Below, one piece after another: positions 1 through 58,240 of a DNA stretch of 58,240 nucleotides. The DNA lies in the NCBI RefSeq assembly GCF_004803635.1, contig NZ_SSWX01000025.1:1-58240 (forward strand), given 5' to 3'. A program made the translations under genes and the position numbers. A model generated the notes under the pieces. The model searched no databases. It was given only the letters and a program-made list of their open reading frames with translations, and was not told where the DNA came from. This DNA is from Lampropedia aestuarii (GTDB lineage Bacteria > Pseudomonadota > Gammaproteobacteria > Burkholderiales > Burkholderiaceae_C). How positions within the stretch are numbered: the stretch's first letter is position 1; each line of letters starts with the position of its first letter.

Positions 1-95
1 TGCGAAACCTACGCTGTCTGTCGCGAAGGGCACAACTATAGCGCAGTTTTGGGCCTCCCCGGCTGAAATGATGGAATTTTCAGTAAAAATCCTAT

Positions 96-995
96 TTATC
101 TCTCGACCGCAAGGTGGTAGGAGCCACTGCCGCGTGTAAACAAACGGTCTTGTGCCAACACGTCACCCGGCTGCAAATCACTTTGGCATGCGATACGCTG
201 GTAGAGCGGGGCAAAATCGATTTGTGCCAGCTCCAGCAACTCATTCAAATCCCGAATGACAAAGTAGCTCTCTTGAAAATCATCTATGCGGTACTGGGTT
301 CGCATGACCCGCTCTAGATCAAAGCGAATCCGGTTGGGCGAGGCATCGTCCAAAGCAAACACGGTTTCTGTGCGTGAGGATGCAATGCCTGCGCCGTAAA
401 TACGCAACTCGCCCTCTTCCTGCACCAAGCCAAACTCCACCGTATACCAATAAACACGCGCCAACTTGTCGAGCACCCCCAATTCCTTGGCGCGCATACC
501 GCCCTGGCCATAGGCTTGGATGAAATCGGCAATCGCAGGGTTCATCAGCATGGGGACATGGCCAAACACGTCATGGAATACGTCAGGCTCTTCCAAGTAG
601 TCCAATTCATGCGGCTTACGAATGAACTGTCCCGCCGGAAAGCGCCGATTGGCCAGGTGGTCAAAGAAGACATCGTCTGGCACCAAACCAGGGACGGCCA
701 CGATTTGCCAGCCGGTGTGCTGCATCAGGACTTCTGAAAGGCGCCTGAAATCCGGGATTTCATCGGCCCGCATCGGCAACTGCTGCATACCAGCGACAAA
801 TTCTTTGCACGCACGGCCAGGCAGCAATTGGCTTTGACGCTCGAACAAGGTTTTCCAGACACCGTGTTCTTCGGCGGTGTAGGCTTCCCAGCCTTGGTCA
901 ATGGTCCAGTCCGAGCGCTCTGGCACAGCGCCGGCAGCCAAGCCGTGTTTGCTGGAGCTGTCTAATGCATCTGCCACGCTGCTGGCTGTGATCAT
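96..995 (-). CDS. phhA: Phenylalanine 4-monooxygenase
   Basis: Hydroxylates L-phenylalanine to L-tyrosine in the cytoplasm using tetrahydropterin and non-haem iron. The 299-residue protein has the family iron site: His141 and His146 in HDVFGH, and Glu187 in the segment VEFGLVQE. Length and motifs fit the short bacterial enzymes without a regulatory domain. The open frame extends upstream to 1052, but the ATG at 995 is preferred because AAGGAG lies 8 nt before it (complement of 1004-1009). It is followed upstream by phhB and hppD on the same strand, so the three genes cover Phe to Tyr to homogentisate, apart from the transaminase step, which is not seen here. Confidence 0.95.
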   Translation of the reverse strand: MITASSVADALDSSSKHGLAAGAVPERSDWTIDQGWEAYTAEEHGVWKTLFERQSQLLPGRACKEFVAGMQQLPMRADEIPDFRRLSEVLMQHTGWQIVAVPGLVPDDVFFDHLANRRFPAGQFIRKPHELDYLEEPDVFHDVFGHVPMLMNPAIADFIQAYGQGGMRAKELGVLDKLARVYWYTVEFGLVQEEGELRIYGAGIASSRTETVFALDDASPNRIRFDLERVMRTQYRIDDFQESYFVIRDLNELLELAQIDFAPLYQRIACQSDLQPGDVLAQDRLFTRGSGSYHLAVER

Positions 996-1117
996 GGCGT
1001 TGTCTCCTTGCTCTAATGGCTTATGGGCATTGCAAGCGCCTCCCAGGCTCAAGCCCAGGGTGCGCTGCTTGTTGTTGTGAGTTGCCCGTTTGGAATGTCA
1101 GTGGTTGGCCTCTGGGC

Positions 1118-1423
1118 TCAAATGCGAGTCCAAGTATTGGCAATGGTGTCAATCACATGGGCCAAGCCGATGTCACGCTGGCTCAATCCATCGGCATCAT
1201 GGGTGGTCAGCGTGATCGAGACTTTGTTGTAGACGTTGAACCATTCAGGGTGGTGGTCGGCCTTCTCGGCATGGAAGGCGACCTGCGTCATAAAAGCAAA
1301 TGCCTGCGTAAAGTCGGCAAATACAAACTCTCTGTGAATCAATCCGCCACGCTCAGGCGCATACCGCCATTGAGGCACGGAGGACAGCGCAGCATCGCGT
1401 TCGGTATCGGTCAGTCGTTTCAT
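1118..1423 (-). CDS. phhB: Pterin-4a-carbinolamine dehydratase
   Basis: Recycles the 4a-hydroxy-tetrahydropterin made by phenylalanine hydroxylase. The 101-residue protein carries the family signature [14 protein letters not shown] at about residues 54-67 followed by [17 protein letters not shown], the active-site region of PCD/DCoH proteins. It lies about 120 nt upstream of phhA on the same strand, the usual phhA partner position. No fusion or truncation is seen. Function is confidently inferred from family and context. Confidence 0.93.
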
Positions 1424-1473
1424 GGCAGCTCCTTATGGCTATGCAGATTGGCACCTCTGCAATGGGTGCACGA

Positions 1474-1499
1474 CAGCACCACATTGAGAGGTGGTGCTG
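1474..1499 (-). terminator. Hairpin between hppD and phhB
   Basis: Perfect 9-bp inverted repeat CAGCACCAC (1474-1482) and GTGGTGCTG (1491-1499) with an 8-nt loop, just past the hppD stop. There is no T-run, so it may be a processing or attenuation hairpin instead of an intrinsic terminator. Confidence 0.4.
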
Positions 1500-1528
1500 A
1501 ATCTACCTTACAGCCTCCAGCTTGTCCT

Positions 1529-2623
1529 TTATGCCGATGCAGGCTCTACCTGCAACACACCGCGGTTGATTTGGTCACGCTCAAGCGATTCAAACAAGGC
1601 TTTGAAGTTGCCTTCACCAAAGCCTTCGCGGTAATCACCTTTGCGCTCAATGAATTCGAAGAACACCGGACCCAGCATGGCCTGCGAGAAGATTTGCAGC
1701 AGCAAGCGCGGTTTGCCGCCCTCGGTCGTGCCATCGAGCAAAATGCCGCGCGCTTGCAGCTCACCGACGGGCTGACCGTGACCGGGCAGGCGTGTGTCGA
1801 GGTTTTGGTAGTACACGTCGTTGGGAGCGTTCAGCAGTGGCACACCTGCCATTTGCAGTTTGTCGATGGCTTCGATCAAGTCGTCGCACAGCAAGGCGAT
1901 GTGCTGAATGCCTTCGCCATTGAACTGCATCAAGAACTCTTCAATCTGGCCGCCGCCTTGTTTGGATTCTTCGTTCAGGGGAATACGGATCTTGCCATCT
2001 GGCGCGGTCATGGCTTTGGAGGTCAAGCCGGTGTATTCACCTGAGATATCGAAGTAGCGGATTTCGCGGAAGTTGAACAATTTCTCGTAAAAATCAGCCC
2101 AATAGGCCATGCGGCCACGATAGACGTTGTGGGTCAGATGGTCCACGACTTGGAAGCCGTGGCCTTCAGGATTGCGGTCTACGCCTTCAATCCATTCGAA
2201 GTCGATGTCGTAAATCGTTTTGCCTTCTTCGTAGCGGTCGATCAGATAAATCGGCATGCCACCAATGCCTTTGATCGCAGGCAAATTCAGCTCCATCGGG
2301 CCAGTGGCAATGTGGATAGGCTGCGCGCCTTTCTCAAGCAGTTGCTTATAAGCTTTGTGCGCGTCTTTGACACGAAATGCCAGACCACAGGCCGATGGAC
2401 CATGCTCAGCGGCAAAGTAGCCCGCTAGGCTCTTGGGTTCGCGGTTGACAATGAAGTTGATGCCACCTTGGCGGTACAACGACACGTTTTTGGAGCGGTG
2501 CTTGGCCACTTCGGTAAAGCCCATTTGGACAAACAAAGGCTCCAAAAAATTGGCCTCTGGCGCGGCAAACTCGACAAATTCAAAGCCATCCAAGCCAGCG
2601 GGGTTGTCAAACAGGTCAGCCAT
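1529..2623 (-). CDS. hppD: 4-Hydroxyphenylpyruvate dioxygenase
   Basis: Converts 4-hydroxyphenylpyruvate to homogentisate in tyrosine catabolism. The 364-residue protein has the two-vicinal-oxygen-chelate layout of the family: an N-terminal half without the metal, then the iron-binding half with [19 protein letters not shown] and the C-terminal [20 protein letters not shown] segment that contains the glutamate ligand and closing helix. The start has a plausible ribosome site (GGAG) shortly upstream. It is transcribed away from the adjacent Lrp-type regulator, and two inverted repeats in the shared upstream region suggest that regulator controls it. Genes for homogentisate breakdown are not in the window. 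Confidence 0.95.
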
Positions 2624-2704
2624 AGCGAATCTCCGTGGGTAATTGAATCAAAAGTACTGGGCCTCAATAGGCAACTTTTATCTCTTGATGGTACGCATGG
2701 CCGC

Positions 2705-2721
2705 TTGCATTTTTATTGCAA
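2705..2721. promoter_or_regulatory. Candidate Lrp/AsnC operator 1
   Basis: The 17-bp sequence TTGCATTTTTATTGCAA has arms TTGCA/TGCAA separated by 7 nt. It lies in the divergent hppD-regulator region, 42 bp (four helical turns, centre to centre) from a second copy with the same arms and spacing. That pairing is what a dimeric or octameric Lrp-family regulator would need. Binding is inferred, not shown. Confidence 0.6.
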
Positions 2722-2746
2722 ACAGTCCCCGTACAAACCCTTGACG

Positions 2747-2763
2747 TTGCAATATTCATGCAA
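2747..2763. promoter_or_regulatory. Candidate Lrp/AsnC operator 2
   Basis: TTGCAATATTCATGCAA repeats the TTGCA-N7-TGCAA layout of the site at 2705-2721. It ends 10 nt before the ATG of the regulator gene, so occupancy could repress the regulator itself. A TTGACG hexamer at 2741-2746 overlaps its left edge and may be the -35 of the regulator promoter. Confidence 0.6.
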
Positions 2764-2773
2764 AATTTGATTT

Positions 2774-3256
2774 ATGAATACAGATTTATCCCTCGACACG
2801 CTTGATATTCGCATTATTCGTGTCCTTCAAACGCATGCGCGCACCACTTTTGATGAAATTGGCGAGCAAGTGGGCTTGTCCGCATCCACCGTCTTGCGCC
2901 GCGTCAAACGCCTGGAGGATACGGGCATCATCACGCGCTATGCGGCCATCATCAATGCCGAGGCCGTTGGCTTGGGACTGACTGCGTATTTGAATGTGCG
3001 TCTGGAAAAGCATACGGCAGCGCATAAGCGCAGCCCCATGGATGCGTTTCGTGCCTCGATCGAGACCTGGCCCGAGGTGGTTGAGTGCAGCGCCTTGACC
3101 GGTGAAATGGATTATTTGCTGCGCGTGGTGGTGCGCGATATGGCGCATTACTCACGCTTTGTCATTGACACCTTGCTGCGCCACCCAAGCGTGCAGGATT
3201 GCAAAACGAGTTTTGTGCTCGACCGCGTCAAACACACGACAGCGCTGCCGCTTTAA
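2774..3256 (+). CDS. Lrp/AsnC family transcriptional regulator
   Basis: A 160-residue regulator with an N-terminal winged helix-turn-helix (LDIRIIRVLQTHARTTFDEI, then VGLSASTVLRRVKRLEDTGI, residues about 10-55) and a C-terminal RAM ligand domain (EVVECSALTGEMDYLLRVVV). Lrp-family proteins sense amino acids or aromatic metabolites; the position opposite hppD suggests control of tyrosine catabolism. The stop codon TAA is the first three bases of an intergenic repeat end (TAAGAACCTG). The precise ligand cannot be read from the sequence. Confidence 0.9.
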   Translation: MNTDLSLDTLDIRIIRVLQTHARTTFDEIGEQVGLSASTVLRRVKRLEDTGIITRYAAIINAEAVGLGLTAYLNVRLEKHTAAHKRSPMDAFRASIETWPEVVECSALTGEMDYLLRVVVRDMAHYSRFVIDTLLRHPSVQDCKTSFVLDRVKHTTALPL

Positions 3257-3390
3257 GAACCTGTTTACGATCTTTTCGCAGACCGCGTTGGATTCCAAAA
3301 GGATACGGTGCGGCAAAAATCGCAGTCGGGCTAGCTGCCCGGCGAGGATTTTTAACAAAACAGTGCGCCTTTTGGGCTTCAACACTAAGA
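3254..3390 (+). repeat. Dispersed intergenic repeat, copy 1
   Basis: Begins with TAAGAACCTGTTTACGATCT, which includes the regulator stop codon, and contains a stretch near 3325-3355 (GCAGTCGGGCTAGCTGCCC) that recurs almost unchanged in reverse orientation at 18805-18840. It ends near AACACTAAGA. It belongs to a family whose ends read CTAAGAGCCTG. No ORF of its own is supported. Confidence 0.75.
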
Positions 3391-3397
3391 GCAAGGT

Positions 3398-3429
3398 ATA
3401 AAAAAACGCCTGCGGCAATCGCAGGCGTT
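3398..3429 (-). terminator. Intrinsic terminator of argH
   Basis: A 10-bp perfect stem AACGCCTGCG/CGCAGGCGTT (3405-3414 and 3420-3429, 5-nt loop) followed on the minus strand by a run of seven T. It lies 23 nt past the argH stop codon. Confidence 0.9.
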
Positions 3430-3451
3430 GTGCTTGAGCGCAGTGCTTGGC

Positions 3452-4936
3452 TTATGCGCGCGCTGCCAAACGTTCTTGGTGCGCAGCAATTTGCAGGCGA
3501 ATTTGCGCAGGGGCTGTGCCGCCCAGTGTATTGCGTGCATTGAGCGAGCCGCGCAAGCTCAGGGCTTCAAACACATCGGCCTCAATGGCGCTATTGAAAC
3601 GCTGCAGGTCTTGCAGCTCCAGCTCGCTCAGGTCCACACCGCGCTCAATCGCAATGCGCACTGCGTGCGCCACGGTTTCGTGCGCGTCACGGAACGGCAG
3701 GCCTTTTTTGACCAAGTAGTCGGCCAGATCGGTCGCTGTAGCATAACCACGCAAAGCGGCCTGCTCCATCGCAGCGGCGTTGACGGTGATGCCACCAGCG
3801 CGCTGGCCGGTTTGTGCATCGACCTGGCCGCCAATCATTTCGGCAAAAATGCGCAGCGTATCGCGCAAAGTGTCAACGGTGTCAAACAGCGGCTCTTTGT
3901 CTTCTTGGTTGTCTTTGTTGTAGGCCAGCGGCTGGCCTTTCATCAAAGTGATCAAGCCCATCAAGTGGCCGACCACACGGCCAGTCTTGCCGCGCGCCAA
4001 CTCCGGCACGTCGGGGTTTTTCTTTTGCGGCATGATCGAGCTGCCGGTGGTGAAGCGATCAGCAATGCGGATAAAGCCAAAGTTCTGGCTCATCCAAATA
4101 ATCAGCTCTTCCGACAAGCGGCTGATGTGCACCATCACCAACGAGGCGGCAGCGGTGAATTCAATCGCAAAGTCGCGATCGCTGACAGCATCCAAGCTGT
4201 TTTGGCAAATTTGCGGCACGCCGTGCGCATCCACCATACCCAAGGTTTTAGCAACCAAGGCGCGATCCAGCGGGTAGCTGGTGCCTGCCAGTGCGGCCGC
4301 GCCCAGTGGCAAGGTATTCGTGCGGCGGCGCACATCTTGCAGCCGCTCTGCATCGCGTTTGAACATTTCCACATAGGCCAGCAGATGGTGGGCAAAGCTG
4401 ACTGGCTGAGCCACTTGCAAGTGGGTAAAACCTGGCAGGATCACCTCGATGTTGCGTGAGGCCACGTCGACCAAGGCGGTTTGCACGTCCAGCAGCAATG
4501 CATGGATGCCATCGATTTCGTCGCGCAACCACAAGCGCACGTCGGTAGCGACCTGGTCGTTGCGGCTGCGGCCAGTGTGCAAGCGTTTGCCCGCATCGCC
4601 AATCAAGGCGGTCAGGCGCGCTTCGATGTTCAGGTGCACATCTTCCAGATCGAGCTGCCATTCAAACACGCCGCTTTCAATTTCTTCACTGATTTGCTGC
4701 AGGCCACGCTGAATCGCCGCCTCGTCTTCGGCCGACAAAATACCAACTGTGTGCAACATATGCGCATGGGCGCGGCTACCTGCAATATCGGCCCGCCATA
4801 AACGCTGGTCGAAAAACACACTGGCCGTATAGCGCTTGACCAGATCGCTCATAGGCTCGGTGAACAAGGCCGACCAGCCATGCTCTTTAGCAGCGAGCTG
4901 GTTGGCAGAAGGTTGATATGTGTGGTTTTCAGACAT
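3452..4936 (-). CDS. argH: Argininosuccinate lyase
   Basis: Last step of arginine synthesis: splits argininosuccinate to arginine and fumarate. The 494-residue protein has the superfamily signature [12 protein letters not shown], the region [19 protein letters not shown] and the catalytic-histidine segment [20 protein letters not shown]. The frame continues to 5041 but the ATG at 4936 (MSENHTYQ) gives the family-typical N terminus. It is followed by a clear intrinsic terminator and faces the sensor kinase gene. Divergence of argH from an AlgZ/AlgR-type pair is an order also known in Pseudomonas. Confidence 0.96.
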
Positions 4937-5055
4937 GGAACTCGGGATAATGGCAGCGAATAGGGCTGTTATTTTATGCATGGGCGCGGCGACGCGGCAT
5001 GCCAAGCAGCCAAGAAGGGGGCAGACAAGCCCCGACCACACACGCCAAGCATGCC

Positions 5056-6171
5056 ATGAACGGGACTCAACGGACTATTCTATCTGCGCCAAGCCCTCGC
5101 GCGGCGCCTGCCGGCTTGCTCGCGCCTGACAAACCCTCTTTGCTGATGTTTGACGCCTGTCACACCGGCGTGATGCTGCGGGCCTTGTTATTGGTGGAGT
5201 TGCCGCTGGCCTTGCTGCTGCTGTTCAGCAGCCAGTCACTGCCGGACTGGCTGGGTCGTTTTGCGCTGCTGACTGGTGTCTGCTTGCCGGCTGTATTGCT
5301 GTGGCTGCTGTGCGGCTGTGTCTGCAAACAATGGCTGAACCGGCAAACCCATAGCGTGCAGTGGAGTTTTTCGCTGCTACTAGGCCTGTGTGGGGGGCTC
5401 TTGAGCATGGCAATTTATGACACGCTCAGCACCACGCCGAACAACAAAATCGCCTGGTTGGCAGCGGGCCTGACTGGCATTGGCTTAGCCTGCATGCTCA
5501 CCAGCATGCTGCTGATGCGCCAGCGCGCCAGCCAACCGGCGCAAACCGTGGCCAAACTGGCGGAATTGCAATCGCGCATCCGGCCCCACTTTCTCTTCAA
5601 TACCCTCAACAGCGCGATTGCTCTGGTCCGGCAAGACCCGGCCCTGGCCGAAAGCATGCTCGAAGACCTCAGCGACCTGTTCCACCATGCGCTCAAGGAT
5701 GCGCGCACGACCTCCAGCCTGGACAAGGAAATTGAAATTGCCAAACAGTATTTGCGCATTGAAGGCATCCGCTTTGAAGACCGGCTGCGGGTGAAGTGGT
5801 CCATTGACCCTGAGGCGCTGCAAGCCAGCATGCCGCCATTGATTTTGCAGCCGCTGGTCGAAAATGCCATCAAGCACGGCGTCGAGCCCAGCCTTGATGG
5901 TGGCAACATTGATGTGCTGGTGCGCCGCAAAGGCGAGCGCGTGTATGTGCGCATTCGCAACAGCGTGGCTGCGAAAGACCGCCACAGCGATGGCCAGGCC
6001 TCGTCCGCAGGCAATGGCATCGCGCTGGAGAATGTGCGCGGACGTTTGCGCCTGATGCACGATGTGAACGCCGAATTCAAAGCTGGTATGCGAGGCGATA
6101 GCTATGAAGTGCTGCTGAACCTACCTGCGGCCCCACTGATGGGGCGCGATGCTTTGGCCAAACACCCATAA
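5056..6171 (+). CDS. LytS/AlgZ-type sensor histidine kinase
   Basis: A 371-residue membrane sensor kinase of the His_kinase/HATPase_c type. Four hydrophobic helices occupy about the first 160 residues, followed by the family phosphoacceptor box [12 protein letters not shown] and the ATP-binding region with [15 protein letters not shown] (N box) and [13 protein letters not shown] (G box). It is followed by a LytTR response regulator and forms the equivalent of AlgZ/AlgR. No strong ribosome site marks a start; ATG at 5056 is chosen over 4999 because the extra 19 residues look like non-coding translation. Signal sensed is unknown. Confidence 0.88.
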
Positions 6172-6223
6172 GGCAATAGCGACGATCAGCCAGCGCAACG
6201 ATTAGCCTGGCAGCCCAGGCCTC

Positions 6224-6380
6224 CTAAGATGCGTGTTTGCGCTCTTTTCACAGGCCGCGTTGGAGGCAAAAAGCATTGCGGCGCAGTCAGCGTACAAACG
6301 CAAGAGCGGTCATAGCCGCCTTGCATTGTCGCTTTCTTGTGCCTTGCGCGACTGCGTAGAGTGGATGTACAGGCTCTTAG
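6224..6380. repeat. Dispersed intergenic repeat, copy 2
   Basis: Fills the gap between the kinase and regulator genes. Left end CTAAGATGCGTGTTTGCGCT, right end GTACAGGCTCTTAG (6367-6380). Internal parts GCATTGCGGC and AGCCGCCTTGCA, TTGTGCCTTGCGCGACTGCG also occur at 33139-33303. It may separate or insulate the two-component genes. Confidence 0.7.
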
Positions 6381-6389
6381 AATGCAACC

Positions 6390-7187
6390 ATGAACGTTTT
6401 GATTGTTGACGACGAATCACTGGCCCGCAAACGCTTGCGCAGTTTGCTGGAAGAATTGCCTGAGTTTCCATGCCGCATCATGGAGGCATCGGCAGTGAGT
6501 CTGGCAGAGGAGATTCTGCAAAAGACACAAGCCAATGCTGCCATTGATCTGGTCTTGCTGGATATACAAATGCCTTGTACTGACGGCGTGAGCTTTGCAC
6601 AGGCCATCAGCCAACGCCGCAATGCACCAGCCGTGGTATTTGTCACTGCCCACGCCGAATACGCCGCTGCCGCGTTTGATCTGGAGGCCGTGGATTACCT
6701 GACCAAACCGGTACGGCTTGAACGCTTGCGCCAGGCCCTCAAGCGCGTGCAGGCCAGGCGTATGATCAGCTCTGGCGTACCCGCCACTGAGGCCTTGCCC
6801 CAAGCTACCAGCGATGTGGCTAACGCCCCGCAGGCTGATGCGTCGTTTTTGATCATCAATGAGCGTAACCGCACAGAGCGGGTAGCCATCAGCCAAATTG
6901 TGTTTTGCCGCGCAGAAATGAAATATGTGACCTTGCATACCCGGCAGCGGGAATACCTGTGGAATGGCTCGCTGAGCGAGCTTGAACGCGACTACCCCGA
7001 GAGCTTTCTGCGCATCCACCGCAATGCCCTGGTGGCGCGCAAATCCCTCAAAGGCCTGATCAAACAAAGCGCCAAGGAAGAAGGCGATCCATGGGCGATT
7101 GAATTGCACGGCACCGACCAATTGCTGCCAGTCTCACGCCGCATGCTGCCCACAGTGCGCGCCGTACTCTATGGCCGTCAAGGTTGA
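6390..7187 (+). CDS. LytTR-family response regulator (AlgR type)
   Basis: A 265-residue response regulator. The receiver domain (residues 1-120) has the acidic pair VDDES, the phospho-acceptor Asp58 in LLDIQMP, the Thr in FVTAHAEYA and the Lys in YLTKPV. The C-terminal LytTR DNA-binding domain (about 150-255) is recognisable from AEMKYVTLHTRQREYLW, SFLRIHRNALVA and LLPVSRRMLPTVRAVL. Its partner is the kinase directly upstream, although a 160-bp repeat lies between them. In Pseudomonas the equivalent pair governs surface traits; targets here are unknown. Confidence 0.93.
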   Translation: MNVLIVDDESLARKRLRSLLEELPEFPCRIMEASAVSLAEEILQKTQANAAIDLVLLDIQMPCTDGVSFAQAISQRRNAPAVVFVTAHAEYAAAAFDLEAVDYLTKPVRLERLRQALKRVQARRMISSGVPATEALPQATSDVANAPQADASFLIINERNRTERVAISQIVFCRAEMKYVTLHTRQREYLWNGSLSELERDYPESFLRIHRNALVARKSLKGLIKQSAKEEGDPWAIELHGTDQLLPVSRRMLPTVRAVLYGRQG

Positions 7188-7389
7188 ATCAACCACGAAC
7201 AATGCATCCACCATGGCCATGTGGTGCGCACTCACGTGCCGCTGGCTTATAGGTATGATGAACAGCATATGGCGGTCTGGTTGGCACACTTTGTTCACGC
7301 CAATGCGGCAAAATACGCTGATTGGCTGAACCTGCCGCTGGACTCGGCCCACCCCATTTTAGAGAACACTTTCTAGCTAGGAGATATCC

Positions 7390-8571
7390 ATGAGTAACGA
7401 ATCCATTGTGATCATTGGCGCCACCCGCACCCCAATGGGTGGCTTTCAGGGTGTATTCAGCCCTTTGCAGGCCTGGGAGCTGGGCGCAGTGGCCATCAAA
7501 GGCGCGCTGGAGCAAGCTGGCGTAGCGCCCGAAAAAGTCGACGAGGTGTTTTTCGGCAACGTGCTGGTCGCCGGCCAAGGCCAGGCACCTGCACGCCAAG
7601 CCACACTGGCAGCTGGCTTGCCCAAGGGCGTTGCCGCCACCACCGTGGGCAAGGTCTGCGGCTCGGCGATGAAAGCGGCCATGCTCGGCCATGATGCCCT
7701 CAAGGCTGGCTCAGTCGATGTGGTGGTTGCCGGTGGCATGGAAAGCATGACCAATGCGCCCTACTTGCTGAAAAAAGGCCGTGGCGGCTACCGCTTGGGC
7801 CACGACAAGATTTTTGACCACATGATGCTCGACGGTCTGGAAGATGCGTACACCGGTGGCTCGATGGGCACGTTTGGCGAACTCTGCGCGGGCAAATACA
7901 GCTTCAGCCGCGAGCAGCAAGACGCGTTTGCGTCGGCCAGCGTCACACGCGCCCAAAAAGCCATTGCCGATGGTGCGTTTGCCAATGAAATCGTGCCCGT
8001 CACGGTCAAAACCCGCAAGGGCGATGTGGTGGTGACTGAAGACGAAGGTCCAGGCAAGATCAACGTCGACAAAATCCCCACGCTCAAGCCAGCGTTCAAA
8101 AAAGACGGCACGATCACCGCTGCGGCCAGCTCCAGCATCAACGACGGCGCTGCGGCGCTGGTACTGGTGCGTGAGTCCACCGCCAAAGAGCTGGGTGCAA
8201 CGCCACTGGCCCGCATTGTCTCTACAGCCCAGCATTCGCAGGACCCAGAATGGTTCACCACAGCCCCCGTTGATGCCGCCAAAAATGCGCTGAAAAAAGC
8301 GGGCTGGAGCGTAGAAGATGTGGACCTGTGGGAGGTCAACGAAGCTTTTGCCGTTGTCACCATGGCCTTGATGGAAGAGCTCAAAGTGCCGCACGAAAAA
8401 GTCAACGTCAACGGCGGCGCCTGCGCACTGGGCCACCCCATTGGTGCCAGCGGTGCGCGCATCGTTGTGACCTTGCTGCATGCATTGAAAGCACGCGGCC
8501 TGAAAAAGGGTCTGGCGACTTTGTGTATTGGTGGTGGCGAAGCGACTGCCGTCACGGTTGAGATTCTGTAA
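7390..8571 (+). CDS. Acetyl-CoA C-acetyltransferase (thiolase)
   Basis: A 393-residue thiolase II that joins or splits acetyl-CoA and acetoacetyl-CoA. Catalytic residues are visible: Cys90 in TVGKVCGSAMKA, His in NGGACALGHPIGASGAR (about residue 350) and the C-terminal Cys in TLCIGGGEATAV (about 380). A good ribosome site (AGGAG at 7380-7384) precedes the ATG. It is a single-gene unit closed by two hairpins. It may serve ketone-body, amino-acid or polyhydroxyalkanoate metabolism; no phaB or phaC is nearby to decide. Confidence 0.94.
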   Translation: MSNESIVIIGATRTPMGGFQGVFSPLQAWELGAVAIKGALEQAGVAPEKVDEVFFGNVLVAGQGQAPARQATLAAGLPKGVAATTVGKVCGSAMKAAMLGHDALKAGSVDVVVAGGMESMTNAPYLLKKGRGGYRLGHDKIFDHMMLDGLEDAYTGGSMGTFGELCAGKYSFSREQQDAFASASVTRAQKAIADGAFANEIVPVTVKTRKGDVVVTEDEGPGKINVDKIPTLKPAFKKDGTITAAASSSINDGAAALVLVRESTAKELGATPLARIVSTAQHSQDPEWFTTAPVDAAKNALKKAGWSVEDVDLWEVNEAFAVVTMALMEELKVPHEKVNVNGGACALGHPIGASGARIVVTLLHALKARGLKKGLATLCIGGGEATAVTVEIL

Positions 8572-8574
8572 AAA

Positions 8575-8596
8575 GAAGGCGGCACAGACCGCCTTC
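8575..8596 (+). terminator. Hairpin after the thiolase gene
   Basis: Perfect 8-bp stem GAAGGCGG/CCGCCTTC with a 6-nt loop, 3 nt past the thiolase stop. Without a T-run it is probably the first part of a two-hairpin termination region. Confidence 0.55.
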
Positions 8597-8603
8597 AAAC
8601 AAC

Positions 8604-8631
8604 AAAAAAGGCGTCCAAGACGCCTTTTTTT
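8604..8631. terminator. Bidirectional intrinsic terminator
   Basis: Stem AAAAAAGGCGT/ACGCCTTTTTT with T-runs on both strands, between the converging thiolase and yceI genes; it can stop transcription from either side. Confidence 0.9.
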
Positions 8632-8670
8632 GTTGTTTGCATGCCTGCTAAGAACCTGCAAAACCCGTGC

Positions 8671-9249
8671 TTAGTCAGCCTTGATCGCTTCAATCTGGAT
8701 CACGACTTTGACCTCTTTCGGAGCTCCCCATTGCAGGCCAAAGTCAGAGCCCCATTTGGTGCGGTCGAGTTTGAACTCGAAATCACCACCGCAAACCTCA
8801 CGGCCTTGCAGCATTTGGTTGGCGTAGCAATTGAATTTCTCAGCCTCAACTGTGACTGGGTGGGTTTGACCCAACAAGGTCAGCTGGCCTTTGACTTCAT
8901 CGACTTTATCGCCTTTGAATTCGAATTTTTCGCTGACAAAACGTGCAGTTGGGTACTTGGCGGCATCCAACAGCTGGTCAGATTGCAAGTGTTTGTCAAA
9001 GCCGGCTGTGCCCGTGTTGATCGAGGCTACACCCACAGTCACATCCACTTTGCCCGTTTTCGCTGCACGGTCGAATTCGATCGTGCCTTCGACATTGTCA
9101 AAGCGGCCACGGTTGGTAGAAGCGCCGTAGTGGTCAATCTCAAAAGTCACGAAAGTGTGTGTAGGGTCAATGGTGTAGTTAGCGGCCATTGCCGAGCCAG
9201 CGCACAGTGTCAAAGCCGTGGCGGTAGAGACGATAAATGGAATACGCAT
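8671..9249 (-). CDS. YceI family periplasmic protein (1)
   Basis: A 192-residue exported protein with a signal peptide (MRIPFIVSTATALTLCAGSA, cleavage after AMA) and the YceI lipocalin-like domain: NYTIDPTHTFVTFEIDHYG at the start and FKLDRTKWGSDFGL near the end. YceI proteins bind isoprenoid-type lipids such as polyprenyl chains or quinones. A strong ribosome site (AGGAG) precedes the ATG. It forms a group with a second yceI and a cytochrome b561 gene, a common arrangement suggesting a membrane redox role. Confidence 0.92.
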   Translation of the reverse strand: MRIPFIVSTATALTLCAGSAMAANYTIDPTHTFVTFEIDHYGASTNRGRFDNVEGTIEFDRAAKTGKVDVTVGVASINTGTAGFDKHLQSDQLLDAAKYPTARFVSEKFEFKGDKVDEVKGQLTLLGQTHPVTVEAEKFNCYANQMLQGREVCGGDFEFKLDRTKWGSDFGLQWGAPKEVKVVIQIEAIKAD

Positions 9250-9374
9250 GGAACTCTCCTGTTAAACGTTAAGATAAAAGTGAAATAGATAAGCGGGCAA
9301 CCCGGCGTGAAGGGCTGCGCATCATATACACAGCACGCCTGGCCCTCACACAGCACACCCCAAAGGCAAATCAA

Positions 9375-9944
9375 TTACAGCGCGCCAACACCATCAATGG
9401 CCAGCTTGAATGTCACCTTCACATCGTTGGCAACAATAGAAGCATCGCTCCACTCGCCCTCACCGATTTTGAAGTTCAAACGTTGCAGCGGTATTTCACC
9501 AGTCGCAACGGTCACTCCACCGCTTTGCTGCAAGCTCACAGGCACGGTGATTGGGGAGCTGACACCTTTGATGTCCAGAGTACCTTGCGCCTCGTACTTG
9601 CCATCGCCCAATGCTTTGATGCTGGAAGACGTAAACGTCGCTTGTGGAAATTGGGCGGTATTAAACCAAAGCGGCTTGGCCAACTCGGCATCAGTATCTG
9701 GCACACCAATCGTGGCACTGCCTGTATCCACTTTGACATTGACGCTGCTACCAGCCAACTCTTTGGGGTCGAGCTTGATCTGCGCATCAAATTTTTGGAA
9801 TTGCCCAGTCACCGGCACACCCAGCTGTTTGAAGGTGAATTTGATTTCGCTTTGATCGGCCAGCAGGCTTTGATCGGCCCAGGCACTGGCAGTCAGGCTC
9901 AAAACAGACAATGCCGCCACGGCGATGAAGGAAGATTTGGTCAT
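9375..9944 (-). CDS. YceI family periplasmic protein (2)
   Basis: A 189-residue YceI protein with a signal peptide (MTKSSFIAVAALSVLSLTAS, cleavage near AWA) and a domain that is clearly different from the neighbouring copy: it starts SLLADQSEIKFTFKQLGVPV and ends VANDVKVTFKLAIDG, the pattern of YceI proteins paired with cytochrome b561. The frame is open to 9977 but the ATG at 9944 gives the signal peptide directly and has AAGGGA upstream. It lies between cytochrome b561 and the first yceI, all on the minus strand. Confidence 0.9.
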   Translation of the reverse strand: MTKSSFIAVAALSVLSLTASAWADQSLLADQSEIKFTFKQLGVPVTGQFQKFDAQIKLDPKELAGSSVNVKVDTGSATIGVPDTDAELAKPLWFNTAQFPQATFTSSSIKALGDGKYEAQGTLDIKGVSSPITVPVSLQQSGGVTVATGEIPLQRLNFKIGEGEWSDASIVANDVKVTFKLAIDGVGAL

Positions 9945-10041
9945 GCGAGTCCCTTGTATAAATGGATGAAAACACAATGTGCGGCAACCGAAGCAGCCAA
10001 AAATTGGGAAAAGCCTTAGCAGCCAACTTCACGCAGGCCAA

Positions 10042-10593
10042 TCACCAAGGCAGCATACGTTTGAGCAAACCGTCACGATCGATCACTTGGTGCTTCACCA
10101 CGGCCAGAATATGCAACACAATCAAAGCCATCAGTGCAAATGCGGACCATTTGTGCCACGGCCTCAGCGCAAATGCCAGCTCCCGATTCACAGGCACCAA
10201 ATCAGGCAGAGGAATTTGACCAAACAACACGATCGGAAAACCCACTGCCGAGCTATGCGCCCAGCCCAGTAAAGGCACGACAAGAAACAGCAAATACATC
10301 ATATGGTGCGTGCCGTGATGGGCAATGCGCTGCCAGCGAGGCATTTTTTTGGCCATGCTCTCAGGCAGCGCAGGCGGGCGTTTGACCAGTCTATTGACCA
10401 GTCGGAGCACGGAAAACACCAAAATCATGATGCCCACCCATTTGTGCCAGTTCATGTATTTCAGTTTGGCCAAGGAGAACGGCAGGTTCACCATGTACAG
10501 GCCAAAGAAAAACAGAAACACAATGGCTGCCGCTAATAGCCAATGCAGTGTAATAGCCAGCAGGCCATAGCGTTTGGGGTTCGAAGTCGGCAT
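10042..10593 (-). CDS. Cytochrome b561
   Basis: A 183-residue inner-membrane dihaem cytochrome of the YodB/CybB family. Four hydrophobic helices are visible, with candidate haem histidines in LLAITLHWLLAAAIVF, MNWHKWVGIMILVF, HHGTHHMMYLLFLVVPLLGW and ALRPWHKWSAFALMALIVLH. These proteins pass electrons from quinols to periplasmic acceptors, including in superoxide-oxidase variants. It is the first gene of the b561-yceI-yceI group. The AT-rich stretch upstream (10600-10730) probably holds the promoter. Confidence 0.92.
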   Translation of the reverse strand: MPTSNPKRYGLLAITLHWLLAAAIVFLFFFGLYMVNLPFSLAKLKYMNWHKWVGIMILVFSVLRLVNRLVKRPPALPESMAKKMPRWQRIAHHGTHHMMYLLFLVVPLLGWAHSSAVGFPIVLFGQIPLPDLVPVNRELAFALRPWHKWSAFALMALIVLHILAVVKHQVIDRDGLLKRMLPW

Positions 10594-10957
10594 ACGTTAA
10601 AACTGTGTGGAAGAGTTTTTATTTTTGTAATCGTGCCAAAATTTTTCAATCCCATAAAGTGAGACAAAAGAAATAAATAATTTCAAAAAACGGAACAAAC
10701 CAGTATGGAGCCTGGCTAAAGCCTTGGTTTGCAAAAGCAATATTAAGTTCAACTCGCAGCCAAAATACCGGTATGTGTTGCTGGCATCATCGCACAGCCA
10801 CTACGTTTGCGTTTCCGTCTACCACGGCAGGCAGGCAAATCCAGCCCGCTCTTTTTACCGCACTCCACGACCATCGGCCGCATCGGGATGATAAACAGGT
10901 TCTCAGAAGGGGGTTGGGCGCTGCTTAAGCACAAAAAGCCAAGCATCTGCATGCGAG
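10594..10957. other. Intergenic region upstream of cytochrome b561
   Basis: No supported gene. 10600-10730 is AT-rich and probably carries the minus-strand promoter of the cytochrome gene. The rest is a diverged reverse copy of the intergenic repeat (see 10802-10906) lying downstream of the sugar dehydrogenase. Confidence 0.5.
10802..10906 (-). repeat. Dispersed intergenic repeat, diverged copy 3
   Basis: Read on the minus strand it begins TCTGAGAACCTGTTTATC and contains GAGTGCGGTAAAAAGAGCGG, which resembles the middle of copy 1 (GGTGCGGCAAAAATCGCAG). The match is diverged, so this copy is less certain than the others. Confidence 0.45.
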
Positions 10958-12124
10958 TCATCGCGCTGGTGCTGACAGTCGCAACAAGCGCCCTTGGTTG
11001 CCGTCTTCAAGCAACCACAGCGCACCATCGGGGCCTTGCGCGACCGCACGGATGCGCTCGCCCATGTCAAAACGCTGCACTTCCTGTGCAGACTCACCGG
11101 TCAACGCCACCCGCACCAGCGCCTGTGAAGACAGTCCACCAATAAAGGCATTGCCCTTCCAGTCGGGGAATAAATCACCCGTGTAGATGACCAAACTCGA
11201 TGGCGATACCACCGGTGTCCAGGTGATCGCTGGTGCCTTGAATTCTGGCCGTGTGTCATGGTTTGGAATCGGTTTGCCGCTGTAATGGTCACCGTTAGAG
11301 ACAATCGGGTAGCCGTAATTCTCGCCGCGCACAATGAAATTGAGCTCATCACCGCCGCGTGGCCCCATTTCTGCAACCCACAATCGGCCTTGTGGATCGA
11401 AGGCCATACCCAAAGGGTTGCGGTGCCCCAGCGACCAGACCTGTGCGGCCACACCGCCTTGATCCGCAAAGGGATTGCCCACTGCAGGACTGCCGTCGTC
11501 GTTGAGTTTCAGCACCTTGCCCAAATTCGATTGCATGTCTTGGGCGGGATCAAACTGCTGGCGCTCGCCACTGCTGACCCACAAAAACCCATCGCGATCA
11601 AACTGCATGCGATGGGCATAGTGGCCACGGCCGGTGACTTTGGGCACTTGGCGCCAAATTACACGCACATCTTGCAAGCCCGCGCCCTCGGCAGTGGGGA
11701 CCAAAGTGGCTTGGGCAATCGCCGCGCCTGCGGTGTTGCGTTCACCGGCCTCAGCGTAACTGATATAGATCCGCTGGTTATTGGCAAACTGCGGGTGCAA
11801 GACCACATCGCCCAGACCTCCCTGTCCGCCGTACACGACTTCTGGCAAGCCTGCGACATTCAGGCTCTGCCCTGTCTTGGGGTCGAGCAGCTTGAGCGCG
11901 CCAGCGCGCTCGGTCACCAACAGCTTCCCATCTGGCAAAAAGGCCATCGCCCAAGGCTGGGCAAAACGTGCAATCGCTTCTGACTCAAACGCCTGGGCAG
12001 CCGCATCGCTGGCACTGACTGACCCGACTTGGGCCGAACTGGCAAAACCAGTGGCATTGGCGCCCATTAAACAAACAGACACAACCGCAGAGCGTGACCA
12101 GGTTTTGGGCAATGCCATTTTCAT
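10958..12124 (-). CDS. PQQ-dependent sugar dehydrogenase family protein
   Basis: A 388-residue secreted protein of the glucose/sorbosone dehydrogenase family (Asd/YliI type), a six-bladed beta propeller using PQQ in the periplasm. Seen: an N-terminal signal peptide (about residues 1-29, ending GFASSA), the first-blade motif PWAMAFLPDGKLLVTERAG, GGQGGLGDVVLHPQFANN, and the late motif SLVIYTGDLFPDWKGNAFIGGL. Substrate is not predictable; relatives oxidise aldose sugars with broad range. No PQQ synthesis genes are nearby. A second ATG lies two codons downstream. Confidence 0.9.
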   Translation of the reverse strand: MKMALPKTWSRSAVVSVCLMGANATGFASSAQVGSVSASDAAAQAFESEAIARFAQPWAMAFLPDGKLLVTERAGALKLLDPKTGQSLNVAGLPEVVYGGQGGLGDVVLHPQFANNQRIYISYAEAGERNTAGAAIAQATLVPTAEGAGLQDVRVIWRQVPKVTGRGHYAHRMQFDRDGFLWVSSGERQQFDPAQDMQSNLGKVLKLNDDGSPAVGNPFADQGGVAAQVWSLGHRNPLGMAFDPQGRLWVAEMGPRGGDELNFIVRGENYGYPIVSNGDHYSGKPIPNHDTRPEFKAPAITWTPVVSPSSLVIYTGDLFPDWKGNAFIGGLSSQALVRVALTGESAQEVQRFDMGERIRAVAQGPDGALWLLEDGNQGRLLRLSAPAR

Positions 12125-12194
12125 AAAAAAAATTTAGTCATGGTAGAAAAGCGGCAACATGCGTGTTGCGGTTTTTTTGACTATAAAAGTGCGC

Positions 12195-12232
12195 AAGAGC
12201 CTGTCCATCATCGCCGCACAGTCGCACCTGTC
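12195..12232 (+). repeat. Partial copy of the intergenic repeat
   Basis: AAGAGCCTGTCCATCATCGC followed by CGCACAGTCG matches the end of the copy at 53543-53692 read in reverse (AGAGCCTGTTGATCATCGCC, then ACACAGTCG). Only this end is recognisable. Confidence 0.55.
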
Positions 12233-12294
12233 ACAAAAAAGAGGCCGTGCACATGCACCAACACAGCGGTGTGTAACAAAAACGTGGTGTCTAT

Positions 12295-12321
12295 GATGGC
12301 GCAGTCCCGGACTGCGCCATC
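12295..12321. repeat. Perfect 27-nt palindrome
   Basis: Arms GATGGCGCAGTCC and its exact complement around one central C (12308). It lies about 170 nt after the sugar dehydrogenase start and 270 nt before yajC. No T-run follows. It could be an operator or cruciform-forming site. Confidence 0.7.
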
Positions 12322-12592
12322 CATTTAAACCCGTCAACACAGCGGAAAACGCAGCACACGAACACTTGGCGCATACAATGGCAAATTCACTGTTTTGTAT
12401 CTGTATGCACAAACAGCCATGGCCGTGCACCGGCGATGGGGTATTTTTCATGCACTGCATGCGTTGCAGCGCGCCTAATCACAACGCAAATAGCTGTCTA
12501 ATCAATGGCCATTTGCAGTTGTTTTTCGCACGCCCGCCCCCATATGCGGTGCCTTACGCATACGATGAGACTTTTCTTGGAGCTTTGATTCA

Positions 12593-12928
12593 ATGATTTC
12601 TACTGCCTTTGCCCAAACTGCCCCAGCTGCTGCTGAAGGTGGCGCCTCCATGCTGACTGGCATGTTGCCGCTGATTTTGATGTTCGTGGTCTTGTACTTC
12701 ATCATGATCCGTCCTCAAATGAAGCGTCAAAAAGAACACCGCGCCATGATCGATGCTTTGGCCAAAGGCGACGAAGTCACCACATCCGGTGGTATCGTTG
12801 GCCGTGTGAGCAAAATCAGCGACCAATGGATCCACCTCGAAATCGCCAACGGTGTGGAAATTCAAGTGCAACGCTCTGCCGTAGGCCAAGTGCTGCCAAA
12901 AGGCACTTTCGATAAAAACGCTGCTTGA
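12593..12928 (+). CDS. yajC: Preprotein translocase subunit YajC
   Basis: A 111-residue single-span membrane protein of the SecDF-YajC accessory complex. It has a short N-terminal segment, one transmembrane helix (MLPLILMFVVLYFIMIRPQM, about residues 24-43), the family motif RPQMKRQKEHRAMIDALAKG and the GDEVTTSGGIVGRV loop. secD and secF follow in the usual order, with 151 nt to the secD start. Confidence 0.96.
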   Translation: MISTAFAQTAPAAAEGGASMLTGMLPLILMFVVLYFIMIRPQMKRQKEHRAMIDALAKGDEVTTSGGIVGRVSKISDQWIHLEIANGVEIQVQRSAVGQVLPKGTFDKNAA

Positions 12929-13079
12929 TTATTCAAGTCTGTCCTGTGACAACATGCCCCATTGACTGTGTTGAAAGCATCGTCAGTCGCATGCTGGCAC
13001 AGGATTTTTTGTTTTGAGATCCTGTCTCATCGGTCTCCCGCCTCCGACTTCAAGCGAACGATTCAGTAAAGAAACGATC

Positions 13080-15008
13080 ATGAACCGCTATCCGGTATGG
13101 AAATACGCAATCATGGTGATTGCGTTGATTGTTGGGTTCCTCTATACGCTTCCCAATATTTACGGTGAAGACTACGCCGTACAAGTAGCTTCGCTGCGCA
13201 CCGATGCCCCAATCGACAATGCCTTGCAAGCGCGTGTGATGAATGTGCTGCAAAGCCAGGGCATCACAGCCAAAAGCATTGAAATCGAGGATGGCTCCTT
13301 GCGTGTGCGCTTGACACAACAAGACGACCAGGCCAAAGCACGCGATGCGATTGCTGCTGTGCTGGTGCCCAATGAAGACAGCCCGGCCTACTCAGTCGCG
13401 CTGAACCTGCTCTCGCGCACACCAGCTTGGCTGCGTGCCATCAATGCCAAGCCAATGTACCTGGGCCTGGATTTGCGCGGCGGCGTGCACTTCACCTTGC
13501 AAGTGGACATGGAAGGCGCGCTGGTGCAACGCAGTGAAGCCATTCTGAGCGGCCTGCGCAGCAGCTTGCGTGAAAAAGACATCCGCGCCGGTCTTCGCCG
13601 CGACGGTCAAGCCATCGAAGTGAGTCTGCGCTCACCAGATGACGCCACCAAGATTCGCAATCTCGTCAGCGACACGTACCCAGACATGGTGCCAGCGACC
13701 ACGCCTACCGGCCCTGACACACTGCGCTTTGTGTTCTCGCCTGAAGCCACGGCACGCGTGCAAGAGCAGGCTATCAAGCAAAACATTAGCACGCTGCACA
13801 ACCGCATCAACGAATTGGGTGTGGCTGAACCTGTGATCCAACAAGCGGGCCCAAACCGCATTGTCGTGCAGTTGCCTGGCGTGCAGGATGTAGCCCAAGC
13901 CAAACGACTGATTGGCCGCACAGCCACCTTGCAAATTCGCCTGGTCGACGAGTCGTCTGAAGGCCGAGCCGCTGAGCGTGGCGCAGGCCCAGTGCCATTT
14001 GGCTCGGAAGTGTTTGAAGACGCCTCAGGCCAAAAAGTGGTGGTGCAACGCCCCGTCATCCTGACCGGAGAGAACCTGCTCAACGCCCAGCCCGGCTTTG
14101 ATCAGCAACAAGGCAATATGGCCGTGGTGAATCTGGAGTTTGATGCGCCTGGTTCGCGTATTTTCCGTGACATCACACGTGCCAACGTCAACAAGCGCAT
14201 GGCGATTGTGCTGTTTGAGCGTGGCCAGGGCATGGTCGTGACCGCGCCAGTGATTCGCCAAGAAATCAGCGGCGGACGCGTGCAGATTTCCGGCTCAATG
14301 ACCGCGCGTGAAGCCACAGAAACCTCCGTGCTGCTGCGCTCGGGGGCCTTGGCTGCGCCTATGGAAATCATTGAGGAATACACGATTGGCCCAAGCCTGG
14401 GTAAAGAGAACATTGAGCGCGGACAAAACAGCGTGATCTGGGGCATGGTTCTGATCATGGTGTTCATGTGTGTGTACTACATGGTCTTTGGCGTGATTTC
14501 CTCGCTGGGGCTGCTGGTCAACGTCCTGCTGCTGCTAGCGGTACTGTCGATGCTGCAAGCAACTCTGACCCTGCCGGGTATTGCCGCACTGGCACTGGCG
14601 CTGGGCGTGGCGATTGACTCCAACGTGTTGATCAATGAACGGATTCGCGAAGAATTGCGCGCGGGAGCATCGCCCCAAGCGGCGATTCACGCCGGTTACG
14701 AGCGCGCCTGGGCCACTATTTTGGACTCCAACGTGACCACCTTGATTGCCGGCTTTGCTTTGCTGGCATTTGGCCACGGGCCAGTGCGCGCCTTTGCGGT
14801 CGTGCACTGTTTGGGCGTGCTAACCAGCATGTTCTCTGCGGTATTTTTCTCACGTGGTTTGACCAACCTCTGGTATGGCCGCCGTAAGCGTCTGAAATCG
14901 ATTGCAATTGGACAGGTCTGGAAGCCTGCCGCCCCGTCTGCGACCAGCACTGCCATCGCCAATAGCGATCTGGCAAGCAGCGAGTCTGAGTCTGTTAGCA
15001 AAGCATAA
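13080..15008 (+). CDS. secD: Protein translocase subunit SecD
   Basis: A 642-residue inner-membrane component that uses the proton gradient to help protein export through SecYEG. An N-terminal helix (YAIMVIALIVGFLYTLPNIY) is followed by the large periplasmic P1 domain (about 35-450), the motif YLGLDLRGGVHFTLQVDM and GPSLGKENIERG, then five C-terminal membrane helices with GVAIDSNVLINERIREELR. The start is set at 13080 (MNRYPVWKY), the family N terminus, with AAAGAAAC upstream; the frame itself is open further up. Confidence 0.96.
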   Translation: MNRYPVWKYAIMVIALIVGFLYTLPNIYGEDYAVQVASLRTDAPIDNALQARVMNVLQSQGITAKSIEIEDGSLRVRLTQQDDQAKARDAIAAVLVPNEDSPAYSVALNLLSRTPAWLRAINAKPMYLGLDLRGGVHFTLQVDMEGALVQRSEAILSGLRSSLREKDIRAGLRRDGQAIEVSLRSPDDATKIRNLVSDTYPDMVPATTPTGPDTLRFVFSPEATARVQEQAIKQNISTLHNRINELGVAEPVIQQAGPNRIVVQLPGVQDVAQAKRLIGRTATLQIRLVDESSEGRAAERGAGPVPFGSEVFEDASGQKVVVQRPVILTGENLLNAQPGFDQQQGNMAVVNLEFDAPGSRIFRDITRANVNKRMAIVLFERGQGMVVTAPVIRQEISGGRVQISGSMTAREATETSVLLRSGALAAPMEIIEEYTIGPSLGKENIERGQNSVIWGMVLIMVFMCVYYMVFGVISSLGLLVNVLLLLAVLSMLQATLTLPGIAALALALGVAIDSNVLINERIREELRAGASPQAAIHAGYERAWATILDSNVTTLIAGFALLAFGHGPVRAFAVVHCLGVLTSMFSAVFFSRGLTNLWYGRRKRLKSIAIGQVWKPAAPSATSTAIANSDLASSESESVSKA

Positions 15009-15019
15009 AGAGCGCCATC

Positions 15020-15970
15020 ATGGAATTTTTCAAAATCCAGAAGGACATTCCTTTCATGAAGCACGTGTTGGTCTTCAACATCGTGTCGATCGTGGTGTTT
15101 GTTCTGTCCGTCTTCTTCCTATTTACCAAAGGCCTGAACCTCTCGGTAGAGTTCACCGGCGGCACGGTCATCCAAGTCCAGTATGCGCAAGCGCCCAACC
15201 TTGAGAAAGTGCGCGGCACCATCTCTGCCATGGGCTACCGCGACGTGCAGGTGCAAAATATCGGCACAGCGCGAGATATCTTGATTCGCCTGCCAGTGCA
15301 AGAGGGCGCGACCTCTGACCAGCAAAGCGCACAAGTGCTCGCTGAGCTGCAGAAAGAAACACCCGATGTGCAATTGCTGCGCACCGAATTCGTCGGCCCC
15401 CAGGTTGGCGATGAGTTGACGCAGCAAGGCTTATTGGCGCTGGCCTTTGTGGCGCTGGGCATCACGATCTATCTGGCATTCCGCTTTGAATGGAAGTTCG
15501 GTGTGGCTGCGATTGTGGCCAACTTGCACGACGTGGTGATTATTTTGGGCTGCTTTGCGTTCTTCCAGTGGGAATTCTCCCTGGCCGTGCTGGCAGGCGT
15601 CTTGGCGGTGTTTGGCTACTCGGTCAACGAAGTGGTGGTGATTTTTGACCGCGTGCGCGAAATGTTCCGCAAGCAACGCAAAATGACCACCAGCCAAGTG
15701 CTCGACCACGCGATCACCAGTACCATGAGCCGCACAATCATCACCCATGCCTCGACTGAAGCCATGGTCTTGTGCATGCTGTTCTTTGGCGGCCCAAGCT
15801 TGCACTACTTTGCGCTGGCACTGACAATTGGTATCGTGTTTGGTGTGTACTCGTCGATCTTCGTTGGCTCAGGCCTGGTGCTGTGGATGGGCGTGAAGCG
15901 CGAAGACCTGGTCAAAGCACCCAAAGCATCGGTTGACCCCAATGATCCAAACGCAGGAGCGGTGGTGTAA
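15020..15970 (+). CDS. secF: Protein translocase subunit SecF
   Basis: A 316-residue partner of SecD with six membrane helices. It opens MEFFKIQKDIPFMKHVLVFN, has the first periplasmic motif LSVEFTGGTVIQVQY and the conserved helix-4/5 region GYSVNEVVVIFDRVRE and MSRTIITHASTEAMVLCMLF. It starts 11 nt after secD, so translational coupling is likely. Confidence 0.96.
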   Translation: MEFFKIQKDIPFMKHVLVFNIVSIVVFVLSVFFLFTKGLNLSVEFTGGTVIQVQYAQAPNLEKVRGTISAMGYRDVQVQNIGTARDILIRLPVQEGATSDQQSAQVLAELQKETPDVQLLRTEFVGPQVGDELTQQGLLALAFVALGITIYLAFRFEWKFGVAAIVANLHDVVIILGCFAFFQWEFSLAVLAGVLAVFGYSVNEVVVIFDRVREMFRKQRKMTTSQVLDHAITSTMSRTIITHASTEAMVLCMLFFGGPSLHYFALALTIGIVFGVYSSIFVGSGLVLWMGVKREDLVKAPKASVDPNDPNAGAVV

Positions 15971-16000
15971 TTCATCAAACTGGCCTAGCAGATCAATCAC

Positions 16001-18670
16001 ATGGACCATTCACCTGCCAAAGACAATGACCCTGAAGTCCTGATCCGCTTGGCCAGGAAATGCTTTTTGCAAAGCCTGTGCAATAGCATTCCTGAGCTCG
16101 ACCGCCTGCTGGTCAGGCGCTTTGAAGCTGGTGGGGATACCAGCTCCAAAGACAACAGCGTCGATGTCCGCCTGATCCCCGAATGGCTGCGCAGCTACAT
16201 GCAACACCGCCGCAGCTGGGCACAAAACCTGCTGACCATTTGGCGCGCTGGCTTGGTCAGCAAACCAGACCATCCCCCACCCTCTGCGTTCGAAGAAACC
16301 AGCAGCCTGGCGCAGCTGAGCCTGATCAGCAACGATGCGATTGAAGGCATGATTGCCTCTTCGCGCCTGAATACGCGGGTGCTGGAGGTCATTGAGCCGC
16401 TGTTTACACAGCTGCGCAAGCGGCTGCTCAGCCTCGACCCCAAAGGCCTGGCCAACAAAGACTTATTGCAGCCCTTGGCAGTGGCCCAATCGCTCATGGA
16501 CGCCTGGAGCGAAGCCAAACTCGACCAGCGTGCCTTTGTATGGGTCATGGACGGCGTCGCCAAAGAATGGGGTGAGCACATGCTCAAGGCCTACGAGGCC
16601 AGCAACGCTTTGCTGCAAGAAAAAGGCATTCAACCATATGCAAGGCCCACGCCATCGCCAACCTCTGCCTCGGCAGCATTGGCCAGCTCGCACCCAGGCC
16701 TGCCACACAGCGGCGCATTCGCCCCTTCGGCCGCTGCCACCATCGCCCAGCCCGCTGCGGTATTAGGCCCAGCAACGCACCTTGGCCCCCCCGCAACAGC
16801 CATCCATCAACCATTTCCTGGTGCCCTGCCGAATCCGCCAGAGTATTTGGCGCCCCAGTTTCTGGCGCCGCAAATGGTGATTCCTGGTGGCTACACGCCA
16901 AGCTCGGCCACGGCCTCGCTGCACACTTCTGTGCCAGGCCAAATACCAGTGTCAACAGCGCCAATGGCGCACATGGCGCACATGGCGCAGTTGCCACAAT
17001 TGCCCCAGCCATCGATCCAGCAAATCCATGCACTGTGGGCGGACATCCGCCAACGCTTGGAACAGGTGGTCGGGCCTGGTCATAAACCCACGCCTGGCAA
17101 TACCGTCACCGAGCTGGCACCGTCGGTAGAGCTGATGGATGCAATGCAGGCGCAAGTCCAAGCGGGGTATGTCCAAAAACTGGAAAAAGCGGCCAGCCAC
17201 TCGGCCTTGATCAGAACCCCTGCTGAGGTCAGCGCGGAAGTCGCGCAACTGGCCAAAGCGCAGTCCGAATCGCTCAAGCAAGAAGCAGCTCGCCCCAATG
17301 AAAAGGCCATCATTGAGATGGTCGCCTTGATGTTCCAAAGCGTGATTGCAGAGGACCGTGTGCCCGCCTCAGTGCGGGTGCTGTTTGCGCGCCTGCAAGT
17401 GCCAGTGCTGCGCATCGCCCTGACCGACAACGCCTTCTTCAGCGACGAAGCGCACCCCGCGCGCCGCCTGATTGACCGCATGGGCAGTGCTGCAATGGGT
17501 TTTGATGGCGCCAACTTCCAAGGCAGCTCCTTGGAAATGGAGCTCAGCCGCATTGTCCAAATGATCGAGCAATACCCGGATACCGGCATCAAGGTGTTCC
17601 AGCTTGCACTCAATGAATTTGAAAAATTCCTGCAACAATTTTTAGCAGAAACACGCCAGGCGGGCAAAGCCATGTCGGTGGCGCAGCAAGTCGAAGAGAA
17701 AGAAACGCTGCTGGTGAAATTCACCATCGAGCTGCGCACCATGCTGCAGGACTTGCCAATCCAGGATGATATCCGCGCCTTCCTATTCAAAACATGGGCC
17801 GAAGTGCTGGCCGTCTCTGCCGTGCGTGCAGGCGCGCAAAGCCCGCAAACCCAGCGCCATAAACACACCGCCGCCTTGCTGATCTGGGCCCTGAGCGGCA
17901 CCAGTGACGCTGTGCAGCGCAAACGCGTGGCCCAGGCTTTACCGGGGCTGCGGGCACGGCTGCGCGCGGGCATGGCGATGGTGGGTGTGACCGAGATAGC
18001 GCAAGAGGCGATTCAGACCCAGATTATTCAGTCGATCCAGAACACCTTTCTCACCCATACCGAGGGCTTGTCGATGGCCCGCCTGGAGCAAATCGCAGCA
18101 CGCCTTAAAGGCCTGGAAAACCTGGTCTCCGAGGGCCAGGTCCAGGACATTGCGCTGAGCCCTGAAAACCTGGAGATGATGACCGGGCTGGAGTTGACAG
18201 GACTCGTGGTGATTGAAGAGCCAGTGAACACGGGTGTGAGTGATGCGGTTGTGGACTGGGCGAAAAACCGCGCAATTGGCGAGTGGTTTTACCTGGCCCC
18301 CAAGAATGCCAAAACCACCACGCAAACGAGCGAGCGTAAAGCCGGCCCGCGCGTGCAATATGCGTGGCATAGCGCGCAGCGCCACCTGCATCTGCTGTTG
18401 ATGCCCGATGGCCGCAGCCTGCTGATGAAACTCAAAACCTTTGCCGTCTGCATTGAGCAAGGCCAGTTGATCCCGCTGGACCAAGAAGGCCTGATGCTGC
18501 GCGCCACCCGTGAAGCCTTGAACCAGTTTCAACCCAGCTCGGTGTATTTGATGACCGATATGCCCGAAGGCGAGATGGCCGAGTCACAGGCACACTTCAC
18601 CCATGCGATGGCCTTCGAGCAACCCACCAAGCCCCGCACCACGAGCAGCCCATCAGCGCTGAGCAATTAA
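16001..18670 (+). CDS. DUF1631 family protein
   Basis: An 889-residue protein of a family known mainly from beta- and gammaproteobacteria and without an established function. The N-terminal 200 residues and the middle (about 440-640, including FARLQVPVLRIALTDNAFFS and HPARRLIDRMGSAAMGFDG) carry the family pattern. They are separated by a low-complexity Pro/Ala/His/Met-rich linker at about 210-345 with repeats such as MAHMAHMAQLPQLPQ. The C terminus resembles a small beta-barrel domain in related proteins. It lies 30 nt after secF, probably as a separate unit. No signal peptide or membrane helix is seen. Confidence 0.85.
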   Translation: MDHSPAKDNDPEVLIRLARKCFLQSLCNSIPELDRLLVRRFEAGGDTSSKDNSVDVRLIPEWLRSYMQHRRSWAQNLLTIWRAGLVSKPDHPPPSAFEETSSLAQLSLISNDAIEGMIASSRLNTRVLEVIEPLFTQLRKRLLSLDPKGLANKDLLQPLAVAQSLMDAWSEAKLDQRAFVWVMDGVAKEWGEHMLKAYEASNALLQEKGIQPYARPTPSPTSASAALASSHPGLPHSGAFAPSAAATIAQPAAVLGPATHLGPPATAIHQPFPGALPNPPEYLAPQFLAPQMVIPGGYTPSSATASLHTSVPGQIPVSTAPMAHMAHMAQLPQLPQPSIQQIHALWADIRQRLEQVVGPGHKPTPGNTVTELAPSVELMDAMQAQVQAGYVQKLEKAASHSALIRTPAEVSAEVAQLAKAQSESLKQEAARPNEKAIIEMVALMFQSVIAEDRVPASVRVLFARLQVPVLRIALTDNAFFSDEAHPARRLIDRMGSAAMGFDGANFQGSSLEMELSRIVQMIEQYPDTGIKVFQLALNEFEKFLQQFLAETRQAGKAMSVAQQVEEKETLLVKFTIELRTMLQDLPIQDDIRAFLFKTWAEVLAVSAVRAGAQSPQTQRHKHTAALLIWALSGTSDAVQRKRVAQALPGLRARLRAGMAMVGVTEIAQEAIQTQIIQSIQNTFLTHTEGLSMARLEQIAARLKGLENLVSEGQVQDIALSPENLEMMTGLELTGLVVIEEPVNTGVSDAVVDWAKNRAIGEWFYLAPKNAKTTTQTSERKAGPRVQYAWHSAQRHLHLLLMPDGRSLLMKLKTFAVCIEQGQLIPLDQEGLMLRATREALNQFQPSSVYLMTDMPEGEMAESQAHFTHAMAFEQPTKPRTTSSPSALSN

Positions 18671-18686
18671 GTCCATGCCAGCGGCC

Positions 18687-18906
18687 ACGTTGGCCAGCGG
18701 CAGACACAGCGCACAATGGGCAGCGCCGCAATGCGCTTTCTGGTGCCTTGCAGCTCCTTTGGGTGTTGGTGTTGGGGTTGAAACCCACAGGCACACTGCT
18801 GTGTTAAAAATCCTCGCCGGGCAGCCAGCCCGACTGCGATGTTTGCCGCGCATTACATCCTTTTGGGCTTCAACGCGGCTGCGTCAAGATTGTGAACAGG
18901 CTCTTA
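18687..18906 (-). repeat. Dispersed intergenic repeat, copy 4 (long)
   Basis: Read on the minus strand it begins CTAAGAGCCTGTTCACAATC, then GCAGTCGGGCTGGCTGCCCG shared with copy 1, and ends with GCGCATTGCGGC shared with copies 2, 33139 and 53543. It therefore joins both repeat subtypes. Its first bases TAA form the stop codon of the FAD dehydrogenase gene. Confidence 0.75.
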
Positions 18907-20340
18907 GCCCTCGCCACCGGATGCCCGACTGCGCAGCACACGGTGAGGATTGAGCAACTGCTGCGGATCCAATGCCTGTTTAATGCGCTGCATGAGCTCC
19001 AAGGCCACTGGCGATTTGTAATGCGGTAACTTGTCGCGCTTGAGCGCGCCTATGCCATGCTCAGCAGAAATCGAGCCACCATGCTGGTGCACCGCCTGGT
19101 AGACCACCTCCCCCACAGCATCTTCAAACTGCGCGACAAAAGCGGCCGCGTCGCTGCCCTCAGGCGCCTGGGTGTTGTAGTGCAAATTACCATCGCCCAA
19201 ATGGCCAAAATTAACCAAACGAATACCGGGCACCAAGGCCTGCAATGCAGCATCGGTCTGCGCAACAAACGCGGGAATGCGCGAGACTGGCAGGGATACA
19301 TCGTGCTTGACATTCACCCCTTCTGCCGCTTGCGCAAGCGTGATGCTTTCGCGGATATGCCATAAATCATGGGCTTGCTTGAGATTCTCGGCAATGATCG
19401 CGTCAACCACCAGCTCTTGCTCCATGGCCGCTTCGAGCAAACGCTCGAATGCTGCTCTGGCATGGCTTTCAGACTCACTGTCCGAAGCTTCAAGCAGCAC
19501 ACAAAAAGGCGTTTGCTGCCACATCGGCACACGCAAATGCGGGTAGTGTTTATCCACCAATTGCAGCGCTTGCTGGTTCATGACTTCAAAGCCCGTCAAG
19601 GCCGCGCCCAGCTGCGTATGCGCCAGCGCCAGCAGCGCATTGGCCGCTTCCAGACTGGCTACGGCGGTCCACGCAGTCAACTGCGCTGCAGGCTGCGGGA
19701 ACATGCGCAGCGTCGCCGCGGTGATGATGCCCAAAGTGCCTTCGCTGCCAATGAACAGGTTGCGCAAGTCGTAGCCGGTGTTGTCTTTGCGCAGGCCGTG
19801 CAGACCCTCCCAGACCTGGCCATCGGCAGTGACCACCTCCAGCCCCAGACACAAATCGCGCGCATTGCCATAGCGCACAACCTGCGTGCCGCCAGCATTT
19901 GTTGCCAGATTGCCGCCAATCGTGCAACTGCCCTCAGCGCCCAGGCTCAAGGGGAATAAAAACCCCGCCTCATCCACCGTTTTCTGCAAGTTTTGCAGCA
20001 CCACGCCGGCCTCGACTGTGATGGTCATATTGTGCGGATCAATCGCCCGCACCGCCGCCATGCGGCGCAAGCTCAGCACCACCTGCTCGCCGGTGGCTTG
20101 AGGGATCGAGCCTTCCACCAAACCGGTGTTGCCGCCTTGTGGCACGATCGCCACTTGTGCCTGCGCGCAGGCCTGGACGACCTCAGCGACTTGCTGCGTG
20201 CTGCCAGGGCGCACCACGCACAGCGCCTGGCCGTGCGTGCGCTGTCGCCAGTCAGTCACATAGTCTGCTGTGGCATCGCCCACCAGCACATTGTTATCGC
20301 CCACGATGCGCTGCAGCGCAGCAATCAATTGCGTTTGCAT
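18904..20340 (-). CDS. FAD-linked oxidase, D-2-hydroxyglutarate dehydrogenase type
   Basis: A 478-residue cytoplasmic flavoprotein of the GlcD/D-2-hydroxyacid dehydrogenase family. The FAD-binding domain shows IVPQGGNTGLVEGSIP, GSCTIGGNLATNAGGTQVVR and LRNLFIGSEGTLGIITAATL; the C-terminal metal site region shows NFGHLGDGNLHYN and GSISAEHGIGALKRD. It would oxidise D-2-hydroxyglutarate (or D-lactate) to the 2-oxo acid. As third gene after hglS and a Bug protein, the 2-hydroxyglutarate role is favoured. A close paralogue lies at 46851. The TAA stop falls in an intergenic repeat end. Confidence 0.88.
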   Translation of the reverse strand: MQTQLIAALQRIVGDNNVLVGDATADYVTDWRQRTHGQALCVVRPGSTQQVAEVVQACAQAQVAIVPQGGNTGLVEGSIPQATGEQVVLSLRRMAAVRAIDPHNMTITVEAGVVLQNLQKTVDEAGFLFPLSLGAEGSCTIGGNLATNAGGTQVVRYGNARDLCLGLEVVTADGQVWEGLHGLRKDNTGYDLRNLFIGSEGTLGIITAATLRMFPQPAAQLTAWTAVASLEAANALLALAHTQLGAALTGFEVMNQQALQLVDKHYPHLRVPMWQQTPFCVLLEASDSESESHARAAFERLLEAAMEQELVVDAIIAENLKQAHDLWHIRESITLAQAAEGVNVKHDVSLPVSRIPAFVAQTDAALQALVPGIRLVNFGHLGDGNLHYNTQAPEGSDAAAFVAQFEDAVGEVVYQAVHQHGGSISAEHGIGALKRDKLPHYKSPVALELMQRIKQALDPQQLLNPHRVLRSRASGGEG

Positions 20341-20385
20341 CTCAGTGTTTCTTGCCTGTTGTTGTCGTTTGTTTGCCCAAGCCGT

Positions 20386-21387
20386 TTACATTTTTTCTAC
20401 GCCAGCGGCTTCAATCACCGCGTTCCAGCGCTTGTATTCGTCTTGCGTATAACGCTTGAATTCTGCAGGTGGCATTGCGCGGGGCTGGCCGCCCATTTCA
20501 GCGACTTTTTTCTGGAAATCCGGATCTTGCGCAGACTTGATCACAGCGGCACTGATGCGCTCGGTGATCTCAGCCGGTGTGCCTTTAGGTGCCAGCACGC
20601 CATTCCAGGTGCCCGTGACAAAGTTGTCATACCCGCTCTCAATCATCGTCGGCACATCGGGCAAAGCGGCCACGCGCTCTTCAGAGGCCACAGCCAGCGC
20701 CTTGAGCTTGCCCGAGGTCACAAACGGCATCGCCGGGGTGATGTTTTCAAAAATGAAATCGAGCTGAGCACCCATCAAATCGGACAGTGCTGGCGCGCTG
20801 CCGCGGTAAGGCACATGCAGCAAGCTCAGATCCGCTGTTGTGCCCAGCATTTCTGCCGACAAATGGATGGTTGAGCCTGCGCCTGGCGAGCCATAGCTCA
20901 GGCCTTCTGCTTGCTGTTTGGCAAATTCGACAAACTCGGCCACATTTTTGGCTGGCACGCGGCTTTCATTCACAACCAGAATATTGGGGATGTAAGCGAC
21001 CAAACCCAGGTACTCGTAGTCATCGAGGTTTTTCTCGCTCAGACTTTTGTAGAGGCTTTGGTTAATCGCCTGTGTGCCAGCCGTGCCAAACAACAAGGTA
21101 TAGCCATCTTTGGCTGCACTGGCAACGCGGCTGGCGCCGATCGAGCCATTGGCACCCGCCACGTTTTCCACCACCACTGGCTGGCCCAGTTCTTCGGACA
21201 GGGACTGGCCCAAAATACGCGCCATCAAATCGGTATTGCCGCCCGGAGCAAACGGCACAACCAGACGGATTGGGCGATTCGGGTAAGCATCGGCGGCGAC
21301 AGCGGACATGGGCGCAATGCAGGCGGCAACGCCCAGCGCCAGCATCGATTGAAGGAAATTTTTTCTAGTGAGGCGGGTGTTGGACAT
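20386..21387 (-). CDS. Bug family solute-binding protein (TctC type)
   Basis: A 333-residue periplasmic binding protein of the tripartite tricarboxylate transporter family. It has a signal peptide (residues 1-32, ending AVAA) and the mature start DAYPNRPIRLVVPFAPGGNT, with YPYRGSAPALSDLMG-like ligand region (HVPYRGSAPALSDLMG) and FENITPAM. A strong ribosome site AAGGAGACA precedes the ATG. No TctA/TctB membrane genes are nearby, which is normal for the many orphan Bug genes of Burkholderiales. Its place between hglS and the dehydrogenase suggests a dicarboxylate ligand such as 2-oxoadipate or 2-hydroxyglutarate. Confidence 0.93.
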   Translation of the reverse strand: MSNTRLTRKNFLQSMLALGVAACIAPMSAVAADAYPNRPIRLVVPFAPGGNTDLMARILGQSLSEELGQPVVVENVAGANGSIGASRVASAAKDGYTLLFGTAGTQAINQSLYKSLSEKNLDDYEYLGLVAYIPNILVVNESRVPAKNVAEFVEFAKQQAEGLSYGSPGAGSTIHLSAEMLGTTADLSLLHVPYRGSAPALSDLMGAQLDFIFENITPAMPFVTSGKLKALAVASEERVAALPDVPTMIESGYDNFVTGTWNGVLAPKGTPAEITERISAAVIKSAQDPDFQKKVAEMGGQPRAMPPAEFKRYTQDEYKRWNAVIEAAGVEKM

Positions 21388-21431
21388 GCTTGTCTCCTTG
21401 TTGGTGTGTGCGCGAAAAAAATGACAAAAAA

Positions 21432-22865
21432 TCAGACTGCAGCCGCAGCGCCCAGTGCCACAGCGGCGTGCAGCGCCGCTTGCACCTGGTCTTGCGAGCG
21501 CTGCTGGGCTTGGGCATACAGAGCCAGCTCATCCAAGGCGGCAGCGCCAAGGTCGTGCTCAAACGCCTGTCTGGCCGCATGCGCCTGGTATTGGCGCTGC
21601 TCTTGGCCGCCCAGATTCGACTGGAAAATCCCAGCAGCACTGACCGGCAAAAAGTCTTCATAAGTAATCGGCTCGGCCGCCACCCAAGCGGCAGCCACCA
21701 ACGCGTCCATTCCGGCGGCAGGGTCTTGCAACAAAGCCAAGGCACGCTGGGCCTGCTGCGCGCCAGCCTCGGTCAGGCTGTAGCGGTAATACGCCAAGCC
21801 TTGCTCACGCATCTGCACATGGCTGTCAGGAAACTGCTCAAAAGCCTGGGCCAAGCGGGTTACATAATCGGGCGCGGCGCTGCCCGCATTGCCCATGCTG
21901 CGCACTTGTGCCAACAAATCGTCGTACAGCGCGCGGCCTTTGGCTGTCAGCGCAACGCCACGTTGCTCAATTTCGCCAAAACGCGCGGTGTGCGAGCCAG
22001 TGTGGTCGCTAAAGCGCACGGTCTCTTCCAGCGCCTTGAAGCTGGTTTGCCGCAGCAAAATGGGGCAGGTACGGCGCGGTGGGCCTTCAACCACATCCTT
22101 GGCGTTGATGCCACGTGCAGGCATCAAGGCTTGAATCGCATCGATATCCAGCGTGCGCGGTGTCAAGTGGTTGATGTGCGGGCCTTTGAAACACACCACA
22201 TCGGCCAGCAGACGGTGCGACTGCTGCAGGCTCTCGTATGTGGCCAAATCCACGGTGGCATCGCTGTGCCAACGGAATGTCTCCAGGGCAGCAGCCACAA
22301 ACGCATTGGCCTGGTCATCGCTCAAACCGCCTGCGGTTTCGTGCAGGTCGATCAAGTGCAATGCCTCTGGCGTGAAGATCTGGCGCTTGGCCACGATATC
22401 CGCTGCTTTGGCGCGCAGGTCGGCATCGGCAATCAACTCCAGGCGCAGCAAGGAGGTAAAGACCCGAAACGGGTTATTGCGCAAGGCCTCATCGGCCACT
22501 GGCCGAAACGCCGTCGCATGCACAGGCACACCGGCGACCGACAAATCATAATAACCAACCGCTTGCATGCCCATCACGGCAAACAAACGCCGCATGGTGC
22601 TGAGCTCATAGGCCGTGCCCAAACGGATCGCACCGTGGCGCTCCAAGTTCAAACGCTCTAAGTCGCCTGCGCGTGCCAGCTCCTGCTGCACCGCTGGCTG
22701 GCTTTGCAATACGTCGGCATTGACCTCGGCGACCAGGTCCAGCAATGTGCCGTACTGCGGCACTTCATCGCGGTACATGTCCGACATCGCACGCGAGAAC
22801 CGCGTGCGAATTTCGTCGGCCGAAACAAAAGGCGTAAGACTGCTGGTGGCTTGGGTGTCTGCCAT
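21432..22865 (-). CDS. hglS: 2-Oxoadipate dioxygenase/decarboxylase (HglS/YdcJ, DUF1338)
   Basis: A 477-residue protein of the DUF1338/HglS family, Fe(II) enzymes that turn 2-oxoadipate into D-2-hydroxyglutarate with loss of CO2 in lysine catabolism. Candidate metal ligands are visible: His77 in LERHGAIRLG, His233 in GPHINHLTPRTLD and a glutamate in ARFGEIEQRG (about 298). The start is set at ATG 22865 (MADTQATSS); the frame runs to 22928. The gene heads a minus-strand cluster with a Bug binding protein and a D-2-hydroxyglutarate-type dehydrogenase, each 45 nt apart, which supports the reaction assignment. Confidence 0.85.
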   Translation of the reverse strand: MADTQATSSLTPFVSADEIRTRFSRAMSDMYRDEVPQYGTLLDLVAEVNADVLQSQPAVQQELARAGDLERLNLERHGAIRLGTAYELSTMRRLFAVMGMQAVGYYDLSVAGVPVHATAFRPVADEALRNNPFRVFTSLLRLELIADADLRAKAADIVAKRQIFTPEALHLIDLHETAGGLSDDQANAFVAAALETFRWHSDATVDLATYESLQQSHRLLADVVCFKGPHINHLTPRTLDIDAIQALMPARGINAKDVVEGPPRRTCPILLRQTSFKALEETVRFSDHTGSHTARFGEIEQRGVALTAKGRALYDDLLAQVRSMGNAGSAAPDYVTRLAQAFEQFPDSHVQMREQGLAYYRYSLTEAGAQQAQRALALLQDPAAGMDALVAAAWVAAEPITYEDFLPVSAAGIFQSNLGGQEQRQYQAHAARQAFEHDLGAAALDELALYAQAQQRSQDQVQAALHAAVALGAAAAV

Positions 22866-23003
22866 AGTGGAGCGTGGGTGTGTAAGAGCTGGTGCCCCAT
22901 GTCCGCAGCTGCGTGGATGATGGTGCACCGGCTCTAAGAGTAATAAAAGCGCAGATACTAGGAGTGCTGCAGGCCACTAGCAAACAATGATTTCCACTGC
23001 ATG

Positions 23004-23020
23004 TATTCCCAAATGGAATA
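23004..23020. promoter_or_regulatory. Inverted repeat upstream of hglS
   Basis: TATTCC-CAAAT-GGAATA, perfect 6-bp arms with a 5-nt spacer, 139 bp before the hglS start. It sits where an operator would be expected, but no regulator gene is adjacent. Confidence 0.45.
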
Positions 23021-23164
23021 GATCCGTACAAACCCTAGGAAAAACGCGCGCAAAACCCTGCCATGGTCTAGGCGCGGCTTCAGGGCAGTAGGGCCGCCGA
23101 TGCTGCACAATGCGGCACGCCCAAACCCAGCGTTCACACAAGTTTTACTGCCGCACAGAAAACG

Positions 23165-23245
23165 ATGCAATACCTATCGCAATGGACCTTGCTGGAGCCG
23201 CTTTACTTGCTGATGGACGACCCTTTTGGTGCGCTGGATGCGTAG
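23165..23245 (+). pseudogene. ABC transporter ATPase fragment (Walker B remnant)
   Basis: A 26-codon frame ends LEPLYLLMDDPFGALDA then TAG. The segment LLMDDPFGALDA matches the Walker B/D-loop block of NitT/TauT-type ABC ATPases (usual form LLMDEPFGALDA) with the catalytic Glu changed to Asp. No Walker A, signature motif or partner genes are nearby, so this is a relic of a deleted transporter gene beside hpnC. Confidence 0.6.
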
Positions 23246-23268
23246 AACGCCTGACCTGTGCGACTGAT

Positions 23269-24150
23269 TTAAGCGGCCCGCACCCGCGCAGCTGGCATGC
23301 GCCACGCACGCCAAAGCAACAGCGGTGCATCCCCTTTGGCAATGGTTGGGCGCTGCACATAGCATTGATAGCCGCCTTGCTCCATTTTTTCAAGCACGCG
23401 CAAACCGGCCTGGATAATCACCCGAATCTCCCAGCCAGCGCGGCCTGTGAGGCGCTGCGCCAGCGGCATGCCCTGCTGCATGCACTCTTTGGCCCAGCCG
23501 ACCAAATGGCGCATCAACTCGGTCAAGGCTTGGTTTTGCTTGCCCAGCGCAATCGCTTGCTGCTGCAGCGGCCTGGAGACCGCAAACGCGCTGGCATCGC
23601 GCTCGGGCACATACCAGCGCCCGCGTGGGATGTCGTGCTGCAGGTCTTGCCAGAAATTGATCAACTGCAAAGCAGTGCAGACCGCATCGCTTTGTTGTAG
23701 CGCCATCTCGTCATGGACGCCATGCAAATGCAGCAGCAGGCGACCGACCGGATTGGCCGAACGCTCACAATACTCCAGCAACTCGGTCTGGTCCTGGTAG
23801 CCTTGGCCGGTCGCGGTTTTTTTCACATCTTGCTCAAACGCACTCAGCAACGCGTCCAGTAACGACACTGGCAGGCCAAACACCTGGACATTCTGGTGCA
23901 AGCTTGTGAAGATGGTGGCCCATTGGGCTGGTGGCTCAGCCTCTTGCCACAGGCACAAACGGTACTCGCGCAGCAAGCGCAGGCGCTCACCCACCGGCAG
24001 ATCGCCTTCATCGGCAATGTCATCGGCGGTGCGGGCGTAGTGGTAGATCGCTGCGATTGGCGCGCGCAAATGCGCAGGGCACAACCACGTGGCGACAGGA
24101 AAATTTTCGTAGTGCCCAATGGGCTGGTGAGCAGCAGTGACTGAAGGCAT
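23269..24150 (-). CDS. hpnC: Squalene synthase-family protein HpnC-like
   Basis: A 293-residue trans-isoprenyl diphosphate synthase of the squalene/phytoene synthase family. Both Asp-rich motifs are present: DDIADE in YARTADDIADEGD (about residue 40) and DLQHD in LINFWQDLQHDIPRGRWYVP. The first matches HpnC, the enzyme acting on hydroxysqualene/presqualene diphosphate intermediates in squalene formation. Its usual partners hpnD and hpnE, and a squalene-hopene cyclase, are absent from this window, so either they lie elsewhere or the protein has another isoprenoid role. Confidence 0.85.
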   Translation of the reverse strand: MPSVTAAHQPIGHYENFPVATWLCPAHLRAPIAAIYHYARTADDIADEGDLPVGERLRLLREYRLCLWQEAEPPAQWATIFTSLHQNVQVFGLPVSLLDALLSAFEQDVKKTATGQGYQDQTELLEYCERSANPVGRLLLHLHGVHDEMALQQSDAVCTALQLINFWQDLQHDIPRGRWYVPERDASAFAVSRPLQQQAIALGKQNQALTELMRHLVGWAKECMQQGMPLAQRLTGRAGWEIRVIIQAGLRVLEKMEQGGYQCYVQRPTIAKGDAPLLLWRAWRMPAARVRAA

Positions 24151-24387
24151 GGCTCGTATTAGAACCTGAATCGCGCCTGCTGCAAATTAGCCAAGTGCGG
24201 CAATGAGCGCTTGGCCTGCATCAAACTGGCACGATTGCGACGTACTGTCTCCCAAATCACCCGGAAATCGGCCAAAATCTCTCTGAACTTGTCCAAACGC
24301 ACCAGCAATGGCCGCCTTGAGACATCTTTGTATCTGGCCTGCTTGGTGCCTCTGTGCTGAGTGCCTTTGACTGAATGTGCTTTTGCG

Positions 24388-25551
24388 ATGCCCTACTCAC
24401 CTTCTTTTTATGTGTATCGGCTCTTCGTGGCGATCTGCTCTGCGATCTTGCTGGGCAGCGTGCTGAGCGCCTGCTCCAAACCAGAGACACCACCACCACC
24501 GGTACGTGCCGTCAAACTGGCCACCGTCGGCACCAGCGGCCAGCAAAGCGCGATCCAGTACGCTGGCACTGTCACCGCACGCAGCGAAGCGGCCGTGGGC
24601 TTTCGGGTCGCTGGCAAGTTGCTCAGCCGTCCCGTTGAGCAAGGCCAGTCGGTGCGCCAAGGGCAGTTGCTGGCCCAACTGGACCCGACTGACTACCAGC
24701 TCTCAACGGCGGCCGCACAAGCCCAGCTCAATGCCGCGATTACCGAGCGTGATCTGCAACAAGCCGATTTAAAGCGTTTTGAAGAATTGCGTGCGCAAAA
24801 CTTCATCAGCGCCGCCGAACTCGACCGCCGCACCGCCAGCCTCAAAGCCGCGCAATCGCAAGTCGCCCAGGCCCAGGCCCAGCTCAAGGCCCAGGGCAAC
24901 CAAACCCAGTACACACAATTGGTGGCTGACGGCGATGCCATCGTGATTGCGACCCTGGCCGAACCAGGCCAGGTCGTCGCGTCTGGCACACCGGTACTGC
25001 GCCTGGCCATGGATGGCGCGCGCGATGTCAGCTTTGCGGTACCTGAGCAGCGCCTGGCGCAAGTCAAAGTGGGCCAGGAAGTCACGGTGCGGACCTGGGG
25101 CGACAACCAGACACCACGGGCGGCGCGGGTGCGAGAGATCGCCGCCAGCGCCGATCCGGCAACCCGCACCTATGCGGTCAAGGTAGAGCTGCTCGATGAG
25201 CCACAGCCGCCACTGGGCGCGACGATCACCGTCGATTGGCCGATTGCCCACAGCGCGCCTGACAGCATCCGCCTGCCAAGCACGGCCATCTGGCGCAACA
25301 ATGCGGGTCAAAGCGCCGTCTGGGTATTTGATGGCAAGACCCACACCGTGCAAGCGCGCCCGGTTGAGATCGAGCGCGCCGATGGCAATGATTGGGTGCT
25401 CAAAAGCGGTTTGCAAGCCGGTGAGCAAATCGTCGTCACTGGCGTGCATGTGTTGCAAGCTGGCGAGAAAGTCACCGTCTTCAAAGGCGATGCACCCGAT
25501 GTGCCCAGCATCGCCTCGTCCACAACGCCTGCGGCTGGAGCCACACCATGA
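24388..25551 (+). CDS. RND efflux periplasmic adaptor (membrane fusion protein)
   Basis: A 387-residue HlyD/AcrA-type adaptor. It has a lipoprotein signal with lipobox LSAC (about residues 26-29), a barrel-sandwich segment AVGFRVAGKLLSRPVEQGQSV, a coiled hairpin (about 95-155, rich in Ala/Gln) and the terminal beta domains. It tethers the inner-membrane pump to an outer-membrane channel. ATG at 24388 is preferred to the GTG at 24361 because the signal peptide follows directly. The pump gene overlaps its end (ATGA). No outer-membrane factor gene is adjacent. Confidence 0.92.
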   Translation: MPYSPSFYVYRLFVAICSAILLGSVLSACSKPETPPPPVRAVKLATVGTSGQQSAIQYAGTVTARSEAAVGFRVAGKLLSRPVEQGQSVRQGQLLAQLDPTDYQLSTAAAQAQLNAAITERDLQQADLKRFEELRAQNFISAAELDRRTASLKAAQSQVAQAQAQLKAQGNQTQYTQLVADGDAIVIATLAEPGQVVASGTPVLRLAMDGARDVSFAVPEQRLAQVKVGQEVTVRTWGDNQTPRAARVREIAASADPATRTYAVKVELLDEPQPPLGATITVDWPIAHSAPDSIRLPSTAIWRNNAGQSAVWVFDGKTHTVQARPVEIERADGNDWVLKSGLQAGEQIVVTGVHVLQAGEKVTVFKGDAPDVPSIASSTTPAAGATP

Positions 25552-28500
25552 GCACCAGTCCTCCCGTCTCGCGCCACAACCTCTCCAAATGGGCCTTGGA
25601 CCACCCGGCCCTGACCCGCTACTTATTGATTGTGCTGCTGGTGCTGGGTTGCTTGGCCTACTTCCAGCTCGGCCAGGATGAGGACCCGCCCTTCACCTTC
25701 CGGGCGATGGTGATCCAAACCCAGTGGCCTGGCGCGACCGCCGAGCAAGTGGCAGAGCAGGTCACCAGCCGCATCGAGCGCACCTTGCAAGAGGTGCCCT
25801 ACGCCGACAAGATTGACAGCTACTCCAAACCCGGCGTCTCGCAGATCATCTTCCAGTTGGCCGAGAACAGCCCGCCCAATGAGGTGCCGCAGCTGTGGTA
25901 CACAGTGCGCAAGAAAATTGGCGACATGGCCTACCAGCTGCCGCAAGGCGTGCAGGGGCCGTTTTTCATTGACGATTTTGGCGATGTCTATGGCGTGATT
26001 TACGCGCTGTCTGGTGAAGGCTACACCTTTGCCGAACTGAAAGTGCAGGCCGACAACATTCGCCAGCAACTGCTGCGCGTGCCCGATGTGGCCAAAGTCG
26101 AGCTGTTTGGCGAGCAGGAGGAGCGCATTTACATTGAAGCGCCCCAGCAGCGTCTGTCGCAGCTGGGCCTGAACATCCCCGAAGTGCTGAACCAACTGGG
26201 CCAGCAAAATGCCGTGACACCAGCGGGTAGTGTGCACAGCGTGGGCGAGCAGGTGCGCATTCGCGTCCAAGGCCAGTTCGATGCGCTGGAAGACCTGCGC
26301 GCAATGCCCATTCGCGCCGCTTCCGGCCAGCAATTGCGTCTGGGCGATATTGCCGAGGTTTGGCGCGGCTACGAAGACCCGGCCTCAGTCAAAGTGCGCT
26401 TTCAGGGCCAGCCGGTGATTGCGCTGGGCATCTCGATGGCCAAGGGTGGTGATATTGTCAAGCTGGGCAAATCGCTGCACCAGTTGGCCGACGCGATTGA
26501 CCGCCAACTGCCAGCAGGTATGCAGTTGCAAAACGTGCAAGACCAGCCCAAAGCCGTCACCACCGCAGTGGATGAATTCGTCATGGTCTTGATGGAGGCC
26601 GTGGCGATTGTGCTGGTGGTGAGTTTTCTCAGCCTGGGCCTGCACAAGCGCCCCGGCCAGCACCCCATCTGGCGGCGCTATACGCTGGACATGCGGCCCG
26701 GCCTGGTCGTGGCGATCACGATTCCGATGGTGCTGGCTTTGACGTTTTTGGCCATGCTGTACTGGGGCATTGGCCTGCACAAAATCTCGCTGGGCTCCTT
26801 GATCATTGCGCTGGGCCTGCTGGTCGATGATGCGATCATTGCTGTCGAGATGATGGTGCGCAAAATGGAAGAAGGCTACAGCAAGTTCCGCTCAGCGCTG
26901 TTTGCCTACGACATCACAGCCAAGCCGATGCTGACCGGCACCCTGATCACTGCAGCGGGCTTTTTACCCATTGGTATTGCCAAGTCGACGACCGGCGAAT
27001 ACACCTTTGCCATTTTTGGCGTCACCGTCGTGGCGTTGCTGCTGTCGTGGCTGGTATCGGTGTATTTTGTGCCGTATTTGGGCGTGTGGCTGCTCAAGCC
27101 ACCAGCGAATGTGCCGCCCCGTGACGATGACGAATACGCCAACCATCCAGCCAATGGCCCAGTGGCTGCGCAACACGCCGCCCATACCGCCCATGCGGAT
27201 GCGCCAGCCAACCATGGGCACGATGTCTACAACACGCCTTTCTACCAACGATTCCGTGCCATGGTCGACTGGTGTCTGGTACACCGCTGGACCACCATCA
27301 TTGCGACGCTGCTGCTCTTTGCCGCAGGCCTGTTTGGCATGAGCAAGGTGCAACAACAATTCTTCCCCGACTCAGCCCGACCTGAAATCATGCTGGACAT
27401 CTGGTTGCCTGAGGGTGCTTCATTCGTGGGCATTGAGGCGATTGCCAACCGTGCAGAAGCGCAACTGCTGCAAATGGAGGGCGTGGACAACGTCGCCACT
27501 TGGATTGGCTCGGGCGTGCCGCGCTTTTACCTGCCACTGGACCAGATCTTTCCGCAGTCCAACGTCGCGCAATTCATTGTCATGCCTGGCTCGCTCAAAG
27601 AGCGCGATGTGCTGCTCAAGCAGCTGCCGCAGTACATGGCCGAGCACTTCCCCGAAGTCAGAGCGCGTATCAAGCTCTTGCCAATGGGCCCCCCCGTGCC
27701 CTACCCGGTGCAATTCAAAGTGATTGGCCCGGAGCCCGACAAACTCAGAGCCTACGCAGACGAGATCAAAGCGGCGATGATTGACAACGCCTCGATGCGT
27801 GGCGTGAATGACAGCTGGAACGAACGGATCAAAACCTGGCGCCTGAACATCGACCAGGACAAGGCTTTGGCGCTGGGCGTGAACAGCCAATCGATTGCGC
27901 GTGGCACGCAAGTGATTCTGGAGGGCGAGACCATCGGCCAGTACCGCGAGGATGACAAGCTGATCAGCATCGTGCTGCGCCCACCGCTGGACGAGCGCGA
28001 ATCACTGTCGGCGCTGAGCAATGCCTACATCAGCACCAACACTGGCGGCGCGATTCCGCTGTCGCAAATTGCCGAGCCTGAGCTGGCCTGGGAATGGGGC
28101 GTGCTGTGGCGCAGTGGCAAGGAATACGCCATCACCGTGCAAGGCGATGTGATCGCCGGCATGCAGGGCGCCACCGTGACCAACGCCTTGCTGCCGCAGC
28201 TGCGCGATATCGAAGCCAGCTGGCACGCCAAAGGCGACCGGGACTACCGCATTGAAGTGGCCGGCGCGATTGCCGAAAGCTCCAAAGGCTCGGCCTCGAT
28301 TGCTGCGGGTGTGCCGCTGATGCTGTTCATTGTGTTCACTTTGCTGGTGATTCAAATGCACAGCTTCTCCCGCGCCATGTTGGTGTTCCTGACCGGCCCA
28401 CTGGGCATCGCCGGCATTGCCGCAGCCTTGCTGATCACCGGCAAGCCGTTTGGCTTTGTTGCCCTGCTGGGCGTGATTGCGCTGATGGGCATGATCCAGC

Positions 28501-28805
28501 GCAATGCAGTGATTCTGATCGACCAAATTGAGCTCGAACGCGCTGAAGGCATTGCGCCCTGGCAAGCCATTTTGGATGCGGCCATGCACCGGCTGCGCCC
28601 GATTGTGCTGACGGCTGCAGCAGCGGTGCTGGCGATGATTCCGCTCTCACGCAGCGTGTTCTGGGGCCCAATGGCTGTGGCGATCATGGGCGGCTTGATC
28701 ATCGCCACGATTCTGACCTTGCTGGCCTTGCCTGCGATGTATGCCGCCTGGTTCAGAATTCACCGCGACACGCCAGCTGCGCCTGCTGCTGCACTGCCAC
28801 GTTGA
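25548..28805 (+). CDS. RND efflux transporter permease
   Basis: A 1085-residue inner-membrane proton-driven exporter of the AcrB/HAE family. It has twelve membrane helices in the typical 1+5 pattern twice, and the proton-relay aspartates Asp427-Asp428 in LLVDDAIIAVEMMV. The first periplasmic domain starts QLGQDEDPPFTFRAMVIQT, a form seen in TriC/VexH-like pumps. An insert at about 520-560 in the central cytoplasmic loop is rich in His, Ala and Asn. The ATG overlaps the adaptor stop, so the two are co-translated. Substrates cannot be predicted. Confidence 0.93.
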   Translation: MSTSPPVSRHNLSKWALDHPALTRYLLIVLLVLGCLAYFQLGQDEDPPFTFRAMVIQTQWPGATAEQVAEQVTSRIERTLQEVPYADKIDSYSKPGVSQIIFQLAENSPPNEVPQLWYTVRKKIGDMAYQLPQGVQGPFFIDDFGDVYGVIYALSGEGYTFAELKVQADNIRQQLLRVPDVAKVELFGEQEERIYIEAPQQRLSQLGLNIPEVLNQLGQQNAVTPAGSVHSVGEQVRIRVQGQFDALEDLRAMPIRAASGQQLRLGDIAEVWRGYEDPASVKVRFQGQPVIALGISMAKGGDIVKLGKSLHQLADAIDRQLPAGMQLQNVQDQPKAVTTAVDEFVMVLMEAVAIVLVVSFLSLGLHKRPGQHPIWRRYTLDMRPGLVVAITIPMVLALTFLAMLYWGIGLHKISLGSLIIALGLLVDDAIIAVEMMVRKMEEGYSKFRSALFAYDITAKPMLTGTLITAAGFLPIGIAKSTTGEYTFAIFGVTVVALLLSWLVSVYFVPYLGVWLLKPPANVPPRDDDEYANHPANGPVAAQHAAHTAHADAPANHGHDVYNTPFYQRFRAMVDWCLVHRWTTIIATLLLFAAGLFGMSKVQQQFFPDSARPEIMLDIWLPEGASFVGIEAIANRAEAQLLQMEGVDNVATWIGSGVPRFYLPLDQIFPQSNVAQFIVMPGSLKERDVLLKQLPQYMAEHFPEVRARIKLLPMGPPVPYPVQFKVIGPEPDKLRAYADEIKAAMIDNASMRGVNDSWNERIKTWRLNIDQDKALALGVNSQSIARGTQVILEGETIGQYREDDKLISIVLRPPLDERESLSALSNAYISTNTGGAIPLSQIAEPELAWEWGVLWRSGKEYAITVQGDVIAGMQGATVTNALLPQLRDIEASWHAKGDRDYRIEVAGAIAESSKGSASIAAGVPLMLFIVFTLLVIQMHSFSRAMLVFLTGPLGIAGIAAALLITGKPFGFVALLGVIALMGMIQRNAVILIDQIELERAEGIAPWQAILDAAMHRLRPIVLTAAAAVLAMIPLSRSVFWGPMAVAIMGGLIIATILTLLALPAMYAAWFRIHRDTPAAPAAALPR

Positions 28806-28815
28806 CAGCCACACA

Positions 28816-28845
28816 CTAAGAACGTGTTTACGATCTAAAGTGTGC
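28816..28845 (+). repeat. Partial copy of the intergenic repeat
   Basis: CTAAGAACGTGTTTACGATC follows the RND gene by 10 nt and matches the end of copy 1 (TAAGAACCTGTTTACGATCT). The sequence beyond it is not shared. Confidence 0.6.
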
Positions 28846-29077
28846 CCCATTGACCGTACTGGCAGTGGGGCGACACGCACCTCTTGGTTTGGGCCTTGTT
28901 GCCCAAACCAGCTAGTGGCACAGCCGCAAAACGGCGCTGCGCAGCGTGAGGAACATCGGGTTTTACCAGCAACCGGTGCACAATGCAGACCATCTTTGCC
29001 GCTTGTGTAGCACCCTGCCAAGCCAAATTGACCATCCAAAACCTCGCAGCGATGTGCTGCCGTCCAGGATTGCTACT

Positions 29078-29758
29078 GTGGAAATCATCTCTCTGCTTAT
29101 CGACTTCATCCTCCATGTAGACCAGTATTTGGAAATGTTTGTCGTCAACTACGGCGCTTGGGTCTATCTGATCCTGTTTTTGATCGTGTTTGTCGAAACC
29201 GGCGTCGTCGTCATGCCATTTTTGCCTGGTGACTCGCTGCTGTTCATTGTCGGCGCGCTGTGTGGCGCAGGCCTGATGCATTACTCGGTGGCCGTGCCCG
29301 TGCTGCTGGTGGCGGCCATTGCCGGCGACCAATGCAACTTCTACATTGGCCACCGCATTGGCCCCAAGGTCTTCCAATGGGAGAATTCGCGCTGGTTCAA
29401 CCGCAAGGCTTTCGAGCGCAGCCATGCGTTCTACCAGCGCTATGGCGGCATCACCATTGTGCTGGCGCGCTTTATGCCGTTCATGCGCACCTTTGCGCCT
29501 TTTGTGGCCGGCGTCTCGCGCATGCACCGCCCCACCTTCACGTTCTACAACGTGCTGGGCGCTTTTTTATGGGTTGTGGGCATTTGCACCGCTGGCTATT
29601 TCTTTGGCAACCTGCCCTGGGTCAAAAACAACCTGGAAAAAATCATCTGGGCCTTGATTTTGATTCCAGGCCTGCTGGCAATTTTCGGTGCCTGGCGCGC
29701 TGGCAAGCAGTCCGAGACAGCCTTGCCCGAGCAAGAAAAAACACCTGCCCAGCCATAA
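29078..29758 (+). CDS. DedA family membrane protein
   Basis: A 226-residue inner-membrane protein of the DedA/VTT family, thought to move polyprenyl or phospholipids across the membrane. Family motifs: FVETGVVVMPFLPGDSLLF, the reentrant-loop Gly/Arg segment GGITIVLARFMPFMRTFAPFVAG and FYNVLGAFLWV. The frame is open from 28946, but the family N terminus (EIISLLIDFILH) points to a GTG start at 29078. It stands alone between the RND genes and tRNA-Leu. Confidence 0.9.
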   Translation: MEIISLLIDFILHVDQYLEMFVVNYGAWVYLILFLIVFVETGVVVMPFLPGDSLLFIVGALCGAGLMHYSVAVPVLLVAAIAGDQCNFYIGHRIGPKVFQWENSRWFNRKAFERSHAFYQRYGGITIVLARFMPFMRTFAPFVAGVSRMHRPTFTFYNVLGAFLWVVGICTAGYFFGNLPWVKNNLEKIIWALILIPGLLAIFGAWRAGKQSETALPEQEKTPAQP

Positions 29759-29763
29759 ACTGC

Positions 29764-29786
29764 AGCCCCCACAAGGGGCTTTGTGT
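29764..29786 (+). terminator. Probable terminator after the DedA gene
   Basis: Stem AGCCCC/GGGGCT (29764-29769, 29775-29780) followed by TTGTGT, 6 nt after the stop. The T-rich tail is weak. Confidence 0.5.
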
Positions 29787-30033
29787 ATGCTTTGTGCTTG
29801 GCAAAATGGCCGCAAACCAGCAGTGGCACAGGCCTTGTGCCAGCTTTTGCATGCCTAAACACTGCTCTTTATCGTGATTTTGCATTTTAAATGGGCAAGA
29901 AATGCGGCGCAGAGTCGAAATATCTGTAGAATCTGCCGGTTTTACTGAGTCATAATTTGCCGCTCATAGAATCCCAAGAAGATCTGAGCGGCGCTGAAAC
30001 TACCTTCAGCACCATGATTGAGCGAAATTCAGT

Positions 30034-30120
30034 GCGCGGGTGGCGAAATTGGTAGACGCACCAGGTTTAGGTCCTGACGCCAGCAATGGTGTGGGGGTTC
30101 GAGTCCCCCCCCGCGCACCA
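30034..30120 (+). tRNA. tRNA-Leu (anticodon UAG)
   Basis: An 87-nt class II tRNA. Acceptor GCGCGGG pairs with CCCGCGC, anticodon loop TTTAGGT gives UAG, there is a long variable arm and a T arm GGGGGTTCGAGTCCCCC, and CCA is encoded at 30118-30120. It lies upstream of tig, a frequent order in Burkholderiales. Confidence 0.97.
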
Positions 30121-30257
30121 CCTTTTTAAACAAGTTGCACTCGCACTAACAGCGGGTGCACTGACGAATTTTGAGTGTGTGGTGGTTTGGCCAGCGGCCA
30201 TTGCCAAGGCAATGGCGCACCCAAACCTTCACCCTTTAGCCCTATAGGATAGATCTC

Positions 30258-31589
30258 ATGGCAGTGAATGTTGAAGTACTGGAAAAACTCGAGCGCAAAA
30301 TTACGCTGAATGTGCCTGTCAACGCCATTCAGGGTGAAGTTGAAACACGCCTCAAGCGTCTGGCCCGCACGGTCAAAATGGACGGTTTCCGTCCAGGCAA
30401 AGTGCCGATGTCGGTCGTCGCCCAGCGTTACGGCAACTCCGTTCAGTACGAAGTGCTGAATGACAAAGTCAGCGCCGCATTCAACGAAGCTGCCAACGAA
30501 GCCCAATTGCGCGTAGCTGGCCAGCCCCGCATCAGCGAGAAAGAAAGCTCGACCGAAGGCTTTGTCGATTTTGAAGCCATCTTCGAAGTATTCCCAGAAG
30601 TCAAGATCGCCGATTTGAGCGACCTGGAAATCGAACGCGTCAACGTCGAAGTGGACGATGCCGCGATTGACCGCACCGTCGACATCCTGCGCAAACAACG
30701 TCGCACCTTTGCCCAACGCGGCAAAGAAGACGCTGTGCAAGACGGCGACCGCGTGACTGTGGACTTCGAAGGCAAGATCGACGGCGACGCCTTTGCTGGC
30801 GGCAAGGCCGAAGGTTTTGCATTCCTGGTTGGCGAAGGCCAAATGCTCAAAGAGTTTGAAGATGCGGTGCGCGGCATGAAAGTGGGCGAGAGCAAAACTT
30901 TCCCATTGGCATTCCCAGCTGACTACCACGGCGCTGAAGTTGCAGGCAAAACCGCCGACTTCCTGGTCACTGTGAACAAAGTCGAAGCGGCCAACCTGCC
31001 AGAGGTGACTGACGAGCTGGCCAAGTCTTTGGGCGTGGAAGCAGGCACTGTCGAAGGTCTGCGTGCAGACATTCGCAAAAACCTCGAGCGCGAAGTGAAG
31101 TTCCGCGTGCAGGCACGCAACAAACAAGCCGTACTGGACGCATTGCTGACCAAGGCCGAGCTGGATCTGCCAAACGCCAGCATCCAAAACGAAATCGCAC
31201 GTCTGGAGCAAGGTGCTCGTGAAGAGCTGCGCCAACGCGGCATCAAGGATGTGGACCAGTCCCCTATCCCTGCTGAAATCTTCCGCCCACAAGCTGAGCG
31301 CCGCGTGCGTTTGGGCCTGGTGGTCGCTGAGCTGGTGCGTGCAAACGAACTGCAAGCCAAACCAGAGCAACTGCGCGCCCACATCGAAGAGCTGGCCGCC
31401 AGCTACGAGAAGCCAGAAGAAGTCGTGCAGTGGTACTACAGCGACCGCAACCGCCTGGCCGATGCCGAGGCCGTTGTGATCGAAAACAACGTGACCGACT
31501 TTGTGCTGCAACAAGCCAAAGCACTGGACAAAACCATTGGCTTTGAAGAGCTGATGAACCCACAAGCGGCGCAAACTGCAGAAGCTTAA
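30258..31589 (+). CDS. tig: Trigger factor (ribosome-associated chaperone)
   Basis: A 443-residue chaperone that meets nascent chains at the ribosome exit. The N-terminal ribosome-binding domain holds GFRPGKVPMSVVAQRYG (the family GFRxGxxP signature at about residues 43-50). The FKBP-type prolyl isomerase domain lies at about 150-245 (DRVTVDFEGKIDGDAFAGGK, FPADYHGAEVAGK). The helical C-terminal domain follows. It is followed by an intrinsic terminator and then clpP. Confidence 0.96.
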   Translation: MAVNVEVLEKLERKITLNVPVNAIQGEVETRLKRLARTVKMDGFRPGKVPMSVVAQRYGNSVQYEVLNDKVSAAFNEAANEAQLRVAGQPRISEKESSTEGFVDFEAIFEVFPEVKIADLSDLEIERVNVEVDDAAIDRTVDILRKQRRTFAQRGKEDAVQDGDRVTVDFEGKIDGDAFAGGKAEGFAFLVGEGQMLKEFEDAVRGMKVGESKTFPLAFPADYHGAEVAGKTADFLVTVNKVEAANLPEVTDELAKSLGVEAGTVEGLRADIRKNLEREVKFRVQARNKQAVLDALLTKAELDLPNASIQNEIARLEQGAREELRQRGIKDVDQSPIPAEIFRPQAERRVRLGLVVAELVRANELQAKPEQLRAHIEELAASYEKPEEVVQWYYSDRNRLADAEAVVIENNVTDFVLQQAKALDKTIGFEELMNPQAAQTAEA

Positions 31590-31647
31590 AAAGCGTCTAA
31601 CGACCAGGGCTGGCGCGAGGTGACTTGCTGCTGCCCTAGCCACATTC

Positions 31648-31683
31648 AAGGGCTTGTGTTTTTGACACAAGCCCTTATTTATT
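31648..31683 (+). terminator. Intrinsic terminator of tig
   Basis: Perfect 12-bp stem AAGGGCTTGTGT/ACACAAGCCCTT (31648-31659, 31665-31676) with a 5-nt loop and an AT-rich tail ATTTATT. It separates tig from clpP. Confidence 0.85.
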
Positions 31684-31856
31684 GGTGACGCGCATCCACT
31701 GGGCGCTGCGATGGATTGACCTGATGCCATAAACAATGTGTGCAAGCCAGCAATCACGATGGCAGTGTTTCATGTACCATGCCCTCAGTTAGGCCTCAAC
31801 CCGCTCACACGGCGTGTGCGAGCCGCAGAGTCATTCCACTTACAGGAGATTGCAAA

Positions 31857-32465
31857 GTGCATTTGCTGGAAACCCAAAATCTGGGCTTGATCCCTACCGT
31901 CATTGAACAATCAGGCCGTGGTGAGCGCGCCTATGATATTTATTCGCGCCTGCTCAAAGAGCGCGTGGTCTTTTTGGTCGGCGAAGTCAATGACCAAACT
32001 GCCAACCTGGTCGTGGCCCAGTTGCTGTTCCTCGAGAGTGAAAATCCAGACAAGGACATCTCGCTCTACATCAACTCACCTGGCGGCAGCGTCACCGCAG
32101 GCATGTCGATTTTTGACACCATGCAGTTCATCAAGCCCGATGTCTCGACCATGTGCTTGGGCTTTGCCGCCAGCATGGGCGCGTTCTTGTTGGCAGCCGG
32201 TGCCAAAGGCAAGCGTTTCTCGCTGCCGAACTCGAAAATCATGATCCACCAGGTACTGGGTGGTGCACGCGGCCAGGCAACCGACATCGAAATCCATGCC
32301 CGTGACATCTTGCGCACCAAGGACCAAATGAACCGCATTTTGGCCGAGCGCACGGGCCAGCCACTGGAGAAAGTCGTGCACGACACCGAGCGCGATTACT
32401 TCATGACCGCTGGCGAAGCCAAGGATTACGGCTTGGTCGACTCGGTGGTGGAAAAACGCAGCTAA
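31857..32465 (+). CDS. clpP: ATP-dependent Clp protease proteolytic subunit
   Basis: A 202-residue serine protease subunit with the triad Ser106 (GFAASMGAF), His131 (IMIHQVLGG) and Asp180 (DTERDYFM). The open frame starts at 31740, but a GTG at 31857 has AGGAGA upstream and gives the mature-like N terminus [20 protein letters not shown]. Its usual downstream neighbour clpX is not here; it is at 42916 on the other strand. Confidence 0.95.
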
Positions 32466-32478
32466 GCCACTACAGCCA

Positions 32479-32510
32479 TAGAACAAGGCCGCCCTGTGCG
32501 GCCTGTTCTA
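32479..32510 (+). terminator. Hairpin after clpP
   Basis: An imperfect inverted repeat TAGAACA-GGCCG / CGGCC-TGTTCTA with a short loop lies 14 nt after the clpP stop. No clear T-run follows, so its role as a terminator is tentative. Confidence 0.5.
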
Positions 32511-32627
32511 TGGCCTTATGCCTAGTTGCTTCGCGGTGTGTGATGGATCGCTGCCCGCACTGTGAGTGCCTGCGCCACACTTTCAGAAAACTGTGCCTGA
32601 AGCCAAAAAGAAGGCACAATAGCCGCC

Positions 32628-32843
32628 ATGAGTATTGATCAGCACGTCATTCGCATCGCCGCAGAGGTCATGGGCATAGCCCCTAGTGAGCTGCAGCTCG
32701 ATGCCCCTCTGCAAGACTGGGGCCATAAGTCCACCATCAATGATGAGACCTGCATGGCCTTGAATATCAATATCAGCACCCAATCGGCCAGCCAATGCCG
32801 CAGCATTGCCGAATACCTCGCGCTGGTAAAAAACATGTACTGA
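32628..32843 (+). CDS. Small acyl-carrier-protein-like ORF
   Basis: A 71-residue frame that I do not firmly recognise. Its pattern looks like an acyl carrier protein: helix 1 VIRIAAEVMGIAPSELQLDA, then LQDWGHKSTIN where carrier proteins have GxDSL, and a last helix CRSIAEYLALVKNMY. A serine sits next to the expected attachment place, but the DSL motif itself is lost, so it may be non-functional as a carrier. There is no strong ribosome site. It lies alone between clpP and a long non-coding stretch. It could also be a chance frame. Confidence 0.45.
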   Translation: MSIDQHVIRIAAEVMGIAPSELQLDAPLQDWGHKSTINDETCMALNINISTQSASQCRSIAEYLALVKNMY

Positions 32844-33076
32844 ACGCGGCAAGCACAGACTCACAAGCGCCAGCCCACCCAGCAGGCAACCTCAGGTACA
32901 CAGTCCCATCCAATCAGGCCAATACCTGCTGGCTTTGCCAACTGCCAGGCCCATTGCAGCCAAGGCACAACCGCCGCATGTCGCTGCACTGCCAATCAAT
33001 TCCGACAGCGACTGCAGCTGGCGCCGCTGCTTCATGGCTTTAATTGTTATTATTTCGTCACTTATAGGCTTATGAT

Positions 33077-33084
33077 GCCGATAT
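33077..33084 (+). promoter_or_regulatory. Possible sigma-28 (FliA) -10 element
   Basis: GCCGATAT differs from the sigma-28 -10 consensus GCCGATAA at one base. The matching -35 region is weak (TCACTTAT where TAAAGTTT is expected). It lies about 340 bp before the chemotaxis operon with a repeat in between, so it is only a candidate. Confidence 0.3.
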
Positions 33085-33138
33085 GAGTACGTGCGTGCAC
33101 GCGCCAATTTGCAGCGGCATGGCCCTGCCTTAAAGGCG

Positions 33139-33303
33139 CTTAGAGCCTATGCACCATCTCCACGCAGCACATTGGAGCACAGCAAAGCGCATTGCGGCAT
33201 TGCCCGTTGTGCTCATACAGGCGTATGGGCAGCAACAGCCGCCTTGCACTGCCTCTTTTTGTGCCTTGCGCAACTGCGTGAAGATTGTGAGCAGGCCCTT
33301 TAG
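33139..33303. repeat. Dispersed intergenic repeat, copy 5
   Basis: Ends are CTTAGAGCCTATGCACCATC and AGCAGGCCCTTTAG. Interior blocks GCGCATTGCGGC, AGCCGCCTTGCA and TTGTGCCTTGCGCAACTGCG match copy 2 at 6224-6380. It stands between a possible sigma-28 promoter and the chemotaxis operon. Confidence 0.7.
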
Positions 33304-33423
33304 CAACTTGCGCGTTACGCAGCGAAACTTCATAGAAAACATGCAGCTCGAGTGAAGCAGGTGTGCGAGCACCAGCTCCACGTTTGCTTGTTCGTGTGTG
33401 ACCCTTCCTGATTCAAGCCTTCT

Positions 33424-33900
33424 GTGCCAAACCGACACGCCCAGCCATCAAGCTTTCAAGCGTTGCAATCGATTCACGAGACGCTCAAAGCCGCCGATGC
33501 GGACCTGCAACAACTCGATGTGATGCTCAGCCACCACAGCGAGCGTTTGCTTGCGGCCTTTGAAGGCGCGATGGAGACGGTCGATGAAGCCAAGCATGCA
33601 CCCACGGCCAATCTGACCTTGACGATCGAGTCGATTCAACAGCTTCGTCAACAACTTGCGCAAGCGGTGCTGCATCTACAGTTTCAAGACATATCCTCGC
33701 AAATGCTCAGCCATTGCCAAGTACGATTGCAGGCCTGTCAAACACTGCTTGAGCAAGTGCAAACCCAGCCATCGCAGCTTGCTGAAGCCATGACCATCCC
33801 TCCTCTCCAAGGCCCAGTCACACAAGCGAGCTTAGATGCAGGCACGATCGAGCTGTTCGACACCCTTGCCCACCCCTCTATTTCAGGAGACCACCCATGA
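33424..33900 (+). CDS. CheZ-like chemotaxis-associated protein
   Basis: A 158-residue, mostly helical protein that starts with GTG and overlaps cheY by four bases. Helices at about 10-110 contain QLRQQLAQAVLHLQFQDIS, then SQMLSHCQVRLQACQTLLEQ. The segment LQFQDISSQML resembles the QDLTGQ active-site block of CheZ phosphatases and similar blocks in chemotaxis-linked proteins. A CheZ-like role on the next gene's product, CheY, is an inference; the protein is shorter than CheZ and lacks an obvious C-terminal CheY-binding peptide. Confidence 0.6.
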   Translation: MPNRHAQPSSFQALQSIHETLKAADADLQQLDVMLSHHSERLLAAFEGAMETVDEAKHAPTANLTLTIESIQQLRQQLAQAVLHLQFQDISSQMLSHCQVRLQACQTLLEQVQTQPSQLAEAMTIPPLQGPVTQASLDAGTIELFDTLAHPSISGDHP

Positions 33901-34295
33901 GTGCTGAGCCTATCCAAATTCTGGCAGTCGACGACTCGCCTTCCATGCGAAAAATGGTCGCCTTCACACTGCAAGAGGCTGGCTTTCACGTGATTGAGGC
34001 CGTGGATGGCGAAGACGCCCTGGAGAAGGCCCAACAACACCAAGGCATCTCGGTGGTGTTGGCTGACCAGAATATGCCTCGCCTGGATGGTTTGGGCCTG
34101 ACACGCAAACTGCGCTGTCTGGACAATTTCCGCACAACCCCGATTTTGATTCTGACCACCGAGTCCAGCGACGCAATGAAGCAAGCTGGCCGCGCAGCTG
34201 GTGCGACTGGCTGGCTGGTCAAGCCGTTTGATCCAGCCAAATTGGTCGATGTGATTCGCCGTGTGGCCACGCCTGCGGCGCCTTCAGCGGCCTGA
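33897..34295 (+). CDS. cheY: Chemotaxis response regulator CheY
   Basis: A 132-residue single-domain receiver. It has the acidic pair VDDSPSMRKMV, the phospho-acceptor Asp in VLADQNMPRLDG, the Thr in LILTTESS and Lys in LVKPFDPAKL. It is translationally coupled to the preceding gene (ATGA) and precedes cheA by 14 nt. It would carry the signal from CheA to the flagellar motor. Confidence 0.92.
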   Translation: MSAEPIQILAVDDSPSMRKMVAFTLQEAGFHVIEAVDGEDALEKAQQHQGISVVLADQNMPRLDGLGLTRKLRCLDNFRTTPILILTTESSDAMKQAGRAAGATGWLVKPFDPAKLVDVIRRVATPAAPSAA

Positions 34296-34309
34296 TAACG
34301 GCCTCGCGT

Positions 34310-36328
34310 ATGCCCGATCGCTCACCACCGCCAGATTTTTCGCCTCCGCAAATTGACTTGCGGCAGTTCTACCAGCTGTTCTTTGAAGAAACGCAGGAAA
34401 ATCTGGACCAGCTCGAGCGCATGCTGCTGGACAGCACGTGGCAGCAGGCGACAGACGAAGACTTCCATGCGCTGTTTCGCTGCGCGCATTCGATCAAAGG
34501 CAGTGCAGCCACCTTTGGCTTTGATGCGGTTGCCCAGCTCGCGCACCACATGGAATCACTGCTGGATCTCTGGCGCAAGCGGCTGGTCGTGCCAAACACC
34601 GAAGCCATTAACCACATGCTGGCAGCAGCCGATGTGATTCGCGGCATGGTGCAAGCGCACGCGCAGCAGCAGCCAATCAACGCTGCGCTGCAAGCGCAAA
34701 TCGCCCCCGTCACGGCCGCACTGGAGGGCCATTACGCAGCCCATGAACAGGCAGCGGCGCCTGCCACCGCAGCCGGAGCTGCAGCGCCCGCTACGGCGCC
34801 ATTGTCGTTGCCGCCAGCCGTAGCTCCTGCGGTTATAGATACGCACAACACCCTAACCAGCGCGGTACCCGCCGTATATGAAGAAGACGAATTTGGCTTT
34901 TTCAGTGATGCGCCTGGTGCGCCCGCAGACTTAGAGACTAATCCTGCACCAACAGCGCCAGCAGGCGCTTTCACCACCGTCGAATCCAGCGAAGCGAGCC
35001 AAGCTCCTACACTCGTCACACCGCCAGCCAACCAGCAAGACACGCCAAGCACCGCCAGCCTGCTCAATCCAACAGACGCGGCCATGCAAAGCGTGCGCGT
35101 GCCGGTCGAGCGGGTCGACGAAATGGTCAATTTGTTGGGCGAGCTGGTGGTGTCACAAACGGCTTTGCAGCAAAGCATTCTGCGCCTTGAAAAAAGCCAG
35201 CGCGATGCGCTGCAAATCCAACTCGACGAGCAACAGACGCTGATTCGCAAGATGCGTGACACCGTCATGCACATCCGCATGGTGCCTGCCTCGCAATTGT
35301 TCAAACGCTTTCCGCGCCTCATCCATGACCTGTCACAGCGGCTGGGCAAGCAAGTGCAATTGCGCACCGAGGGTGACGCTACTGAACTCGACAAAGGCAT
35401 CATCGAGCGCATCAGCGACCCTTTGACCCATTTGCTGCGCAATTGCATGGACCATGGCTTTGAGACGCCACAAGAGCGTGTGCAAAACAACAAGCCTGCC
35501 GAAGGCAGCTTGTGGGTGCGTGCGCAAACCCACGGCAGCCAGGTAGCTTTGCAAGTGCAGGACGATGGCCGCGGCTTGTCACGCGACAAACTGCTGGCGA
35601 TTGCCGCCAGCAAGGGCATTGAGATGCCTGCCAATGCGCCCGATAGCCAAGTCTGGCAGCTGGCATTTTTACCAGGCGTCAGCACGTCACCAGCGGTCTC
35701 CGACGTCTCTGGCCGTGGGGTCGGCATGGATGTGGTCAAACGCAATATTGAAAGCCTTGGCGGGCGGGTGGAGATCGAATCAGCGGCCCAACAGGGCACC
35801 ACCATCACGCTATGGCTGCCCTTGACCTTGGCCATCACCGATGGCCTGCTGATCCAGTCCGGCGCCGAGCAATACATTGTGCCGCTGGCCTCGGTGCTGG
35901 AGTCGATGCCAGCCAAACCACTGCGCATGGAGACACTGGGCAATCGCGCCCGCGTAGTGCAATTGCACGACAATTACTACCCGGTGCTTGCCTTGGATGC
36001 CTTGATGGGCATTGCCCGACCCACGCCACCTGCGCCGGATGACACACACAACACCACCTTGCTGCTGCTACAAGCAGGCTCGCACCGGGTCGGTTTGCTG
36101 GTCGACACGTTGATTGGACAGCAGCAAGTGGTCATCAAAAGTGTCGAGACACACTACCGAAAAATCCCCTACATCTCAGCGGCCACGGTGTTGGGCGACG
36201 GCCAGGTAGCCTTGATCCTGGACGCGCCCGAGCTAGCGGCGATGGGCCAACGCACTGACTGGAAGGGATCCGAAAATAGCGCCAACGCAGCCGTGCATGG
36301 CGCTGGCGCAAGGAGTGAGAGCGTATGA
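34310..36328 (+). CDS. cheA: Chemotaxis histidine kinase CheA
   Basis: A 672-residue kinase. P1 (residues about 15-120) has phospho-accepting His60 in CAHSIKGSAATFG. Residues about 140-255 are a Pro/Ala-rich linker where a P2 CheY-binding domain might be expected but none is recognisable. P3 begins VRVPVERVDEMVNLLGELVV. P4 shows LLRNCMDHGFETP, VQDDGRGLSRDKL and GRGVGMDVVKRNI. P5, a CheW-like domain, ends the protein. It overlaps cheW by four bases. Confidence 0.95.
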   Translation: MPDRSPPPDFSPPQIDLRQFYQLFFEETQENLDQLERMLLDSTWQQATDEDFHALFRCAHSIKGSAATFGFDAVAQLAHHMESLLDLWRKRLVVPNTEAINHMLAAADVIRGMVQAHAQQQPINAALQAQIAPVTAALEGHYAAHEQAAAPATAAGAAAPATAPLSLPPAVAPAVIDTHNTLTSAVPAVYEEDEFGFFSDAPGAPADLETNPAPTAPAGAFTTVESSEASQAPTLVTPPANQQDTPSTASLLNPTDAAMQSVRVPVERVDEMVNLLGELVVSQTALQQSILRLEKSQRDALQIQLDEQQTLIRKMRDTVMHIRMVPASQLFKRFPRLIHDLSQRLGKQVQLRTEGDATELDKGIIERISDPLTHLLRNCMDHGFETPQERVQNNKPAEGSLWVRAQTHGSQVALQVQDDGRGLSRDKLLAIAASKGIEMPANAPDSQVWQLAFLPGVSTSPAVSDVSGRGVGMDVVKRNIESLGGRVEIESAAQQGTTITLWLPLTLAITDGLLIQSGAEQYIVPLASVLESMPAKPLRMETLGNRARVVQLHDNYYPVLALDALMGIARPTPPAPDDTHNTTLLLLQAGSHRVGLLVDTLIGQQQVVIKSVETHYRKIPYISAATVLGDGQVALILDAPELAAMGQRTDWKGSENSANAAVHGAGARSESV

Positions 36329-36843
36329 GACTGACCCCCTCTTTCAAAGTGGCACACGCCACCCAAGAGCCCAGCACCACTTATTTGAGCTTTATTCTGG
36401 CTCAGGAGGCTTACGGCGTCGATGTGGCTTATGTGCGTGAAATCCGCCACTACCAGAGCCCAACACGCATCGCCAATACGCCTGACTTCGTCAAAGGCGT
36501 GATGCACCTGCATGGCGCCATCGTGCCGGTGATGGACCTGCGCATCCGCTTCCAGTGCGCGCAAGCTGACTACGGTCCGTTTACCGTGATGGTCGTATTG
36601 CAGCTCGATGAGCGCATGGTCGCCCTGGTGGTCGACGGTGTGGCGGAAGTCGCTGAAATTGCTGCCAGCGCCATCCAGCCCGTGCCAGACATGCAAAGCG
36701 TGATTCATAGCAGCAGCTTCACCGGCCTCGTGCAACAAAACCAACAGCTGCTGATTTTGCTGGATGCCGAGCGACTCATCGCAGAAGTGGACGATTACTT
36801 GCAGCAACAAGAGGCGGCCACAACACGCAACGAGAATGCATGA
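36325..36843 (+). CDS. cheW: Chemotaxis coupling protein CheW
   Basis: A 172-residue CheW-domain protein linking receptors to CheA. Family features: YLSFILAQEAYGVDVAYVRE at the start and PDFVKGVMHLHGAIVPVMDL in the middle. The ATG overlaps the cheA stop. The C terminus carries a short Gln/Glu-rich tail. Confidence 0.93.
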   Translation: MRLTPSFKVAHATQEPSTTYLSFILAQEAYGVDVAYVREIRHYQSPTRIANTPDFVKGVMHLHGAIVPVMDLRIRFQCAQADYGPFTVMVVLQLDERMVALVVDGVAEVAEIAASAIQPVPDMQSVIHSSSFTGLVQQNQQLLILLDAERLIAEVDDYLQQQEAATTRNENA

Positions 36844-36989
36844 AACGCCCCTGAATTGTCCGTTTCTCAGCCCAGCCACGCACTGCCTTAGCGCCAACGC
36901 ACCCACTCCAGCTCCGCCCATAGACCGTGTCTGCTAGCCCAAACCCACCGCCTGTGCCAACCACTCCTTTGCCCTCAGCTCAGCATGCG

Positions 36990-37841
36990 ATGACCAGCCG
37001 CTCAAACGCAGCCACGGCCAATAGCGCGATCGAGTTGGACTACCAGGACCAGGACTTTCAGCGCATCCGCAGCATGATTTTTGCGCAAGCCGGCATTTAC
37101 CTGCACGAGGGCAAACGGGCGATGGTGTTCAACCGCCTCTCAAAACGCCTGCGGCAAACCCAGCAGCGCAGCTTTAGCGACTACCTGGATGCCTTGGACT
37201 GCTCGGCTGACAGCCCAGAGTGGGAGTTCTTCATCAATGCGCTGACCACCAACCTCACGGCCTTTTTTCGTGAGGCTCACCACTTTGACATGCTGCGTGA
37301 GATGCTGCAAAACAAGCCGGCCAAGCAGGCTTGGTCAATCTGGAGCGGCGCCACCGCCAGTGGCGAAGAAGCTTACTCGATTGCCATCACTGCTGCTGCC
37401 AGCCTGCCCGCAGCGCAAGAGAGTGTGCGCATCATCGCCAGTGACATCAATACCCACACCTTGGCACGCGCCAGCCAAGGCATCTACCCACTCAGCAAAG
37501 TGGAACACCTGGGCGATGGCATCCTGAAAAATTACTTCCAACGCGGCACCGGCGAGCGCGATGGCCTGGTGCGTATCCAACCTTGGCTGACCCAATGGAT
37601 TGCATTCACACAAATTAACCTGCAAAGCCACAGCTGGCCAACGGACATCGCCCAACTCAATGCCATCTTCTGTCGTAACGTATTGATTTACTTTCAAGAA
37701 ACCACCCAGCGCCAGGTGCTAGAGCGGCTGCACCACGCATTGGCCCCAGGCGGCTACTTGTTCATGGGCCATGCTGAACATCTGGGCAAACACGAGGACC
37801 TGTTCAAGCCGATTGGAAAGACGGTGTATGCAAAACGCTGA
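36990..37841 (+). CDS. cheR: Chemotaxis protein methyltransferase CheR
   Basis: A 283-residue AdoMet-dependent enzyme that methylates glutamates on chemoreceptors. The N-terminal helical domain (FQRIRSMIFAQAGIYLHEGK, TNLTAFFREAHHF) precedes the methyltransferase domain (SIWSGATASGEEAYSIAITA, ASDINTHTLARASQGIYP, IFCRNVLIYF). The start is uncertain: ATG 36990 or GTG 36927; neither has a strong ribosome site. It overlaps cheD by 14 bases. Confidence 0.93.
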   Translation: MTSRSNAATANSAIELDYQDQDFQRIRSMIFAQAGIYLHEGKRAMVFNRLSKRLRQTQQRSFSDYLDALDCSADSPEWEFFINALTTNLTAFFREAHHFDMLREMLQNKPAKQAWSIWSGATASGEEAYSIAITAAASLPAAQESVRIIASDINTHTLARASQGIYPLSKVEHLGDGILKNYFQRGTGERDGLVRIQPWLTQWIAFTQINLQSHSWPTDIAQLNAIFCRNVLIYFQETTQRQVLERLHHALAPGGYLFMGHAEHLGKHEDLFKPIGKTVYAKR

Positions 37842-38478
37842 AGCATCCAAGCCGCACAGCGATGCCGATCTGACCTACTGCCAAGGAGCAACCAGCCGCT
37901 ACTTTGACCGGGAGTTCCAGCAAGCGGCGATCAAAATCCATCCCGGCGGCTATGCCGCCACTGCCAGCGACTACGCTATCACCACGGTGCTGGGCTCCTG
38001 CATCTCGGCCTGCATCTGGTCGCCGCAACTCGGTATCGGCGGCATGAACCATTTCATGTTGCCCGACTCGGACAATACCGCACCGATGTCACAGGGGCTC
38101 TACGGTATCATGGCCATGGAACTGCTGATCAACGCCTTGATGAAACTCGGCGTGCCACGCGCGCAATTACAAGCCAAGATTTTTGGCGGCGCTCAACTGC
38201 TAATGCCAACCGGCAATAGCCTGGCCTTTGGCAACGTCGGCGAGCGCAATACCCAGTTTGTCGAAAACTACCTGCAGGAAGAGCGCATCCCCATCATTGC
38301 CAAAGACCTGCTGGGCAGGCAGCCCAGGCGCTTGGTGTTTTTTCCAAAAACCGGTGCAGCCCTGGTCAAACGTCTAGGTGCAGTCTCCTTCACGGAACAA
38401 GAAATGGTGCAGCAAAGCCGCAGTGCGCTGCGGTTGGCGCAGCGCAATGCGGGTGGCTCGGTCGAGCTTTTTGACTAA
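37828..38478 (+). CDS. cheD: Chemoreceptor glutamine deamidase CheD
   Basis: A 216-residue CheD protein. The catalytic Cys and His are in VLGSCISACIW and GIGGMNHFMLP; the Thr region is PTGNSLAFGNVGERN. It deamidates receptor glutamines to create methylation sites for CheR. It starts inside the cheR end, showing coupling. Confidence 0.92.
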   Translation: MQNAEASKPHSDADLTYCQGATSRYFDREFQQAAIKIHPGGYAATASDYAITTVLGSCISACIWSPQLGIGGMNHFMLPDSDNTAPMSQGLYGIMAMELLINALMKLGVPRAQLQAKIFGGAQLLMPTGNSLAFGNVGERNTQFVENYLQEERIPIIAKDLLGRQPRRLVFFPKTGAALVKRLGAVSFTEQEMVQQSRSALRLAQRNAGGSVELFD

Positions 38479-38526
38479 ACACATAACGGCCCCTGCACAC
38501 TGACCACCACGATTGATTAGCCCCTG

Positions 38527-39759
38527 ATGTCCACCACTTTGCCGCACGAGACCATACCCACCGCTTCGCTCATCAAAGTGCTGGTAGTCGATGACTCTGC
38601 ACTGGTGCGCCAGCTGCTCAAAACCATCATCGATGCGCAAGAGGGCATGCAATGCATTGGTGTGGCCAAACATGCCGATATGGCGCTGCGCATGGTCAAG
38701 GAGCTGCACCCTGATGTGCTGACACTCGATGTCGAAATGCCCGGCATGAGTGGGCTGCAGCTGCTCAGAATCTTGATGCACTCACAGCCACTGCCTGTGA
38801 TCATGGTCTCCTCGCTCACCCTCGACGGTGCCCAAACTACCTTGGACGCACTTGAATTAGGCGCGCTGGACTTTGTCACCAAACCCAGCGTAGGGGTGGC
38901 CGACGGTTTGACACAACTGGCCCAGCAAGTGGTGGAGAAAATACGCACCGCCGCAACAGCCCGCATCGGCTACGCCGTCAAGCCGCAGCCAGCGCGCCGT
39001 GTGGCAGAGCCAGCTGCAGCATTCACGCCCACCAAGCCATTCCCACCCAATCCGCTGCACTGGCACCCAACCGGACCTCACGCTCATCCAACAGCCAAAG
39101 CCCCCCCCAAAGTCGCGGCGCATGCGCCAAGGCACACGCAGCACCTGCCCCATACCGCAATCAAGCTGATTGCCATTGGCGCATCCACTGGCGGAACAGA
39201 TGCCATTCGCACCATTTTGCAAGCAATGCCTGCGCTTTGCCCACCCATTGCCATCGTGCAGCACATGCCGGCCGGCTTTACACGCAGTTTTGCCGAGCGC
39301 TTGAACAGCATGTGCGCCATTGAAGTGCACGAGGCAGAAGACGGCGAGCGGCTGCAACGCGGCCACGCCTATATTGCCCCGGGCGGCCGACACTTGCGCA
39401 TCCGCCAGAACGCCGGCATCGCACAGATCGCTTTGGGTGACGATGAGCCGGTGCTGCGCCACCGCCCTTCAGTCGATGCCTTGTTCCGCTCAATCCCCCA
39501 CACCATAGGTGCCACGCACTGCGTGGCCGCGCTCCTGACCGGCATGGGCGCCGATGGCGCAGCTGCGATGCTGGAGCTGCGCTTGGCCGGCGCCCACACC
39601 ATTGCACAAGATGCAGAGTCCTGCGTGGTCTATGGCATGCCGCGCGAAGCCGCGCTGCTGGGTGCGGCCAGCGAAATACGGCCGCTAGCGCACATTGCCC
39701 AGGCCATTCTGGACTATGCCGAGACTCGCCAAGCACCACTAAGCAAGCCCCATTCATAA
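38527..39759 (+). CDS. cheB: Chemotaxis methylesterase/deamidase CheB
   Basis: A 410-residue protein with an N-terminal receiver (VLVVDDSALVRQLLKTI, phospho-acceptor Asp in LTLDVEMPGMSG), a long His/Pro/Ala-rich linker (about 150-210) and a C-terminal esterase domain with Ser in IGASTGGTDAI, His in VQHMPAGFT and Asp in TGMGADGAAAM. It removes methyl groups from receptors. It is the last gene of the operon; no receptor or flagellar gene follows. Confidence 0.94.
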   Translation: MSTTLPHETIPTASLIKVLVVDDSALVRQLLKTIIDAQEGMQCIGVAKHADMALRMVKELHPDVLTLDVEMPGMSGLQLLRILMHSQPLPVIMVSSLTLDGAQTTLDALELGALDFVTKPSVGVADGLTQLAQQVVEKIRTAATARIGYAVKPQPARRVAEPAAAFTPTKPFPPNPLHWHPTGPHAHPTAKAPPKVAAHAPRHTQHLPHTAIKLIAIGASTGGTDAIRTILQAMPALCPPIAIVQHMPAGFTRSFAERLNSMCAIEVHEAEDGERLQRGHAYIAPGGRHLRIRQNAGIAQIALGDDEPVLRHRPSVDALFRSIPHTIGATHCVAALLTGMGADGAAAMLELRLAGAHTIAQDAESCVVYGMPREAALLGAASEIRPLAHIAQAILDYAETRQAPLSKPHS

Positions 39760-39804
39760 GCTTGGCATACGAGCTGCGAAGCTGAAAGCGTCACCACCTC
39801 CCTG

Positions 39805-40086
39805 TTGACCAAACCCTGCTCAGGCGGCTGGGCTGGTGCAGAAAAAGATGGGTTAATACAAGCAAGCAATCAGGCTGTCTTTAGTAGCGCGTGCATGTGC
39901 AGGATGTTGGACTTACACCCTAGCGGTTATTACGCCTGGAAGCCCAAGCCTGAGAGTGAGCGTGCCCTTGACGACCTTAGGCTGCTGGGAGGCTCAAAAC
40001 TGTCTAGTAAATACTGGTCGATTCATACTCGCTCTAACCCTTCACGCAAAACCACAGACATCTCCTCCAGTATGATTCACCTATGA
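39805..40086 (+). pseudogene. IS3-family transposase (OrfB) fragment
   Basis: A 93-codon frame whose part SSACMCRMLDLHPSGYYAWK (then PKPESERALDDLRLLG) matches the start of IS3-family OrfB transposases (MCRVLGVSRSGYYAW type). The DDE catalytic core is missing and the frame turns into unrelated sequence after about residue 65. No terminal inverted repeats were found. It is a relic at the left side of the integrated element. Confidence 0.65.
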
Positions 40087-40126
40087 AACGCAAGCATACT
40101 CGTATAGTTATCGAATTTTTTACTCT

Positions 40127-40135
40127 GGAATCGAA
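40127..40135. other. Candidate left attachment core
   Basis: GGAATCGAA, identical to the T-loop sequence of tRNA-Cys at 42731-42739. ATCGAATTT occurs twice here (40110-40118 and 40130-40138). The bases to its left do not match the tRNA 3' end, so the assignment is only a possibility. Confidence 0.3.
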
Positions 40136-40159
40136 TTTATTTATATAAATTAGCTACTT

Positions 40160-40335
40160 ATCAGGGTGAGGGGAGCCATTAGGCTGTGGTTAAACCGTCG
40201 AACCCGAAGGGCTGTCCACATCAGGTTATCCACGGGCATAGCCGGTGGGTAACGTGTTGTGGTCAGGACGGCTTATCCACGGTCAACGGCGTTGGGGGCG
40301 GGGCTCCGCCTCCAGGTCACCGACTAGGTGACAGT
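40160..40335. other. Origin-like region of the mini-element
   Basis: Contains two identical DnaA-box-like 9-mers TTATCCACG (40226-40234 and 40273-40281), a weaker one CTGTCCACA (40212-40220), a GC-rich hairpin GGCGG-GGCT-CCGCC (40297-40310) and a perfect inverted repeat GTCACC-GACTA-GGTGAC (40316-40332). Together with the replication initiator downstream this suggests a replication origin; the nick site is not identified. Confidence 0.5.
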
Positions 40336-40369
40336 GGTTTCAAGTTCCCTGACCTGCTATGCTTCGCCT

Positions 40370-40747
40370 ATGTCTACACTTAAACCCATTCAAGGCAAAA
40401 CACCTCCAGCAACCGAGCAAGAGGTGCAAGAGCGCTATGCGTTGATGGACAAGGCCATCCGTCAAACAGGGCTGCAAATTGACGAGCTTGAATCAGCACT
40501 GGGTATGTACATGGTAGGCTTTCACTTTGGCTGGAAAGTGCTGCATGTCATCCACAGCAAAAAGACTATTGCCAAGTACGAAGGCATCTTAGGCATCAAG
40601 GTGCGCGAGGCTTTTCCAGAGTACGGCCCTGATGCAGATCGCACCAATGCATTCAAACTGATCAAGTCAGTTTCCAGCTTCTGGAAGCTGGTTTCAGGTG
40701 ACGAGCGCCCACCGATTCAGCTGGATAAGCGCACAATTCAAGATTAG
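40370..40747 (+). CDS. Hypothetical protein of the mini-element
   Basis: A 125-residue protein that I do not recognise. It is mainly helical and mixed-charge, with GLQIDELESALGMYMVGFHF and HVIHSKKTIAKYEGILGIKV in the centre, no signal peptide and no membrane helix. ATG 40370 is preferred over the GTG at 40328. It is directly upstream of the replication initiator gene, with 51 nt between them that contain a promoter-like and operator-like region. A regulatory or replication-accessory role is possible from position alone. Confidence 0.7.
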   Translation: MSTLKPIQGKTPPATEQEVQERYALMDKAIRQTGLQIDELESALGMYMVGFHFGWKVLHVIHSKKTIAKYEGILGIKVREAFPEYGPDADRTNAFKLIKSVSSFWKLVSGDERPPIQLDKRTIQD

Positions 40748-40750
40748 GGA

Positions 40751-40798
40751 ACTTTAAATCCCTTGACAGGAATTTTATATTCCCTTTAAATAGGGAGC
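40751..40798 (+). promoter_or_regulatory. Promoter/operator region of rep
   Basis: Contains TTGACA (40763-40768) and, 17 nt later, TTAAAT (40786-40791) as a possible -35/-10 pair. CTTTAAAT occurs twice (40752-40759 and 40784-40791), and GGAAT-TTTAT-ATTCC (40769-40783) is a perfect inverted repeat between the two hexamers. The arrangement looks like an autoregulated promoter. The AGGGAG before the ATG is only 1 nt away, unusually close for a ribosome site. Confidence 0.5.
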
Positions 40799-41695
40799 AT
40801 GAAATTCCCTATCCGTTTTACACAACCAGCGCCTAGCGCTGCTCCCGCATCTGCAAGCGCCACGCATGACGCGCAGAGGGGCCCCGCTTGCGGGGAGACT
40901 GGCGCGGCATCGGGGCGCTTGCAAGAAGCGGGCGGAACGCCTGCTTCTGGGCTTGTCAAAATATCAACAAGTGCGACGACCTATCGTGACTTCATTGAAA
41001 TTGACCCCAAAAAAACACGAGTCCAAAGACTCAGAAAAACAATTCCCTCAGCTGCTAATCTGCTGCAACAAGCCCTAGGCCCAAAACGCTACAAAGCGGC
41101 CATGATCACCTTGACCTACCGGGGTGTGGACGACTTCGAGCCCAAGCACATTTCACGCTTCTTGGACTCAGCCCGCAAGTGGATGGCAAGACGCGGCTAC
41201 AAGCTGCATTACGTGTGGGTGGCAGAGCTGCAAAAACGCGGGGCGCTTCACTACCATGTGCTGATCTGGCTACCCAAAGGCTTGACCCTGCCAAAGCCCG
41301 ATAAACAAGGCTGGTGGCCGCATGGCATGAGCAAGATTGAGTGGGCACGCAACGCAGTAGGCTATATGGTTAAGTACCTGTCGAAGATGGACAGCGAAGG
41401 AAGCTTTCCAAAAGGGTGCAGACTCAGCGGTCGTGGTGGCTTGGACGCTTCGGCACGCTCTATTTGCCGGTGGATCAATTACTCAAGCTGGCTCAAACGC
41501 ATAGCCGGTGTCAACACTCCCATCAAACGCATCAAAGGCCTTGGACTGGTCAACATGGCAAGCGGGGAAGTGCTGCGCAGTCCTTGGCAGGTCATCGTGG
41601 CAGGAGGAAAAATCATCGTTTACCAAGTCTTCGAGCTGGTCGGTGGCGTCGACTACCACGGCCCCTACTCCATGCTGAAAGAATCGCATGACTGA
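40799..41695 (+). CDS. rep: HUH-endonuclease replication initiator (dual-tyrosine, gpA type)
   Basis: A 298-residue rolling-circle replication protein. Motif I is MITLTYRG (residues 102-109), the HUH motif is HYHVLIW with His151 and His153, and motif III is GYMVKYLSK with Tyr189 and Tyr193 four residues apart, each in a YxxK unit. Paired tyrosines in this spacing are the mark of phiX174 gpA-type initiators. Residues 1-60 are Ala/Ser/Gly-rich and disordered. It would nick the origin, stay covalently bound and reseal single-stranded circles. The integrase gene overlaps its end by eight bases. Confidence 0.85.
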   Translation: MKFPIRFTQPAPSAAPASASATHDAQRGPACGETGAASGRLQEAGGTPASGLVKISTSATTYRDFIEIDPKKTRVQRLRKTIPSAANLLQQALGPKRYKAAMITLTYRGVDDFEPKHISRFLDSARKWMARRGYKLHYVWVAELQKRGALHYHVLIWLPKGLTLPKPDKQGWWPHGMSKIEWARNAVGYMVKYLSKMDSEGSFPKGCRLSGRGGLDASARSICRWINYSSWLKRIAGVNTPIKRIKGLGLVNMASGEVLRSPWQVIVAGGKIIVYQVFELVGGVDYHGPYSMLKESHD

Positions 41696-42653
41696 CAAGA
41701 TGCCGCCACGTTTGAACCAAAAGGGCCGCATGTGGTTTCACACTACCAAAGGCCGTAATCGTGTCTGGACACCTCTGTCAAGCGACCTAGAGGAAGCCAA
41801 AGTCTTATGGGCGCAGATTGAGGCCAACACCACCATAGACGCGCCAGACTCCGTATCCGAAGTCATCAAGCGCTACATGCAAGACGTGATGCCCAAAAAA
41901 GCCCCACGCACACGCAAAGACAACGAAGCAGAAATGCCCAATCTGTTGCGTGCTTTTGGTGCCATGCGCATAGGCGATGTACAGCCGTTTCATGTGCGCA
42001 AGTACATGGACCAGCGGGGCGAGTCTGCACCAGTCAGAGCCAATAGAGAAAAGGCTCTGCTCTCTCACATCTTTAACAAGGCACGTGAATGGGGCTACAC
42101 CAACACAGCCAACCCATGCCAAGGCGTGCGGGGCTTTCGTGAAACGGGCCGCACACGCTACGTGCAAGATGCAGAGTTTGCCGCTGTCAAACGTGCGGCA
42201 AGCCCTGTGGTAGCTGACGCTATGGACTTGGCGTACTTGACCGCTCAACGCCCTGCTGACCTGCTAAAAATGCAATGGGCAGATGTGTACCTTGGGGCAT
42301 TGCATGTGCGCCAGAACAAAACTGGGGCACGTCTGGCGATTGAGTTATCGGGTGATCTCGCTTCGGTCGTTGAGCGTATCCAAAGCCGTGAGGTGTCACA
42401 GAAAAGCGATTGGATTTTGCAGCGTGACAACGGCGAGGCGTTGAGCTATGCGGGGCTGTTTCAGGGCTTTGACAAAGCACGACAGGCCGCAGGCGTGATT
42501 TTCCAGTTCCGTGACATTCGCGCTAAAGCGGCTACCGATCTTGGCGACCTGGCCCACGCTCAACAGCTTTTAGGCCATAGCAAACGGGATATGACGGAAC
42601 ACTATGTCCGCTCCCGGCAAGGCATCAAAGTGATGCCACTGCGCCTTAGATAA
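41688..42653 (+). CDS. int: Tyrosine-type phage integrase
   Basis: A 321-residue site-specific recombinase. An N-terminal arm-binding part is followed by the core-binding domain (about 55-140) and the catalytic domain with Arg188 (TAQRPADLLK), Lys211 (QNKTGARL), Arg278 in FRDIRAKAATD (the usual His of HxxR is Arg here, a form seen in some phage integrases), His297 in LLGHSKRD and nucleophile Tyr306 in EHYVRS. It overlaps rep and ends 64 nt from a tRNA-Cys gene, its likely attachment site. Confidence 0.93.
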   Translation: MTDKMPPRLNQKGRMWFHTTKGRNRVWTPLSSDLEEAKVLWAQIEANTTIDAPDSVSEVIKRYMQDVMPKKAPRTRKDNEAEMPNLLRAFGAMRIGDVQPFHVRKYMDQRGESAPVRANREKALLSHIFNKAREWGYTNTANPCQGVRGFRETGRTRYVQDAEFAAVKRAASPVVADAMDLAYLTAQRPADLLKMQWADVYLGALHVRQNKTGARLAIELSGDLASVVERIQSREVSQKSDWILQRDNGEALSYAGLFQGFDKARQAAGVIFQFRDIRAKAATDLGDLAHAQQLLGHSKRDMTEHYVRSRQGIKVMPLRLR

Positions 42654-42657
42654 AAGT

Positions 42658-42675
42658 GTGTACATCAGGTGTACA
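42658..42675. repeat. Tandem GTGTACA motifs
   Basis: GTGTACA at 42658-42664 and 42669-42675, 11 bp apart and so on the same helix face, between int and tRNA-Cys. Integrase arm sites are often arranged like this. Confidence 0.4.
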
Positions 42676-42676
42676 A

Positions 42677-42708
42677 AAGGGCTTACACCTTTTAGAGTGT
42701 AAGCCCTT
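42677..42708. terminator. Terminator between int and tRNA-Cys
   Basis: Perfect 12-bp stem AAGGGCTTACAC/GTGTAAGCCCTT with an 8-nt loop; A- and T-rich flanks on both sides suggest action on both strands. Confidence 0.8.
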
Positions 42709-42716
42709 GATTTATA

Positions 42717-42790
42717 TGGAGGCGCGACCCGGAATCGAACCGGGCTAAACGGATTTGCAATCCGCTGCATAACCTCTTTGCTATCGCGCC
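42717..42790 (-). tRNA. tRNA-Cys (anticodon GCA)
   Basis: A 74-nt tRNA on the minus strand with acceptor GGCGCGA/TCGCGCC, anticodon loop TTGCAAA giving GCA, T arm CCCGGTTCGATTCCGGG and encoded CCA (42717-42719). Its 3' end faces the int gene, the usual orientation for a tRNA used as an integration site. The gene is intact. Confidence 0.96.
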
Positions 42791-42915
42791 ATGTCTGCTT
42801 TTGTTCAAACAGAAAAACCTATTCTACACAAGTTTTTGGCTTCGTGCAGCGAGTGCATGAAAGCACCGTGTTTTTTCTGCTCAGCCAACAGATTTTCACT
42901 CTGTTGGCTCGTGGT

Positions 42916-44184
42916 TTAGGCTTTTTTGCTTTCCTCGCGCAACACCATCAGTGGTGGCTTGTTCTCGGTGATGGTGGCTTCTTCGACAACGACTTTGTCG
43001 ACGTTGCTCATCGAGGGCAGCTCGTACATCGTCGACATCAGCGCTTGCTCCAGAATCGAACGCAGGCCACGCGCACCGGTTTTGCGGGCAATGGCTTTGC
43101 GGGCCACGGCTTTGAGCGCTTCTGGGCGGATCTCCAGCTCGGCGTCTTCCATCGCAAACAGCTTGGCGTATTGCTTCACCACCGCATTGCGTGGCTCGGT
43201 CAGAATTTGCACCAAAGCATTTTCGTCCAGCTCGGTCAATGCAGTGACCACCGGCAGTCGGCCAATCAGCTCGGGGATGATGCCGTACTTGATCAGGTCT
43301 TCTGGCTCGATCTCCGAGAACAGCTCGGTGATGCTGCGGTTTTGTTTGGATTTGACGGCTGCGCCAAATCCAATGCCCGAAGCTTGCGTGCGGTTTTCAA
43401 TGACTTTTTCAAGGCCCGCAAACGCACCGCCGCAGATGAACAAGATATTGGTCGTGTCGACCTGCAAAAAGTCTTGATTGGGGTGCTTGCGCCCGCCTTG
43501 TGGTGGAATGCTGGCGACCGTGCCTTCAATCAGTTTCAGCAGCGCTTGTTGAACACCTTCGCCCGAGACGTCGCGGGTGATCGATGGGTTGTCCGCCTTG
43601 CGCGAAATTTTGTCAATTTCGTCGATGTAGACAATTCCGCGTTGCGCTTCTTCGACTTTGTAGTCGCAGCTTTGCAAAAGCTTTTGCACGATGTTCTCAA
43701 CATCCTCACCCACATAACCGGCTTCGGTCAGCGTGGTTGCATCTGCCATCACAAAGGGTACGTTGAGCATTTTGGCCAGGGTTTGGGCCAACAAGGTTTT
43801 GCCTGAGCCGGTGGGGCCAATCAACAAAATATTGCTTTTGGACAACTCGACATCGTCTTTGGCGCCGCTCAAGTCTTTGTGCCACAAACGTTTGTAGTGG
43901 TTGTAGACCGCCACGGCCAAGGCTTGTTTGGCCTTGTCCTGGCCAATCACATAGTTGTCCAGATTGCCTTTGATCTCTGTGGGGGTAGGCAAGCTGGGGC
44001 GCGCATTCGCGTCCACGCCGACCTCCTTGACCTCTTCCTGCACGATTTCATTGCACAGGTCGATGCATTCATCACAGATGAATACGGACGGCCCTGCAAT
44101 GAGCTTTTTCACTTCATGCTGGCTTTTGCCGCAAAAAGAACAGTAAAGCGTTTTTTCGCTAGAAGGGTTTTTCTTCTCAGCCAT
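42916..44184 (-). CDS. clpX: ATP-dependent Clp protease ATP-binding subunit ClpX
   Basis: A 422-residue AAA+ unfoldase. The N-terminal zinc finger has four cysteines ([20 protein letters not shown]). Walker A is [15 protein letters not shown], Walker [11 protein letters not shown], and the pore loop and sensor regions follow ([31 protein letters not shown]). It feeds substrates to ClpP. It is not next to clpP but 10 kb away on the opposite strand, beyond the chemotaxis operon and the mini-element. Confidence 0.97.
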
Positions 44185-44495
44185 TCAAAAAGTACCTTTG
44201 AATCATAGAAACCGGATGATTTGCTGCAGGCGATGCCGACTTAAACGACCAACAAGCACTTGCACAAGCATCTTACATATACCTGTCAATAAGGAGGCCG
44301 TTATAACCGAAAACGCCGACCACTGCATCAAATGTCTAAATGTCTGCACGGGCAACGGGATTGTTTGGCCTCGGGCTCTTAGAGCCTGTTCAAGGCGCGA
44401 TTGCAAGCTATGCAAACGTCTCCTCGCAAGGCCATAAGCATCTTTACCCTGCTCCCTTGTGTAAATACCTGCGACCAGGACCTGCCTCTTGGCAC
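44185..44495. other. Intergenic region upstream of clpX
   Basis: No supported gene. It should hold the clpX promoter. GGCTCTTAGAGCC at 44386-44398 region is a palindromic joint of the intergenic-repeat terminus (CTTAGAGCCTGTTCA). Nothing else clear. Confidence 0.4.
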
Positions 44496-45596
44496 TTAGA
44501 ACAGATCAACCTCACTGTTTTGCACCGGCAGATGCACTTTGCCCGATGCCAGTAAATCTTCATAATAGGCCACTTGGTTTTTGCCGTTCTTTTTGACGAA
44601 ATACAAGGCGCGATCGGCTTGTTCGAGCAAATTGGCCAGCACAACGCCATCAGCACGCGCAAAGCCGATGCTGACGGTGACCTTCCCAACCTGGGGGAAG
44701 CTAAAGGCAGCCACCGATTGGCGCAATTGCTCCAAAATGGCTTTCACACCGCACAGCTCAGCTTCCTTGAGCAGCACAATGAACTCCTCTCCGCCATATC
44801 GAAATAGGCGGTCGGTATGGCGAAAATTTTTCCGCAGGATGTTCGACACCAAAATGAGCACTTCATCGCCATACAAATGGCCAAACTGGTCATTGATTTG
44901 TTTGAAGCTGTCAATGTCAATCATCGCCAGCCATTGGGCAAGGGGTTTATCGCTATGTGCGTGCTTGCACTGGCGGTCATCGCACTGGCATCTGTTGCCC
45001 ATCGATCCAGCAGCATTGTGCGCGGCTGCGCCGTCGCGCAGCTGGAACCGCAAGTCGTCGAATGTTTTTCGGTTGAGCAATCCAGTGAGCGCATCACGCT
45101 CGCTGTAATCGAGCAGGTTTTGGTAGTTTTGATAGACCTGAAAAACGGCGCAAATGAGCTCGATGCGCTGCGCATTAAAAGACTCGTATTGACGCAATTC
45201 AATGCATTGAATGGCTTTTTGCTGCCGCCAGACAATCAACCAAATACCATGGCCGAACTGGCCGCTGGCATCGCGCCAGCGCATCAGGCAATAGCTGCGC
45301 CCAGCCGAAATGGCCTGGCGTAAATGGGCTACGTCTTGGAGGGGTTGTTTGTCTTCTAAGCGCTGCATTGGCGGCGCAATAAATGCAGACAGTTCAGACA
45401 CCCCAACTTGCCGGTACTTGTAGAACAAAGAGTCCGCGCCGTTGTCTTGCAGCAGATCCACCATGCCCACGCTGTGCACCTGCGGCAAACGCAGCAGCGT
45501 GCCGATGACTGATTCTTCCAGGCGCGAATGCGTCCTGTGGCCAGTCATTTCGGCCAGATCTTGCAAAATAGGGGAAATATGGTGGGGCTCTGGCAT
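44496..45596 (-). CDS. GGDEF diguanylate cyclase
   Basis: A 366-residue protein making cyclic di-GMP. The C-terminal GGDEF domain (about 180-355) has the active-site motif GGEEF in DRLFRYGGEEFIVLLKEAE and the start DYSERDALTGLLNRKTFDDL. The N-terminal 170 residues form a cytoplasmic GAF-like sensor of unknown ligand. A Cys/His-rich insert MGNRCQCDDRQCKHAHSDK interrupts the early GGDEF domain (about 200-220) and might bind metal. No RxxD inhibitory site is clear. ATG 45596 is chosen over the TTG at 45611. Confidence 0.92.
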   Translation of the reverse strand: MPEPHHISPILQDLAEMTGHRTHSRLEESVIGTLLRLPQVHSVGMVDLLQDNGADSLFYKYRQVGVSELSAFIAPPMQRLEDKQPLQDVAHLRQAISAGRSYCLMRWRDASGQFGHGIWLIVWRQQKAIQCIELRQYESFNAQRIELICAVFQVYQNYQNLLDYSERDALTGLLNRKTFDDLRFQLRDGAAAHNAAGSMGNRCQCDDRQCKHAHSDKPLAQWLAMIDIDSFKQINDQFGHLYGDEVLILVSNILRKNFRHTDRLFRYGGEEFIVLLKEAELCGVKAILEQLRQSVAAFSFPQVGKVTVSIGFARADGVVLANLLEQADRALYFVKKNGKNQVAYYEDLLASGKVHLPVQNSEVDLF

Positions 45597-45713
45597 AAAT
45601 TGACAAACCAAGTCACGCAGCTCTTACCAACACTGCATATTGTGCTACAAACATCGCTCCAGAGTCTAATGGAATGCTTTTTCGCTCCCTATGACATCAT
45701 CAAAAACTGTCTT

Positions 45714-45808
45714 TAGAGCCGCCAACACCACCCAGAAAAACCGTAGGCAGTACGCAGGTACGTACCAGGTTTTACAACGACGTACCAAGGGTGGTGTTAG
45801 CGGCTCTT
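45714..45808. repeat. 95-nt hairpin element at the trmB 3' end
   Basis: Arms of 19 bp (45715-45733 and 45789-45807) pair with one mismatch around a 55-nt loop that contains nested pairs AAAACC/GGTTTT and GTACG repeats. Outer ends read TAAGAGCCGC on both sides, like the termini of the dispersed repeat, and provide the trmB stop codon. It could be a small non-autonomous element or an RNA structure ahead of the cyclase gene. Confidence 0.65.
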
Positions 45809-46550
45809 ATTGCTTATGAAAAACAATGTCCCAGACGCCATGGCCTAAGCGCAGGCCACGTTTCTCAAATTTGGTGACTGGGCGGTACCAAGGCCGCTCG
45901 GCAAAGCCTTGCGGCAAAGCACTTTGGTTGCGCAAACCGGGCGTGGCCTGCAGCACATCACGAATTTGAATTGCATACTCTTCCCAGTCAGTCGCGCAGT
46001 GCAAGTAACCACCAACGGCGACGTGTTTGAGCAAGCCATTGATAAACGGGGCCTGGATCAAACGGCGTTTATGGTGGCGTTTTTTATGCCAAGGATCTGG
46101 GAAGTAAATATGCACTCCGGCCAAGCTCTCAGCCGGCACCATGTGCTCAAGCACTTCGACCGCGTCATGCTGCACAATGCGGATATTTTCAATGCCCTCT
46201 TCCTGAATGCGTTTGAGCAATGCGCCCACGCCTGGGGTGTGGACCTCGCAGCAGAGGAAATTGTCTTCAGGGCGCGCCTTGGCAATGGTGGCGGTGGCAT
46301 CGCCCATGCCAAAACCGATTTCGAGAATGACCGGGGCCTTGCGGCCGAAGGCCTGCTCCATATCCAACGCAGCGGCGCTGTAAGGGATCACATAACGGCT
46401 GGCCAGCGCGTCAATGGCTTGCTGCTGGCCTGTCGTGGTGCGGCCAGCGCGCACCACAAAGCTGCGAATGCGTTTGAAATGGGCAGGTGCCGCGTCGCGG
46501 CTCGAATCGTCGGTCGATGGAGGGATTGGGTTATTGTTTTCTGCAGTCAT
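45807..46550 (-). CDS. trmB: tRNA (guanine-N7-)-methyltransferase
   Basis: A 247-residue AdoMet enzyme that makes m7G46 in tRNA. Motifs: [17 protein letters not shown] (AdoMet site), [19 protein letters not shown], and the family signature [16 protein letters not shown]. The frame is open to 46670, but ATG 46550 (MTAENNN) fits the family. Its stop codon lies at the edge of a large hairpin repeat. Confidence 0.95.
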
Positions 46551-46850
46551 CGCAGTCAGTCGGCAAAGGCTTGAAAGCCGCACAGGGGCATGCCTGAGGC
46601 TTTCAAAACACACTATAAAGCGCAGATTGTGCCGCATTCTGGCAGCGCACTGGCAATCTGGCCTTTGCATACCACCGGGCCAAGTCCATCAAGGGCCTTG
46701 GTGGAGGCTTGTATCTAGCATGCCCAGCATGGCGCATGCAGTGAATGGCTGTTGTACGTTTCCCCAAAAACAGTGTGGGCGCGCGCGCAAAAAAGCAGGT
46801 GTTTTCACACCTGCTCTGCGAGTGCATGCATGGTGCATGCTGCTTGGGCC

Positions 46851-48296
46851 TTATGCGTCCGGCAACAAAGCGTGCGGATTGAACAGGTTAAGCGGGTCCA
46901 ACGCGCCTTTGATCGCACGCATCATGCCCAGCGCTACCGGGTCTTTGTAATGGGCCAGGTCGTGGCGTTTAAGGCGGCCTACGCCGTGCTCGGCCGAGAA
47001 CGAACCACCGAAGGATGCCACCACATCGTAAATCGCTTGCTCAGCCGTTTGCTGGCAGGTATCGACAAACTCGCGTGGGTTCGCACCCTCTGGGGCCTGC
47101 ACATTGAAATGCAGATTGCCATCACCCAAATGGCCGAAATTGATCACGCGAGCGTCTGGCAGCACTTTGGCCAACTCTTCCTTGGCTTTGCGCACAAACG
47201 CCGGAATGCTCGATGAAGGCACCGAGATGTCGTGTTTCAGGTGCAAGCCTTCGGCCGCTTGTGCCAGCGTGATGTGCTCACGGATATCCCACATTTTCTG
47301 CGCTTGGTCGAGGTTTTGGGCCACCGCACCATCGGTCAGCAAACCTGCTTCAAAAGCCGCTTCCAGCAAACCTTCCAAGCGTGCACGCGCCCGGTCTTCA
47401 CTTTCGTCGTCAGAGTATTCGAGCAAGATGAAAGCAGCGCCAGTGCTGGCATCGATTGGCATGCGCATATGCGGCATGTGCTTTTCCACCAGCTTGAGCG
47501 CATCCTGCTCCATGGCTTCAAAGCCGGTCAAGCCAGAAGCGAGCTGCTGCTGGGCCAAGGCCAGCAACTCGACAGCATGGTCCAAAGTATCGACGGCCAA
47601 CCACGCGCAGGTTGTGGCCGCTGGCTGTGGGTACAGCTTCAAGGTGGCTGCAGTGATGATCCCCAACGTGCCTTCGCTGCCAATCATCAAATGGCGCAGG
47701 TCATAGCCGGTATTGTTTTTGCGCAGACCAGACAGGCCATTCCAGATCTCGCCTTTGGCATTGACCATCTCGATCCCCAGGCACAAATCGCGGGTATTGC
47801 CGTAGCGCACGACTTGCGTGCCTCCGGCGTTGGTGGCCAGGTTGCCACCAATCACACAACTGCCTTCTGCAGCCAGGCTCAAAGGAAACAACAAACCTTG
47901 CTCAGCCGCCAGGTTTTGCAGGTTTTGCAAAATGCAGCCAGCTTCCACCGTCATCGACAGGTTCTGCTTGTCAAAAGCCCGCACAGCTTGCATGCGCTTG
48001 AGGCTCACGACTACTTGCAGGCCGGACGCATCTGGCGTGCCGCCCAGCACCAGGCCGGTATTGCCGCCTTGCGGCACGATCGAGACATTCAAACCGGATT
48101 CTTTGGCCGCCAGACAAGCTTGCACCACAGCAGCTACCTCAGCGGTGGACGCTGGACTAACTACGGCCAAGGCCTTGCCTTTGGCCAGCTGACGCCAATC
48201 CTCTTCCCATGCCGTCAGGTCACCACCAGAACGGGCGTGGTCTGCGCCCAGCAAGCTTTGGAGTTGTTCTACGAGTTGTTCAGCGGTGATGGTCAT
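46851..48296 (-). CDS. FAD-linked oxidase, D-2-hydroxyglutarate/D-lactate dehydrogenase type (paralogue)
   Basis: A 481-residue flavoprotein closely related to the gene at 18904: both share GSCxIGGNLATNAGGTQVVR, YDLRxLxIGSEGTLGIITAA and FGHLGDGNLHxN. Here the metal-site segment is GSFSAEHGVGRLKRHDLAHY. It would oxidise a D-2-hydroxy acid. No hglS or transporter is adjacent, so its substrate may differ (D-lactate, D-2-hydroxyglutarate from serA). ATG 48296 is preferred over 48326. Confidence 0.9.
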   Translation of the reverse strand: MTITAEQLVEQLQSLLGADHARSGGDLTAWEEDWRQLAKGKALAVVSPASTAEVAAVVQACLAAKESGLNVSIVPQGGNTGLVLGGTPDASGLQVVVSLKRMQAVRAFDKQNLSMTVEAGCILQNLQNLAAEQGLLFPLSLAAEGSCVIGGNLATNAGGTQVVRYGNTRDLCLGIEMVNAKGEIWNGLSGLRKNNTGYDLRHLMIGSEGTLGIITAATLKLYPQPAATTCAWLAVDTLDHAVELLALAQQQLASGLTGFEAMEQDALKLVEKHMPHMRMPIDASTGAAFILLEYSDDESEDRARARLEGLLEAAFEAGLLTDGAVAQNLDQAQKMWDIREHITLAQAAEGLHLKHDISVPSSSIPAFVRKAKEELAKVLPDARVINFGHLGDGNLHFNVQAPEGANPREFVDTCQQTAEQAIYDVVASFGGSFSAEHGVGRLKRHDLAHYKDPVALGMMRAIKGALDPLNLFNPHALLPDA

Positions 48297-48632
48297 TGGC
48301 AATCCATGTGTCAAAGAGCGGGTCAAAGAGCGAAATAGCGCGCGTATTATCGCGCGCCAGACGGTGAGTCAATGGCAATGGCCCCCATCCCCGTTGCCTA
48401 CGCCAGCCATTACCCGCAATAATTTGCTAAGAGCCTACTCAAAGAAAGCGCTGTATAACACCCGCTCGCAGGAATACTACGGCACCAGGATGGGCCGTCA
48501 GGCGCCTTGGTCGCTGATAGCCACCGCTGTAGGCGACAAAGAGTGGCGCAGCAAATCGCCTGTGACCGGGCTCAGACTACAACAGGCAGTGGTGCAGCGC
48601 TTTCCTCTGTGCTTGTGTGTTTGGCGTGGTCG
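48297..48632. other. Intergenic region between msbA and the FAD oxidase
   Basis: About 335 bp without a supported gene. CTAAGAGCCTACTCAAAGAA near 48427 resembles the repeat terminus; the following sequence has no match elsewhere in the window that I can see. Confidence 0.4.
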
Positions 48633-50468
48633 TTATTGATCCGTGCCTTCTGCAGGCTTGGGCGAGGACGGTGATTCCGCCGGCATGTGGTGCAAACGGG
48701 CATACAAGCCGTTCTCAGCCAATAAGCTGGCATGCGTGCCCTGCTCGACAATCTGGCCGCGGTCCATCACCACAACGCGATCAGCATGCTCGATCGTGCT
48801 CAGGCGGTGGGCAATCACCAAGGTGGTACGACCGACCATCAAGCGCTGCAAGGCCTCTTGCACCAAACGCTCAGACTGGGTGTCGAGCGCCGAGGTCGCC
48901 TCATCCAAAATCAGGATCGGCGCGTCTTTGTACAAAGCGCGGGCAATGGCCAGACGCTGACGCTGGCCACCAGAGAGCTTCGATGCGTTGTGGCCTACCA
49001 ACGTATGCATGCCCTTGGGCAAGCCGGCCACCAAATCGCCCAGATTGGCCGCGTCCAAACATGCCTGCACGCGCTGCTCGTCGGGTTTGCTGCCAAGCGC
49101 GACGTTCTCGGCCACGCTGACGTTGAGCATCACCACATCCTGACTGACCATCGCAAACTGGTTGCGCAGGGCTTGAATGTCCCACTGCTCGATCGGCTCG
49201 CCGTCGAGCAGCAATTGCCCACCACTGGGTTCAAGAAAGCGTGGCAGCAAATTCACCAATGTGGTCTTGCCAGCCCCAGAGGGGCCGACCAAGGCCACAG
49301 TTTGCCCTGCCTGCACTTCCAGGCTCAGCTCACGCAACGCGGGTACCCCGTGGCCATCAAAATGCACGCTGACGGACTGGAGTTGAATGTGGCCCTGCGC
49401 CCGCGCTTTGGTATAGCGGCCGCCTTTTTCATCGCCCAGTGAGTCCAGCAGTGCCAGGCCGCGCTCCAGCGCAGCGACGCCGCGTGTGAGTGGGTTGGCC
49501 ACATCGGTTAGGCGACGCATTGGAGCCACCAAGCCCAGCATGGCCAGCGCAAACTGCATGAAGGCCCCCACCGTGAGCGGATCTTGCGTACGGCTTTGCC
49601 ACATCGCCAAACAAACAATGACTGAAATCGCGCCAGCGGCCATCACTTGCGTCATAGGCGTCATCGCTGCAGAGGCAATGGTGCTGCGAATCGCAAGGCC
49701 CTCTAGCCGGCGACTGAGGCCATTAAAGCGTTGAATCTGCTGGTTTTGCGCTGCATGCAGGCGCACCATGCGATTGGCCAGCGAGTTCTCTTCCACGACA
49801 TAGGCCAGTTCATCGGTAGCGTCCTGGCTCATTTTGGTGACTTTATAGAGCCGCTTGGAGAGCACCTTCATGATGAAGGCGATGAAAGGCACCATAAAAA
49901 ACACCAGCAATGTCAGCTGCCAATTCAAATACAGCAAAAAGACGATCAAGGCGACCAAGCTGAAACCATCACGCGAGAGAATCAGTGCCGCGCCCACCAG
50001 CATTTGGGCGCCATTTTGCGTCTCATACACCACCGTGTTGGCCAGTTTGCTGGCGGAGTTTTGCTGAAACACCCGGATATCAGCACGCATCAAGCGTTCA
50101 AACAACATGGTTCGGATCAAATACATGCCGTGGTTGGAAATGCGCGCCAGCGAATACTGGTTGATGAACTGCGCAATACCGCGAATCACGAAAATCCCCA
50201 CCAAACCCAGTGGAATCATCCACAAAGGCATGGTTTCTTTGGTAAAACCATCATCTACGATGAAGCGAATGGCAGTGGCCATCATGACCTCGGTACCACC
50301 GATCACCGTTGAGGCCAACACCATCACCACCCAAGCCCAGCGATGCTTGCCAAAATAGGGCACAAGACGTTTGAGTCGATCGAGCATCGAGCCGTTCATG
50401 GCTGCGGACTTGGAGGGGGCATCAAAACCCTCGTTGTTCTCTGGAGTATCTTTAGGGGTCGCTTGCAT
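48633..50468 (-). CDS. msbA: Lipid A exporter MsbA-type ABC transporter
   Basis: A 611-residue half-transporter with six membrane helices (about 25-330) and a C-terminal ATPase: Walker A GPSGAGKTTLVNLLPR, signature LSGGQRQRLAIAR, Walker B ILILDEATSALDTQS, switch HRLSTIEH. The family flips lipid A core across the inner membrane. ATG 50468 (MQATPKD) is favoured; the frame is open to 50522. It stands alone, without lpxK. A multidrug role cannot be excluded. Confidence 0.88.
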   Translation of the reverse strand: MQATPKDTPENNEGFDAPSKSAAMNGSMLDRLKRLVPYFGKHRWAWVVMVLASTVIGGTEVMMATAIRFIVDDGFTKETMPLWMIPLGLVGIFVIRGIAQFINQYSLARISNHGMYLIRTMLFERLMRADIRVFQQNSASKLANTVVYETQNGAQMLVGAALILSRDGFSLVALIVFLLYLNWQLTLLVFFMVPFIAFIMKVLSKRLYKVTKMSQDATDELAYVVEENSLANRMVRLHAAQNQQIQRFNGLSRRLEGLAIRSTIASAAMTPMTQVMAAGAISVIVCLAMWQSRTQDPLTVGAFMQFALAMLGLVAPMRRLTDVANPLTRGVAALERGLALLDSLGDEKGGRYTKARAQGHIQLQSVSVHFDGHGVPALRELSLEVQAGQTVALVGPSGAGKTTLVNLLPRFLEPSGGQLLLDGEPIEQWDIQALRNQFAMVSQDVVMLNVSVAENVALGSKPDEQRVQACLDAANLGDLVAGLPKGMHTLVGHNASKLSGGQRQRLAIARALYKDAPILILDEATSALDTQSERLVQEALQRLMVGRTTLVIAHRLSTIEHADRVVVMDRGQIVEQGTHASLLAENGLYARLHHMPAESPSSPKPAEGTDQ

Positions 50469-50821
50469 AATGCGGCAGATTCTACGGTCTATCACGGAAC
50501 TGCGAAGCACGAAAAAGCTCACACTTACTTTCAGTGGTGCTTTAGGCCTTGAAAAGGCTTGATTTCAACCTTAAAGAGCAACAATGCATGCAGTGCAATT
50601 GCAAAAAAAGATTGCAGCATGCGTCAAATGAAAAATATTCTTTTCGTACGGCAAGGGGTTAGTATTCCTCTGTACGCTTTGGGGCACAATCTCTTCCGTT
50701 TCAAACAACGGACTCAATCAACTTGGCCTTTGACAAGTGTCCATTGAGTGATTGTTCTGTTCAGTATTTTCGGCAACGCAAACATCAAATTGTGCGGCAC
50801 ACAGCAAGAGTGGAAAAAGGC
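50469..50821. other. Intergenic region between msbA and tolB
   Basis: Divergent upstream region for both genes. It contains an imperfect inverted repeat around GCATGC (50586-50626) flanking an A-run and is otherwise without a supported gene. Promoters for tolB and msbA should lie here, but no clear -35/-10 pair stands out. Confidence 0.4.
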
Positions 50822-52141
50822 ATGAAAAAACGCAGTGATCTGTGGAATCAACCCACTATGAACCACACCATGGCAATGACGACACGCCGCAGTGCCGTAG
50901 CAGCCTTGTTGGCTGCAGGTGCTGCACCACAGTTGTTTGCACAAAGCCCACGTGTGGATATTGGTGGCCGCGACTACCAGTACCCGATTGCAATTGCCAC
51001 CTTCCGAGGTGAGGCCCAATCGCCTCAAAAAATCTCCGCCATCGTGCGCGCTGACCTGGAGCGCAGTGGCTATTTCCGCAATATCGATACAGCCGGTGTG
51101 ACGCTGGACGAATTGTCCCGCCCCGACCTCAACGAATGGCGCCAACGCTCAGCCAGCTGGCTGAGCGCCGGCAGTGTCACACGCCAAGCCGATGGCCGCT
51201 ACGACGTGCGCTTTCGCCTGTGGGATGTGGCGCGCGGCGAGGACATTGGCGGCGAGAGCTATCTGGTGCCAGCGGCTGATTTGCGTTTGGCCGCACACCG
51301 CATCTCTGATTTCATTTACGAAAAAATCATTGGCCAACCCGGCGTGTTTTCCACCCGCATTGCCTATGTGACCAAGGCCGCTCGCTACACCCTCTGGGTC
51401 GCAGATGCCGATGGCGAAAATGCCCAAGCAGCGCTGATCAGCTCCGAGCCCATCATCTCGCCAGCCTGGTCACCCGATGGCAAGCAACTGGCCTATGTGT
51501 CATTTGAATCGCGCAAGCCCGTGGTCTATATCCACAACGTGGCCACAGGCCAGCGCCGTTTGCTTGCCAACTTCCCGGGTTCAAACAGCGCCCCAACATG
51601 GGCGCCTACCGGCGACCGCTTGGCTGTGACCCTGACGCGTGACGGCAACTCGCAGCTCTATACCATCAGTGCCAATGGCGGTGAGCCCACCCGCATCATG
51701 CAAAGCCCTGGCATTGATACAGAACCCGATTACTCCGCTAACGGCCAGTACATTTACTTCGTTAGCGACCGTGGCGGCTCGCCACAAATCTACCGCGTCG
51801 GCGCCACTGGTGGTGCCGCACAGCGCGTTACCTTCTCAGGTAACTACAACATCTCTCCATCGATCAGCCCGGACGGCGCCTTTTTGGCTTTTATTTCCCG
51901 CTCAAACGGCTATCGCTTGCATGTGATGGACTTGGCCAATAGCAGCGTTGCTGCCTTGACCGATACAACTGCTGATGAAAGTCCTAGTTTTGCACCTAAC
52001 AGTCAACAGTTACTGTATGCAACACGTTTAGGAGGAGCGAGTGCACTGATGACTACTACCGTGGATGGCCGAGTCAAAGTGCGACTACCCGCCCAAGGAG
52101 GAGAAATCCGAGAACCAGCCTGGGGACCTCTGTTGCGTTAA
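50822..52141 (+). CDS. tolB: Tol-Pal system beta-propeller protein TolB
   Basis: A 439-residue periplasmic protein. After a signal region (TTRRSAVAALLAAGAAPQLFA, with twin arginines) comes the N-terminal domain (PIAIATFRGEAQSPQKISAI) and a six-bladed propeller with repeated SPAWSPDGKQLAYVS, APTWAPTGDRLAV and SPSISPDGAFLAF blocks. It binds Pal and TolA in outer-membrane constriction during division. Start is uncertain (50822, 50858 or 50876); AAAGG lies just before 50822. tolQ, tolR and tolA are not in the window. Confidence 0.95.
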   Translation: MKKRSDLWNQPTMNHTMAMTTRRSAVAALLAAGAAPQLFAQSPRVDIGGRDYQYPIAIATFRGEAQSPQKISAIVRADLERSGYFRNIDTAGVTLDELSRPDLNEWRQRSASWLSAGSVTRQADGRYDVRFRLWDVARGEDIGGESYLVPAADLRLAAHRISDFIYEKIIGQPGVFSTRIAYVTKAARYTLWVADADGENAQAALISSEPIISPAWSPDGKQLAYVSFESRKPVVYIHNVATGQRRLLANFPGSNSAPTWAPTGDRLAVTLTRDGNSQLYTISANGGEPTRIMQSPGIDTEPDYSANGQYIYFVSDRGGSPQIYRVGATGGAAQRVTFSGNYNISPSISPDGAFLAFISRSNGYRLHVMDLANSSVAALTDTTADESPSFAPNSQQLLYATRLGGASALMTTTVDGRVKVRLPAQGGEIREPAWGPLLR

Positions 52142-52252
52142 GCAGCGAGCACACCCTCTGGAAGAACCAGTAAGTTCGCGTCATTCGTCTTTCGTCTGTC
52201 AGTTGTTAATAAAAAAGTCCTTGCGTTAAAAACGCAAACATTGGAGTAAATC

Positions 52253-52789
52253 ATGTTGAGTCTCAAACATACCCTGTCCTATTCCTTGCTGGCCGCGGCC
52301 GTCGTGCTGGCTGGTTGCAGCTCTAAAACCAAGTTGGATGACCAAGCCAACGCCGCAGGTACAGGCACAGCCGCCTACGATGCCAGCAGCCAAGGCCAAA
52401 GCACCATCTCTGGTGTAGACTTGTCCATCTCGCCTATCGACGGTGAAGGCCCTGTCAATGTCGCGCACACCATCTACTTTGACTTTGACAGCTACTCCGT
52501 CAAGCCAGAGTACCAAGCCACGCTGCAACAGCACGCTGATTTCATGCGCGCCAACCGCAACATCACCGTGACCCTGGAAGGCCACACCGACGAGCGCGGC
52601 GGTCGTGAATACAACCTGGCACTTGGCCAGCGTCGTGCTGAAGCCGTGCGCCAGACTCTGGATCTGCTGGGCGTGCCAGCATCCCAGCTTGAAGCCATCA
52701 GCTACGGCAAAGAAAAGCCAAAATTGAGTGGTTTTAGCGAAGAAGCTTTCGCCCAAAACCGTCGTGTAGAAATCCGCTACAACAAGTAA
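52253..52789 (+). CDS. pal: Peptidoglycan-associated lipoprotein Pal
   Basis: A 178-residue outer-membrane lipoprotein. The lipobox is LAGC (SLLAAAVVLAGCSSKTK, about residues 11-27). The OmpA-like peptidoglycan-binding domain at about 70-178 has TIYFDFDSYSVKPEY and LEGHTDERGGREYNLALGQR. It works with TolB just upstream and is followed within 8 nt by cpoB. Confidence 0.97.
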   Translation: MLSLKHTLSYSLLAAAVVLAGCSSKTKLDDQANAAGTGTAAYDASSQGQSTISGVDLSISPIDGEGPVNVAHTIYFDFDSYSVKPEYQATLQQHADFMRANRNITVTLEGHTDERGGREYNLALGQRRAEAVRQTLDLLGVPASQLEAISYGKEKPKLSGFSEEAFAQNRRVEIRYNK

Positions 52790-52796
52790 TCACACT

Positions 52797-53546
52797 ATGA
52801 AACGACTCGTGCTGCCACCTGTTTCCGCGACCATTCAGCGCATTGCCGCCCTGGCCTTGGTCAGTACTGCGATGCTTCCTGGCGCAGCTCACGCGCTGTT
52901 TGAAGATGGTGACGCCAGGCGCGCTATTTTGGAGTTGCGCAGCCGAGTCGATCAACTGCAATTGGTGGATCAAAACACCGCCTCTGAAATCCAGCAAATG
53001 CGCTCCAGCCTGCTGGAATTGCAAGGCCAGATCAGCACTCTGCGCAGTGAAATGTCTACTTTGCGTGGGCAAAACGAAGAATTAGCGCAAAACCTCCAGC
53101 AAGCAGAAACCCGCCTCAAAGCCTTTGAGCCGCAGCCAGTGCAAGTGGACGGAGCCAGCTTCCAGGCTCAGCCAGCCGAGCAGCAAGCCTTTGATGCCGC
53201 GTTGCAGTTATTGCGAAACGGTCAATACGAGCAAGCGCGCAACGCTTTCAAAAGTTTCATCGACCAGCACCCTAATAGCGGCTACGTGCCATCGGCGCAG
53301 TTCTGGCTGGGCAACTCGCAATATGCGACCCGCGAATACCAGCAAGCCATTGCCACTTTCAACGAATTGCTGAAACAGTCGCCACAGCACGAACGCGCAC
53401 CCGACGCCGCCCTGGCCATTGCGAACTCGCAAATCGAGTTGAAAAACGTGCCTGCAGCGCGCCAGACCCTGCAAAACTTGATCACCGTTTATCCCGAATC
53501 TTCTGCCGCCAATGATGCACGCGAGCGTTTAGCACGTTTGCGCTAA
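52797..53546 (+). CDS. cpoB: Cell division coordinator CpoB (YbgF)
   Basis: A 249-residue periplasmic protein with a signal peptide (ending near AHA), a trimeric coiled coil (about 35-110, QLQLVDQNTASEIQQMRSSL) and C-terminal TPR repeats (FDAALQLLRNGQYEQARNAF, YVPSAQFWLGNSQYATREYQ). It links peptidoglycan synthesis with Tol-Pal constriction. Its stop codon TAA is within an intergenic repeat end (CTAAGAACCT). Confidence 0.95.
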   Translation: MKRLVLPPVSATIQRIAALALVSTAMLPGAAHALFEDGDARRAILELRSRVDQLQLVDQNTASEIQQMRSSLLELQGQISTLRSEMSTLRGQNEELAQNLQQAETRLKAFEPQPVQVDGASFQAQPAEQQAFDAALQLLRNGQYEQARNAFKSFIDQHPNSGYVPSAQFWLGNSQYATREYQQAIATFNELLKQSPQHERAPDAALAIANSQIELKNVPAARQTLQNLITVYPESSAANDARERLARLR

Positions 53547-53692
53547 GAACCTACGCACGAACCCCACAGTCGCGCAAGGCACGCAAAGAGGCTACGCCGC
53601 AATGCGCTTTGAAGCCTTGTCTCTCTTTGTCGTGTTGAGGGTTGGAGCCCGAAAGGCACCCGACTGTGTGGCGATGATCAACAGGCTCTAAA
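53543..53692. repeat. Dispersed intergenic repeat, copy 6
   Basis: Left end CTAAGAACCTACGCACGAAC, right end AACAGGCTCTAAA. In reverse it shows AGCGCATTGCGGC and GTGCCTTGCGCGACTG, blocks shared with copies at 6224 and 33139. The left end includes the cpoB stop codon. Confidence 0.7.
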
Positions 53693-53713
53693 ATCGACCT
53701 GACACCAACAGCA

Positions 53714-53737
53714 GCACGGCATTGGCCGTGCTTTTTT
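53714..53737 (+). terminator. Intrinsic terminator of the tolB-pal-cpoB operon
   Basis: Perfect 7-bp stem GCACGGC/GCCGTGC, 4-nt loop and six T (53732-53737). It stands beyond the repeat that follows cpoB. Confidence 0.88.
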
Positions 53738-53782
53738 CTGCAGTGAACGCATGGCTGCAGCACTCACCCTGAGACCCTTGGC

Positions 53783-54541
53783 ATGACAGAAGTGGATCAC
53801 CAGCGTCGTTTTGGCGGCTTACAACGACTCTATGGCGTCAGCGGAGCACAACGCATTCAGCAAGCCCATGTGGCCGTAGTCGGCATTGGCGGCGTCGGCT
53901 CTTGGGCGGCCGAAGCGCTGGCACGCAACGGCGTTGGCAGCATCACTTTGATTGACCTGGACAATGTGGCTGAATCGAACATCAACCGCCAAATCCACGC
54001 CTTGACCAGCACCATCGGCCAACCCAAAGTCGAAGCGATGCAAGCGCGTATTGCCCAGATCAACCCGGCCTGCACCGTGCATGTTGTTGAAGATTTTCTG
54101 GATGAAAACAATGTCACGCAGCTGCTAGGCTCACAAGCGCTGCACGCAGTGATCGATGCCTGCGACCAAGTACGTGCCAAAGCCGCGATTGCCAACACCA
54201 TGGTGCGCAGCAAACGACCATTCATCACAGTCGGTGCGGCAGGCGGCAGAACCCAGGCCCAGCTCGTCGAGATCGAAGACCTGGGCCAACTGACCCATGA
54301 CCCGCTGCTCGCGCAATTGCGCTACCGGCTGCGGCGCTACAACGGCTTTCCCAGCGCACCTAAAAAAATGCAGGTGCCTTGCGTGTTTAGCCGTGAAGCC
54401 GTGCGCCCTGCCGACAGCAGCTGTGAAATCCAGCAAGAAGGCTCGCTCAATTGCGCAGGCTACGGCTCAGCCGTGGCAGTGACAGCGACTTTTGGCATGG
54501 TGGCTGCAGGTTGGATTACAAATAAATTAAGCATTTCTTAG
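53783..54541 (+). CDS. tcdA: tRNA threonylcarbamoyladenosine dehydratase
   Basis: A 252-residue E1-like ATP-dependent enzyme that cyclises t6A37 of tRNA. The nucleotide site is VVGIGGVGSWAAEALARNG; other motifs are LIDLDNVAESNINRQIHA and the conserved Arg/Asp region IDACDQVRAKAAI. The late motif GSLNCAGYGSAVAVTATFG follows the second Cys region (VPCVFSREAVRP). It is directly upstream of tRNA-Lys. Confidence 0.94.
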   Translation: MTEVDHQRRFGGLQRLYGVSGAQRIQQAHVAVVGIGGVGSWAAEALARNGVGSITLIDLDNVAESNINRQIHALTSTIGQPKVEAMQARIAQINPACTVHVVEDFLDENNVTQLLGSQALHAVIDACDQVRAKAAIANTMVRSKRPFITVGAAGGRTQAQLVEIEDLGQLTHDPLLAQLRYRLRRYNGFPSAPKKMQVPCVFSREAVRPADSSCEIQQEGSLNCAGYGSAVAVTATFGMVAAGWITNKLSIS

Positions 54542-54559
54542 TTTTTCGCAAAAGTCCAA

Positions 54560-54577
54560 AAAAAATGCTGCTATACT
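54560..54577 (+). promoter_or_regulatory. Possible promoter of tRNA-Lys
   Basis: TATACT at 54572-54577 is a good -10 match about 45 nt before the tRNA. The -35 is weak, in an A-rich run. Confidence 0.4.
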
Positions 54578-54621
54578 CACGTTCTTCGCAAAACAGCATT
54601 AAACACTGTTAAGCCTAGGTC

Positions 54622-54697
54622 GGGTCGTTAGCTCAGTTGGTAGAGCAGCGGACTTTTAATCCGTTTGTCACAAGTTCGAATCTTGTACGACCCACCA
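54622..54697 (+). tRNA. tRNA-Lys (anticodon UUU)
   Basis: A 76-nt tRNA with acceptor GGGTCGT/ACGACCC, D arm GCTCAGTTGGTAGAGC, anticodon loop CTTTTAA giving UUU, T arm CAAGTTCGAATCTTG, and encoded CCA (54695-54697). Confidence 0.97.
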
Positions 54698-54706
54698 CAA
54701 TTCAAA

Positions 54707-54736
54707 GGCTTAGCGCTCACGCGCTAAGCCTTTTTT
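54707..54736 (+). terminator. Intrinsic terminator of tRNA-Lys
   Basis: Perfect 10-bp stem GGCTTAGCGC/GCGCTAAGCC with loop TCAC and six T. Confidence 0.93.
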
Positions 54737-54802
54737 CTTGCTCCTATTACAAACCTTTCGGAATGCACAAGCCATTGGCTTAGCCCACCGAGGCCCTCCC
54801 CG

Positions 54803-55720
54803 ATGATTCCTGTTGCGCTGCCTTCACTGAGCTTTGTCTTAATGGTAGTGTGCTTGCTCGGCACCACACTGCTATGGCTGCTCTGGACGCTGAGTTTGGC
54901 ATTAAAACCTGCCCAAACAAGACTGCCAACGCGCTGGAGTAAAGCTTTCTACACACTGATCTCTTGCATCTCGCTGTGGACGCTCTACCAATTACTGGAT
55001 TTCAAATGGCAAATGGATGCTTACAAAGCCCAGCTACAGGCAGAGTTTGAACCGACACTGCAAGTCGCCACCCACTTAGATGGCATTGACATGCCAGCTG
55101 GGACGCAATTGACTCTGACGATTGCCAATACACCAGAAAGCTTTCGAAAAGCCCAATTTCCCTTCCCCATTGAGATTGCCAACATATCCGCCACGCAGAT
55201 TGAGCGCCATATAGCGATTCAAACGGATGCGAAGCACCACACCAGCGGTTTTCAGCCTGAATCCATGCGCATCACTGGACAAGGAGTCACGCTTCAACAA
55301 GGCTGGCGCTGTGATGCCAGCCAACCAGTGGAATTTGATTTGCAAAGCGATGGAGGTATTGCAGCATTCAAGCGCTGCACACTGGCAGCCGGCAATCATG
55401 CTGCAGACATAGAACTGCCCAAAGGCACCGCCGTCTGGCGCACTACAGGCAATACCTACACCGATGGCTTTGTCGACGATGACCGCTGGAGCCTTGACAT
55501 ACCAGCCAACGAAGTGGTCGCCATTACAGGACTGCCATTGCAGAGCCCATTCATCCGTCTAACAGAACAGCGGCAACTGCATGAGGTCAGCAGAGCTACA
55601 CTGGCACAGACGGCGCAGTTTGCCGGCCAGTCTTACCCTGCAGGAGCACAAGCGAGCTTCAATGCACGCAGTGAACGCGCCCTGCGCCCTCTGCAATGGC
55701 GCATCGCCGCATCACCGTAA
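54803..55720 (+). CDS. Hypothetical membrane-anchored protein
   Basis: A 305-residue protein that I do not recognise. Two N-terminal membrane helices (about 8-33, LSFVLMVVCLLGTTLLWLLW, and 46-66, AFYTLISCISLWTLYQLL) are followed by a 235-residue soluble part rich in beta-type sequence, with two cysteines (WRCDASQ and FKRCTLA) spaced to allow a disulfide. The soluble part is probably periplasmic. It stands alone between tRNA-Lys and a Yip1 gene that converges on it. Codon use looks like its neighbours. Confidence 0.8.
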   Translation: MIPVALPSLSFVLMVVCLLGTTLLWLLWTLSLALKPAQTRLPTRWSKAFYTLISCISLWTLYQLLDFKWQMDAYKAQLQAEFEPTLQVATHLDGIDMPAGTQLTLTIANTPESFRKAQFPFPIEIANISATQIERHIAIQTDAKHHTSGFQPESMRITGQGVTLQQGWRCDASQPVEFDLQSDGGIAAFKRCTLAAGNHAADIELPKGTAVWRTTGNTYTDGFVDDDRWSLDIPANEVVAITGLPLQSPFIRLTEQRQLHEVSRATLAQTAQFAGQSYPAGAQASFNARSERALRPLQWRIAASP

Positions 55721-55781
55721 AGCCCGCAATGAGCCATCACGGCAACCAAGCCGGGCTATGGCAGTGCAAATGGCAGAAACC

Positions 55782-55810
55782 AAAAAAAGCCTGAACAGTC
55801 GCTCAGGCTT
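55782..55810 (-). terminator. Terminator of the Yip1-family gene
   Basis: Stem AAGCCTGA/TCAGGCTT (8 bp, 8-nt loop) followed on the minus strand by seven T. It may also slow transcripts from the converging upstream gene. Confidence 0.75.
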
Positions 55811-55858
55811 GATCTCGCAGAACCAGTATCAGACGCTGCCACGACATGCCGCAGCGGC

Positions 55859-56521
55859 TTAAGGTCTATTTTGCATATTGCGCTGGATGTCTGAAAGGGT
55901 TTGTTGCTGCTGGTCTTTATCCATCGCAGTGAACTCCGCAGGCGAAATTCCCAGCTCACGCAGCTGCTCTTCCAGCATGACTTGCCCAGCAGTCATCAAG
56001 GCTGAAGTGGCAGCAATCACAGCACCAAAAATAGTAAAGGCAATAATGGCTTTGCGCTTGCTGATGCCATGCACCTCGACGCTGGCAATCACCAGCAAAT
56101 ACATGGTCCACACCACATTGACCCAGAAGCCAATCATGGGAATTAAGGCCACAATCGCCGTGACCGGTGTTATGGCCAACGTGGCAACCGAGCAGCGAAA
56201 CGCCACACCATAGCCTTGCCTAGAGCCCAGTACCTTCCAGAGCAGGAACAAAATTCCGGCACCGATAATCGATGCCGTCACAATCATTCCAGGTGCCAGA
56301 ATCAACAAGTCAAGCACCGACATGCCATCGTTTTGATTCAGTGCAGCGCCAATCAAAACAGAGATCAAGGTCGTCGCAATCGACAACACAATCGCAAAAG
56401 CCAATGGCTCAGCCAAGCTGCCCTGCCTAGGCATGGTTCGGAAATAATCTGCCGGGCGCACAATAATGTACAAAGCCATTTGTACAATGCGCATCAAATT
56501 GAATGGGGATGTGGTTGGCAT
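55859..56521 (-). CDS. Yip1-family membrane protein
   Basis: A 220-residue inner-membrane protein with about five hydrophobic helices and the Yip1-domain pattern (IIVRPADYFRTMPRQGSLAE at the start, LLWKVLGSRQGYGVAFRCSV, TPVTAIVALIPMIGFWVNVV in the middle). The C-terminal 35 residues are charged and Gln-rich. Bacterial Yip1 proteins have no settled function. Confidence 0.8.
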   Translation of the reverse strand: MPTTSPFNLMRIVQMALYIIVRPADYFRTMPRQGSLAEPLAFAIVLSIATTLISVLIGAALNQNDGMSVLDLLILAPGMIVTASIIGAGILFLLWKVLGSRQGYGVAFRCSVATLAITPVTAIVALIPMIGFWVNVVWTMYLLVIASVEVHGISKRKAIIAFTIFGAVIAATSALMTAGQVMLEEQLRELGISPAEFTAMDKDQQQQTLSDIQRNMQNRP

Positions 56522-56694
56522 AGGTATTTATCAAACAGGCATCAAACGGTCCACGAGCAGTTTTGCAACTGCCCGCGCGCTAACAGCCTACAAACATGGA
56601 GCGGATCAAGCGCGTCTATTCCTCCAGCCCGAGCACAATCAGCAACAGATCAGCTAAGCGCCACCACCCAACTTGGGTGGGCATACCTAGCGTA

Positions 56695-58008
56695 TCACGC
56701 TACAGCGCGCTCAACCTCACGTTCAAACGCTATTTCCCCAGCCACGATGGTTGTTTGTACACGGCCAGGCAATGCGCTGCCATCAAACGGCGTGAACTTG
56801 CCTTGGCTTAGCAAGGCTTGCGCTTGCACTTGCCATGTCGCATTTGGATCGTAAACTGCAACGTCAGCAACGCCGCCTTGCACCAATTGACCAATGCTGG
56901 CATTGAGCGTGCCCAAGGCATGCTGCAGAATACCTGCTGCGCCACTGGTAATGCGTGCCAATGCCTGCGTGAAAGAGATATCCTGCGCCTGCGCCCATTT
57001 ATGGGCCAAGGGCAGCAGTAGCTCAACTCCAGTGGCACCTGGCTCTGCTTCCGCAAAAGGCAGCTCCTTCTCATCATTGTCCACTGGCGCATGGTCAGAC
57101 ACCAATGCATCAATCGTTCCATCCAGCAGACCTGCAACCAGAGCATCTCTATCACGCTGCTGGCGCAGCGGTGGCTGCAATCTGGCCCGGCTATCAAAAT
57201 AGCCAATATCCATATCGGTCAAGAAGAGCGAGTTGATACTCACATCAGCAGTCACATTCAAACCTTCTCGCTTGGCCTGACGGATCAGCTCTACACCTTG
57301 CGCGCTGCTGATACGACACAAATGCACATGGCAAGGACTGCTGCGCAATAATTCAAAGATCGTATGCAAAGCAATCGTTTCAGCCGCCACCGGCACCCCC
57401 GATAAGCCCATGCGCTGGGCCAAAGCACCACTGGCTGCTACTCCACCGCCCAAAGCAGCGTCTTGCGGGCGCAACCAAACCGAAAAATTGAAAGTACCTG
57501 CATATTGCAACACGCGCTGCAGCACCTGGTTGTTTTTCAAGGGCCACTCAGCCTGGCCAAAACCAATACAACCTGCGCGCGTCAGATGCGACATTTCAGT
57601 GAGCACTTCGCCTTGCAAGCCCTTGGTCAACGCACCCAGCGGCAACAAACGCGCCTGGCGTACATTTTTGGCCCTGAGTTTGAGCATCTCAACCAAGCCA
57701 GCCTCATCCAGCACAGGGTCAGTATCTGGTGGGCAAACCAAGCTGGTAATGCCACCAGAGACTGCCGCCCGCATCTCACTCTCAAGCATGCCCGCGTGCT
57801 CAAAGCCCGGCTCACGCAGCCTTGCACACAAATCAACCACCCCAGGCAAGACCCACATCCCGTCTGCGGCGATAGTGCGCTGCGCGACAAACCCTGCTGG
57901 AGCTGTACCTACGCCGACAATACGGCCATTGGCAATCGCCAGATCGCCCACCGCGTCCATGCCGCTTGCGGGATCAATAATTCTCCCGCCTTGAATAAGA
58001 ATGCCCAT
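56695..58008 (-). CDS. Dihydroorotase-like protein lacking the HxH metal motif (PyrX type)
   Basis: A 437-residue amidohydrolase of the dihydroorotase family. The usual DxHxHLREPG is DLCARLREPG here (about residues 59-68), so both first metal His are missing; the carboxylated-Lys region reads GCIGFGQAEW, while SDHAPVDNDEKE and PNTDP-like PPDTDP remain. Such proteins act as non-catalytic partners of aspartate carbamoyltransferase (PyrX) in some bacteria, but no pyrB is seen in the 230 bp upstream to the window end. ATG 58008 is chosen; 58023 and 58065 are possible. Confidence 0.85.
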   Translation of the reverse strand: MGILIQGGRIIDPASGMDAVGDLAIANGRIVGVGTAPAGFVAQRTIAADGMWVLPGVVDLCARLREPGFEHAGMLESEMRAAVSGGITSLVCPPDTDPVLDEAGLVEMLKLRAKNVRQARLLPLGALTKGLQGEVLTEMSHLTRAGCIGFGQAEWPLKNNQVLQRVLQYAGTFNFSVWLRPQDAALGGGVAASGALAQRMGLSGVPVAAETIALHTIFELLRSSPCHVHLCRISSAQGVELIRQAKREGLNVTADVSINSLFLTDMDIGYFDSRARLQPPLRQQRDRDALVAGLLDGTIDALVSDHAPVDNDEKELPFAEAEPGATGVELLLPLAHKWAQAQDISFTQALARITSGAAGILQHALGTLNASIGQLVQGGVADVAVYDPNATWQVQAQALLSQGKFTPFDGSALPGRVQTTIVAGEIAFEREVERAVA

Positions 58009-58240
58009 TCTTGATCTTTCCATGCCATCAAAAGAAACCCAGCTTGTCTCTTTTGCCTGCTTCATTTGCAGGATGTATTGTTTGCAATCGTTCCAAAAGA
58101 CTCAATTATAGGTTGCCACCATATCGCACCAACACATCACTCCCACATAACAATGGCTTTCGTCCACTGACTCAGCTGCACAGTTGGTTTAGCTGTAAGA
58201 AATCGATCGCACAAAGCAAAACCCCCTGGCCGATTGGCAC

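What the first reader, a model, noticed from the sequence alone, without database searches (positions are those of the whole stretch)
40127..42790. Minimal integrative rolling-circle element: unknown gene, dual-tyrosine HUH Rep and tyrosine integrase at tRNA-Cys
A compact unit of about 2.6 kb holds an origin-like region, a 125-residue unknown protein, a gpA-type replication initiator (HYH at 151-153; Tyr189 and Tyr193 in YMVKYLSK) and an integrase whose gene overlaps rep by 8 bases and ends next to the 3' end of tRNA-Cys. Dual-tyrosine initiators belong to single-stranded DNA phages such as phiX174 and to P2-like phages; pairing one with a tyrosine integrase in one operon, with no coat, secretion or relaxase gene, points to a phage satellite or a self-replicating integrated element. 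Motifs and order are read directly; mobility and satellite nature are inference.
Basis: partly seen in the sequence, partly recalled or inferred. Interest (0 to 1): 0.8.

Follow-up and report, generated by a model that had tools for sequence, protein, structure and literature searches.

The report
Tiny tRNA-integrated rolling-circle element
A very small mobile DNA element sits in a tRNA gene; it carries a replication enzyme of the filamentous-phage kind, an integrase and an unknown small protein, and its more complete relatives in other bacteria carry extra genes, some of which look like defences against phages.

Summary
The genes are there as described: P1 (125 aa, unknown), Rep (HUH; both tyrosines invariant in 21 aligned Reps), a tyrosine integrase overlapping rep by 8 bp, tRNA-Cys. 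It is not debris of one prophage. I mapped 14 P1-Rep-Int elements; 12 are flanked by direct repeats, 11 of them read as tRNA halves (about 3.3-5.4 kb). One species has two in tandem. Of 10 genomes of the genus 3 are occupied and 5 empty beside clpX. Rep third-codon identity to L. puyangensis is 78-86%, clpX 53%, so the element moved between species. No inoviral gene matched in 13 stretches covering the 14. Cargo varies: Drt5 reverse transcriptase, TIR-like pair, ParE, HicAB, HNH. Around P1 the Rep can be of an unrelated filamentous-phage-type family and integrases differ, though P1 was also my search criterion. The window copy has lost its left att and cargo. Best reading: a family of integrative rolling-circle mini-elements not found described in ten paper searches, perhaps controlled by P1; spread by a helper, perhaps filamentous phage, is unproven.

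The parts
39805..40086 (+). Remnant of an IS3-family transposase left of the element, where cargo and the left att would be expected
   Evidence: NF033516 transpos_IS3 1.1e-4 over 44 aa, far below its cut-off
40159..40369 (+). Conserved non-coding left core (origin region and P1 promoter)
   Evidence: 95-97% identical to the two L. puyangensis copies, 82% to L057
40186..40280 (+). Large DNA hairpin, candidate replication origin or packaging/conversion signal
   Evidence: DNA fold z -6.07; 2 pairs change on both sides, 2 cells unpaired, among four copies; the inner motif TCCACGG..CGGTGGG recurs upstream of P1 in L002a, L002b, L057, L005, L006, L007
40316..40332 (+). Small hairpin GTCACC-GACTA-GGTGAC with covarying stem
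   Evidence: 3 of 6 pairs change on both sides among four copies
40358..40363 (+). Probable -10 box (TATGCT) 6 nt before the P1 start, so P1 is probably leaderless
   Evidence: Similar box at a similar distance in most of 13 elements, read by eye; inference
40370..40747 (+). P1, 125 aa, predicted all-alpha protein of unknown function; gene shared by the elements mapped; proposed regulator
   Evidence: No family in Pfam, PHROGs or NCBIfam; AF2 pLDDT 82; no fold match under E 0.001
40746..40795 (+). Inverted repeats AGGGAACTTTAAATCCCT (40746-40763) and CCCTTTAAATAGGG (40782-40795) around a TTGACA box before rep; proposed operators
   Evidence: Outward and inward repeats in 8 and 9 of 13 P1-Rep gaps; shuffle means 0.6 and 0.8, maxima 3 and 5
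40799..41695 (+). rep: HUH rolling-circle initiator, filamentous-phage G2P type, two tyrosines
41688..42653 (+). int: tyrosine integrase
   Evidence: PF00589 8.4e-17, phrog_1 4e-43
42654..42716 (.). Stretch with terminator-like hairpin between int and the tRNA 3' end, probably element-borne
   Evidence: 87-90% identical to the L002 copies, 82% over 45 of 63 bases to L057; also present at the inner end of the tandem copy
42717..42790 (-). tRNA-Cys(GCA), integration target; 42717 to about 42762 is the att half
   Evidence: ARAGORN, Rfam; second halves in L057 and L002 end at the anticodon loop

Best explanation
It is a damaged copy of an integrative rolling-circle mini-element. In the more complete form (about 3.3-5.4 kb) Int recombines a circular form into the 3' half of a tRNA gene at the anticodon loop, rebuilding the tRNA and leaving the old half at the far end (repeats shown; the reaction itself inferred). 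After excision Rep, a filamentous-phage-type two-tyrosine HUH nuclease, should nick the origin region upstream of P1 and replicate the circle by rolling circle through single-stranded DNA (inferred from family and conserved hairpins). P1 is proposed to be the DNA-binding switch that sits on AGGG/CCCT repeats at the P1 and rep promoters and keeps replication low while integrated (inferred). Variable cargo, in several copies toxin-antitoxin or anti-phage genes, would pay for carriage. No transfer, coat or secretion gene was recognised, so movement between cells would need a helper. The window copy keeps origin, P1, rep, int and one att but has lost the left att and cargo, apparently beside an IS3 remnant, so it is probably stuck.
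For: P1, Rep and an integrase in 14 mapped elements, 12 with flanking direct repeats: 9, L005 and L008, L110. Tandem pair with a tRNA-Cys half between them in L. puyangensis. Occupied/empty difference in the genus. Third-codon identity to L. puyangensis: Rep 86.2 and 77.9%, P1 76.0 and 75.2%, clpX 52.7%. No inoviral gene in 13 element stretches. HUH fold. Covarying hairpins. Rep changes next to P1: L110 has PF02486 Rep_trans 9e-28, L060's Rep groups with a 1.45-kb plasmid Rep (99/96), and one clade of element Reps is rejected, p-AU 0.0037. Repeats in the P1-Rep gap above shuffles. Cargo: Drt5 5.6e-197, ThsB TIR 6e-8, ParE 1.8e-14 and HicB 8e-18.
Against: No excision, circular form or replication was observed. 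The nick site was not found; a CTTGA-type site, recalled from the phiX174/pC194 group, is not conserved in 21 related loci. P1 has no fold match, and its link to the repeats is correlation: the repeat patterns were written after seeing the sequences, the outward repeat lies upstream of P1 in 6 of 13 (not in the window), the inward one in 0 of 13, and the 13 rows are not independent. That P1 is shared is partly by construction, since elements were accepted by having P1; 10 of the 19 Rep loci showed no P1, three of them Zot-bearing prophages by eye. The hairpin motif was not found upstream of P1 in L003, L004, L008, L017, L019 and L060. No excisionase is visible in the window copy; DUF4224 precedes int in L006, L008 (below its cut-off) and L110 and probably L060 (unscanned). 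The Ints of L002b, L004 and L005 are broken or split, so several copies are decaying.
Confidence: 0.75

Rival explanations
1. Satellite of filamentous phages: excised single-stranded circles are packed and exported by a co-resident inovirus, the big hairpin serving as packaging signal.
For: Rep is a homologue of the gII-type initiators of Xanthomonas filamentous phages; the second Rep type (PF02486) falls in a phage replication family, phrog_453; no coat genes matched; large hairpin. An autonomous plasmid as an inovirus satellite has been published (Schmid 2024; only the title seen, in the reference lists of PMC11389934 and PMC13230959; paper not held).
Against: Zot was found in 2 of 8 element-bearing genomes and not in the window's own; that profile also rings in 5 of 14 control genomes, so it is a weak marker. 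The inovirus-like locus of L. puyangensis has a different-looking Rep (by eye). The hairpin motif did not match in the inoviral loci among the 97 sequences.
Confidence: 0.25
2. Integrative mobilizable element: Rep or the origin is used by a co-resident conjugative element, so Rep doubles as relaxase.
For: Rep_trans-family relaxases of ICEs and IMEs are in print (PMC6499999, PMC7563843; listing and start of abstract seen). Size and tRNA targeting fit.
Against: No relaxase family among the proteins scanned; the six plasmid records with a related Rep are typed non-mobilizable. No oriT search was made.
Confidence: 0.2
3. Decayed remnant of an inovirus prophage that kept rep and int.
For: Rep homology to inoviruses; the window copy lacks its left end.
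Against: The same small set recurs with flanking repeats in many genera; 11 of 13 element Reps form their own clade (95/94); none of 13 stretches matched an inoviral gene. In viral contigs P1 turned up once, on a 49-kb contig whose fetched 16 kb hold no Rep or Int match.
Confidence: 0.05

Closest known systems
Actinomycete AICEs such as pSAM2
   Same: [quoted passage not shown] The RepSA profile hits this Rep weakly, 8.8e-6, below its cut-off.
   Different: AICEs have the structure att-tra-rep-int-att and live in Actinobacteria; here no transfer gene was recognised, there is P1, and Rep is of the G2P phage type.
Filamentous phages of the Cf1/Lf type; Pf phages
   Same: Homologous Rep, 37-38% identity to the Xanthomonas phages. 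Pf phages having their own integrase is recalled; one search listed PMC7379572 on the Pf excisionase.
   Different: No match to Zot, gIII, gV or gVI; P1 not found in the 13 viral loci fetched by Rep.
tmRNA/tRNA genomic islands with defence genes and no transfer genes (I55 family)
   Same: Tyrosine integrase, direct repeats, defence cargo, no recognised transfer genes (passages of PMC12595487).
   Different: Those are larger (an orf37 is named in I55), and the word 'rolling' does not occur in that paper; these are 3-5 kb with a rolling-circle initiator.
1.4-1.6 kb plasmid records with little but a Rep (NZ_AP022852, NC_020503, NZ_CP048017)
   Same: Homologous Rep; one groups with L060's Rep.
   Different: No integrase annotated; no P1 match in the plasmid collection.

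Membership tests
Integrative element at a tRNA gene | att direct repeats made of the tRNA 3' part | tested here: met
   For the family: repeats in 12 of 14 elements, though for L005 no tRNA was called. Not met in the window copy itself; L002a runs off its contig
Integrative element at a tRNA gene | site occupied in some genomes and empty in others | tested here: met
   3 occupied, 5 empty beside clpX, 1 at a contig end, 1 with the tRNA elsewhere, of 10 genomes of the genus; these are different species, not strains
HUH rolling-circle initiators (REP_ORF2-G2P) | HUH motif and catalytic tyrosines on an HUH fold | tested here: met
Inoviridae | coat and Zot (gI) genes | tested here: not met
   0 of 13 element stretches against nine inoviral query proteins; 12 of 14 control loci positive, 9 of the 11 that did not supply queries
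Phage satellite | packaging by a helper phage | not testable with these tools
   Zot in 2 of 8 host genomes neither shows nor excludes it
AICE | Tra DNA translocase | tested here: inconclusive
   none of the proteins scanned matched one, but not every ORF was scanned
Integrative mobilizable element | relaxase or oriT used by a helper | tested here: inconclusive
   no relaxase match among scanned proteins; oriT not searched

The most novel reading that the evidence does not exclude
P1 is the hallmark of a widespread, undescribed class of proteobacterial mini-elements that borrow whichever filamentous-phage replication initiator is to hand, integrate at many tRNA genes, deliver defence genes, and travel as single-stranded DNA inside the virions of resident filamentous phages, with P1 as the switch that senses or holds down replication.
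Probability: 0.25. Interest if true: 0.85.

Novelty: new variant of a known kind. Interest (0 to 1): 0.68.

Why it matters
It points to a family of very small mobile elements that can carry anti-phage and toxin-antitoxin genes between proteobacteria with three core genes, one of which (P1) has no family in the libraries searched and no fold match. The exchange of phage-type Reps next to P1 makes concrete questions testable: what P1 does, whether filamentous phages carry single-stranded defence islands, and how a 3-4 kb element can be a complete mobile unit.

Tried and rejected
Left end at 40127: rejected; only a short GGAATCGAA match to the tRNA (read), while the half expected from relatives is absent.

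CCTTGAYRGG as nick site: rejected; not consistently present in 21 inovirus, plasmid and other Rep loci, so TTGACA is read as a -35 box.

P1 identity by fold: no PDB or viral hit with E under 0.001; by profile against PDB sequences only E 0.85.

Same operator upstream of P1 homologues outside the mapped elements: not found within 100 nt of the nine in L066-L071 and L073-L075, nor of L064 and L111; found upstream of P1 in element L019.

Single origin of element Reps: rejected by AU test, p 0.0037, with long branches in play.

Literature: ten searches listed no description of P1-Rep-Int elements; the library is open-licence PMC only, so this does not prove absence.

Helper test by Zot co-occurrence: uninformative.
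Full report
What is in the window. P1 40370-40747 has no family in Pfam, PHROGs or NCBIfam. Rep 40799-41695 is REP_ORF2-G2P (PF23343, 4e-36) and phrog_2969; of 11 phage records that match, 9 are Xanthomonas filamentous phages, 37-38% identical. HYH and Tyr189/Tyr193 are invariant in 21 aligned Reps. The predicted structure (mean pLDDT 76) has a HUH Rep domain as its best PDB match, E 5.9e-4, the only one under 0.001; most, not all, of the next ones are HUH Reps too. Int 41688-42653 is a tyrosine integrase.

The same unit elsewhere. A scan of genome contigs gave 19 loci with this Rep; 9 of them have P1 nearby and 10 do not, among the latter three Zot-bearing prophages by eye (L011-L013). With genomes from the genome search added I mapped 14 elements that have P1, a Rep and an integrase: window, L002a, L002b, L057, L003, L004, L005, L006, L007, L008, L017, L019, L060, L110. 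P1 was thus part of the definition. Loci L058, L059 and L061-L063 are the same places fetched again and are not counted. Direct repeats flank 12 of 14: L002b, L057, L003, L004, L006, L007, L017, L019, L060, L005 and L008, L110. In L005 no tRNA was called, and its repeats are 93% and 91% identical. Targets are tRNA-Cys, -Phe and -Arg by ARAGORN; tRNA-His for L008 is my reading of the repeat. The repeats run from the tRNA 3' end to about the anticodon loop. From repeat to tRNA the sizes are about 3.3 to 5.4 kb; L004 includes what looks like an inserted IS.

Mobility. L. puyangensis carries two copies in tandem at tRNA-Cys with a tRNA half between them. Of 10 genomes of the genus, three are occupied (G000, G326, G384), five have the tRNA beside clpX with none of the three genes in the fetched stretch (G263, G400, G401, G086, G188), one ends at the tRNA (G402) and one has the tRNA elsewhere (G399). 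These are different species; no strain-level comparison was possible. Third-codon identity between the window and the two L. puyangensis copies is 86.2 and 77.9% for Rep and 76.0 and 75.2% for P1, but 52.7% for clpX next door; against L057, Rep and P1 are at 53.9 and 52.0%, like clpX at 51.9%. Int looks mosaic: 75.8% DNA identity to copy a, 84.6% to copy b, while Rep is 93.9 and 90.4%. So the element moved between these two species after they parted.

The window copy is damaged. No second tRNA-Cys half lies in the window; elsewhere in the assembly the best further match is 75% over about 53 bases. Left of the core sits an IS3 remnant, a weak match. Cargo and left att are gone, so the suggested junction 40127/42735 is not expected to exist.

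Origin region. The stretch 40186-40280 folds as a long hairpin, z -6.07; the counterparts in L057, L005, L006 and L007 have z -6.2, -3.5, -3.5 and -5.9. On four aligned copies, for this hairpin and two smaller ones together, 99% of cells pair and five pairs change on both sides (two in the large hairpin, three in the small one at 40316-40332); 1 of 500 shuffles reaches five, slid controls give at most one, and the number of further pair types is not above shuffles. The structure came from the window sequence, which favours it. The inner motif was found upstream of P1 in seven elements; L003, L004, L008, L017, L019 and L060 lack it there, and L110 was not in that search. I could not name the nick site.

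P1 and exchangeable Reps. L110, from another family of the class, has P1, DUF4224 and Int but a Rep of the Rep_trans family (PF02486 9e-28). L064 has P1 with a weak Rep_trans match and a serine recombinase, but no flanking repeats were found there. In the Rep tree 11 of 13 element Reps form a clade (95/94), L060 joins a Sulfuricurvum plasmid Rep (99/96), L019 has a long branch of its own, and one clade is rejected (p-AU 0.0037). P1 searches, own genome included each time, matched 19 of 399 genomes of the family (single sequence, E 1e-3), 13 of 399 of the order (profile, 1e-10), 2 of 369 of the class (earlier profile, 1e-8) and 7 of 398 of the phylum (1e-8). Of 18 further P1 loci fetched, 8 have a recognisable Rep (one weak), 16 an integrase match (many weak), 11 a tRNA and 8 a direct repeat around P1; spacings reach 9 kb, one P1 has a stop inside (L145), and not all need be the same kind of element. 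Ten of the 19 family genomes have P1 homologues without a Rep or Int match in the stretch fetched; in four of the seven P1 loci that I read by eye a neighbour looks like an FTR1 iron permease (my reading, from no call). So P1 also exists outside elements.

Regulation. P1 probably starts without a leader: by eye a TATGCT-like box lies about 6-8 nt before the start in most elements. AGGG-N-CCCT repeats occur upstream of P1 in 6 of 13 (not in the window) and in the P1-Rep gap in 8 of 13; CCCT-N-AGGG in 0 of 13 and 9 of 13. Shuffle means are 0.3, 0.6, 0.3 and 0.8, maxima 3, 3, 2 and 5. The patterns were written after looking at the sequences, and related rows count several times. The repeats also occur with the unrelated Rep of L110. 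As Rep and Int differ among the elements, I propose that P1 binds them. P1 is predicted all-alpha (pLDDT 82) with no fold match.

Cargo. L005 has a Drt5 reverse transcriptase (5.6e-197) and L008 a ThsB-type TIR protein (6e-8) beside an 8xMP protein with a weak TIR match, all within their repeats. L057 has ParE (1.8e-14) and L002a a similar ORF (not scanned); L060 has HicA and HicB; L003 and L017 HNH proteins; L004 an SDH-type protease; L006 DUF2335; L019 DUF4154; L007 a weak TPR match; L002b an ORF without a family above its cut-off. In L110 a 147-aa ORF matched nothing. Two of 14 carry clear defence proteins and three toxin-antitoxin genes; the rest are open.

How it travels. None of nine inoviral query proteins (Zot, gIII, gV, gVI) matched the 13 stretches that hold the 14 elements; 12 of 14 control loci matched, or 9 of 11 when the three that supplied queries are left out. 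Zot is in 2 of 8 element-bearing genomes, a weak marker as the profile also rings in 5 of 14 control genomes. Helper packaging, mobilisation by conjugation and general transduction all remain open.

Literature. Passages only were seen of PMC11389934, PMC11630473, PMC3218068, PMC12595487 and PMC13230959; others as listings with the start of the abstract. No paper listed in ten searches describes these elements.

Noticed in passing
L066, L067, L073, L074 near 6.0-6.8 kb: P1 homologues (39-48%) occur outside any recognised element, beside what looks like an FTR1 iron permease (by eye); a host origin of P1 or a wider regulator family is possible.
   Followed up: partly
L140 and L141 (one genome, G545): Two very similar P1-Rep_trans-Int units about 100 kb apart on one chromosome contig, one near an intact tRNA-Arg.
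   Followed up: partly
L097:7971-8351: P1 (73% identity) in a 49-kb viral contig without Rep or Int matches in the 16 kb fetched.
   Followed up: no
L034, L112, L113: Plasmid records of 1.45-1.6 kb (one marked linear) with little more than a homologous G2P-type Rep in Halomonas, Sulfuricurvum and Acinetobacter.
   Followed up: partly
L010:8256-9464 and L020:7279-8403: Alteromonadaceae loci with the same Rep followed by a recombinase-like ORF and no inoviral genes noticed (both by eye); perhaps a sister type of element.
   Followed up: no
L089, left of tRNA-Cys: In G400 the same tRNA-Cys borders what looks like a type I restriction gene cluster (by eye).
   Followed up: no
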